A DNA stretch of 32,939 bases, from positions 1 to 32,939 of the forward strand of contig NSIF01000022.1 of NCBI GenBank assembly GCA_002737665.1. The letters run 5' to 3'. The position numbers and the translations under genes were made by a program. The notes beneath the pieces were generated by a model. It was given only the letters and a program-made list of their open reading frames with translations. It was not told the origin of the DNA and made no database searches. Shown here piece after piece: positions 1-32,939 of the stretch (its first letter is position 1; every line of letters begins with the position of its first letter). Source of the stretch: Flavobacteriales bacterium (GTDB lineage: Bacteria; Bacteroidota; Bacteroidia; Palsa-965).

Positions 1-59
1 ATATTACTTTCCACAATATTAACCCAACGAGGATCAGTAGAGAGTTTAAGTCCTAGCAT
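1..59 (-). CDS. miaE: tRNA-(ms2io6A)-hydroxylase MiaE, N-terminal fragment
   Basis: Only the first 19 codons lie in the window, and the gene runs off the left edge. The ATG is at 57-59 on the minus strand, and the peptide begins MLGLKLSTDPRWVNIVESNI. That is the characteristic opening of Bacteroidota MiaE-like proteins as I remember them. The family is a ferritin-like di-iron enzyme that hydroxylates the isopentenyl group of the modified adenosine at tRNA position 37. The start lies 4 bases after the antiporter stop codon, so it is probably the third gene of the stress protein/antiporter transcript. The catalytic residues are outside the window, so the call rests on N-terminal similarity alone. 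Confidence 0.72.
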   Translation of the reverse strand, partial: MLGLKLSTDPRWVNIVESN

Positions 60-63
60 ATCA

Positions 64-1311
64 TTACTTTTCTAATTCAACAAATTTTCTGATTAACGGC
101 CCACTTGTCAAACTCGTAACTAAAGCCATTACAATTAATGCAACAAAGATTGGTTTAGAAATTAAACCCGCATTTAAAGCAAGTGTACCCAAGATAATTT
201 CCATAGCACCGCGTGCATTCAATCCAAAAGCAACAGCGAGTGAATTACGATTTGACAAGCCCCCAAGTTTTGCACCAGAAGCGGCACCTATAATTTTTCC
301 TACGTAAGCCAAAACAAGTATAACAAGAACTATTTGCAAATCGAAATTTTCAATAAAGTTTACTTTTAATCCAATCGAAACAAAAAATAAAGGGGCAAAG
401 AAATTTGTAATAAACTGGTGAATAATGTCTCGTGCCTGTTCACGCAATTGAACAGAATCACCTATAGCAATACCTGCAATAAATGCACCAAGAATAGCAT
501 GAATATTTATACTTTGTGTAAATGCAGCACACAACAAACACAAACCTAAACACATGGACAAAACACCACCAGGCCAAGAAAGTTTAGTTTGTATCCATGG
601 CAGGCATCGGTTAATAATTTTCCTACCTACAAACAACATGAATGCACCAAAAGACAAAATGTAAATTATCGTATAGCCAATTCCCAATTTATCAGCATGC
701 TGCCCATCGATACTTAAAATAAAAGAGAAAAATAACCAACCGATAAGGTCATTAAACATGGCAGCAGCAATAATAATCATTCCAATATTAGTCTTAAATA
801 AATTTAAGTCCATAAGAATCCTTGCAATGACTGGCAAGGCTGAAATCGATAGTGCGGTTCCCAAGAATAATGCAAATACAAGTTTATGATGTTCATCTAA
901 TTCCAAGCCGAATAGATGTGGAAAAAACCAAGCGATGGAAAAACCAGTAAAAAATGGAATTATGATACTTCCCAAGCCTGTAAATATTGCGGCCTTCCCT
1001 TGACGTAAGACAACAGAAAGCTGCACTTCCATCCCTGCCACAAACAACAACATGATAATTGACAAACTAAAAATTCCATCAAGCGCAATGGAAACATGTT
1101 CGTTTGTTTCAAATGGAAAAAGGTAATTGTATGCAGCTGGACAAATTAAACCCAACACCGTTGGACCTAAAAAAATACCCACTAATAATTCACCCATCAC
1201 TACCGGTAATTTTATTTTTTTTCCCAACTCTGAAATAATGCGAGCTAAAATTAACATCGCACTAATGGCGAGCAAAAAAACAATTAAATCGTCATTAGAA
1301 AGTCTTGCCAT
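64..1311 (-). CDS. Cation/proton antiporter, CPA2-like
   Basis: This 415-residue protein is almost entirely hydrophobic, with about 12 predicted membrane helices. It is an inner-membrane exchanger of Na+ or K+ for H+. The GELLVGIFLGPTVLG segment near residues 40-54 is typical of the Na+/H+ exchanger fold. The stretch TALSISALPVIARIL near 152-166 matches the unwound helix 4. An Asn-Asp pair at 187-188 (FNDLIGW) sits where the ion-binding acidic pair occurs. A late GLNARGAMEI segment is also typical of the group. There is no C-terminal RCK/TrkA domain, so it is not a full KefB/KefC protein. It starts 2 bases after the stress-protein stop codon, which argues for co-transcription and translational coupling. 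The ion specificity cannot be read from the sequence. Confidence 0.9.
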   Translation of the reverse strand: MARLSNDDLIVFLLAISAMLILARIISELGKKIKLPVVMGELLVGIFLGPTVLGLICPAAYNYLFPFETNEHVSIALDGIFSLSIIMLLFVAGMEVQLSVVLRQGKAAIFTGLGSIIIPFFTGFSIAWFFPHLFGLELDEHHKLVFALFLGTALSISALPVIARILMDLNLFKTNIGMIIIAAAMFNDLIGWLFFSFILSIDGQHADKLGIGYTIIYILSFGAFMLFVGRKIINRCLPWIQTKLSWPGGVLSMCLGLCLLCAAFTQSINIHAILGAFIAGIAIGDSVQLREQARDIIHQFITNFFAPLFFVSIGLKVNFIENFDLQIVLVILVLAYVGKIIGAASGAKLGGLSNRNSLAVAFGLNARGAMEIILGTLALNAGLISKPIFVALIVMALVTSLTSGPLIRKFVELEK

Positions 1312-1313
1312 AA

Positions 1314-2195
1314 TTAAGAAACTCTAGAATGAACAATTAAAACATTTGTTGGTAGGTCTTCAAGAATATACTCCATATCATGTGTAAAGATGCGATCGAT
1401 AATTCCATATTTCATGTCAGGTGAATTAACTACTAATAAATCGGCCTTCCGATGTTCCGCATACTGCCTAATTGCAAATCCAGGAATTCCTTTTATTTGT
1501 TTTTCGGAAATTTCAATTCCTTCACGCTGACTAACATTAACAACAATCGAATGAAGTTTATTGAATTCCTCCTCAGATAATTCTTTTTTAAATTTAGAAG
1601 TTTCTCCAGCCGTTCTGTCGCTTCCCATAGCTGCAGTTAATGCGTCCTGGTGGATTTCTTTAGCAACAGTAATAGCATTTGTATTTAAATGTTTACCAAA
1701 ATAAACCGCAGTATCAAGGGTATGGATTGTTTTCGGATTTTCTATTCCATTCACTACCATTTTGCTAAATTGAGTACCTGATTTTTGGGGACTTGTGAGT
1801 AGTAAAACAGAACATTTTGCACTTCGAGATATTTTTCTTGCAACAGAACCAAGATAATAGCGTAACATATTCTCTTTTTGCATTGCGCCAACAACTAATA
1901 AATCAACAATATTTAATTTACATAATTCTAAAATTGTATGAACAGGATCACCTTCGTGCCAAATCACCCGAAGTTTCGTTTGATCTATACCAATTTTTCG
2001 AATTAAATCGTCCAGCTTCGCCTCCTTAGTATTTGTGCGCTCACCGATATGCATCAACAATAATTGAGCACCAAAAACTTCAGCAAGTATTTTTGACTCA
2101 CACAATAAGGGCTCCAAACGAGGCGAAAACGCAATTGCAACTCCAATTGTTTCAAAAGGATAGCTCGCTCGTCCTTTCAATTTATCGCTATTCAT
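1314..2195 (-). CDS. Tandem-domain universal stress protein
   Basis: This soluble 293-residue protein has two Usp alpha/beta domains, roughly residues 15-136 and 150-290. The first contains VDLLVVGAMQKENMLRYYLG followed by SVARKI, which matches the Usp nucleotide-binding loop ending in Gly-Ser. The second Gly of the classical GxxG signature is not obvious, so ATP binding is uncertain. The second domain is more diverged but keeps ADLLVVNS and a terminal VLIVHS strand. Two-domain Usp proteins often accompany antiporters of this class, and here the stop codon is 2 bases from the antiporter start. A role as a regulatory partner of the antiporter is an inference. Confidence 0.88.
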   Translation of the reverse strand: MNSDKLKGRASYPFETIGVAIAFSPRLEPLLCESKILAEVFGAQLLLMHIGERTNTKEAKLDDLIRKIGIDQTKLRVIWHEGDPVHTILELCKLNIVDLLVVGAMQKENMLRYYLGSVARKISRSAKCSVLLLTSPQKSGTQFSKMVVNGIENPKTIHTLDTAVYFGKHLNTNAITVAKEIHQDALTAAMGSDRTAGETSKFKKELSEEEFNKLHSIVVNVSQREGIEISEKQIKGIPGFAIRQYAEHRKADLLVVNSPDMKYGIIDRIFTHDMEYILEDLPTNVLIVHSRVS

Positions 2196-2393
2196 TAAAA
2201 ATTTAAATTAGTGGATTTCTGTAAAAATAAGAAAATATAATGTGCCTAATTAGATTCTACTAAAGCATTAATAAAAGAATATCGTAAATAGGATAAAATG
2301 GACACAAAAGACCTAAAACCAAAAGGATAATGAAATAAAACCTGAGAGCATATTTTAACAATAAATAGAATTTTATGCCTTTAAGACGCTTAA

Positions 2394-3143
2394 ATGATGC
2401 TTAACTTTGACCCCATGATAATACTCGTATTTTTTCTCTGCCATTGGTTTTTATCGCTTTTTTGCCAAACCTTTTTTCTTCATAGGTATTCATCACACAA
2501 GATGTTTACTATGTCGACGTTTTGGGAAAAAACATTTTATTTCTTTACATTTTTCACGCAAGGATCTTCCTTCTTAAATCCACGTGCCTATGCAATCATG
2601 CATCGAATGCACCACACATACAGCGACACTGAAAAAGACCCACACTCGCCTTATTTTGCAAAGGACGTTTGGCAAATGATGGTGAAAACAAAACGTATTT
2701 ACCACGACTTTGTAGACCACAAAACCGAACCAGAAGATGCATTCAAAGGAAATTATCCAATATGGCCTTTAATGGATAAAATTTCTGATAGCTGGATTAC
2801 ACGCATTTTGTTTGGAACTTTATACGTCGCTATTTATTACTTTTTTGCAACTGAATGGTGGATGTATGCATTACTGCCAATCCATTTTTTAATCGGGCCA
2901 GTACAAGGTGCCATTGTCAATTGGTGTGGACATAAATACGGCTACCAGAATTATAAGAACAATGACCAGTCCAAAAACACTTTCCCAGTTGAAATTTTAT
3001 TATTAGGTGAATTATTTCAAAACAATCACCATAAAAGTCCTAATAATCCGAATTTTGCAAGAAAATGGTTTGAATTTGACCCTACCTATCCTGTAATGAA
3101 ATTATTAAATTTGATAGGTATTATTAAAATGAGAAAAGAATAA
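2394..3143 (+). CDS. Acyl-CoA/acyl-lipid fatty acid desaturase
   Basis: This 249-residue integral membrane di-iron enzyme inserts a double bond in an acyl chain. It carries the histidine boxes of the family: HRYSSH at residues 30-35 (HX4H), HRMHH at 70-74 (HXXHH) and QNNHH near 209-213. A further His lies at 180 in NWCGHKYG. Hydrophobic segments flank the boxes, for example residues 8-29 and 140-170. It is short compared with delta-9 acyl-CoA desaturases of about 300 residues or more, but no box is missing. Two ATG codons stand in tandem at 2394 and 2397; either could be used, and no Shine-Dalgarno is seen. It is monocistronic and divergent from the stress-protein operon. A role in membrane fluidity is likely, but the regiospecificity is unknown. 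Confidence 0.88.
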
Positions 3144-3344
3144 AAATTAAATCTCAAATACATAGCTAATCCATTATTTGCAATCGATGCACTGGAAAAT
3201 ATCGTTAACAAAACGATTTGAAAAAAAATCTCCTCCAGCTAAGAAACAAAACAATTCTTCGAATTTTTTAGAATTTACAGGAATATCCTAATTGCAATAG
3301 ACACATCTGCCGCATGTGTTTCATTAACGATGTGCTGAATTGTG

Positions 3345-3352
3345 TAGATTTG
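3345..3352 (+). promoter_or_regulatory. Candidate -7 promoter box (TAGATTTG) for the mazG operon
   Basis: This is an exact match to the Bacteroidota -7 consensus TAnnTTTG, 55 bases before the ATG at 3408. No clear TTG -33 box is seen at the usual spacing. If used, the leader would be about 49 bases. A small inverted repeat (ACACAT at 3301-3306, ATGTGT at 3314-3319) lies just upstream. Confidence 0.35.
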
Positions 3353-3407
3353 ACATTGCTAAAATGGTTAGTATCCTAATATATTAATAAAAAAAATACT
3401 TAATTAT

Positions 3408-3734
3408 ATGACGTTACAAGAAACTCAGTCTACTGTTGACAATTGGATTAAGACTACCGGTGTTCGCTATTTTAGCGAGTTAACCAATACAGTTCTACTC
3501 ATGGAAGAAGTGGGTGAGGTTGCACGAATCATGTCACGAAAATATGGAGAACAATCGTTTAAAGAATCCGACAAAAAAGAAAACTTAGCAGATGAATTAG
3601 CTGATGTATTATTTGTTTTAATTTGTATTGCTAACCAAACAGGTGTAGACCTAACGCAAGCGATGAAGAAAAATATGGAGAAGAAAAACAACCGCGATGC
3701 TAATCGTCATAAAGAAAATGAGAAACTGAAGTGA
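3408..3734 (+). CDS. MazG-like nucleotide pyrophosphohydrolase
   Basis: This 108-residue all-alpha protein has the MazG/dUTPase-like metal-binding pattern: EEVGE at residues 33-37 followed by DELAD at 62-66. The family hydrolyses non-canonical or excess NTPs to NMP and pyrophosphate. The length fits the single-domain MazG group rather than the duplicated E. coli MazG. It is the first gene of a plus-strand run. Its TGA stop is separated by one base from the ATG of the GMC oxidoreductase, so the two are surely co-transcribed. The substrate is unknown, and housecleaning of damaged nucleotides is the default inference. Confidence 0.88.
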   Translation: MTLQETQSTVDNWIKTTGVRYFSELTNTVLLMEEVGEVARIMSRKYGEQSFKESDKKENLADELADVLFVLICIANQTGVDLTQAMKKNMEKKNNRDANRHKENEKLK

Positions 3735-3735
3735 A

Positions 3736-5343
3736 ATGGAAATAGCAGATTATATAATAGTAGGATCTGGCTGTACTGGAGCAATGGCTGCACAAACGCT
3801 GTCGGAGGCGGGAGTAAATGTGCTCCTGATTGATGGAGGAATTGATAATAATAACAATTCAATAATTGATCCAACTAAGAATTTTTCTGAATTACGAAGA
3901 ACAGATGAAAACCAACATTCCTATTTATTAGGCGAGCAATTTGAAAGTTTACCGGCTGAGGGCTTGGGAACAGGTGCGCAACTAACACCCGCACGTCACT
4001 ATTTAATTAAAAATGTTGCACAACATCTACCAATCAAAGCAAGCCAATTTAGTCCTATGGAGAGCTTGGCGCTAGGTGGACTTGGTGGTGGTTGGGGACT
4101 TGGTTGCTGTGTATTTTCTGATAATGAATTACTACTCGCAGGGCTTTCCCCAGAAAAAATGAAACCAGCATATCAACTAATTTCAGATCGTATCGGAATT
4201 AGTGCTGCGCATGACGATGCAAGAAAATTTACTGCTGCAGCCATTCAAAACACACAAAGCCCTAACCCACTCGATCCAACATCGGCAGTTTTAGCAAATA
4301 AATATGCACGTAAAAAAAAGAGTTTAAATGAAAAAGGGTTTTATCTCGGACGACCTGCTCTTGCCCTACTGACAGAAGGAAAAAACGACAGAAAGCCAAA
4401 TGTACAACGTGATATGGATTTCTACGATGACTTCGATAAAGCTGCGTACAGACCAAAAAATACAATTGACGATTTAAAGAAAAAATTAAATTTTCAATAC
4501 AAAGGAGGATGGATTGTCAGCCATTTTACAGAAGATGAGATTAGTGTAAAAGTACATGCGTATAAAATAGATGGTGGCGAAAAAAATATTTTTCAATGTC
4601 GTAAATTAATTCTTACTGCTGGTGCATTAGGAACTGCTCGAATAGTGTTACGCTCTACGCAAGGAGGAAATGAAAAAAAACTTCCAATTATTTGTAATCC
4701 TTACACCTATATACCCTGTATTGTTCCATCCCGTCTTGGGAAAAAAATGCCTGAGGCAAACAATGGCTTCGCACAACTTTCCCTTTTTTATGATGCTGAT
4801 GAAACACAAAGTAACATTGCCATGGCTTCTATTTACACTTACCGCTCCTTAATGCTGTTTCGTTTGTTACGTGAAACTCCATTAAACTTCAGAGATAGTC
4901 GAATTTTGATGCAATATGTTTTACCATCACTTATTATTGCTGGAATTCATCATCCAGAAAAAATAAATACAAACAATTATTTAAAATTGGAACAAGACAA
5001 CAATTCACCAACAGGAGATGCACTGAGGGTTCACTATGAAAACACAGCTACAATTAAACAACGAAATACTTGTGAAAACAAATACATCAATGCGCTAAGA
5101 AAATTAGGTGCATATGCATTAAAAAAGGTACATCCAACTATTGGTGGAAGTATTCACTACGCTGGACCACTTTGTTTCAATACAAACGAGCAACCATTTA
5201 CACTTGCTATGTCGGGTAGATTAAATGGAACTAAAAATGTTTTTGTTGCTGACGGTTCGGGATTTAAATTTCTACCTGCAAAAGGAATCACATTGTCGCT
5301 AATGGCAAATGCACATGTGGTCGCTAAAAATGCACTCCAATAA
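3736..5343 (+). CDS. GMC-family FAD-dependent oxidoreductase
   Basis: This 535-residue flavoprotein begins with a Rossmann FAD-binding motif, VGSGCTGAMAAQTLSEAG, with the glycines at residues 10, 12 and 15. An acidic-flanked strand (LLIDGG) follows. The middle contains the Gly-rich LALGGLGGGWGLG segment. The C-terminal GMC domain is recognised by IGGSIHYAGPL, with the putative active-site His, and by NVFVADGSGFKFLPAKGITL, which closes the FAD site. No signal peptide is visible, so it is cytoplasmic. Family members oxidise alcohols or sugars; the substrate here cannot be deduced. It sits between mazG and a sugar-nucleotide-type epimerase, which hints at carbohydrate or envelope-precursor metabolism. 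Residues 193-196 are encoded with a run of eight A bases in AAA AAA AAG context, common in AT-rich genes. Confidence 0.85.
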   Translation: MEIADYIIVGSGCTGAMAAQTLSEAGVNVLLIDGGIDNNNNSIIDPTKNFSELRRTDENQHSYLLGEQFESLPAEGLGTGAQLTPARHYLIKNVAQHLPIKASQFSPMESLALGGLGGGWGLGCCVFSDNELLLAGLSPEKMKPAYQLISDRIGISAAHDDARKFTAAAIQNTQSPNPLDPTSAVLANKYARKKKSLNEKGFYLGRPALALLTEGKNDRKPNVQRDMDFYDDFDKAAYRPKNTIDDLKKKLNFQYKGGWIVSHFTEDEISVKVHAYKIDGGEKNIFQCRKLILTAGALGTARIVLRSTQGGNEKKLPIICNPYTYIPCIVPSRLGKKMPEANNGFAQLSLFYDADETQSNIAMASIYTYRSLMLFRLLRETPLNFRDSRILMQYVLPSLIIAGIHHPEKINTNNYLKLEQDNNSPTGDALRVHYENTATIKQRNTCENKYINALRKLGAYALKKVHPTIGGSIHYAGPLCFNTNEQPFTLAMSGRLNGTKNVFVADGSGFKFLPAKGITLSLMANAHVVAKNALQ

Positions 5344-5359
5344 TTTTAAAAAACAACCT

Positions 5360-5382
5360 GAATTTATTTGCCAAATAAATTC
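5360..5382. repeat. Perfect 10-bp inverted repeat between GMC oxidoreductase and epimerase
   Basis: GAATTTATTT (5360-5369), loop GCC, AAATAAATTC (5373-5382). The stem is perfect but AT-rich and is not followed by a long T run. It lies between the GMC stop and the GTG start of the epimerase. It may act as a weak intercistronic hairpin, an operator or a processing site; no choice can be made from the sequence. Confidence 0.5.
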
Positions 5383-5395
5383 ATAATTTTACAAA

Positions 5396-6295
5396 GTGAG
5401 CAATTCTAAACAAATTCTCGTACTGACAGGCGCAACAGGCTTTATTGGAAAGCACATATCTAATTACTTCGTAAACATTGGTTGGTATGTAATTGCATTG
5501 GTTCGCAATATTCCTAAAAAAAACGAAGAAAATATATGCTATATTAAATATGATTTAGTTTCAGAAATTGATGTTTCGTTACCAGATCAATTTGATGCTT
5601 TTATTCATGCAGGATACTTAAAACAAGAAAATGGTAATGATGCATTTGCTTTAAATGTTAATGCAGTTGAAAAATTACTCAAGGGACTTTCAAACAAACA
5701 AGTAGGAGCCAAACTATTTCTCTCTAGCTTATCTGCTGACCAAAATGCTGCGTCCGTATATGGCCGACAAAAAATGGCTATTGAAGAATTATTTTTAAAA
5801 GAAAATGGAATAGTTTTTCGTGCAGGACTTGTATTGGGTGAAGGAGGATTATTTGGAGTCATGGCAAATTATTTGAAAACAAAAAATAAAATCCCTCTAT
5901 TTGGAAGTGGAAAGCAGCCGATACAAACAGTTTACATAGATGATCTTGTGCTTGCTATTGAAAAAATTATTTCAAAAAAACTGACCGGTAAATTAGTTGT
6001 GGCTTGCAATGAGGCAGTGACTTACCGTGATTTTTACGAAGCCCTCGCTATTAGTGTCGGCTCAAAACCGAGATTTATAAAAACACCCTATTGGCTTGCT
6101 GGACTTGGTATACTAATAGCCAAGTTCCTAAGGATACAATTGCCAATTTCAAAAGATAATTTACTAGGATTAAAACAAATGAAGCACATTTCGACGGCTG
6201 GTGATTTGAAAAAAATTGGAATAGAATTGATTGATTATAAAGAGAGTTTTTTAAAACTTGGAAATCGTCGTAAAGAGGAAAAGTTTACTCAATAA
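5396..6295 (+). CDS. NAD(P)-dependent epimerase/dehydratase (extended SDR)
   Basis: This 299-residue Rossmann-fold protein starts at a GTG codon, which places the nucleotide-binding motif TGATGFIGKH at residues 11-20 as expected. The catalytic Tyr-Lys pair is visible as YGRQK at 122-126, preceded by a FLSSLS strand that could supply the catalytic Ser. GSGKQPIQTVYIDDL near residue 175 matches the substrate-binding loop of extended SDRs of the NAD-dependent epimerase/dehydratase or nucleoside-diphosphate-sugar epimerase type. The C-terminal part is short and basic. It is the third gene of the mazG-GMC run, 52 bases downstream of the GMC stop. The substrate is unknown; a sugar nucleotide or a hydroxy-acyl/sterol-like compound is possible. 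Confidence 0.85.
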   Translation: MSNSKQILVLTGATGFIGKHISNYFVNIGWYVIALVRNIPKKNEENICYIKYDLVSEIDVSLPDQFDAFIHAGYLKQENGNDAFALNVNAVEKLLKGLSNKQVGAKLFLSSLSADQNAASVYGRQKMAIEELFLKENGIVFRAGLVLGEGGLFGVMANYLKTKNKIPLFGSGKQPIQTVYIDDLVLAIEKIISKKLTGKLVVACNEAVTYRDFYEALAISVGSKPRFIKTPYWLAGLGILIAKFLRIQLPISKDNLLGLKQMKHISTAGDLKKIGIELIDYKESFLKLGNRRKEEKFTQ

Positions 6296-6333
6296 TTTTT
6301 CCAAGCACAAACAAATCTATCTAAAACAATATT

Positions 6334-7023
6334 TTAAGACAAACCCAAACGTTCTGTAATTGTCAATTCCTTCCACGTTCCCACTTTCAAATCTCCTAAC
6401 TCCACATTTACAATCCTAATTCGAATTAATTCCAGTACTTGATAACCCAATTTATAACACATCCTCCTTATTTGACGATTCATTCCTTGTGTTAGAATAA
6501 TCCTGAATGATTTTTCTGTAACAGCAATCAATTTACAGGAACGCGTTAACTTTCCCATAATTACTATTCCATTCGACATTTTTTCTAAAAATACAGTGTC
6601 GTAATTTCGATCAATCGTTACCAAATACTCTTTTTCTTTATGCCGTTCACTAAGGGCTACTTGGTTAAAAATACGACCGTCATCGGTCATTAATAATAAT
6701 CCTTCTGAATCTTTATCTAAGCGACCAACAGGGAAAAGTTTTTGAGGATATTTAAATACGGTAAGTAAATTATTATCAATTTTAGGATTCAGCGTACATT
6801 CAATGCCAGACGGCTTATAAAATTTGATGTATGAAAAAATAATAGCCGAACGAATAATTTTATCATCGACACTTATAGCCTGCCAATTTTCAATTTTTGA
6901 AGCAGGAGAATCTACCTTCCCATCAACACGAACGCTGCCACGTCCAATGATAAGGTTCGCTTTTTCATTGGTAATATTAAAATAACGAGCAACAATAGTT
7001 CGTAATCGTAAAACTTTAGGCAT
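6334..7023 (-). CDS. Pseudouridine synthase, RsuA/RluB/E/F family
   Basis: This 229-residue protein isomerises a uridine in rRNA or tRNA. An S4-like RNA-binding segment occupies about residues 1-50 (IIGRGSVRVDGK). The catalytic domain follows, with the diagnostic GRLDKDSEGLLLMTDDG, where Asp103 is the predicted catalytic aspartate. KPSGIECT near residue 70 and GMNRQIRRMCYKLGY near the C terminus are also conserved in the family. The KPxGxxCT form and the length favour the RluF/RluE side over RluB, but I do not assign a position. It lies 53 bases after dtd on the same strand, grouped with other translation-quality genes. Confidence 0.88.
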   Translation of the reverse strand: MPKVLRLRTIVARYFNITNEKANLIIGRGSVRVDGKVDSPASKIENWQAISVDDKIIRSAIIFSYIKFYKPSGIECTLNPKIDNNLLTVFKYPQKLFPVGRLDKDSEGLLLMTDDGRIFNQVALSERHKEKEYLVTIDRNYDTVFLEKMSNGIVIMGKLTRSCKLIAVTEKSFRIILTQGMNRQIRRMCYKLGYQVLELIRIRIVNVELGDLKVGTWKELTITERLGLS

Positions 7024-7076
7024 TGTAATTACTAATTCTTATTTTATATTAATAGTTATAAATAAAAAAACAAAAA

Positions 7077-7529
7077 CTATTCTCTATTCTTGGTATCAAT
7101 ACAAATGGTAACAGGGCCTTCGTTAGTTAATTCTACTTTCATTGCTGCTCCGAAAATTCCAGTGCCCACTTTTTTTCCTAGCTCCGTTGACAATTGGACG
7201 ATGAATTTTTCATATAAAGGCAATGCTATTTCAGGTTTAGCAGCCATAAGATACGAAGGTCGATTTCCTTTTTTAGTAGCGGCATGCAAAGTGAATTGAG
7301 AAATAACTAAAATTTCACCATTAATTTCTTTGACGGATAAATTCATGACTTCATTTTGGTCAGGGAAAATACGGAGATTGATTATTTTTTGTGATAACCA
7401 AGTGCAATCCTCGACTGTGTCAGCTTCTTCAATTCCAACAAGTACAAGTAAACCAAATTCAATGGAAGCATTTACTTTTTCGAGTATAGTAACCTTTGCT
7501 GATGAAACTCTTTGAAGTACAACACGCAT
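7077..7529 (-). CDS. dtd: D-aminoacyl-tRNA deacylase
   Basis: This 150-residue protein has the family's usual length. It removes D-amino acids (and glycine from tRNA-Ala) mischarged onto tRNA. Conserved blocks are present in order: MRVVLQRVSSAKV at the N terminus, then SQFTLHAATKKGNRPSYLMA, which contains the SQxTL motif, and NEGPVTICID near the C terminus, the variant of the NxGPvT motif that carries the cis Gly-Pro. It lies 53 bases downstream of rsgA on the same strand and upstream of the pseudouridine synthase. Confidence 0.96.
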   Translation of the reverse strand: MRVVLQRVSSAKVTILEKVNASIEFGLLVLVGIEEADTVEDCTWLSQKIINLRIFPDQNEVMNLSVKEINGEILVISQFTLHAATKKGNRPSYLMAAKPEIALPLYEKFIVQLSTELGKKVGTGIFGAAMKVELTNEGPVTICIDTKNRE

Positions 7530-7558
7530 AGCTTTCCAATTATACCTTTTAGATATTC

Positions 7559-7590
7559 TTAATTAAAAATGTAATTTATTTTTTAATTAA
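7559..7590. repeat. AT-only inverted repeat at the rsgA 3' end
   Basis: TTAATTAAAAA (7559-7569) and TTTTTAATTAA (7580-7590) form a perfect 11-bp stem with a 10-base loop. It overlaps the rsgA stop codon. It contains no G-C pair, so it is a poor intrinsic terminator, although it could weaken read-through into dtd. Confidence 0.45.
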
Positions 7591-8527
7591 ATTCATTTAC
7601 CAACTCTTCACCATTTAAAATTTGCAAGTAACAATCGTACCGCGTCAACGCAATTTTACTGTTTTTAACAGCTTCTTTAACAGCACAATCGGGTTCCTGG
7701 TTATGTCGACAACCATTAAATTTACATTGTCCTAAACGTGAACGCATTTCGGGGAAAAAATGTGACAGTTCGTTTTTTTTAATATCGACAATTCCCAACT
7801 CTTTTATACCAGGCGTATCAATAATAAATCCCCCCCCCTTCATTTCATGCATTTCGGCAAATGTTGTAGTATGTGTTCCTTTGCGGTGAGCTTTAGAAAT
7901 AGCAGAAGTTTTAATTGATAACGAAGGAATCAACGCATTTATTAAAGTGCTTTTTCCTACTCCGGAGTGCCCTATAATGAGATTGATTTTCCCCTGCATA
8001 ATAGTATGTAATGCCGCAGTTTGGTCCTGCTGGAGCGCAGAAAGTGAAATACAAGAATATCCTAAACCAGTATATAAATTCATTAATGCATTGACATAAT
8101 CTTGATATTCGGAATTCAGCAAATCGCTTTTATTAAAAATTACAGAAGCTGAAATTCCATAAGCTTCTGCAGTGACTAGAAACCGATCAATAAAACCTGT
8201 AGATGTTCGGGGTTCAATTAAAGTCGCCATCACATAGGCATGGTCGACATTTGCAGCAATTATATGTGTTTGTTTTGAAAGATTAGTAGAACGTCTTATG
8301 ATGTAATTTTTGCGGTCATTTAAGACGGAGATAATGCCAATATTTTCCACTGGATCGAGTTCCACTCCAACGGAATCGCCTACTGCTATTGGATTAGTGT
8401 TTTTTAAATTCAATCCCTTAATTCGAAATTGTCCTTTGATTCGACACTCCATCCTTTCGCCGGTAGTTAGGAGTACAGTGTACCAACTTCCTGTCGATTT
8501 AACCACAATTCCACTCTGCATAGACAT
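7583..8527 (-). CDS. rsgA: Ribosome small-subunit-dependent GTPase A
   Basis: This circularly permuted GTPase matures the 30S subunit. I start it at the ATG at 8527, giving 314 residues, the usual family length. The frame stays open up to 8680, but the extra 51 residues do not resemble RsgA. The order is an OB fold (IVVKSTGSWYTVLL), G4 (NKSD), G1 (GHSGVGKST), switch I (GTHTTT) and G3 (DTPG). A zinc-binding C-terminal region follows, CKFNGCRHNQEPDC (CX4CXHX5C). A near-match promoter box TATCTTTA at 8532-8539 sits immediately before the chosen start, implying a very short leader. A run of nine G (7830-7838) encodes the Lys-Gly-Gly-Gly just before DTPG and is unusual in this AT-rich sequence. 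Confidence 0.95.
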   Translation of the reverse strand: MSMQSGIVVKSTGSWYTVLLTTGERMECRIKGQFRIKGLNLKNTNPIAVGDSVGVELDPVENIGIISVLNDRKNYIIRRSTNLSKQTHIIAANVDHAYVMATLIEPRTSTGFIDRFLVTAEAYGISASVIFNKSDLLNSEYQDYVNALMNLYTGLGYSCISLSALQQDQTAALHTIMQGKINLIIGHSGVGKSTLINALIPSLSIKTSAISKAHRKGTHTTTFAEMHEMKGGGFIIDTPGIKELGIVDIKKNELSHFFPEMRSRLGQCKFNGCRHNQEPDCAVKEAVKNSKIALTRYDCYLQILNGEELVNEFN

Positions 8528-8706
8528 TTGGTAAAGATAATAGACACAAGAGAATGAAGTGCTAAATATGTTTTTTTGCGTGAGTGATTGCAGTAGAAAG
8601 CCCGCAGCCCAACTATAGATGGGCGAGGGCTTGTAACGAAAAGCACGGCCTTTGGACACGCCCAAGCAATTTTCATGCATTTACAGCTACATTCCCCCGA
8701 TTTCCG

Positions 8707-8714
8707 TAATTTTG
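8707..8714 (+). promoter_or_regulatory. Candidate -7 promoter box (TAATTTTG) for gldA
   Basis: Exact TAnnTTTG match, 23 bases before the TTG start codon of gldA. A TTA at 8681-8683 could be a degenerate -33 box at 23-base spacing. The position supports the TTG start. Confidence 0.45.
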
Positions 8715-8737
8715 AGCTTTAACAAACATAATTAAGC

Positions 8738-9643
8738 TTGTCAATTAAAGTAGAATACATTTCAAAAGTTTACGGAAAACAATTTGCACTCGACAATGTT
8801 TCGTTTGAAGTTCAAACGGGTGAAATTGTTGGATTTTTAGGACCTAATGGTGCTGGAAAATCGACGATGATGAAAGTCCTTACTTGTTTTATTCCTCCAA
8901 CAACTGGAAAAGCATTTGTAAATGGTTTTGATGTGATGGAACAATCAATTGATGTGCGTAGAAGTGTTGGGTACCTGCCTGAAAACAACCCACTTTATTT
9001 GGACATGTATGTAAAAGAATATTTGGAGTTTATTGCAGGTTTACATAAAATGAAAAACATAAAGTCACATGTGAATGAGATGATAGCTGTGACAGGATTG
9101 GAATTAGAACAACACAAACAAATTGGTGCGCTTTCGAAAGGATATAGACAACGAGTGGGATTGGCACAAGCATTAATCCACGATCCAGAAGTATTGATAT
9201 TAGATGAACCAACAACTGGACTTGATCCTAATCAACTAGAAGAAATTCGAACACTGATAAAAAAAGTTGGTCAATCAAAAACGGTACTCCTTTCTACTCA
9301 CATTATGCAAGAAGTAGAAATTCTTTGCAGTCGCGTGATCATAGTGAATAAAGGAAAAATTGTTACCAACAAAACTACAAGCACACTACAAAAAGGTGAT
9401 GACAAGCGAATGTTGATTTTAGTAGAATTTGATCGTCTTGCTGATCTTAAAAAAATACAAGAAATTAGCGGTGTAGAAAGTGTAAAGCTGCTTAAAGAAA
9501 ATTCTTACGCTATAATTACCAAGCCAGATCAAGATATACGACCATCACTTTTCAAATTTGCTGTAGCCCATGGCCTATCAATTATAGAAATGCAGCGGGA
9601 AGAGAAAAAATTAGAAGATGTTTTTAAGGAATTAACCAAGTAG
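8738..9643 (+). CDS. gldA: ABC transporter ATP-binding subunit, GldA type
   Basis: This 301-residue single ABC ATPase drives a membrane exporter of the gliding-motility-associated GldA/GldF/GldG group. Walker A is GPNGAGKS at residues 35-42. The signature is LSKGYRQR at 133-140, Walker B is VLILDEPTTGLDPNQ from 153, and the switch His is in LSTHIM. The opening MSIKVEYISKVYGKQFALD, the Q-loop region YLPENNPLYLDMYVKEYL and the C-terminal domain all resemble GldA. The start is TTG, chosen because it reproduces the family N terminus. No permease genes (gldF, gldG) are adjacent. A general ABC-2 exporter ATPase is the alternative. Confidence 0.8.
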   Translation: MSIKVEYISKVYGKQFALDNVSFEVQTGEIVGFLGPNGAGKSTMMKVLTCFIPPTTGKAFVNGFDVMEQSIDVRRSVGYLPENNPLYLDMYVKEYLEFIAGLHKMKNIKSHVNEMIAVTGLELEQHKQIGALSKGYRQRVGLAQALIHDPEVLILDEPTTGLDPNQLEEIRTLIKKVGQSKTVLLSTHIMQEVEILCSRVIIVNKGKIVTNKTTSTLQKGDDKRMLILVEFDRLADLKKIQEISGVESVKLLKENSYAIITKPDQDIRPSLFKFAVAHGLSIIEMQREEKKLEDVFKELTK

Positions 9644-9658
9644 AAATTTTAAAAATCG

Positions 9659-9666
9659 TACTTTAG
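9659..9666 (+). promoter_or_regulatory. Possible -7 box (TACTTTAG) for metK
   Basis: One mismatch to TAnnTTTG, 30 bases before the metK ATG in a 52-base gap after gldA. The gap is too short for a SAM riboswitch aptamer. Read-through from gldA is equally possible. Confidence 0.25.
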
Positions 9667-9695
9667 CCGACTAATATTAAAAACCGAAAATAAAA

Positions 9696-10958
9696 ATGTC
9701 ATACCTTTTTACCTCAGAATCAGTTTCAGAAGGACACCCTGATAAAGTTGCGGACCAAATATCAGATGCGTTAATAGATCATTTTCTTGCTTACGATCCA
9801 TCATCAAAAGTTGCTTGTGAGACACTAGTAACAACAGGACAAGTTTTCCTTGCTGGTGAAGTAAAATCAAAAGCATACCTAGATGTGCAAGAAATTGCGC
9901 GCGATGTGGTACGTAAAATTGGCTATACAAAAGCGGAATACATGTTCGAAGCAAATTCTTGTAGTGTACTTTCTGCCATTCACGAACAGTCGCCAGATAT
10001 TAATCAAGGTGTTGAACGGAAAAATCCAGAAGAACAAGGTGCTGGCGATCAAGGGATGATGTTTGGCTATGCCAACCGCGATACTGATAATTACATGCCG
10101 CTACCATTAGAGCTTTCGCACCTACTATTATTGGAACTTGCTGCGATTCGACACGAAGGGAAACAAATGAAATACCTTCGCCCTGATTCAAAATCGCAGG
10201 TTACAATTGAATACAACGATAAACATATTCCAGAAGCCATAAATACCATTGTAATTTCAACACAACACGATGATTTTGCACCGGAAAAGGCCATGCAGGA
10301 ACAAATCAAAAAAGATGTAATAGCTATTTTGGTTCCTCGACTATTGAAGAAGTTACCAAAGAGAATTCAAATCTTATTTAATAGTAAAATAGTTTATCAT
10401 GTTAATCCAACTGGAAAATTTGTAATTGGTGGCCCGCATGGTGATACAGGATTAACTGGTAGAAAAATTATTGTTGACACTTATGGCGGAAAGGGTGCAC
10501 ATGGCGGAGGCGCATTTTCAGGAAAAGACCCATCCAAAGTAGATCGCTCGGCGGCTTATGCTGCACGACACGTTGCTAAACACATGGTCGCAGCTGGAAT
10601 ATGTAAAGAAGCGCTTGTGCAAGTTGCGTATGCTATTGGTGTAGCACGTCCTGTTGGTTTTTACGTAAACACTTACGGAACTTCAAATTTAAAAATGTCA
10701 GATGGCGAAATAGCTAAAAAAATAGGTAGTCTAAAAGAATTCGATATGCGTCCCTATTTTATTGAAAAGCGTTTTAAATTACGCACACCCATCTACAGTG
10801 AAACTGCTTCATATGGCCACATGGGTCGCACGAGTAAAGTTGTGGAGAAGGTTTTCAATAAGGGAAAGAAGAATGAGAAAAAAATGAAAGTAAAATTATT
10901 TCCCTGGGAGGAATTAAATGCACTTAACATATTGAAGAAAGAATTTGGAATAAAATAG
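9696..10958 (+). CDS. metK: S-adenosylmethionine synthetase
   Basis: This 420-residue cytoplasmic enzyme makes S-adenosylmethionine from methionine and ATP. The hallmarks are all present: [20 protein letters not shown] near residues 6-25, the methionine/ATP hexapeptide GAGDQG at 115-120, and the Gly-rich phosphate loop [21 protein letters not shown]. The C-terminal third contains [14 protein letters not shown] and a lysine-rich loop ([11 protein letters not shown]) that is longer than in E. coli MetK. That explains the extra length over the usual 384 or so residues. A strong terminator follows. Confidence 0.97.
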
Positions 10959-10978
10959 TAAATTATTATTTGAATTTA

Positions 10979-11006
10979 AAAAAGCCATCTGAAACGATGG
11001 CTTTTT
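10979..11006. terminator. Bidirectional intrinsic terminator between metK and tatC
   Basis: A perfect 11-bp stem, AAAAAGCCATC (10979-10989) with GATGGCTTTTT (10996-11006) and loop TGAAAC. The GC core is flanked by an A run on one side and a T run on the other, so it can terminate metK on the plus strand and tatC on the minus strand. Confidence 0.9.
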
Positions 11007-11034
11007 CCTTGTATAATAGATTTGAGATAAAATT

Positions 11035-11874
11035 TTATGCAGGAATAGCAGCCCGTTTTTTCTCTACTCTTTTGGCAACGATAATACTTACTTCATATAA
11101 GACCCAAAGCGGTATAGCAACAAGCATTTGAGTAAAAATATCTGTTGTTGGTGTAATCACAGCGGCTACAATCAAGATTACTACAATTGCATATTTGCGA
11201 TTTTTAATCATAAAAGCTGCGGTGATAATTCCGAACCTAGCGAGAAAATAAATTATAATTGGCAATTCAAATACTATTCCCATCAACAAAACCAATGTGG
11301 TGACAACAGAAATATAAGAGTCTATGGAGAAAATATTTTTTATTGTTGGATCGACTTGATAATTCCCTAAAAAATAAATTGCCATTGGCGCAACCACATA
11401 AAATCCGAATAAAACGCCAGTAAAAAAAAGTAGGGTAGCCCAAAAAATAAATCCTGTCGCTGCCTTTGCCTCGTTGTCCTTTAATGCTGGCCTTATAAAG
11501 CGCCATATTTCCCACAATAAATAAGGAAAAGCAAGCACAAGTCCAGCCACAAAGGAACCCCACATAGCCAGTGTAAACTGACCTGTAACTTCAATGTTTT
11601 GAAAAGTAAAATTAAAATCAGTAAAACAAAGTGCAGCTCCCATACCCCAGTGGTGAGAAATTTTACAAAGGAACTGATACGTTAAAAAATCGGGACTTTT
11701 AGGAGCAAGTATTATTTTACTAAATAAAATTTCAGGAAAACAAAATGCTACACCTGCCAAAATAAAAATAACAATAACAGACCTCACCAGATGCCATCTC
11801 AGGGCCTCGAGATGACCCAAAAAGGACATTTCGCCCATTTTTTTCTTGTCTTTATTGGATGAAAATAAGCTCAT
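11035..11874 (-). CDS. tatC: Sec-independent protein translocase subunit TatC
   Basis: This is the core receptor of the twin-arginine translocation system, an inner-membrane protein with six predicted helices. From the ATG at 11874 it has 279 residues. The frame opens 19 residues earlier, but the extension lacks family similarity and overlaps a promoter box. The conserved cytoplasmic N terminus MSFLGHLEALRWHLVRS precedes helix 1. The C-terminal TPTTDIFTQMLVAIPLWVLY matches the TPxxD...Q...PL..LYE signature. An extended first periplasmic loop (about 50 residues, containing the segment ICKISHHWGMG in approximate form) is a feature of Bacteroidota TatC. No tatA is adjacent. The terminator with metK lies downstream. 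Confidence 0.95.
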   Translation of the reverse strand: MSLFSSNKDKKKMGEMSFLGHLEALRWHLVRSVIVIFILAGVAFCFPEILFSKIILAPKSPDFLTYQFLCKISHHWGMGAALCFTDFNFTFQNIEVTGQFTLAMWGSFVAGLVLAFPYLLWEIWRFIRPALKDNEAKAATGFIFWATLLFFTGVLFGFYVVAPMAIYFLGNYQVDPTIKNIFSIDSYISVVTTLVLLMGIVFELPIIIYFLARFGIITAAFMIKNRKYAIVVILIVAAVITPTTDIFTQMLVAIPLWVLYEVSIIVAKRVEKKRAAIPA

Positions 11875-11883
11875 AAAATTTGG

Positions 11884-11891
11884 CAAATATA
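11884..11891 (-). promoter_or_regulatory. Candidate -7 promoter box (TATATTTG) for tatC
   Basis: Exact TAnnTTTG match on the minus strand, 9 bases before the chosen tatC ATG at 11874. It would give a nearly leaderless mRNA. It lies inside the longer open frame, which argues against the upstream start. Confidence 0.45.
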
Positions 11892-11996
11892 ACGAAAAGA
11901 AAGGGCATAAATAGTTGAAATTCAACAACAAGTAAAGGTGAAAAATTGCCTATGCAATATCCTTCTGTCGTCATATTTTTTTTATCTTCACAGGCA

Positions 11997-14303
11997 ATGG
12001 CAATTGAACAGAAAAATACAAACTCCAAGACAGACGAAAAACTTGATTTTTCATCAAAAAAATCGTTTCTGCAAAAACATCGGTTTACGTTAGCAGTGAT
12101 TTTTGTATTCAGCACATTGTTGTTTGCCTACAAAGATCACTTCCATAATCCATTTCACTTTGATGATGATCATACAATCGTCAAAAATGCGGCCATAAGA
12201 AACATCCAAAATATTCCCAGTTTTTTTTTAGATGCAAAAACATTCAGCTCCTTACCTGCGAATCAAATTTACAGACCAGGCCTAACTACATTAAATGCAA
12301 TTGACTATTGGATTGGAGGAAAAGAAGAACCCGATTCCTTTTATTTCCATATTTCTATTTTCGTAAGTTATATTTTACTTGGCTTATTATTATTTCTGTT
12401 TCTTTTAAAAATCACAGAACAAGTCCAGCCCTCGCCTAACAATAAATACTTCGCTTTATTCGGTGCAGGATTGTATTGCCTGCACACAGCAAATGCGGAA
12501 ACAATTAATTATGTTATTGCTCGCTCCGATTCATTTTCAACGCTTATGGTTATGCTTGCGTTGGTCATTTATCAATACAAACCTACTTGGCGAAGTAAAT
12601 ACATTTACATCATTCCGGTTATCATTGGATTCTTTGTAAAAGAACCAACTATAATGACTGCTCCTTTATTATTTATTTACATTTTATTTTTTGAAAAAAA
12701 TCTTTCCCTAAAAGATTGCTTTCAAACTAAAGGGTTCAAAATAGCATTGACTTCTTTTGTAAAGATGATTCCGATTTTTATTGTTTCCATCCTACTCTAT
12801 CTGCTTTCCAAAAATATGGCAGCAACAACATTCTCTACTGGCGAAATGTCAACTTTACATTACATACTTACCCAGCCATTTGCAATAATTCACTACATAA
12901 ATAATTTTTTCCTTCCAGTAAATCTTTCTGCTGATACCGATTGGACCATCATTTCAAGTGTATTCGATGATCGTGTACTAATTGGAGCTGCATTTGTATT
13001 AGGATTAATTATTTATTCTATATACGCCTCTAGTAAACCAATGCTTCGACCACTTGCCTTCGGTATATTTTGGTTTTTACTTGCCTTATTACCGACCTCA
13101 ATTATGCCACTGTCCGAAGTAATTAACGATCACCGAACATTTTTTCCATATATCGGATTAGTTATTTCAACTGTTTGGATGCTCAAAATAGCAAGTAATA
13201 AGTATGCTCGTATAAATTATTTATTAATCGGCATTCCAATTTTATTACTCTGTGGCCACGCCTACGGAACAATACAAAGAACTGAACTATGGAGTTCCGG
13301 TGAAAAACTTTGGTATGATGTGACACTAAAATGTCCAAATAGCGGGCGTGGATTAATGAATTATGGAATTTCACAAATGGCAATTGGGAAATATGACATT
13401 GCACTTGAATACCTTGAGAAAGCTAAAAAAATTACTCCACGCTACAATTACCTCTATATAAATCTGGGAATTTTAAAAGCCGAGCTAAAGAAACTAGCAG
13501 AAGCTGAAGCTGATTTTCAAACGGCAATCCGATTAAATCCAATGAATCCGGAAGGCTATTATTTCTATAGTAATTTCTTAATCTCGCAAGGAAAATATTT
13601 AGAAGCAAAAAAACTGGTATTACAAGGAATACAAATCAGTCCTAATCATACGCAACTAAGAAAGGCAGAACAGCAATTAATAAATTATATTTCAAATAAT
13701 AAAAATGGCTTAACGGATGCTCAGCAGCAAGTACAAGAAAAACCAAATGCCGAAAACTACTTTGCGTTGAGTGTAGTGGCCTACCAAAATAAAAAATATG
13801 AAATGTGCATTGAGGCATCGAATAACGCAATTAAACTGAATTCAAATTATGCAGAAGCATATAATAATATTTGCACGGCACAAAATATGTTAGGAAATTT
13901 TGAAGCAGCGGTCAAAGCAGGTAAAAAAGGTTTACAGCTTCAGCCAGGATATATTTTGATTGAAAATAATCTCAAGGTAGCACTAAGCAGAAAAAGCATG
14001 ACGGATTCTATGAATTTTATAATTACTAAAAATCCGACACTCGAAAATTACATTAATTTAAGTTTACTCTACTATAACTTTGGATGCTATCAAAAATGTG
14101 TAGAAGCGTCAACAAATGCACTTCTATACGATGCTAATTCCGACATAGCGTACAACAATATTTGCTCGGCCTATAACATGCTTGAAAAATGGGAATTAGC
14201 AATTGAAGCGGGAGAAAAAGGATTAAAATTAAGTCCCGAAAATCAACTGCTGAAAAATAATCTGCTTATTTCTAAAAATGGGAAGTTGGCCTTGAAAAAT
14301 TAA
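11997..14303 (+). CDS. Multi-pass GT-C-like membrane protein with C-terminal TPR repeats
   Basis: This 768-residue protein starts at the ATG at 11997; TTG at 11946 and ATG at 11952 are in-frame alternatives. The N-terminal half has about 9-11 membrane helices. It carries motifs resembling the TMTC-type glycosyltransferase group: FHFDDDHTIVKNAAIR, IYRPGLTTLNAIDYW, CLHTANAETINYVIARSDSF and EVINDHRTFFPYIGL. The paired acidic residues in the first loop are typical of GT-C enzymes that use lipid-linked sugars. After the last helix, TPR repeats run to the end (MAIGKYDIALEYLEKAKKI and others). The last part is an ungapped tandem duplication with a 97-residue offset: YNNIC recurs, as does an (I/V)EAS Cys-helix. 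Protein O-glycosylation at the membrane is an inference; the catalytic activity is unproven. Confidence 0.75.
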   Translation: MAIEQKNTNSKTDEKLDFSSKKSFLQKHRFTLAVIFVFSTLLFAYKDHFHNPFHFDDDHTIVKNAAIRNIQNIPSFFLDAKTFSSLPANQIYRPGLTTLNAIDYWIGGKEEPDSFYFHISIFVSYILLGLLLFLFLLKITEQVQPSPNNKYFALFGAGLYCLHTANAETINYVIARSDSFSTLMVMLALVIYQYKPTWRSKYIYIIPVIIGFFVKEPTIMTAPLLFIYILFFEKNLSLKDCFQTKGFKIALTSFVKMIPIFIVSILLYLLSKNMAATTFSTGEMSTLHYILTQPFAIIHYINNFFLPVNLSADTDWTIISSVFDDRVLIGAAFVLGLIIYSIYASSKPMLRPLAFGIFWFLLALLPTSIMPLSEVINDHRTFFPYIGLVISTVWMLKIASNKYARINYLLIGIPILLLCGHAYGTIQRTELWSSGEKLWYDVTLKCPNSGRGLMNYGISQMAIGKYDIALEYLEKAKKITPRYNYLYINLGILKAELKKLAEAEADFQTAIRLNPMNPEGYYFYSNFLISQGKYLEAKKLVLQGIQISPNHTQLRKAEQQLINYISNNKNGLTDAQQQVQEKPNAENYFALSVVAYQNKKYEMCIEASNNAIKLNSNYAEAYNNICTAQNMLGNFEAAVKAGKKGLQLQPGYILIENNLKVALSRKSMTDSMNFIITKNPTLENYINLSLLYYNFGCYQKCVEASTNALLYDANSDIAYNNICSAYNMLEKWELAIEAGEKGLKLSPENQLLKNNLLISKNGKLALKN

Positions 14304-14304
14304 A

Positions 14305-15105
14305 TTATTTTTTTCGTATTACAATTACCTGGTGCAGCGCAAAAACTGAATTAATTGGATATAACAATAGCTCAATTAAAAAAATGAAGGGCGAGAAAAA
14401 GGCAGGTAACACTTGTCGGAAATTTAATCCACCAGAAAACAAATAACGCAGGTAATTATTAAGTGGTTTTTGCAAAACAATTTCTAAGTTTGGATATAAT
14501 TTTTCAAAAAGTATTTTATCGCGTTTGAAAACAATGTAACTAAGTGCTTGATTTGCGCCAACCATAAAACCTTGCGTTTCATTCTTCCAAAATTTTTGAG
14601 CAGGATCAAAAGTTTCTGAATCAAATAATTTCTTGTAAAAACGGCTTGCTGCAAATCCATAAAAAGGCTCAATCAATACACAACCGCCAGCATTATCGAG
14701 GACACGAACCAGTTCCTTAAAAAACTTATCAGGGTCCGGTAAATGATGGAAGCAATTAATTCCATAAATGGCTCTAATACTTTTATCTTCAAAAGGCATT
14801 TGCTGTGCATCAACAACTAAATCGAGGTGATTTGCATTCTTGATATCAGTACTCAAAATTTCCGGAAAACTTTTCTTAAAAAAACTTACTCCTGCTCCAA
14901 TTTCCACCCTTGCGCCCTTACTTATTCCGAAATATTGCTTGTCAAGTGTAATACATTGCTGATAAAATTCAGCAAATACATTTCGAAGCATCTGTTTTTC
15001 ATTCAAAACTTTAAGGTGAACAGTAAGCAATTCATCACTATTTGGATCAATTGACTTTAAGCGTGGCTCCTGCAAGAAATTACGAAATGCCAAAAAGATC
15101 CCCAT
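14305..15105 (-). CDS. Class I SAM-dependent methyltransferase
   Basis: This 266-residue protein has a Methyltransf_11-type core. Motif I is VEIGAGVSFFKKSFP, which uses the acidic E-x-G-x-G pattern. An acidic Asp follows (LSTDI), and DAQQMPFEDKSIRAIYGINC covers motifs II and III. HHLPDPDKFFKELVRVLDNA follows. The N-terminal 60 residues and a hydrophobic C-terminal region (about 225-250, FFSPFIFLIELLLYPINSVF) lie outside the core. The latter could be a membrane-associated helix. The substrate is unknown. Similar proteins occur in polysaccharide or lipid modification. Its stop codon lies one base from the stop of the convergent TPR protein. Confidence 0.8.
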   Translation of the reverse strand: MGIFLAFRNFLQEPRLKSIDPNSDELLTVHLKVLNEKQMLRNVFAEFYQQCITLDKQYFGISKGARVEIGAGVSFFKKSFPEILSTDIKNANHLDLVVDAQQMPFEDKSIRAIYGINCFHHLPDPDKFFKELVRVLDNAGGCVLIEPFYGFAASRFYKKLFDSETFDPAQKFWKNETQGFMVGANQALSYIVFKRDKILFEKLYPNLEIVLQKPLNNYLRYLFSGGLNFRQVLPAFFSPFIFLIELLLYPINSVFALHQVIVIRKK

Positions 15106-15219
15106 GCTTATTTAAAATAAATTAATGTACAGGTTTCGTAATATAGAAATTGAATTGATTTTTTTGAAAATTGGTAAATTTCTTTAATGAAAAATAAGAA
15201 ACTAAAAACACTCAATCAA

Positions 15220-17361
15220 TTATTTTTCTTCTCTGATAATGTTTGCTGCTTCGCTAATGTATGGGTCTTTTTGTATACGTTCTAAAAAGTCAGTTTTACG
15301 TGCCATTTTTGAAGTATCGCCCTGGAGCATCATTTTATCAATGGAAAGCATTGAAATAGCAAACATACTAATGGGTTCTTCTAAGGGTTTGAATTGTTTA
15401 TTTTCTTCGCTCAATTCAGCTTGCGACTTCTTAAAATCTGGCAAATAAAGAGATTCCAATGTGGCCTCTTTTTCTCTCTTTAACTGTTTGGATTTTTTAG
15501 AAATAAGCGAAAAATAGGGGTCGGCTTCTACGCGCGAAGCACTGTTCTTAATAATTGAAGAATAGTCAGGTGCGTTCTTCCATCCTTTATAACTAGCAGA
15601 TGGAATACGATCCCACTCCATTGGGTAATCTAAATCTTTTTCACCTTGCTCATCAAAAGAAAAATAGCCAGGAAGTTGTACATCGGGCGACACTCCTTTC
15701 AACTGCGTTGAACCACCATTAACTCGATAGAACTTTTGAATCGTTACTTTAACTGAACCAAGTGGCTGCATTTCAGCTGCTGTATTTTGACTAGGGAAAT
15801 CATCGAGGTCATAAAAATTTTGAACAGACCCTTTCCCAAATGAAGAGGCAGAACTACCCACAATTACACCTCGCTTATAATCCTGAATTGCAGCAGCTAA
15901 AATTTCAGAAGCAGATGCGCTATTTTCGTTAATTAAAATTACCAATGGTCCACTGTAAACAACACTTCCTCCGTCTTTATCATCATAAACATAAACACCT
16001 TGAGAAGGGGATTTTACTTGCACAATTGGCCCACTAGGAATAAATAAACCTGCCATTTTTATTACTTCAAAAAGTGATCCACCTCCATTGTCTCTTAAAT
16101 CAAGAATAATTCCTTCAACATTTTCATTCATTAATTTTTCTAATTCCTTTTTTACGTCGTCAGCACAAGCGCGACCTGAATTTTTTTCTTTTGTAAAATC
16201 AGCATAAAAACCAGGAAGACGGATATACCCTATTTTGGCATTTTGATTAATGATAGCACTCTGGGCAAAAGTTTCATCAAGAATAACAACATCACGAATA
16301 ATTGGAATTACAAGCGTTGAATTATCAGGTTTTTGCACTGTAAGACGCACTTCGGTTCCTTTTTTTCCACGAATTAACTTAACAGCATCTTCCACCTTCA
16401 TACCCGCCATATCGACAGCTTCTTTATCTCCCTGCCCTGCTTTAATAATTAAATCTCCGGCCTTTAATTGTCCTTGCTTCCAACATGGGCTACCAGTAAC
16501 AATTGTAGTTACTTTAATGTACCCATCCTTTTCCTGCAATGTCGCACCTATACCCGTTAGCTGACCTGACATTGCAATATCAAAATCATCTTTCCCTGCA
16601 GGATTAAAAAATTCGGTATGCGGATCAAAAATCCCCGCGATAACATTTACATAGGAAACCATTCTATCAGTTCGATCTAACTTTTCAAGTCGAGTAAAAA
16701 TATCTTCCTGCGTTTTTCTAACCTTAGCACGGGCATCAACTTCAAGTTCTACATCACTCTTAATTATCAACTCCGGTTTTTTATCAGCAATGTTTTTATC
16801 TTGCTCTTTTTTCGCTTCATTCAACCGCACCATCACTTGATACTTCAAGTACTTCCTCCAAACATCCTTCATTTCCGTTTTATCTTTCGCATAACCCATT
16901 TTATCAGGATCAAGCTCTACACTTTCCTTAATCGTAAAATCAAAAGGCGTGGAAAATATTTCTGCGATATAACTTTTATTCTCAACAATCCGCTGGTTGA
17001 AAATAATTGTAGATCGATTAAAAAAATCAAAACTCAATACCTTTATTTCATCGTCAATTTGATTGTAATAGTTTTTCTTTAACTCATCCATGTCGGATTG
17101 TAAAAGAATTTTTTTTCCATAATCAGAACGTTTTAAATACGTATCATAAATTTTATGGGAAAAATTATCATCCACTTCCAATGGACGAAAATGCACGTTA
17201 TTTAGAATACTCATCATTATATCAAGCACAACTGCTTCTTTCTTGGCATCAGGATCGGAAATACCAGGTGCTGCAGCGCAACTGCTCCCAATGAAAGCAT
17301 AAGCAACTAAGCCCAGAATAGTTGGAATAGCAAAAATAGCAACTCGGATTTTAGACTTCAT
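15220..17361 (-). CDS. prc: C-terminal processing protease (tail-specific protease, S41)
   Basis: This 713-residue periplasmic serine protease degrades or trims proteins from the C terminus. The N terminus is a signal sequence with a hydrophobic core (about residues 6-24). A Cys at 28 in GSSCAA is not a good lipobox, because -3 is Gly. The Prc N-terminal domain is followed by a PDZ domain around 265-345 (GIGATLQEKDGYIKVTTIV). The S41 core is next, with LDLRDNGGGSLFEV and NENSASASEILAAA. Ser483 and Lys510 (FGKGSVQ) are the predicted catalytic dyad by alignment with E. coli Prc. The C-terminal helical tail, about 130 residues, matches the Prc-type extension and distinguishes it from shorter CtpA proteins. 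Confidence 0.93.
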   Translation of the reverse strand: MKSKIRVAIFAIPTILGLVAYAFIGSSCAAAPGISDPDAKKEAVVLDIMMSILNNVHFRPLEVDDNFSHKIYDTYLKRSDYGKKILLQSDMDELKKNYYNQIDDEIKVLSFDFFNRSTIIFNQRIVENKSYIAEIFSTPFDFTIKESVELDPDKMGYAKDKTEMKDVWRKYLKYQVMVRLNEAKKEQDKNIADKKPELIIKSDVELEVDARAKVRKTQEDIFTRLEKLDRTDRMVSYVNVIAGIFDPHTEFFNPAGKDDFDIAMSGQLTGIGATLQEKDGYIKVTTIVTGSPCWKQGQLKAGDLIIKAGQGDKEAVDMAGMKVEDAVKLIRGKKGTEVRLTVQKPDNSTLVIPIIRDVVILDETFAQSAIINQNAKIGYIRLPGFYADFTKEKNSGRACADDVKKELEKLMNENVEGIILDLRDNGGGSLFEVIKMAGLFIPSGPIVQVKSPSQGVYVYDDKDGGSVVYSGPLVILINENSASASEILAAAIQDYKRGVIVGSSASSFGKGSVQNFYDLDDFPSQNTAAEMQPLGSVKVTIQKFYRVNGGSTQLKGVSPDVQLPGYFSFDEQGEKDLDYPMEWDRIPSASYKGWKNAPDYSSIIKNSASRVEADPYFSLISKKSKQLKREKEATLESLYLPDFKKSQAELSEENKQFKPLEEPISMFAISMLSIDKMMLQGDTSKMARKTDFLERIQKDPYISEAANIIREEK

Positions 17362-17386
17362 AAAAAAATTAATTATTTTAACATTA

Positions 17387-17394
17387 CAAATTTA
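17387..17394 (-). promoter_or_regulatory. Candidate -7 promoter box (TAAATTTG) for prc
   Basis: Exact TAnnTTTG match on the minus strand, 25 bases before the prc ATG. No TTG -33 box is seen at the usual spacing. The 133-base gap to the upstream tlpA-like gene shows no terminator. Confidence 0.4.
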
Positions 17395-17494
17395 GGCAAA
17401 AATCGTGCTATCTTTTATTAAATCTGTTAAGCGCATTAAACATTCTTGCTTAAAACAAGTAATTCACAAACTAAACGAATAAAAAGAGAAAAAA

Positions 17495-18010
17495 TTATTG
17501 AGATAGGTCTTTTAATAAATCCACTATTTCCTTTGAACTCCAGTTTATGCTCCCAATTTGAGTATAGGCAACCTTCCCATTTTTATCAATAATATAAGTT
17601 GTTGGATAAGTATTTATTCCCAATTCAGAAAATGATTTATTACTTACTAAATATTGAAAAGAATAAACATGCTTTGTCTTAAAAGTTGATATTTTATCCA
17701 AACCCTCGTCCGAAACCAGAATAAAGACAATTTTAGAAGTATCAGACAACGCTTGAGCTTTATCAATGGATGGCATTTCACCTAAACATGTGCCACACCA
17801 AGTTTTCCAAAAATTAAGTACAATGACCTTTTCCTTATAATCTGAAAGTGGAGCTGGGGTCGATGCTAAAGTTGTGAGTTTTAAATCAGCAAATGAAAGA
17901 GTTGGAGCGACACGGTATTTTATAATAAGGTAAAAAAGTAATAGTACACCAAGTATGAAACAAATTAAATTAATCCAAAATTTTCTATTGATTTGAATTG
18001 AACTAAACAT
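17495..18010 (-). CDS. TlpA/ResA-like membrane-anchored thioredoxin
   Basis: This 171-residue protein starts at ATG 18010; a TTG two codons upstream is possible. One N-terminal membrane helix (about residues 12-31) anchors it, with the thioredoxin fold outside the cytoplasmic membrane. The active site is WCGTC in VLNFWKTWCGTCLGEMPSI, and the cis-proline is in NTYPTTYIID. The TlpA-type GEMPS after the second Cys suggests a reducing role for periplasmic thiols, for instance in cytochrome or copper-site maturation. The gene lies 32 bases downstream of the E1 dehydrogenase on the same strand, but no functional tie is evident. Confidence 0.88.
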   Translation of the reverse strand: MFSSIQINRKFWINLICFILGVLLLFYLIIKYRVAPTLSFADLKLTTLASTPAPLSDYKEKVIVLNFWKTWCGTCLGEMPSIDKAQALSDTSKIVFILVSDEGLDKISTFKTKHVYSFQYLVSNKSFSELGINTYPTTYIIDKNGKVAYTQIGSINWSSKEIVDLLKDLSQ

Positions 18011-18042
18011 AGACAAAAAATATAATAAATTTGCTCAATAAA

Positions 18043-20130
18043 TTAATAAGCCAATAACTTTTCCATAGCAGCAGAAACTTTATCGGCATTCGGGAGCATG
18101 GTGAATTCTAAGGTTGAATTTAGTGGAATTGCAGGAAGGTTTTCGGCACCGATTATTTCTACTGGAGCGTCGAGTGATTCAAAACAGAATTTAGATATTC
18201 TTCCTGCGATGGCTTGAGCAAAACTGTTGTTGATTGGTTCTTCAGTCACAACCATACAGCGGGAATGTTTACTTACGGAATTAAAAATAGCTTGTTCATC
18301 CAACGGAACAATAGTTCTTAAATCAATAATTTCAATTCTTCCAGGAAAATTTTGTGCTGCATTTTTTGCCCAATAAACTCCCATTCCATAGGTGATAACA
18401 GTCAGACTAGTTTGATCAATTACACTTTCGATTTCTTGCACCATTCTAGCTTTACCAAATGGTATAATATAATCTTCATCGGGTTCAATTGTTTTTGCTT
18501 CCTCCGTGCCTTTTATTTTTGACCAATACAATCCTTTGTGTTCAAGCATCACAACAGGATTGGGATCGTAAAAAGCAGATTTCAATAATCCCTTTAAATC
18601 AGCACCTGTACTAGGATAAGCAATTTTTATTCCACGAATATTTGCAAGCACCGACTCCACACTAGAACTATGATAAGGTCCACCACTTCCATAAGCACCG
18701 ATTGGAACTCTTATAATACAACTCACAGGCCATTTCCCATTCGATAAATAATTAGAACGACTTACTTCAGTAAACAATTGATTTAATCCAGGCCAGATAT
18801 AATCGGCAAACTGAACTTCTACAATTGGTTTACACCCAGATGCCGACATTCCAACTGTGCTTCCAATAATAAATGCTTCCTGAATAGGAGTATTAAAAAC
18901 TCTATTGTCACCGAATTTCTGCGCTAATGTTGCCGCTTCCCGAAAAACTCCACCTAATCTACCGCCAACATCTTGTCCGTATAACATTGCCTCTGGATGT
19001 TTCGCTAAAATTTCCTTCATAGCGAAAAGTGCGCAATCTACCATTACCGTTTTTTCTTTGCCTGCTGGTTCTCTAACTCCTTTTTCTTCGATTACAGGCG
19101 TTGGTGCAAAATCGTGCGTGAATAAATCTTCTGGACGAGGATCTTCTGCGGCAAGTGCTTTCTGATAATCTTCCGCAACCAAATTAATTGCACGCTTATT
19201 AATTGCTTCAATATCTTTTGCGTCGATACCATTGACAAGCAATTGATTTCTCAATTTAGGAAATGGATCTTTTTTAGCTGCCTCTTCCAAATCATCTCGA
19301 TACCATTCTTTGCGTACACCAGAAGTATGGTGATTAAGCAAGGGAACACGCGCATGAATTAAAAATGGACGACGTTCTTTTCTGATGATTGCCAATACCT
19401 CCCTAATCGTTTCATAACTCCGCATAAAATCAGTTCCGTCAATGGTACGAACTTCAAGTCCTTTAAATCCCCTTGCATATTCGGAAGCATCCATGGCACG
19501 AATTTCTTTCCCTTTCGCCGAAATATCCCATTCATTATCCTGAACCAAATACAAGATTGGTAATTTTTTTAGCACAGCCATTTGAAACGCTTCAGCAACT
19601 TCACCTTCAGTAATGCATGCATCACCAAGCGAACAAGCCATTACAGGATTTTCACCTCCAAAATCTTTTGCCAGTTTTTGCTCTTCTAGATATTTTAATC
19701 CCATTGCAACGCCAGTAGATGGAATGGCTTGCATTCCTGTAGCAGAACTTTGCATTGGAATTTTCGGCATATCATCACGACGCAAACTTGGGTGGCAATA
19801 ATAAGTTCGCCCTCCTGAAAAAGGATCGTCACGTTTTGCCATTAATTGCAACATCAATTCAAAAGGTTGAATTCCAATTCCAAGCATTATACTGTCGTCA
19901 CGATAATAGGCAGAGAGAAAATCTTGCGGCTTTAACTGTAAGCCCAAGGCTAATTGTATTGCTTCATGACCTCGAGAAGTAGCATGAACATATTTAGAAG
20001 TTATTTCACGGTTCGCTTCATAAATTTCTGTCATTGCTTTCGCAGTACACATGAGCTCAAAAGCTTTGAGTGCAACAGAAACGGGAACAGCTCCGGCTTT
20101 ACTGCGTTGATCGGTCACGGAAGCAGACAT
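18043..20130 (-). CDS. 2-oxoacid dehydrogenase E1, fused alpha and beta subunits
   Basis: This 695-residue thiamine-diphosphate enzyme performs oxidative decarboxylation of a 2-oxoacid and passes the acyl group to the E2 lipoyl domain. The alpha half, about residues 15-345, contains SRGHEAIQLALG and the TPP motif. That motif runs from GDA (169-171) through to NEW around 199-201, in the GDx-x27-N form. The beta half, about 362-695, begins VMVDCALFAMKEILAKHPEA and contains NTPIQEAFIIGSTVGMSASG, QFADYIWPGLNQL and RVPIGAYGSGGPYHS. The fusion of two normally separate subunits is common in Bacteroidota. Branched-chain 2-oxoacids are the likely substrates by family resemblance. No E2 or E3 gene is adjacent. 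Confidence 0.9.
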   Translation of the reverse strand: MSASVTDQRSKAGAVPVSVALKAFELMCTAKAMTEIYEANREITSKYVHATSRGHEAIQLALGLQLKPQDFLSAYYRDDSIMLGIGIQPFELMLQLMAKRDDPFSGGRTYYCHPSLRRDDMPKIPMQSSATGMQAIPSTGVAMGLKYLEEQKLAKDFGGENPVMACSLGDACITEGEVAEAFQMAVLKKLPILYLVQDNEWDISAKGKEIRAMDASEYARGFKGLEVRTIDGTDFMRSYETIREVLAIIRKERRPFLIHARVPLLNHHTSGVRKEWYRDDLEEAAKKDPFPKLRNQLLVNGIDAKDIEAINKRAINLVAEDYQKALAAEDPRPEDLFTHDFAPTPVIEEKGVREPAGKEKTVMVDCALFAMKEILAKHPEAMLYGQDVGGRLGGVFREAATLAQKFGDNRVFNTPIQEAFIIGSTVGMSASGCKPIVEVQFADYIWPGLNQLFTEVSRSNYLSNGKWPVSCIIRVPIGAYGSGGPYHSSSVESVLANIRGIKIAYPSTGADLKGLLKSAFYDPNPVVMLEHKGLYWSKIKGTEEAKTIEPDEDYIIPFGKARMVQEIESVIDQTSLTVITYGMGVYWAKNAAQNFPGRIEIIDLRTIVPLDEQAIFNSVSKHSRCMVVTEEPINNSFAQAIAGRISKFCFESLDAPVEIIGAENLPAIPLNSTLEFTMLPNADKVSAAMEKLLAY

Positions 20131-20274
20131 ATTTATTTAGAATGTGTGATTTTGAGAGAGTGAAGATAGGGAAAATGAGGTAATTGGCGGAACTACTAGA
20201 AAGAATAAGGTAGGGAATGCAATCAAAAAGCCATTCTCAAATAAGAAAATTTTAAATTATAAGAAACGCAAAAA

Positions 20275-22209
20275 TTATCCTTGCATCAGCTCCGACATTT
20301 CCAACCAACGCATCGATTTTAATTCAAGCTCAGCTTCAACAATTGCAAATCGTTCAGAAAGTTTGCTAATCTCTGAATGATCAATTGAAGTCCCCAATTT
20401 TTCAGTGATTTCTATTTTTTCTTTCTCTAAAGATGGAATGTCTTTTTCCAAAGAATCAAATTCAAATTTTTCTTTGAATGTAGGTTTCTTTTTAAGGGCT
20501 AAATTCGAAACATTCAACTCAGAAAATGAAGTTTTTTTATTTACTTCTTGCAGCTTTTTCTCGGCTGCTTTTTCACTCGTTACATTTTCCAATTCCCGAG
20601 ATAAAATTCTTGCATTAGAAGGTTTTTCTCTCCACTGGGAATAATTGCCTGGAAAATCTTTAACAATTCCGTCCCCTTCAAAAACAAAAAGATGATCCAC
20701 CAATTTATCCATGAAATAACGATCGTGAGAAACAATAATAACGCATCCTGCAAAATCCAAAAGAAAATCTTCAAGAATTCCAAGTGTCAAAATATCTAAA
20801 TCGTTTGTTGGCTCATCGAGAATCAAAAAATTCGGATTTTTCATTAACACAGTCAACAAATATAAACGTCGACGTTCTCCTCCACTCAAAGATGACACAT
20901 AACTGAATTGCGTTTGTGGCGAGAAAAGAAATCGTTGCAGCATTTGAGCTGCAGACATTTTTGTCCCGTCTGCTAATGGAAAAAATTCGGCGATATCCTT
21001 GATGACTTCAATCACGCGCTTTTCATCTTGACCAATCATTCCGGTTTGGGAATAATATCCAAAGACAATTGTTTCGCCTGCCTGAATTTTACCTGAATCA
21101 ATTGGCTCTAAACCCATAATGGCATTCAACAAAGTGGATTTACCTACGCCATTTTTTCCAACGATTCCGATTTTCTCGCCTTTCTTAAACGTGTAATCGA
21201 AATCTTTCAGAATTAATTTGTCGCCAAAACTTTTATGAACGTGAATCATTTCAATAATTTTTCCGCCCATGCGTGACATTTTCACTACTAATTTTAATTC
21301 TTCTTCGGGCGCACGACCTTTTGCTTTTTCTGCCACTTTATCAAACGCGTCTGTTCTTGCTTTTTGTTTTGTTCCACGTGCGCGAGGCATTTTGCGCACC
21401 CAAATCAATTCACGACGATATAAATTTCTGGACTTTTCTAATGTACTTGCTTCTTGTTCTTCACGTTCTGCTTTTCGCTCAATGAAATAAGGGAAATCAC
21501 CATCGTAATTAAACAGTGTTTCTTTATCAATTTCAATTATCCGCTGACATACTCGATCCAAAAAGTAACGATCGTGGGTAACAAGTAGTATCGTAAGATT
21601 TCGTGATGTCAAATAGCCTTCCAACCATTCGATCATGTCGATATCTAAATGGTTTGTTGGCTCGTCAAGAATTAATAATTCGGGTTCAGCGATTAATAAT
21701 TGCGCTAATGCTAAACGTTTTCTTTGTCCGCCGGAAAGTGTTGCTACTTTTTGAGAAACTTCTATAAAACCTAATTTGGACAAAAGAGTTTTAACTTCAG
21801 TTTCATGATCCCAAGCATTCAACTCTGTCATACGCTCCATTGCGTCGTGCAATTTTGCCTGCAAGTCAGCACTTAAGTCATGTTCCGATTGCTCCAATAA
21901 CAATTCATATTCACGAACTAATTTTGAAACTTCAGCTTCGCCTTCAAGTACGGTTTCTATAACAGTTTTATCTAAATCAAATTGAGGGTCCTGCTGAAGG
22001 ACGCCAATGGACAAGCCTTTTCGAATTGAAACTTTTCCTGTATCGGACTGATCTTTTCCAGAAAGAATATTTAGCAAAGTAGATTTACCAGCACCATTTC
22101 GAGCCACCAACGCTACCCGATCACCATCTGCTAATCCGAAACTTACCTCTTTAAATAAAGTGCGAATTCCGTATGATTTTGCAATGTTTTCTACTGACAA
22201 TAAATTCAT
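20275..22209 (-). CDS. ABC-F family ATPase, Uup-like
   Basis: This 644-residue soluble protein has two ABC domains and no membrane segment, the mark of ABC-F proteins that act on the ribosome. The first domain has Walker A ARNGAGKST at about 36-44, signature LSGGQRKRLALAQ near 158, and Walker B LLILDEPTNHLDI. The second has GKNGVGKST, LSGGERRRLYLLTVL and LILDEPTNDLDI. The first Gly of the first Walker A is Ala, a variant I have seen in Bacteroidota relatives. A charged linker and basic segment (RKMPRARGTKQKARTD) separate the domains. The C terminus, about 560-640, is a predicted coiled coil, as in Uup. A role in translation or DNA-structure maintenance is likely; resistance cannot be inferred. 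Confidence 0.9.
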   Translation of the reverse strand: MNLLSVENIAKSYGIRTLFKEVSFGLADGDRVALVARNGAGKSTLLNILSGKDQSDTGKVSIRKGLSIGVLQQDPQFDLDKTVIETVLEGEAEVSKLVREYELLLEQSEHDLSADLQAKLHDAMERMTELNAWDHETEVKTLLSKLGFIEVSQKVATLSGGQRKRLALAQLLIAEPELLILDEPTNHLDIDMIEWLEGYLTSRNLTILLVTHDRYFLDRVCQRIIEIDKETLFNYDGDFPYFIERKAEREEQEASTLEKSRNLYRRELIWVRKMPRARGTKQKARTDAFDKVAEKAKGRAPEEELKLVVKMSRMGGKIIEMIHVHKSFGDKLILKDFDYTFKKGEKIGIVGKNGVGKSTLLNAIMGLEPIDSGKIQAGETIVFGYYSQTGMIGQDEKRVIEVIKDIAEFFPLADGTKMSAAQMLQRFLFSPQTQFSYVSSLSGGERRRLYLLTVLMKNPNFLILDEPTNDLDILTLGILEDFLLDFAGCVIIVSHDRYFMDKLVDHLFVFEGDGIVKDFPGNYSQWREKPSNARILSRELENVTSEKAAEKKLQEVNKKTSFSELNVSNLALKKKPTFKEKFEFDSLEKDIPSLEKEKIEITEKLGTSIDHSEISKLSERFAIVEAELELKSMRWLEMSELMQG

Positions 22210-22214
22210 GGGCG

Positions 22215-22222
22215 CAAAGGTA
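22215..22222 (-). promoter_or_regulatory. Candidate -7 promoter box (TACCTTTG) for the ABC-F gene
   Basis: Exact TAnnTTTG match on the minus strand, ending 5 bases before the ATG at 22209. A transcript from here would be essentially leaderless, an arrangement consistent with the lack of Shine-Dalgarno sequences elsewhere in the window. Confidence 0.5.
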
Positions 22223-22298
22223 ATACAGAACAGCCAAAATTCACAGATTGTATCTAATTGCCTATCGAAATACTCCTATAAATTAACAATAAATTTGA

Positions 22299-23006
22299 TT
22301 ATAGTTTTTCTTTCGCTTCTTCAGACTCTTTATAGGTATAAACAATCTCTAAAGGCGAATCATTTTTGGGAGGCAAGGGGAGTTCTTCAAAGGAAACATC
22401 TTCGGCATCATCGTCTTTCTCATCCTCCCAATATTTTTGTGCTTGTGGTCCTTCTTTTCGAAAAACAAAGGCAAGCACAAGCCCTGTTAATCCACCATAC
22501 AAATGTGCTTCCCAAGAAACATGCGGATCAAAAGGAAATACTCCCCAAACCATACTGCCATAGAGGAAAACAATAAGCAACGAAATAACTGCAAGCTGGC
22601 TATGTTTCCTTATTATTCCACTGAAAAATAAAAACGAAGCCATTCCATAAACCAAACCGCTTGCACCAAGATGGAATGCTGGGCGAGCGAATAACCAAAG
22701 CAGAACTCCATTCAATATATAAATAACCCAAAAAACTTTTCCTGAAATTTCTTTGTAAGAATTAAATAATAAATAACCCAAAACAAGTAATGGGAGTGAA
22801 TTGCCCAATAAATGTGCCCAGCCAGCATGCAAAAGGGGCCCAGTAATTATACCAACAATCCCATCAATTTTTCCTGGGAATAATGAATAATGTGACCAAT
22901 CGGTTTGCAGGAATCCTTGACAAAGCTGAACCACCCAAATAAGCGCCACGAAAGTGAAAGGAAATAATTCCTTTAGTAAAATTGAATGTTTACTAATTTT
23001 AATCAC
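22299..23006 (-). CDS. Rhomboid-family intramembrane serine protease
   Basis: This 235-residue membrane protein has about six helices. The catalytic Ser lies in GASG (residues 114-117, Ser116) and the catalytic His in SWEAHLYGGLTG (His168). HAGWAHLLGNSLPLL supplies the HxxxN oxyanion elements (His65, Asn69). The cytoplasmic C-terminal tail after about residue 185 is strongly acidic (EDEKDDDAEDVSFEE), longer than in minimal rhomboids, and of unknown use. The start is GTG, with no better downstream codon before helix 1. The gene is divergent from the TonB-dependent receptor. The substrate is unknown. Confidence 0.92.
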   Translation of the reverse strand: MIKISKHSILLKELFPFTFVALIWVVQLCQGFLQTDWSHYSLFPGKIDGIVGIITGPLLHAGWAHLLGNSLPLLVLGYLLFNSYKEISGKVFWVIYILNGVLLWLFARPAFHLGASGLVYGMASFLFFSGIIRKHSQLAVISLLIVFLYGSMVWGVFPFDPHVSWEAHLYGGLTGLVLAFVFRKEGPQAQKYWEDEKDDDAEDVSFEELPLPPKNDSPLEIVYTYKESEEAKEKL

Positions 23007-23017
23007 GTATAAAGATA

Positions 23018-23033
23018 GTCAAGAGCCGTGCCA
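23018..23033 (-). promoter_or_regulatory. Sigma-54-like element upstream of the rhomboid gene
   Basis: The minus strand reads TGGCACGGCTCTTGAC. TGGCACG matches the -24 box perfectly, and TTGA replaces the -12 TTGC at exact spacing (10 bases between GG and GA). The predicted start site, near 23008, is only about 2 bases from the GTG codon, and no enhancer-like repeats are seen. Chance occurrence is quite possible. Confidence 0.25.
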
Positions 23034-23125
23034 TTAGCATAAAAGAAGACGGAATGGCAGAAAGAATTTTATACTTACTTTTATTCCAAATTCATGATGC
23101 TATCATTGCAAATAAAAAAATAACG

Positions 23126-25570
23126 ATGCAAAGGAAATTCAACTTGTTTTTAATAATTGTGGCTGCTCTAGGAGTGCATGAAAACCTGTTTTCTCAAACA
23201 ATAACCATCAAAGACGAACTAACACAACTGCCTATAAACAAAGTTGTAATTACGGCACAGCTTCCTAAACCAACTATTCGGTTGTGGGCAACGCTAACAA
23301 ATGCAAACGGTGAAGCTGACATTACCACTATTGCGAATGAAGACAGTATTTATTTGCGCCATGCAGCCTACGGAACGCAAGGATTCTCAATGACAGAAAT
23401 CAAAAAAAATAAATTCATAATTTCACTCCACTTAAAATCATTGCTGTTAGATGAAGTTGTTTTCTCAGCAAATAAAGTAGGAGAGCGTAAAAAAGAAGTT
23501 CCGTATTCGTTAACGGTCGTAAAAAGCAAAGACATAAATTTTTCAAATCCTCAAACATCTGCCGATATGCTCATGAACACCGGTGGCGTATTTATTCAGA
23601 AGAGTCAGATGGGTGGAGGAAGTCCTGTATTGCGTGGGTTTGAAGCAAATAGAGTGCTTATTGTTATAGATGGTATTCGAATGAATAACGCTATTTATCG
23701 TGCTGGGCATTTGCAGGATGTAATTACAATTGACCCCAATATTTTAGATCGTACTGAAATTCTTTTTGGACCATCATCTGTAATTTATGGAAGTGATGCA
23801 CTTGGTGGTACAATGAATTTTTATACCCGCCGTCCAATTTTGAATTCGGATACTGGCTTACTAGCAAACTCGAATGCAATGGTTCGAACTTCAACTGCAA
23901 ACAATGAATTAACTGCCCATTTCGATTTAAACTTCGGAAGCAAAAAATTTGCTTCACTTACGAGTGTAACCAGATCAGATTTCGGTGATTTAAAAATGGG
24001 ATCGAAAGGCAATCCGTACCAAGGTGATTTTGGCTGGTGCAAATATTATGTTAAACAAATTGATGGCATTGACTCTGTTATTATAAATCAGAATCCCTTA
24101 ATACAACACGGCACTGGATATTCTCAAATAGACATCATGCAGAAATTTTTGTATGCACAAAACTCAAAACTTACACATCTTTTTAATTTCCAAATTTCTA
24201 GTTCATCGAACATACCACGTTACGATCGTCTGGCATTAATTGGTTCAACTGGTCTTCCAACTTATGCAGAATGGAATTACGGCCCTCAAAAAAGAAATCT
24301 AGCGGCTTACACTCTTAACTATAAAAATACATCAGGAATTTATGACGAAATAAACCTAACACTATCGCGACAAGCGATAGAACAATCCCGCATTACAAGA
24401 AAGCTTAATAATACCAATCGTTTACATCAGATTGAAAGTGTTGGAGTTTATGCAATTAATACAGACTTCAGAAAAAATTTCTCAACTGGTCATGAATTAA
24501 GATATGGAATTGAATTTACATACAACGACGTTAATTCAAAGGCAAACAGCACAAACAGCAGCACAAACATTGCCACGCCAGCTGCAACACGTTACCCAGA
24601 CGGAGGAAGTTCAATGATAAATTCTGGAATTTACATTTCTCATTCATGGGAAATATCACAGCGATTAATTTTAACTGATGGCATTCGGCTCTCGTATATC
24701 AGTTTAAAATCGAACTGGGCGGACACTAGTATTTTTCATCTTCCATTTTCGGAAGCGGAAAATGCAAACGTCGCTCCTAGTGGATCAGTAGGCATCGTTT
24801 ATATCCCTTGCAATCAATTTCGCTTGTACATGAATGGGTCCACTGGATTCCGTGCGCCAAATGTGGATGACATGGGAAAAATAGTTGACTCTTCGCCCGG
24901 CCTTTTGATTGTACCGAATACCAATCTAAAACCTGAAATTGCCATTGGAGGTGAAGCAGGTTTGGATTGGACTTTTTCAGAAGGAGCAAAAATTGATTTT
25001 GCTGCATTTTACACTCAACTGACTAATGCAATTGTCACAAAACCATTTCAATACAATGGCGCCGACTCCGTGTTGTATGATAACACAATGAGCCAAGTGC
25101 TTGCACAACAAAATATTGATGAAGCATTTTTATATGGTTTTACAACTGGCATTACTGCAAATTTCAATGACCATTTTTCAGCCCAGGGAACAGCCACCTA
25201 TACCTACGGCCGGTATAAAGATGTGCTGAACGATAAATTAATTCCAATGGATCACATCCCTCCTGTATTTGGACAAGTAGGACTTGGTTACAACACAAAA
25301 GGGTTTGAATTAGAATTTTTTACACGCTTCAATGGATGGAAACACCTTGTCGATTATAGTCCAAGCGGAGAAGACAATCTAAATCAAGCAACTCCGTATG
25401 GTATGCCCTCATGGTTAACGCTCAACATGCGGACTGAATTACACATCAATAAATATGTGGGAATAAACTTTGCTGTTGAAAATATCATGGATCTCAATTA
25501 TAGGCATTTCGCTTCAGGAATGAATGCAGCTGGTAGGAATTTTATCATAGCGTTGCGAGGAAATTTTTAG
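23126..25570 (+). CDS. TonB-dependent outer membrane receptor
   Basis: This is an outer-membrane active-transport barrel of 814 residues from the ATG at 23126. The frame opens at 23054, but this ATG precedes a clean signal peptide (RKFNLFLIIVAALGVHENLF, cleaved near SQ). A short carboxypeptidase-regulatory-like domain follows, about 75 residues, then a TonB-box-like LDEVVFSANK. The plug contains SADMLMNTGGVFIQKS, VLRGFEANRVLIVIDGIRMN and GPSSVIYGSDALGG. The barrel contains GFRAPNVDDMGK and NTNLKPE, resembling the FRAP and NPNL-type blocks of haem/haemoglobin receptors. It ends FIIALRGNF with the terminal Phe of outer-membrane barrels. A haem or metal-complex ligand is plausible, not shown. 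Confidence 0.9.
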   Translation: MQRKFNLFLIIVAALGVHENLFSQTITIKDELTQLPINKVVITAQLPKPTIRLWATLTNANGEADITTIANEDSIYLRHAAYGTQGFSMTEIKKNKFIISLHLKSLLLDEVVFSANKVGERKKEVPYSLTVVKSKDINFSNPQTSADMLMNTGGVFIQKSQMGGGSPVLRGFEANRVLIVIDGIRMNNAIYRAGHLQDVITIDPNILDRTEILFGPSSVIYGSDALGGTMNFYTRRPILNSDTGLLANSNAMVRTSTANNELTAHFDLNFGSKKFASLTSVTRSDFGDLKMGSKGNPYQGDFGWCKYYVKQIDGIDSVIINQNPLIQHGTGYSQIDIMQKFLYAQNSKLTHLFNFQISSSSNIPRYDRLALIGSTGLPTYAEWNYGPQKRNLAAYTLNYKNTSGIYDEINLTLSRQAIEQSRITRKLNNTNRLHQIESVGVYAINTDFRKNFSTGHELRYGIEFTYNDVNSKANSTNSSTNIATPAATRYPDGGSSMINSGIYISHSWEISQRLILTDGIRLSYISLKSNWADTSIFHLPFSEAENANVAPSGSVGIVYIPCNQFRLYMNGSTGFRAPNVDDMGKIVDSSPGLLIVPNTNLKPEIAIGGEAGLDWTFSEGAKIDFAAFYTQLTNAIVTKPFQYNGADSVLYDNTMSQVLAQQNIDEAFLYGFTTGITANFNDHFSAQGTATYTYGRYKDVLNDKLIPMDHIPPVFGQVGLGYNTKGFELEFFTRFNGWKHLVDYSPSGEDNLNQATPYGMPSWLTLNMRTELHINKYVGINFAVENIMDLNYRHFASGMNAAGRNFIIALRGNF

Positions 25571-25651
25571 AAAATCTATTTGCTGTTATCAACCATTCAG
25601 TTTTTAACGCTTAATTCATTTCAACTTAACATTACTGTAATACAGCAGCTT

Positions 25652-25659
25652 TATTTTTG
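25652..25659 (+). promoter_or_regulatory. Candidate -7 promoter box (TATTTTTG) with upstream palindrome
   Basis: Exact TAnnTTTG match, 20 bases before the ATG at 25680. A perfect 11-base palindrome, CTGTA-A-TACAG, occupies 25635-25645 where the -33 region would lie. It could be a repressor or activator site. Confidence 0.45.
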
Positions 25660-25679
25660 TTCAATAAAAAATAGAAAAA

Positions 25680-25907
25680 ATGGAAATAGCAGTAACAAAA
25701 GGTGAGATGGCTCGTATTTTTTTAAAAGATGGACAGATACAAATGGGCTTACTATTAAACGATGTTGAAAGCAAAGATGCATTTGAGGAAGGGGTAAAAT
25801 TTATTCCACATAACAATGTTGGAGAGTGGTTAAAATCATTTTCAACAGAATTTGTTCAGATTTTAAATGCCGAAACGGTAGATGGAATTGATTTATACAT
25901 GAAATAG
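25680..25907 (+). CDS. Small conserved-looking protein of unknown function
   Basis: I do not recognise this 75-residue protein. It is acidic, soluble and without signal peptide, Cys pair or membrane helix. Alternating hydrophobic strands such as ARIFLKDGQIQMGLLL, VKFIPH and FVQILN suggest a small all-beta barrel, perhaps SH3- or Sm-like. That is only a pattern-based guess. It has its own promoter box and a good start, and its base composition matches its neighbours. It stands alone between the TonB-dependent receptor and the convergent TerB/J-domain gene. It is probably real because the frame is closed by a promoter on one side and a stop near the convergent gene on the other. Confidence 0.72.
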   Translation: MEIAVTKGEMARIFLKDGQIQMGLLLNDVESKDAFEEGVKFIPHNNVGEWLKSFSTEFVQILNAETVDGIDLYMK

Positions 25908-25936
25908 ATTACAATATAAATTAATCAATTTCAGTT

Positions 25937-26683
25937 TTAAAGCATTCCTCGCTTCTTACGAATATTATCATAAGCTTCCTGTACCATCTGGAATTTCTCC
26001 TTCGCAATTTTCTGAGCATTTTCACCAAGGTCAATTACTTTATCAGGATGATACTTCACAGCCATTTTACGAAATGCTTTTTTTACCTCAGCATCAGTAG
26101 AAGTTTCGGCAACTTCTAAAATTTTATAATCGCTTTGGGTATCGCGCCAATACATTGCCCTTACAGATTCGAAATCGGTTCGGTCGATATTTAAATAATT
26201 GGCTATTTCACCTATGATTTTTGCTTCTTTCTGATCAACGTGACCATCTGACTTGGAAATACCAAATAGATAATGCAACAACTGAATTCGCTGCGCAACA
26301 GGCATGTATTGTCGAATTTGCACACACACATCTTGTAAGGGAATATCTTTCGCGAGCAAGTCGCGCAATACAGGCAATAATTTTTTTGTCTGTTCGGCTC
26401 CAAATTGTGATACTAAAAAGTTTTTGACAAAATCTAATTCTGCTTTCACCACTTTTCCATCACTCTTCAAAACAGCAGCCGTTAGTACCAATAGACTGAT
26501 CGCAAAATCACCTTGCGCAGTACTAGAATTATAACGTAAACCTGATGCATCGCCGCTACTAGATGAACTAGAAGTTGTGGCATTATCAACTACTGAACCT
26601 AATGCATAGCCAACTAATCCACCAATAGGCCCGCCAAGTACCCATCCCAATCCACCTCCAATCCATTTTGCAAAACTTCCCAT
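25937..26683 (-). CDS. TerB-like and DnaJ-domain protein (DjlA-like)
   Basis: This 248-residue co-chaperone-like protein begins with a Gly-rich, hydrophobic segment (residues 8-34, GGGLGWVLGGPIGGLVGYAL) that could enter or lie on a membrane. A Ser-rich linker follows. A TerB-like helical domain, about 60-180, is marked by two acidic repeats, KSDGKV and KSDGHVDQKE. The C-terminal J domain, about 185-248, has HPD at residues 212-214 in KYHPDKV, the motif that stimulates Hsp70 ATPase. This order matches E. coli DjlA. It lies 56 bases downstream of the TPM/LemA cluster on the same strand. No dnaK is in the window. Confidence 0.9.
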   Translation of the reverse strand: MGSFAKWIGGGLGWVLGGPIGGLVGYALGSVVDNATTSSSSSSGDASGLRYNSSTAQGDFAISLLVLTAAVLKSDGKVVKAELDFVKNFLVSQFGAEQTKKLLPVLRDLLAKDIPLQDVCVQIRQYMPVAQRIQLLHYLFGISKSDGHVDQKEAKIIGEIANYLNIDRTDFESVRAMYWRDTQSDYKILEVAETSTDAEVKKAFRKMAVKYHPDKVIDLGENAQKIAKEKFQMVQEAYDNIRKKRGML

Positions 26684-26739
26684 TAATTTATTTTAAAAAT
26701 ATACGCAATAAATGTAAAAACCTTTTGTGAATAAATACA

Positions 26740-27510
26740 TTACCAACTTCCGCCACCGCCACCACCGCCACCGAAGCTACCTCCACCGAAGCCACCGAAA
26801 CCGCCGCCGCCACTACTTCCCCCGCCGCCATGGCCCCAACCGCCACCGCCAATAAAAAACCCAGTAGCCATTCCACTGCCAAATCCCCCCCCACTGCCAC
26901 CTTTAAAAACTCGGAAGAGAAATAGTATTAAAAGAAATGCAAGTAATAAATAAATTCCTTTTTGCTTATAAGAGGGTACATTATAACTCTTCGAATTAAT
27001 TTCACCCTTTGCAAGTTTCATAAGCACATCGGTCCCTGCATTTAATCCTTCATAAAAATTTCCATTTCTAAATGACGGAGCTATTTCTTTTTCGCAAATG
27101 TGCTTTGCAGTTATATCGGGAATGGCGCCTTCTAATCCATAACCAACGGCTATATAAGGTGGAATTCTGTGACCTTTACGACCAGTTGGGTTTATCAAAA
27201 CAATTACCCCGTTTTTAAAATCCTTTTGACCAACACCCCAAGTTCGTCCTAATTCAGTAGCAAATGAATTGGCATCATTATCCCCGAAATTATCTACAAT
27301 TACAACTACAATCTGATTGCTGGTTTCCTTAGAGAAATTTACCAATTTAGTTTCTAAAGCTTGTTCTTCACTTTTAGAAAGAAACTCAGGGAATTCTTTG
27401 GAAAAATTGTTTACTAAACGAGGTGGATTTTGTTGGGATGGAATTGTTCCACTTTGAGAAAAGGATGGAACTGAAAAAAAAATAAAAGCAATAAAACTTA
27501 GTAATTTCAT
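26740..27510 (-). CDS. TPM-domain protein with Gly-rich tail (YgcG-like)
   Basis: This 256-residue envelope protein has a signal peptide at residues 1-19 (MKLLSFIAFIFFSVPSFSQS). A TPM domain follows, about 35-165, with the signature SNQIVVVIVDNFGDND and GYGLEGAIPD. One membrane helix lies at about 185-202. The tail of about 50 residues is nearly all glycine and ends GGGGSW. The tail is encoded by GGC/GGT codons and makes a local GC-rich island at 26740-26900. TPM domains have been linked to photosystem repair, membrane protein quality control and, in some cases, phosphatase activity; the function here is unknown. Its ATG overlaps the stop of the preceding TPM gene in ATGA form. Confidence 0.88.
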   Translation of the reverse strand: MKLLSFIAFIFFSVPSFSQSGTIPSQQNPPRLVNNFSKEFPEFLSKSEEQALETKLVNFSKETSNQIVVVIVDNFGDNDANSFATELGRTWGVGQKDFKNGVIVLINPTGRKGHRIPPYIAVGYGLEGAIPDITAKHICEKEIAPSFRNGNFYEGLNAGTDVLMKLAKGEINSKSYNVPSYKQKGIYLLLAFLLILFLFRVFKGGSGGGFGSGMATGFFIGGGGWGHGGGGSSGGGGFGGFGGGSFGGGGGGGGSW

Positions 27511-27941
27511 TTGAAACTTATTTCATTCGAGAGTTCATTCGCATCGTCTCCCGCATAGGGAAAATGTTGTTTCAATTGAATTCCTGAAAGTGTAATTCCT
27601 TCAACTAAACCTTCTGTAAATGCTGATTTTCTAAAATTACCTTCCATTAAACTAGCTATTTCATTCCAAAAATCAGACGGCACCTTTTCATTTATGCCTT
27701 GATCGCCATAAATTGAAAATACACGAGATTCAATGGCGAGATAAAACAAAATTCCATTTCGCAGTTTTGTTTCGTGCATTTTCAATTTAGCAAAAACTTT
27801 TTCGGCCACCTTTATAACATCACCATCACATTTTTTTTCAATATGCACACGTATCTCCCCGGAAGTATTAAGCTCAGCTAAATAAATAGCTGTTTTAATT
27901 TGTTCCTTCTGTGCTGTTGAGAAAAAAATTTCTGCCGACAT
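27507..27941 (-). CDS. Short TPM-domain protein
   Basis: This 144-residue protein has a TPM fold but no signal peptide or membrane helix. It is distinct from its neighbour, which has both. It contains AEIFFSTAQKEQIKTAIYLA and TSGEIRVHIEKKC at the N terminus, then a mid-domain SIYGDQGINEKVPSDFW that matches the TPM core. It lies 2 bases downstream of lemA and overlaps the next TPM gene by 4 bases, so all three are translated from one transcript. LemA with one or two TPM proteins is a recurrent Bacteroidota arrangement; the joint role is not established. Confidence 0.85.
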   Translation of the reverse strand: MSAEIFFSTAQKEQIKTAIYLAELNTSGEIRVHIEKKCDGDVIKVAEKVFAKLKMHETKLRNGILFYLAIESRVFSIYGDQGINEKVPSDFWNEIASLMEGNFRKSAFTEGLVEGITLSGIQLKQHFPYAGDDANELSNEISFK

Positions 27942-27943
27942 TT

Positions 27944-28498
27944 TTAGAACTTTACTTCAGGTGCTTTTTCAGAACCGGCTGCTTCCTTAAATGGATCTTT
28001 ATGTGGGAATATAGATGCATTCAAGAACATGGAAGAGAAAAATCCTCGGATATGAGAATTGTAAACCATGATTGCTTCGTTGTAATCTTTACGAGAAACC
28101 GCAATTCGATTTTCTGTTCCCTCTAGCTGAGATTGTAAGTCCGCGAAATTAGCTGTTGACTTGATTTCTGGATATGCTTCAAAAGTAGCTTTAATCAACG
28201 TATTGATTTTAGCACCTGCAGCATCCAATTGATCAGGAGTTGTAGCATTTGAAATACCTGCGCGCGCATCAGTTACCTGAGTTAAAATTCCTTTCTCATT
28301 TGCAGCAGCACCTTTTACTGTTGCAACCAGCTGAGGAATTAAATCGGCACGACGTTGATAGTCGGCTCCAACATTTCCCCATTTTTCAGTTACTTTTTCT
28401 TGATACGTTACTGCATTGTTATACATACTTCTGTAGCCCATAAAAATGCTAAGTCCTAAGACGGCTACTACAATTAATGCGATTAATCCTTTACTCAT
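27944..28498 (-). CDS. LemA family protein
   Basis: This 184-residue membrane-anchored helical protein has one N-terminal transmembrane helix (about residues 4-22). The conserved LemA block DYQRRADLIPQLVATVKGAA spans about 46-65, followed by the long helical hairpin characteristic of the family. The C terminus ends in the periplasm-type sequence EKAPEVKF. The family's molecular function is unknown, and the name comes from a Listeria antigen. It is the first gene of the LemA-TPM-TPM run, 65 bases downstream of htpG on the same strand. Its own upstream region holds a near-match promoter box (TAAATTTA, 28545-28552). Confidence 0.92.
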   Translation of the reverse strand: MSKGLIALIVVAVLGLSIFMGYRSMYNNAVTYQEKVTEKWGNVGADYQRRADLIPQLVATVKGAAANEKGILTQVTDARAGISNATTPDQLDAAGAKINTLIKATFEAYPEIKSTANFADLQSQLEGTENRIAVSRKDYNEAIMVYNSHIRGFFSSMFLNASIFPHKDPFKEAAGSEKAPEVKF

Positions 28499-28563
28499 TT
28501 TGGTTTGGTTTTTTACTGTTTTAGTTCCTTTAATAAAATTATTGTAAATTTAAGTTATACCTG

Positions 28564-30465
28564 TTAAATTAATTCCACACTTCGTTTTATAAATTTAGTC
28601 AATTCTTCTCCTTTCAATAAGCCCTGTGCAAGCAATGCTAAATCGCAGGCCTGCTTTAATAATTCCTTTTGGGTTTGCTCATTTTTTTCAGAAATAACTT
28701 TACTAACTAATGGATGATTTGTATTGACAACAAGATTATGCATATCAGGCATGGTTCCAAACATATTCATTCCACCACCGCCACCAAGCGCACTCATATC
28801 CTTCATTCTGCGCATAAACTCGGGACGTGTAATCAACATAGGAGGATCAGTTGGACTCAAGGATTCTAAATTAACAGAAAATTTTTCATCTCCAATAACC
28901 GATTCCACCACCTTCTTCAATGCTTCTTGTTCCTTTTCAGAAAGCAAAGATGGCATTGGCTCCTCTTTTTTGATCAGCTTATCGATGGTATCAGAATCGA
29001 CACGAACAAATGAAACATTTTCAAGTTTTGGTTCTACAAAATTGATAAAATGTGCATCAATCATACTATCCATCACAAGCACATCGTAGCCACGTGACTT
29101 AGCCGTTTCGATAAAACTGTGCTGCTCCTCTACATTATTAGTATAAAGATGAATCACTTTTTGACTAGTATTGGTTTGAGAAGGTGCAATATGCGCTTTG
29201 TAATCGTCCATTGTAAAACACTTCCCATCGACATTTTTCAGTAAGGCAAACTTCTTTGCTTTATCATAAAATTTATCATCACTCAACATTCCATATTGAA
29301 CAAAAATTCGAATGTCTTCCCATTTACTTTCAAAATCAGGACGATCTTTTTTGAAAAGCTCTTCTAATTTATCAGCCACTTTTTTGGTGATGTGAGAAGA
29401 AATCTTTTTTACGTTACCATCACTTTGTAAATAAGAACGTGAAACATTAAGTGGAATATCTGGCGAATCGATTACACCACGAAGTAAAGTTAAAAAGTCA
29501 GGAACAATTTCTCCTACAGCATCAGTTACAAATACCTGATTGGAATAAAGCTGAATTTTATCTTTCTGTGTCTCAAAAGTTTTTTTGATTTTAGGAAAAA
29601 ATAAAATCCCCGTTAGATTAAAAGGATAATCTACGTTGAGGTGAATCCAAAACAAAGGACTCTCGAAATTCATCGGATACAATTCACGATAGAATTTTTG
29701 ATAATCATCATCCGTTAAATCTGCTGGCTTTTTCGTCCATGCAGGAGTTGGATTATTAATAATTGTGGGAACAGTTTCTTTTTCTGCTGGTTTGGTTTCC
29801 TTACCTTCTTCGTCTTTCTCGGCTGGAACAACATCAATTTCGTGTGTCCCGAAATGAATTGGTACAGGAAGAAACTTACAGTATTTTTCAAGAATTCCTT
29901 CGATGCGAGCATCTTCCAAAAATTCAAGAGAATCTTCTGCGATATGTAAAATAATATCAGTTCCTCTGTCTACTTTTTCAGCAGGAACAATATTGTAAGT
30001 CGGACTTCCATCACAAGTCCAGCTCACAGCAGTTGAATCGTCTTTGTAAGATTTGGTAACAATTTCTACTTTGGCAGCCACCATAAAGGCAGAATAAAAA
30101 CCCAAACCAAAATGTCCGATAATGCCATTTACTGCATCAGATTTATCTTTATACTTCTCCACAAATTCCTCAGCACCAGAAAATGCGACTTGTGCAATGT
30201 ATTTTTCAACTTCATCCTCGGTCATTCCAATTCCACGATCAGAAATAATAAGCGTCTTTGCTTCTTTATCAAGTTGGATAGAGATGAAAAGATTAGAAAA
30301 ATCGCCAGTCGTTTCACCCATAGCAGAAAGGGCTTGCAATTTTTTGGTTGCATCAACTGCATTAGAAACTAATTCTCGAACGAAAATTTCGTGGTCCGAA
30401 TAAAGAAACTTCTTAATAATTGGGAAAATATTCTCCGTTTGAACATTTATGGTACCTGTTGACAT
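28564..30465 (-). CDS. htpG: Molecular chaperone HtpG (bacterial Hsp90)
   Basis: This 633-residue dimeric ATP-driven chaperone has the GHKL ATPase motifs: ELVSNAVDATKKL near 31-43, SDRGIGMTEDE near 75-85 and GHFGLGFYSAFMVA near 117-130. A charged linker of about 20 residues (AEKDEEGKETKPAEKE) joins the N and middle domains. The middle domain carries RGVIDSPDIPLNVSRSYLQ. The C-terminal domain has a glycine/methionine-rich loop near 556-570 (GGGGGMNMFG) where E. coli HtpG exposes its client-binding helix. No MEEVD tail is present, as expected for bacteria. The 134-base upstream gap contains the sigma-54-like promoter and TGACA repeats described separately. Confidence 0.98.
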   Translation of the reverse strand: MSTGTINVQTENIFPIIKKFLYSDHEIFVRELVSNAVDATKKLQALSAMGETTGDFSNLFISIQLDKEAKTLIISDRGIGMTEDEVEKYIAQVAFSGAEEFVEKYKDKSDAVNGIIGHFGLGFYSAFMVAAKVEIVTKSYKDDSTAVSWTCDGSPTYNIVPAEKVDRGTDIILHIAEDSLEFLEDARIEGILEKYCKFLPVPIHFGTHEIDVVPAEKDEEGKETKPAEKETVPTIINNPTPAWTKKPADLTDDDYQKFYRELYPMNFESPLFWIHLNVDYPFNLTGILFFPKIKKTFETQKDKIQLYSNQVFVTDAVGEIVPDFLTLLRGVIDSPDIPLNVSRSYLQSDGNVKKISSHITKKVADKLEELFKKDRPDFESKWEDIRIFVQYGMLSDDKFYDKAKKFALLKNVDGKCFTMDDYKAHIAPSQTNTSQKVIHLYTNNVEEQHSFIETAKSRGYDVLVMDSMIDAHFINFVEPKLENVSFVRVDSDTIDKLIKKEEPMPSLLSEKEQEALKKVVESVIGDEKFSVNLESLSPTDPPMLITRPEFMRRMKDMSALGGGGGMNMFGTMPDMHNLVVNTNHPLVSKVISEKNEQTQKELLKQACDLALLAQGLLKGEELTKFIKRSVELI

Positions 30466-30520
30466 AATTAATCTGTTTAAATTTTGTTATTTATGAAAAA
30501 AAATCGCTTTCAATCTACGA

Positions 30521-30536
30521 TTCAAATGATGTGCCA
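30521..30536 (-). promoter_or_regulatory. Sigma-54-like -24/-12 promoter for htpG
   Basis: The minus strand reads TGGCACATCATTTGAA. TGGCAC is a full -24 match and TTGA stands for the -12 TTGC, with exactly 10 bases between GG and GA. The predicted start near 30511 gives a leader of about 46 bases. No TAnnTTTG box is present in this gap. The rpoN gene is not in the window, so use of sigma-54 is inferred. Confidence 0.55.
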
Positions 30537-30548
30537 ATGAAAATAAAG

Positions 30549-30605
30549 TGACAGGATGACAAAAACGAGGCGATTTGTCAGTACAAAAACAAGTGTTTGT
30601 CAGTA
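30549..30605 (-). promoter_or_regulatory. Four TGACA/TGTCA half-sites upstream of htpG (candidate enhancer)
   Basis: On the plus strand, TTTGTCAGTA occurs identically at 30574-30583 and 30596-30605, 22 bases apart (two helical turns). TGACAAA at 30557-30563 forms an inverted repeat with TTTGTCA at 30574-30580 across 10 bases. TGACA recurs at 30549-30553. The cluster begins 13 bases upstream of the -24 box. The distal repeat overlaps the dnaX stop codon. Confidence 0.6.
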
Positions 30606-32408
30606 TTCAACCTCTAAGTCAAAAGCTTGTTTCAAATTATTTATTTTGGGATTTATTTCCTCCAACTTTTTGTATCGATCTTGTGCCGTATAAACAAGTG
30701 CTTCACCCTCTTCCTTACTGACGATAATTGTCAGTTTAAAAACAAAATTTTTCAATGCTTTTCGTAAAAAAGTCATCAATTCAGTTTTATCTCCGTTCAT
30801 ACGTTCTTCGGCCATGGAATTCAAAACCGTAAAAGAGACCAAATCAACATCCTCCTTTACAGGTTTATTTCCTGTAAATGTGGCATAATCCATTTGTCGC
30901 TTTGCATCTTTAAGTAATGCTGCGTAACCAAGCCAAGCCGCTTCCAAATCTATTTGCGAAAAATTCTCCGCTGCTAATCCGATTTCTGAAATATTGACAA
31001 TAGCTTCTTGCTTTTGCGCTGTTATAGTTGTAAAACTTGAAATACTTGGTGAGGTTTTCAGCAACATTTTCTTTACTTGTGCATTGGCTTTTATAGGAGG
31101 AGCCAATGTTTGAATTGGTTCTGCTACACTAGAATCAATTGGCGTATTTTTTTCAACAGCAATCAAATTCTCATTTACAGAATTGACTTGCTCAACATCA
31201 CTTTTTCTTTCAAGCACAGGTGTTGTTGCACTAATTGGGGAAGCTTTAGTACCAAAAATTAGCTTGGGTTCGTCATTTTTTTTTTCGCCGGAAATTAACG
31301 CTCCGGAAATTGCTGTGAGTTGCATAAGGGCAAATTCAACTAACAACCTTTGGTTCCTCGCGCTTTTAAAATTTACATCACAAGTATTAACCACTTTCAA
31401 AGCACGCAATAAAAAAGGTGTTGAAGTTTTTTCTGATTGTTCTTTATATCGTTTTTGAATATTTTGACCCACTTCTAATAAACTAATTGTAGCGGCATCT
31501 TTACAAACTAATAAATTTCTGAAATGTTCAGCAAGCCCCGCAATAAAATTATGTCCGTCGAATCCTTTACTTAAAATTTCATTGTATAAAAGGAGTGAAC
31601 CGGGAATATTTTCTTCGAACAAAAAATCTGTAGCTCGGAAATAATAATCGTAATCGAGCACATTTAAATTTTCGATGACGGCTTTATAGGTCAAATTAGC
31701 ACCAGTAAAACTTACCACTTGGTCGAAAATAGAACAGGCATCGCGCAAGGCGCCGTCTGCTTTTTGAGCAATGATATGCAAGGCATCAATTTCTGCTTCT
31801 ACATTTTCACTTTTTGCAATAAAGGCAAGGTGATTGGCGATGTCTTCAACCTGAATGCGATTGAAATTAAAAATCTGACAACGAGAAAGAATCGTTGGAA
31901 TGATTTTGTGACGTTCTGTAGTTGCTAAAATAAAAATAGCGTAGCGCGGTGGCTCTTCAAGTGTTTTCAAAAAGGCGTTAAATGCGGCCGCAGAGAGCAT
32001 GTGCACCTCATCAATTACATATACCTTTTTTGCATTCGGATTACTCTCTAATAGCCGAGGAGGAATACGAACTGTATCCACCAAATTCCGAATATCTTCA
32101 ACAGAATTATTTGAAGCGGCATCGAGCTCCATTATATCTATTGCTTGCCCATTATTAAAGGAAGTACAACTTTCACATGTATTGCAGGCCTCAGTATCGG
32201 CTGTGAGTTGGGTACAATTAATTGTTTTAGCAAGAATTCGCGCGCAGGTAGTTTTTCCTACGCCACGCGGACCACAAAACAAAAATGCCGAAGCAAGTTG
32301 ATTGTTTTTGACAGCATTTTTTAGCGTTGTAGTAATCGGCATTTGTCCCACAACACTATTAAAGTATGCAGGGCGGTACTTTCGGGCTGAAACAATGAAG
32401 TTTTCCAT
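30600..32408 (-). CDS. dnaX: DNA polymerase III subunits gamma and tau
   Basis: This is the clamp-loader ATPase subunit, 602 residues from the ATG at 32408. A GTG three codons upstream is also in frame but less likely. Walker A is GPRGVGKTT near residue 46. The zinc site is CTQLTADTEACNTCESC near 65-81, Walker B is IDEVHMLS near 132, and the sensor is SRC near 176. Domain III ends around residue 367. The rest is the tau-type tail of low complexity and a folded C-terminal domain. At the domain III/tail border, coding A10 (31276-31285) creates a slippery site. A -1 shift reads TGA directly after it, giving a product of about 378 residues. See the finding for the gamma/tau interpretation. Confidence 0.96.
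   Translation of the reverse strand: MENFIVSARKYRPAYFNSVVGQMPITTTLKNAVKNNQLASAFLFCGPRGVGKTTCARILAKTINCTQLTADTEACNTCESCTSFNNGQAIDIMELDAASNNSVEDIRNLVDTVRIPPRLLESNPNAKKVYVIDEVHMLSAAAFNAFLKTLEEPPRYAIFILATTERHKIIPTILSRCQIFNFNRIQVEDIANHLAFIAKSENVEAEIDALHIIAQKADGALRDACSIFDQVVSFTGANLTYKAVIENLNVLDYDYYFRATDFLFEENIPGSLLLYNEILSKGFDGHNFIAGLAEHFRNLLVCKDAATISLLEVGQNIQKRYKEQSEKTSTPFLLRALKVVNTCDVNFKSARNQRLLVEFALMQLTAISGALISGEKKNDEPKLIFGTKASPISATTPVLERKSDVEQVNSVNENLIAVEKNTPIDSSVAEPIQTLAPPIKANAQVKKMLLKTSPSISSFTTITAQKQEAIVNISEIGLAAENFSQIDLEAAWLGYAALLKDAKRQMDYATFTGNKPVKEDVDLVSFTVLNSMAEERMNGDKTELMTFLRKALKNFVFKLTIIVSKEEGEALVYTAQDRYKKLEEINPKINNLKQAFDLEVEY
31276..31285 (-). promoter_or_regulatory. A10 slippery site in dnaX (candidate gamma-producing slip)
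   Basis: The coding strand reads GAA AAA AAA AAT GAC, a run of ten A. One extra A in the transcript, or a -1 ribosomal slip on A-AAA-AAA, makes the next codon TGA (31275-31273). Loss of one A, or a +1 slip, ends at TAA (31261-31259) after five codons. The site lies at the end of the conserved clamp-loader domain. Confidence 0.6.
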
Positions 32409-32530
32409 TGAGGGCACTAAATTAAATCATAATTGTCTAAAAAAAAGACCCTACTAGAGAATTGCTGAATTAGTTTATTAACAAAATAACAAAATGTTGT
32501 GTAAAATTAATTTTATGACAAAGGATCTTT

Positions 32531-32565
32531 TTTTGCATTAATTATTGAAAATTTATCTAAATTTA
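32531..32565 (+). promoter_or_regulatory. Candidate promoter for the secreted protein
   Basis: A TTTTG at 32531-32535 (TTG -33 box) is separated by 22 bases from TAAATTTA at 32558-32565. The latter matches TAnnTTTG except for the last base. The spacing fits the Bacteroidota promoter. The predicted leader is about 44 bases to the ATG at 32616. Confidence 0.35.
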
Positions 32566-32615
32566 TTACAGAAATATATATACCTTGCGTATTCCAAATT
32601 ATAAAAAAATATCAA

Positions 32616-32939
32616 ATGAAAAAAATCTACTTTCTTATTAGCACTGCGCTTTTTTCTTCAGCATTATTCGCGCAATCTTCTTTCTCTGACAATTTCGAAA
32701 GCTACAATGTTGGCGCTTACCTTGGGCCTCAGCCACAATGGACAACCTGGAGCGGTGCTTCAAGTACAACTGAAGACACACAAGTAAATAACACAATGAA
32801 CAACACTCCTGCAGGGGCAAAGTCTGTTCATTATGTTTCTACTCTTGCCAATGGCGGTCCACAGGATTGTGTACTTCCATTCGGAGGTGCTTACAATACA
32901 GGAAATTTTGCTTACCAGATGGATATTTTTATCGAGCCC
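32616..32939 (+). CDS. Secreted protein, N-terminal part
   Basis: The gene runs off the right edge; 108 codons are visible. A clear signal peptide (MKKIYFLISTALFSSALFAQ) is followed by SSFSDNFESYNVGAYLGPQP. The mature part is rich in Asn, Gly, Thr and Ser, with few charges, as in extracellular beta-sandwich proteins of Bacteroidota. The FSDNFESYNVG opening is common in large exported proteins that end in a type IX secretion sorting domain. That domain would lie beyond the window, so T9SS export is an inference. A LamG-like carbohydrate-binding fold is possible. One Cys is visible (QDCVLP). Confidence 0.78.
   Translation, partial: MKKIYFLISTALFSSALFAQSSFSDNFESYNVGAYLGPQPQWTTWSGASSTTEDTQVNNTMNNTPAGAKSVHYVSTLANGGPQDCVLPFGGAYNTGNFAYQMDIFIEP

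Follow-up and report, generated by a model that had tools for sequence, protein, structure and literature searches.

The htpG locus and its upstream region

The stretch of DNA analysed here (the window) is a contig of 32,939 nucleotides from a Flavobacteriales bacterium of the class Bacteroidia, and carries htpG, the gene for an Hsp90 protein of 633 amino acids, on its minus strand (28564..30465). Behind it on the same strand lie a lemA family gene (27944..28498), two genes for TPM-domain proteins (27507..27941 and 26740..27510) and a gene for a protein with TerB and DnaJ domains (25937..26683), all of which, judging from strand and spacing, are probable members of an htpG operon. Read along the minus strand, the sequence upstream of htpG consists of two copies of TACTGACAAA, the symmetric 13-mer TGTCATCCTGTCA, 12 bases, an element of the sigma-54 -24/-12 type (TGGCAC-ATCAT-TTG-A, TGGCACATCATTTGA; 30522..30536), and about 45 bases between a predicted transcription start and the ATG.

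An earlier note on this DNA had described a minus-strand -24/-12 element with exact spacing, four TGACA/TGTCA half-sites, two identical 10-mers 22 bases apart and an inverted TGACAAA/TTTGTCA pair, and each of these was found again at the locus. The half-sites lie at 30602-30598 and 30580-30576 (TGACA) and at 30561-30557 and 30553-30549 (TGTCA), and the 10-mers, which are the two TACTGACAAA copies, at 30605-30596 and 30583-30574. The 13-mer (TGNCA-N3-TGNCA; 30549..30561, minus strand), hereafter the dyad, is the sole exact dyad in the window. Taking the base after TTG (30522) as -12, the geometry of the -24/-12 element predicts a start at about 30510, some 45 bases before the htpG ATG (30465), so that the dyad would span about -51 to -39 with its centre near -45; the note had likewise predicted a start just upstream of htpG, but placed it at 30511, 46 bases away. 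The first TACTGACAAA copy (30596..30605, minus strand) shares bases with the final codon and the stop of dnaX (open reading frame 32417-30600), and the second (30574..30583, minus strand) is a possible extra half-site.

The GG expected at -25/-24 is present in the TGGCA box (30536-30532), and the distance between the two boxes, in the window as in the alignment described below, is the fixed spacing of sigma-54 promoters. At -13/-12, where such promoters have GC, the htpG element has the G followed by A. With A in place of C at -12, as in 56 of the 62 promoters compared below, the element would at most be a sigma-54 promoter of an atypical form; that it works like one can be said more firmly than that it is one.

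Taken singly, these features are unremarkable in a window as AT-rich as this. The -24/-12 pattern alone, with at most one mismatch, has 8 matches in the window against 7.44 expected, and TACTGACAAA, with at most one mismatch, has 5 against 3.26, neither of which goes beyond chance; the exact dyad occurs once against 0.56 expected per shuffled window. A dyad followed by a -24/-12 element at the right spacing was seen in none of 300 window shuffles. The weight of the argument therefore rests on comparison with relatives. A scan of the whole window for CIRCE-like sites, based on what we take to be the CIRCE consensus, gave no match with three or fewer mismatches, in agreement with the earlier note, and HrcA/CIRCE control of htpG was set aside on this ground.

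Conservation of the composite element before htpG

A search of 59 genomes, 45 of which had an HtpG match, yielded 30 htpG loci including the window's own, to which 80 further loci were added to give 110. After 13 loci in which a script did not locate the HtpG start had been dropped, 97 upstream regions were kept. The composite element, TGNCA-N3-TGNCA followed by TGG[CA]A-N6-TTG, was found in 62 of the 97 (0.0 in mononucleotide shuffles), bearing out the expectation that promoter and dyad should be conserved in relatives, and at least one half-site preceded a -24/-12 element in 87 of the 97 (0.01 in mononucleotide shuffles). Although spacers of 4 to 20 bases between dyad and -24 box were allowed, the 62 composites had 12 bases in 51 cases, 13 in eight, 11 in two and 14 in one.

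We then removed near-duplicates, leaving 85 non-redundant upstream regions, and aligned those with an exact dyad, 63 in all, by the dyad only. This alignment revealed T, G and G at offsets 25-27, A at 29, and T, T and G at 36-38, with little else conserved apart from bases inside or adjoining the dyad; the two G residues of the -24 box reached frequencies of 0.83 and 0.92. In 56 of 62 dyad-bearing htpG promoters the -12 base is A (TTGA), one base away from the textbook TTGC, and this class of bacteria may use a different sigma-54 consensus. Many htpG loci from records titled Cyclobacteriaceae (in the set L010-L119) have TGGAA as their -24 box.

Within the genus, for which seven members were available, an exact composite precedes htpG in three genomes, the window's own (G000), G002 and G004. 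A fourth (G003) has the dyad and TGGCA with TTCGC in place of the TTG box, a fifth (G001) has a dyad with one mismatch, and the remaining two (G005 and G006; loci L014 and L015) have looser variants, as judged by eye. The closest relative of the window's locus (L011, HtpG 86% identical) has a dyad of its own with one mismatch, CGACATTCTGTCA, and is without both TACTGACAAA copies. Across 77 aligned promoters, TGNCA occurs 51-80 bases before the -24 box at 0.0087 per position against a background of 0.0051, which is not a clear enrichment. On these two grounds we ruled out the upstream TACTGACAAA repeats as a conserved enhancer; the TGACA cluster on which the earlier note had placed the activator is thus reduced to its proximal pair, the single dyad near -45, which is conserved. 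In the same 77 promoters a sigma-A type -7 box (TAnnTTTG) was found 10-30 bases downstream in no case, and a sigma-A promoter for htpG was discarded accordingly.

A predicted regulon of proteostasis genes across the class

To look beyond htpG, we ran a gene-blind pattern, TGNCANNNTGNCA-N11-13-TGGNA-N6-TTGA, on 149 genomes of the same class, with the pattern read backwards as a control. This gave 75 sites in 64 genomes against a single control site. Since 85 of the 149 genomes have no site, and the window's own genome has only the one at htpG, the strict pattern catches only part of the variation. The first downstream gene was read for 76 sites (the 75 and one from another search), the proteins being clustered and one representative per cluster named by Pfam. 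Genes of a proteostasis type follow 70 of the 76: htpG at 26, grpE at 14, thioredoxin at 10, hsp20 at seven, clpP, secA and clpB at two each, and dnaK, lon, groES, a dnaJ type gene, lemA, rhomboid and a neutral zinc metallopeptidase at one each, with thioredoxin, secA and lemA counted as proteostasis genes in a broad sense only. The other six comprise two sites before unnamed proteins (L126, L185), one with no near gene (L133), one at a contig end (L169) and two over which a reading frame lies open (L178, a secretion-tail protein; L189, a rhodanese). In the genome with the lemA site (L156), lemA has a dyad and -24/-12 element of its own.

A draw across the phylum, with the spacing fixed at 12 and the rows tallied by hand, gave 45 sites against none for the reversed pattern; these fall in 34 of 73 genomes of the same class and 2 of 223 genomes of other classes. 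Seven of the 45 were already among the 76 sites read, and of the other 38, all but two (L293 and L317), 36 in number, precede htpG, dnaK, grpE, trxA or clpB, as judged by eye from the first residues. L317 (in G180), with no recognisable chaperone gene, is one of the composites found in other classes; another (L318, in G390) lies before a dnaK gene, as read by eye. When the -12 box was dropped from the pattern, 10 genomes yielded 28 sites against 8 for the control, a real background, so that single loose matches mean little.

Two further cases show how the arrangement varies. In two members of the genus, groES is preceded by a -24/-12 element with no exact dyad; half-sites there stand 21 bases apart and 22 bases before the -24 box, a distance one turn further than the htpG spacing. 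A reduced genome of 0.49 Mb (G036), examined as a minimal system, retains both rpoN and the candidate activator described below. Base composition predicts 1.9 exact dyads there and one was found, about 30 bases upstream of grpE (L229, L280); no -24/-12 element is visible at that grpE dyad. Taken together, the sequence comparisons point to a class-wide proteostasis promoter of sigma-54 type with a fixed proximal dyad, a finding that extends well beyond the window. The wider stress regulon suggested in the earlier note is in this sense upheld at the level of the class, but in the window's own, incomplete genome htpG alone fits the strict pattern.

Within the window, a probable degenerate second element, TGCCATTCCGTCT, 13 bases and TGGCACGGCTCTTGAC (23018..23059, minus strand), lies before a gene for a rhomboid protease (22299-23006, minus strand), which is probably a second member of the regulon. 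In another genome (L150) the rhomboid gene is preceded by an exact composite whose spacer is 13 bases long. The start site predicted in the window falls at about the GTG, so the rhomboid mRNA may be leaderless. A -24/-12-like sequence, TAGCACGATTTTTGCC (17395-17410, minus strand), is also found before prc, a tail-specific protease gene (15220-17361), and was left out of the regulon because it has no dyad.

rpoN and a candidate activator beside groESL

The window's own genome, which is 66.6% complete, has, as the earlier note had called for, one rpoN gene with the RpoN box ARRTVAKYRE, and rpoN was found in 145 of the 149 genomes of the class. The AAA+ domain of enhancer-binding proteins (EBPs; PF00158) has eight matches in the genome, two of them strong. 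One is a receiver-AAA+ protein with no DNA-binding domain at the cut-off used. The other is a candidate for the orphan activator that the earlier note had expected alongside rpoN: a protein of 415 residues with an AAA+ domain (PF00158, 3.3e-68), a Fis-type helix-turn-helix (HTH; PF02954, 2.9e-12) and no receiver domain. Its AAA+ domain starts at residue 12, leaving no N-terminal regulatory domain, and between AAA+ domain and HTH runs a stretch of about 100 residues that is mostly poorly conserved. The GAFTGA loop has the variant form GSFTGA in the window's genome and GSFTSA in G036; in 24 aligned EBPs, GSFT and the last A are conserved at 95% or more and the second G at 70-95%. The gene stands in the order miaB-EBP-lptE-TPR-secG-groES-groEL, where TPR is a label that we presume to be correct.

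An EBP match at 1e-60 was found in all 149 genomes, and 146 have a best match of 1e-98 or better, clear of the next class listed, at 1.5e-75 and weaker. As to the others, G105 has a piece that matches residues 1-122 with 89% identity, which makes the absence probably a break in the assembled gene, and G060 and G068 have the weaker kind of match only; in six further genomes (G070, G103, G118, G131, G142 and G146) only the AAA+ part aligned. Because EBP and rpoN are both nearly universal in the class, their co-occurrence with the dyad does not discriminate and was set aside as uninformative.

A dyad at the operon of the candidate activator

The region upstream of miaB was fetched in 20 genomes from the EBP list, in three of which (G035, G041 and G054) an earlier locus had already shown a dyad at its edge. 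An exact dyad was found in 13 of the 20, followed in each by TAnnTTTG 11-20 bases later (0.01 in shuffles), and in 12 of the 13 the miaB motif lies 143-235 bases beyond this box; no miaB motif was located in the last (L274). Among the other seven regions, three have one-mismatch variants of the dyad before a similar box. In four members of the genus (three identified by pattern search and one by reading) the dyad is followed by 17 bases and a TAnnTTTG-like box, and so covers the place which we take to be that of the -33 box. The box in the window's own genome, TAAATTGC, fits the SM5 motif TAnnTTGY of Flavobacterium psychrophilum.

Its HTH, which sets it apart from the other strong EBP of the genome, the dyad at its own operon and the place of that operon next to groESL make the orphan AAA+ protein the likely activator and the best candidate for a protein that binds the dyad. 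Its place before a housekeeping-type -7 box suggests a PspF-like autorepression of the EBP operon. A fixed spacing at sigma-54 promoters together with a looser overlap at the housekeeping-type promoter of the EBP operon is what would be expected of a factor that activates the former and represses the latter.

Relation to known systems

Sigma-54 control of chaperone genes in this phylum, htpG among them, is not in itself new, given data from F. psychrophilum and a survey of 2025 (PMC9723704, PMC12316311). In F. psychrophilum, mapped 5' ends with a -24/-12 motif (SM4) are reported before groESL, lon, dnaK, grpE-dnaJ, htpG, clpB and a rhomboid gene, and a unit of a 'probable sigma-54-dependent transcriptional regulator' and lptE is placed under an SM5 (TAnnTTGY) promoter (PMC9723704). 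The same paper raises the possibility that co-expression clusters reflect distinct activators among three PF00158 proteins; in the parts of its text that deal with the SM4 promoters no activator is assigned and no dyad described (PMC9723704). The survey, in the parts that bear on this, found predicted sigma-54 promoters enriched at heat-shock COGs in Bacteroidota and Planctomycetota, with Hsp90 (COG0326) enriched in the class Bacteroidia, and, with reference to a genome paper on Blattabacterium, describes grpE and groES as sigma-54-dependent in named species; it is based on a scoring matrix and gives there neither an activator nor an activator site (PMC12316311). Many Bacteroidetes were described in 2011 as having RpoN activators without a DNA-binding domain (PMC3372290). 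A fixed promoter-proximal dyad and the assignment of an activator were not found in the open-licence literature, figures and supplements apart, which is weak evidence of absence.

PspF, of the phage-shock (psp) system, offers an architectural parallel. The orphan EBP likewise has no N-terminal regulatory domain, PspF AAA+ chains match it at 5.3e-58, and the negative autoregulation proposed here at a housekeeping promoter has, as we take it, its counterpart in PspF, which limits its own synthesis. AAA+ chains of the NtrC family match better (1.2e-71), so the likeness is one of architecture and not of closest kinship. Unlike PspF, the orphan EBP has the mostly poorly conserved stretch before its HTH, and its targets would be cytosolic chaperones and proteases read from a single site near -45. 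EBPs of the LuxO type use a Fis-type HTH to recognise TTGCA-N3-TGCAA, likewise a 13-base dyad around a 3-base centre; in the present case the HTH is a putative reader of the dyad, the half-site differs, and the orphan EBP has no receiver domain. HrcA/CIRCE and sigma-32 are known to control the same target genes in heat shock, but the window has no CIRCE and the promoter logic differs.

Bacteroidota are a major group in the gut, in soil and in the sea, and the way in which they sense and respond to protein damage is poorly defined; the analysis provides a concrete site, a predicted regulon and a candidate activator gene.

A proposed mechanism and its alternatives

On balance we think it likely that the htpG site is a sigma-54 heat-shock promoter opened by an EBP docked on the dyad, for which the orphan protein encoded beside groESL is the best candidate. 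RNA polymerase with RpoN would bind the -24/-12 element and stay closed until a dimer of this EBP, docked on TGNCA-N3-TGNCA near -45, remodels the closed complex. At the housekeeping-type promoter of its own operon, where the dyad lies over the -33 box, the EBP would probably bind as well and so limit its own synthesis. Its lack of a sensory domain makes it probable that another factor, perhaps a chaperone titrated by misfolded protein, keeps it inactive in trans. The comparisons support the interpretation offered in the earlier note, and from them we infer sigma-54 dependence and binding in the window's own organism. Weighing against this model are the A at -12, the lone site at -45, the grpE dyad of G036 without a -24/-12 element, the groES promoters without an exact dyad, the lack of a clear TGNCA enrichment further upstream, and the limited reach of the strict pattern (64 of 149 genomes, and htpG alone in the window's own).

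The main alternative, which we regard as unlikely, is that a different protein, a repressor or co-activator, occupies the dyad while the EBP opens sigma-54 promoters from solution, with heat relieving or changing dyad occupancy at the chaperone promoters and the EBP operon. Binding of the EBP to the dyad is a prediction, and EBP enhancers usually lie further from the promoter than a single site near -45. A repressor would suit the dyad at the EBP operon, which overlies a housekeeping-type promoter; activation from solution would be open to the other strong EBP, which lacks a DNA-binding domain; and G036 keeps the dyad before grpE where no -24/-12 element is seen. A repressor, however, needs no strict spacing, and the spacer is 12 in 51 of 62 htpG composites and 22, one turn more, at the two groES promoters; the adjoining groESL and the dyad that 13 of 20 genomes have upstream of the EBP operon also point to the EBP.

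That a primary or ECF sigma factor reads the htpG promoter, with TGGCA and TTTGA as its boxes, is far less probable still. It would be in keeping with the A that replaces C at -12 in 56 of 62 promoters, and TTTG resembles what we take to be the Bacteroidota -33 box; yet TAnnTTTG follows at 10-30 bases in none of the 77 promoters, GG and TTG hold the -24/-12 spacing, and the same genes in F. psychrophilum are given a -24/-12 motif at mapped 5' ends in the part of that study concerned with them (PMC9723704). Chance resemblance in an AT-rich intergenic region, with which the individual counts of -24/-12 matches and TACTGACAAA repeats in the window would agree, is scarcely credible against the class-wide conservation of the composite, its absence from 300 window shuffles, the blind genome search in which it marks proteostasis-type genes, and the alignment on the dyad alone.

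If activation by a dyad-bound EBP is correct, a sigma-54 activator would act from a fixed site beside the polymerase, which bears on how it engages the holoenzyme. More tentatively, and with slightly less than even confidence, we suggest that heat shock in Bacteroidia is run by a dedicated sigma-54 circuit, in which an ancient orphan EBP beside groESL, switched on by chaperone titration, would activate a regulon of chaperone and protease genes not through a distant enhancer but through one helically phased site close to the promoter, near -45, and would repress its own operon through that same site. Beside sigma-32 and HrcA, bacterial heat-shock control would then have a third design.

Additional dyad and half-site matches

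In the window's own genome, a half-site with a TGGCA-N6-TTG match was found near rpoN (contig C2:12851-12879, minus strand; L120). In a further genome (G053; L241), a gene that by eye resembles htpX, for a membrane protease, is preceded by a dyad and then a box of sigma-A type, TATATTTG, in a layout that resembles the dyad and housekeeping-type box at the EBP operon.
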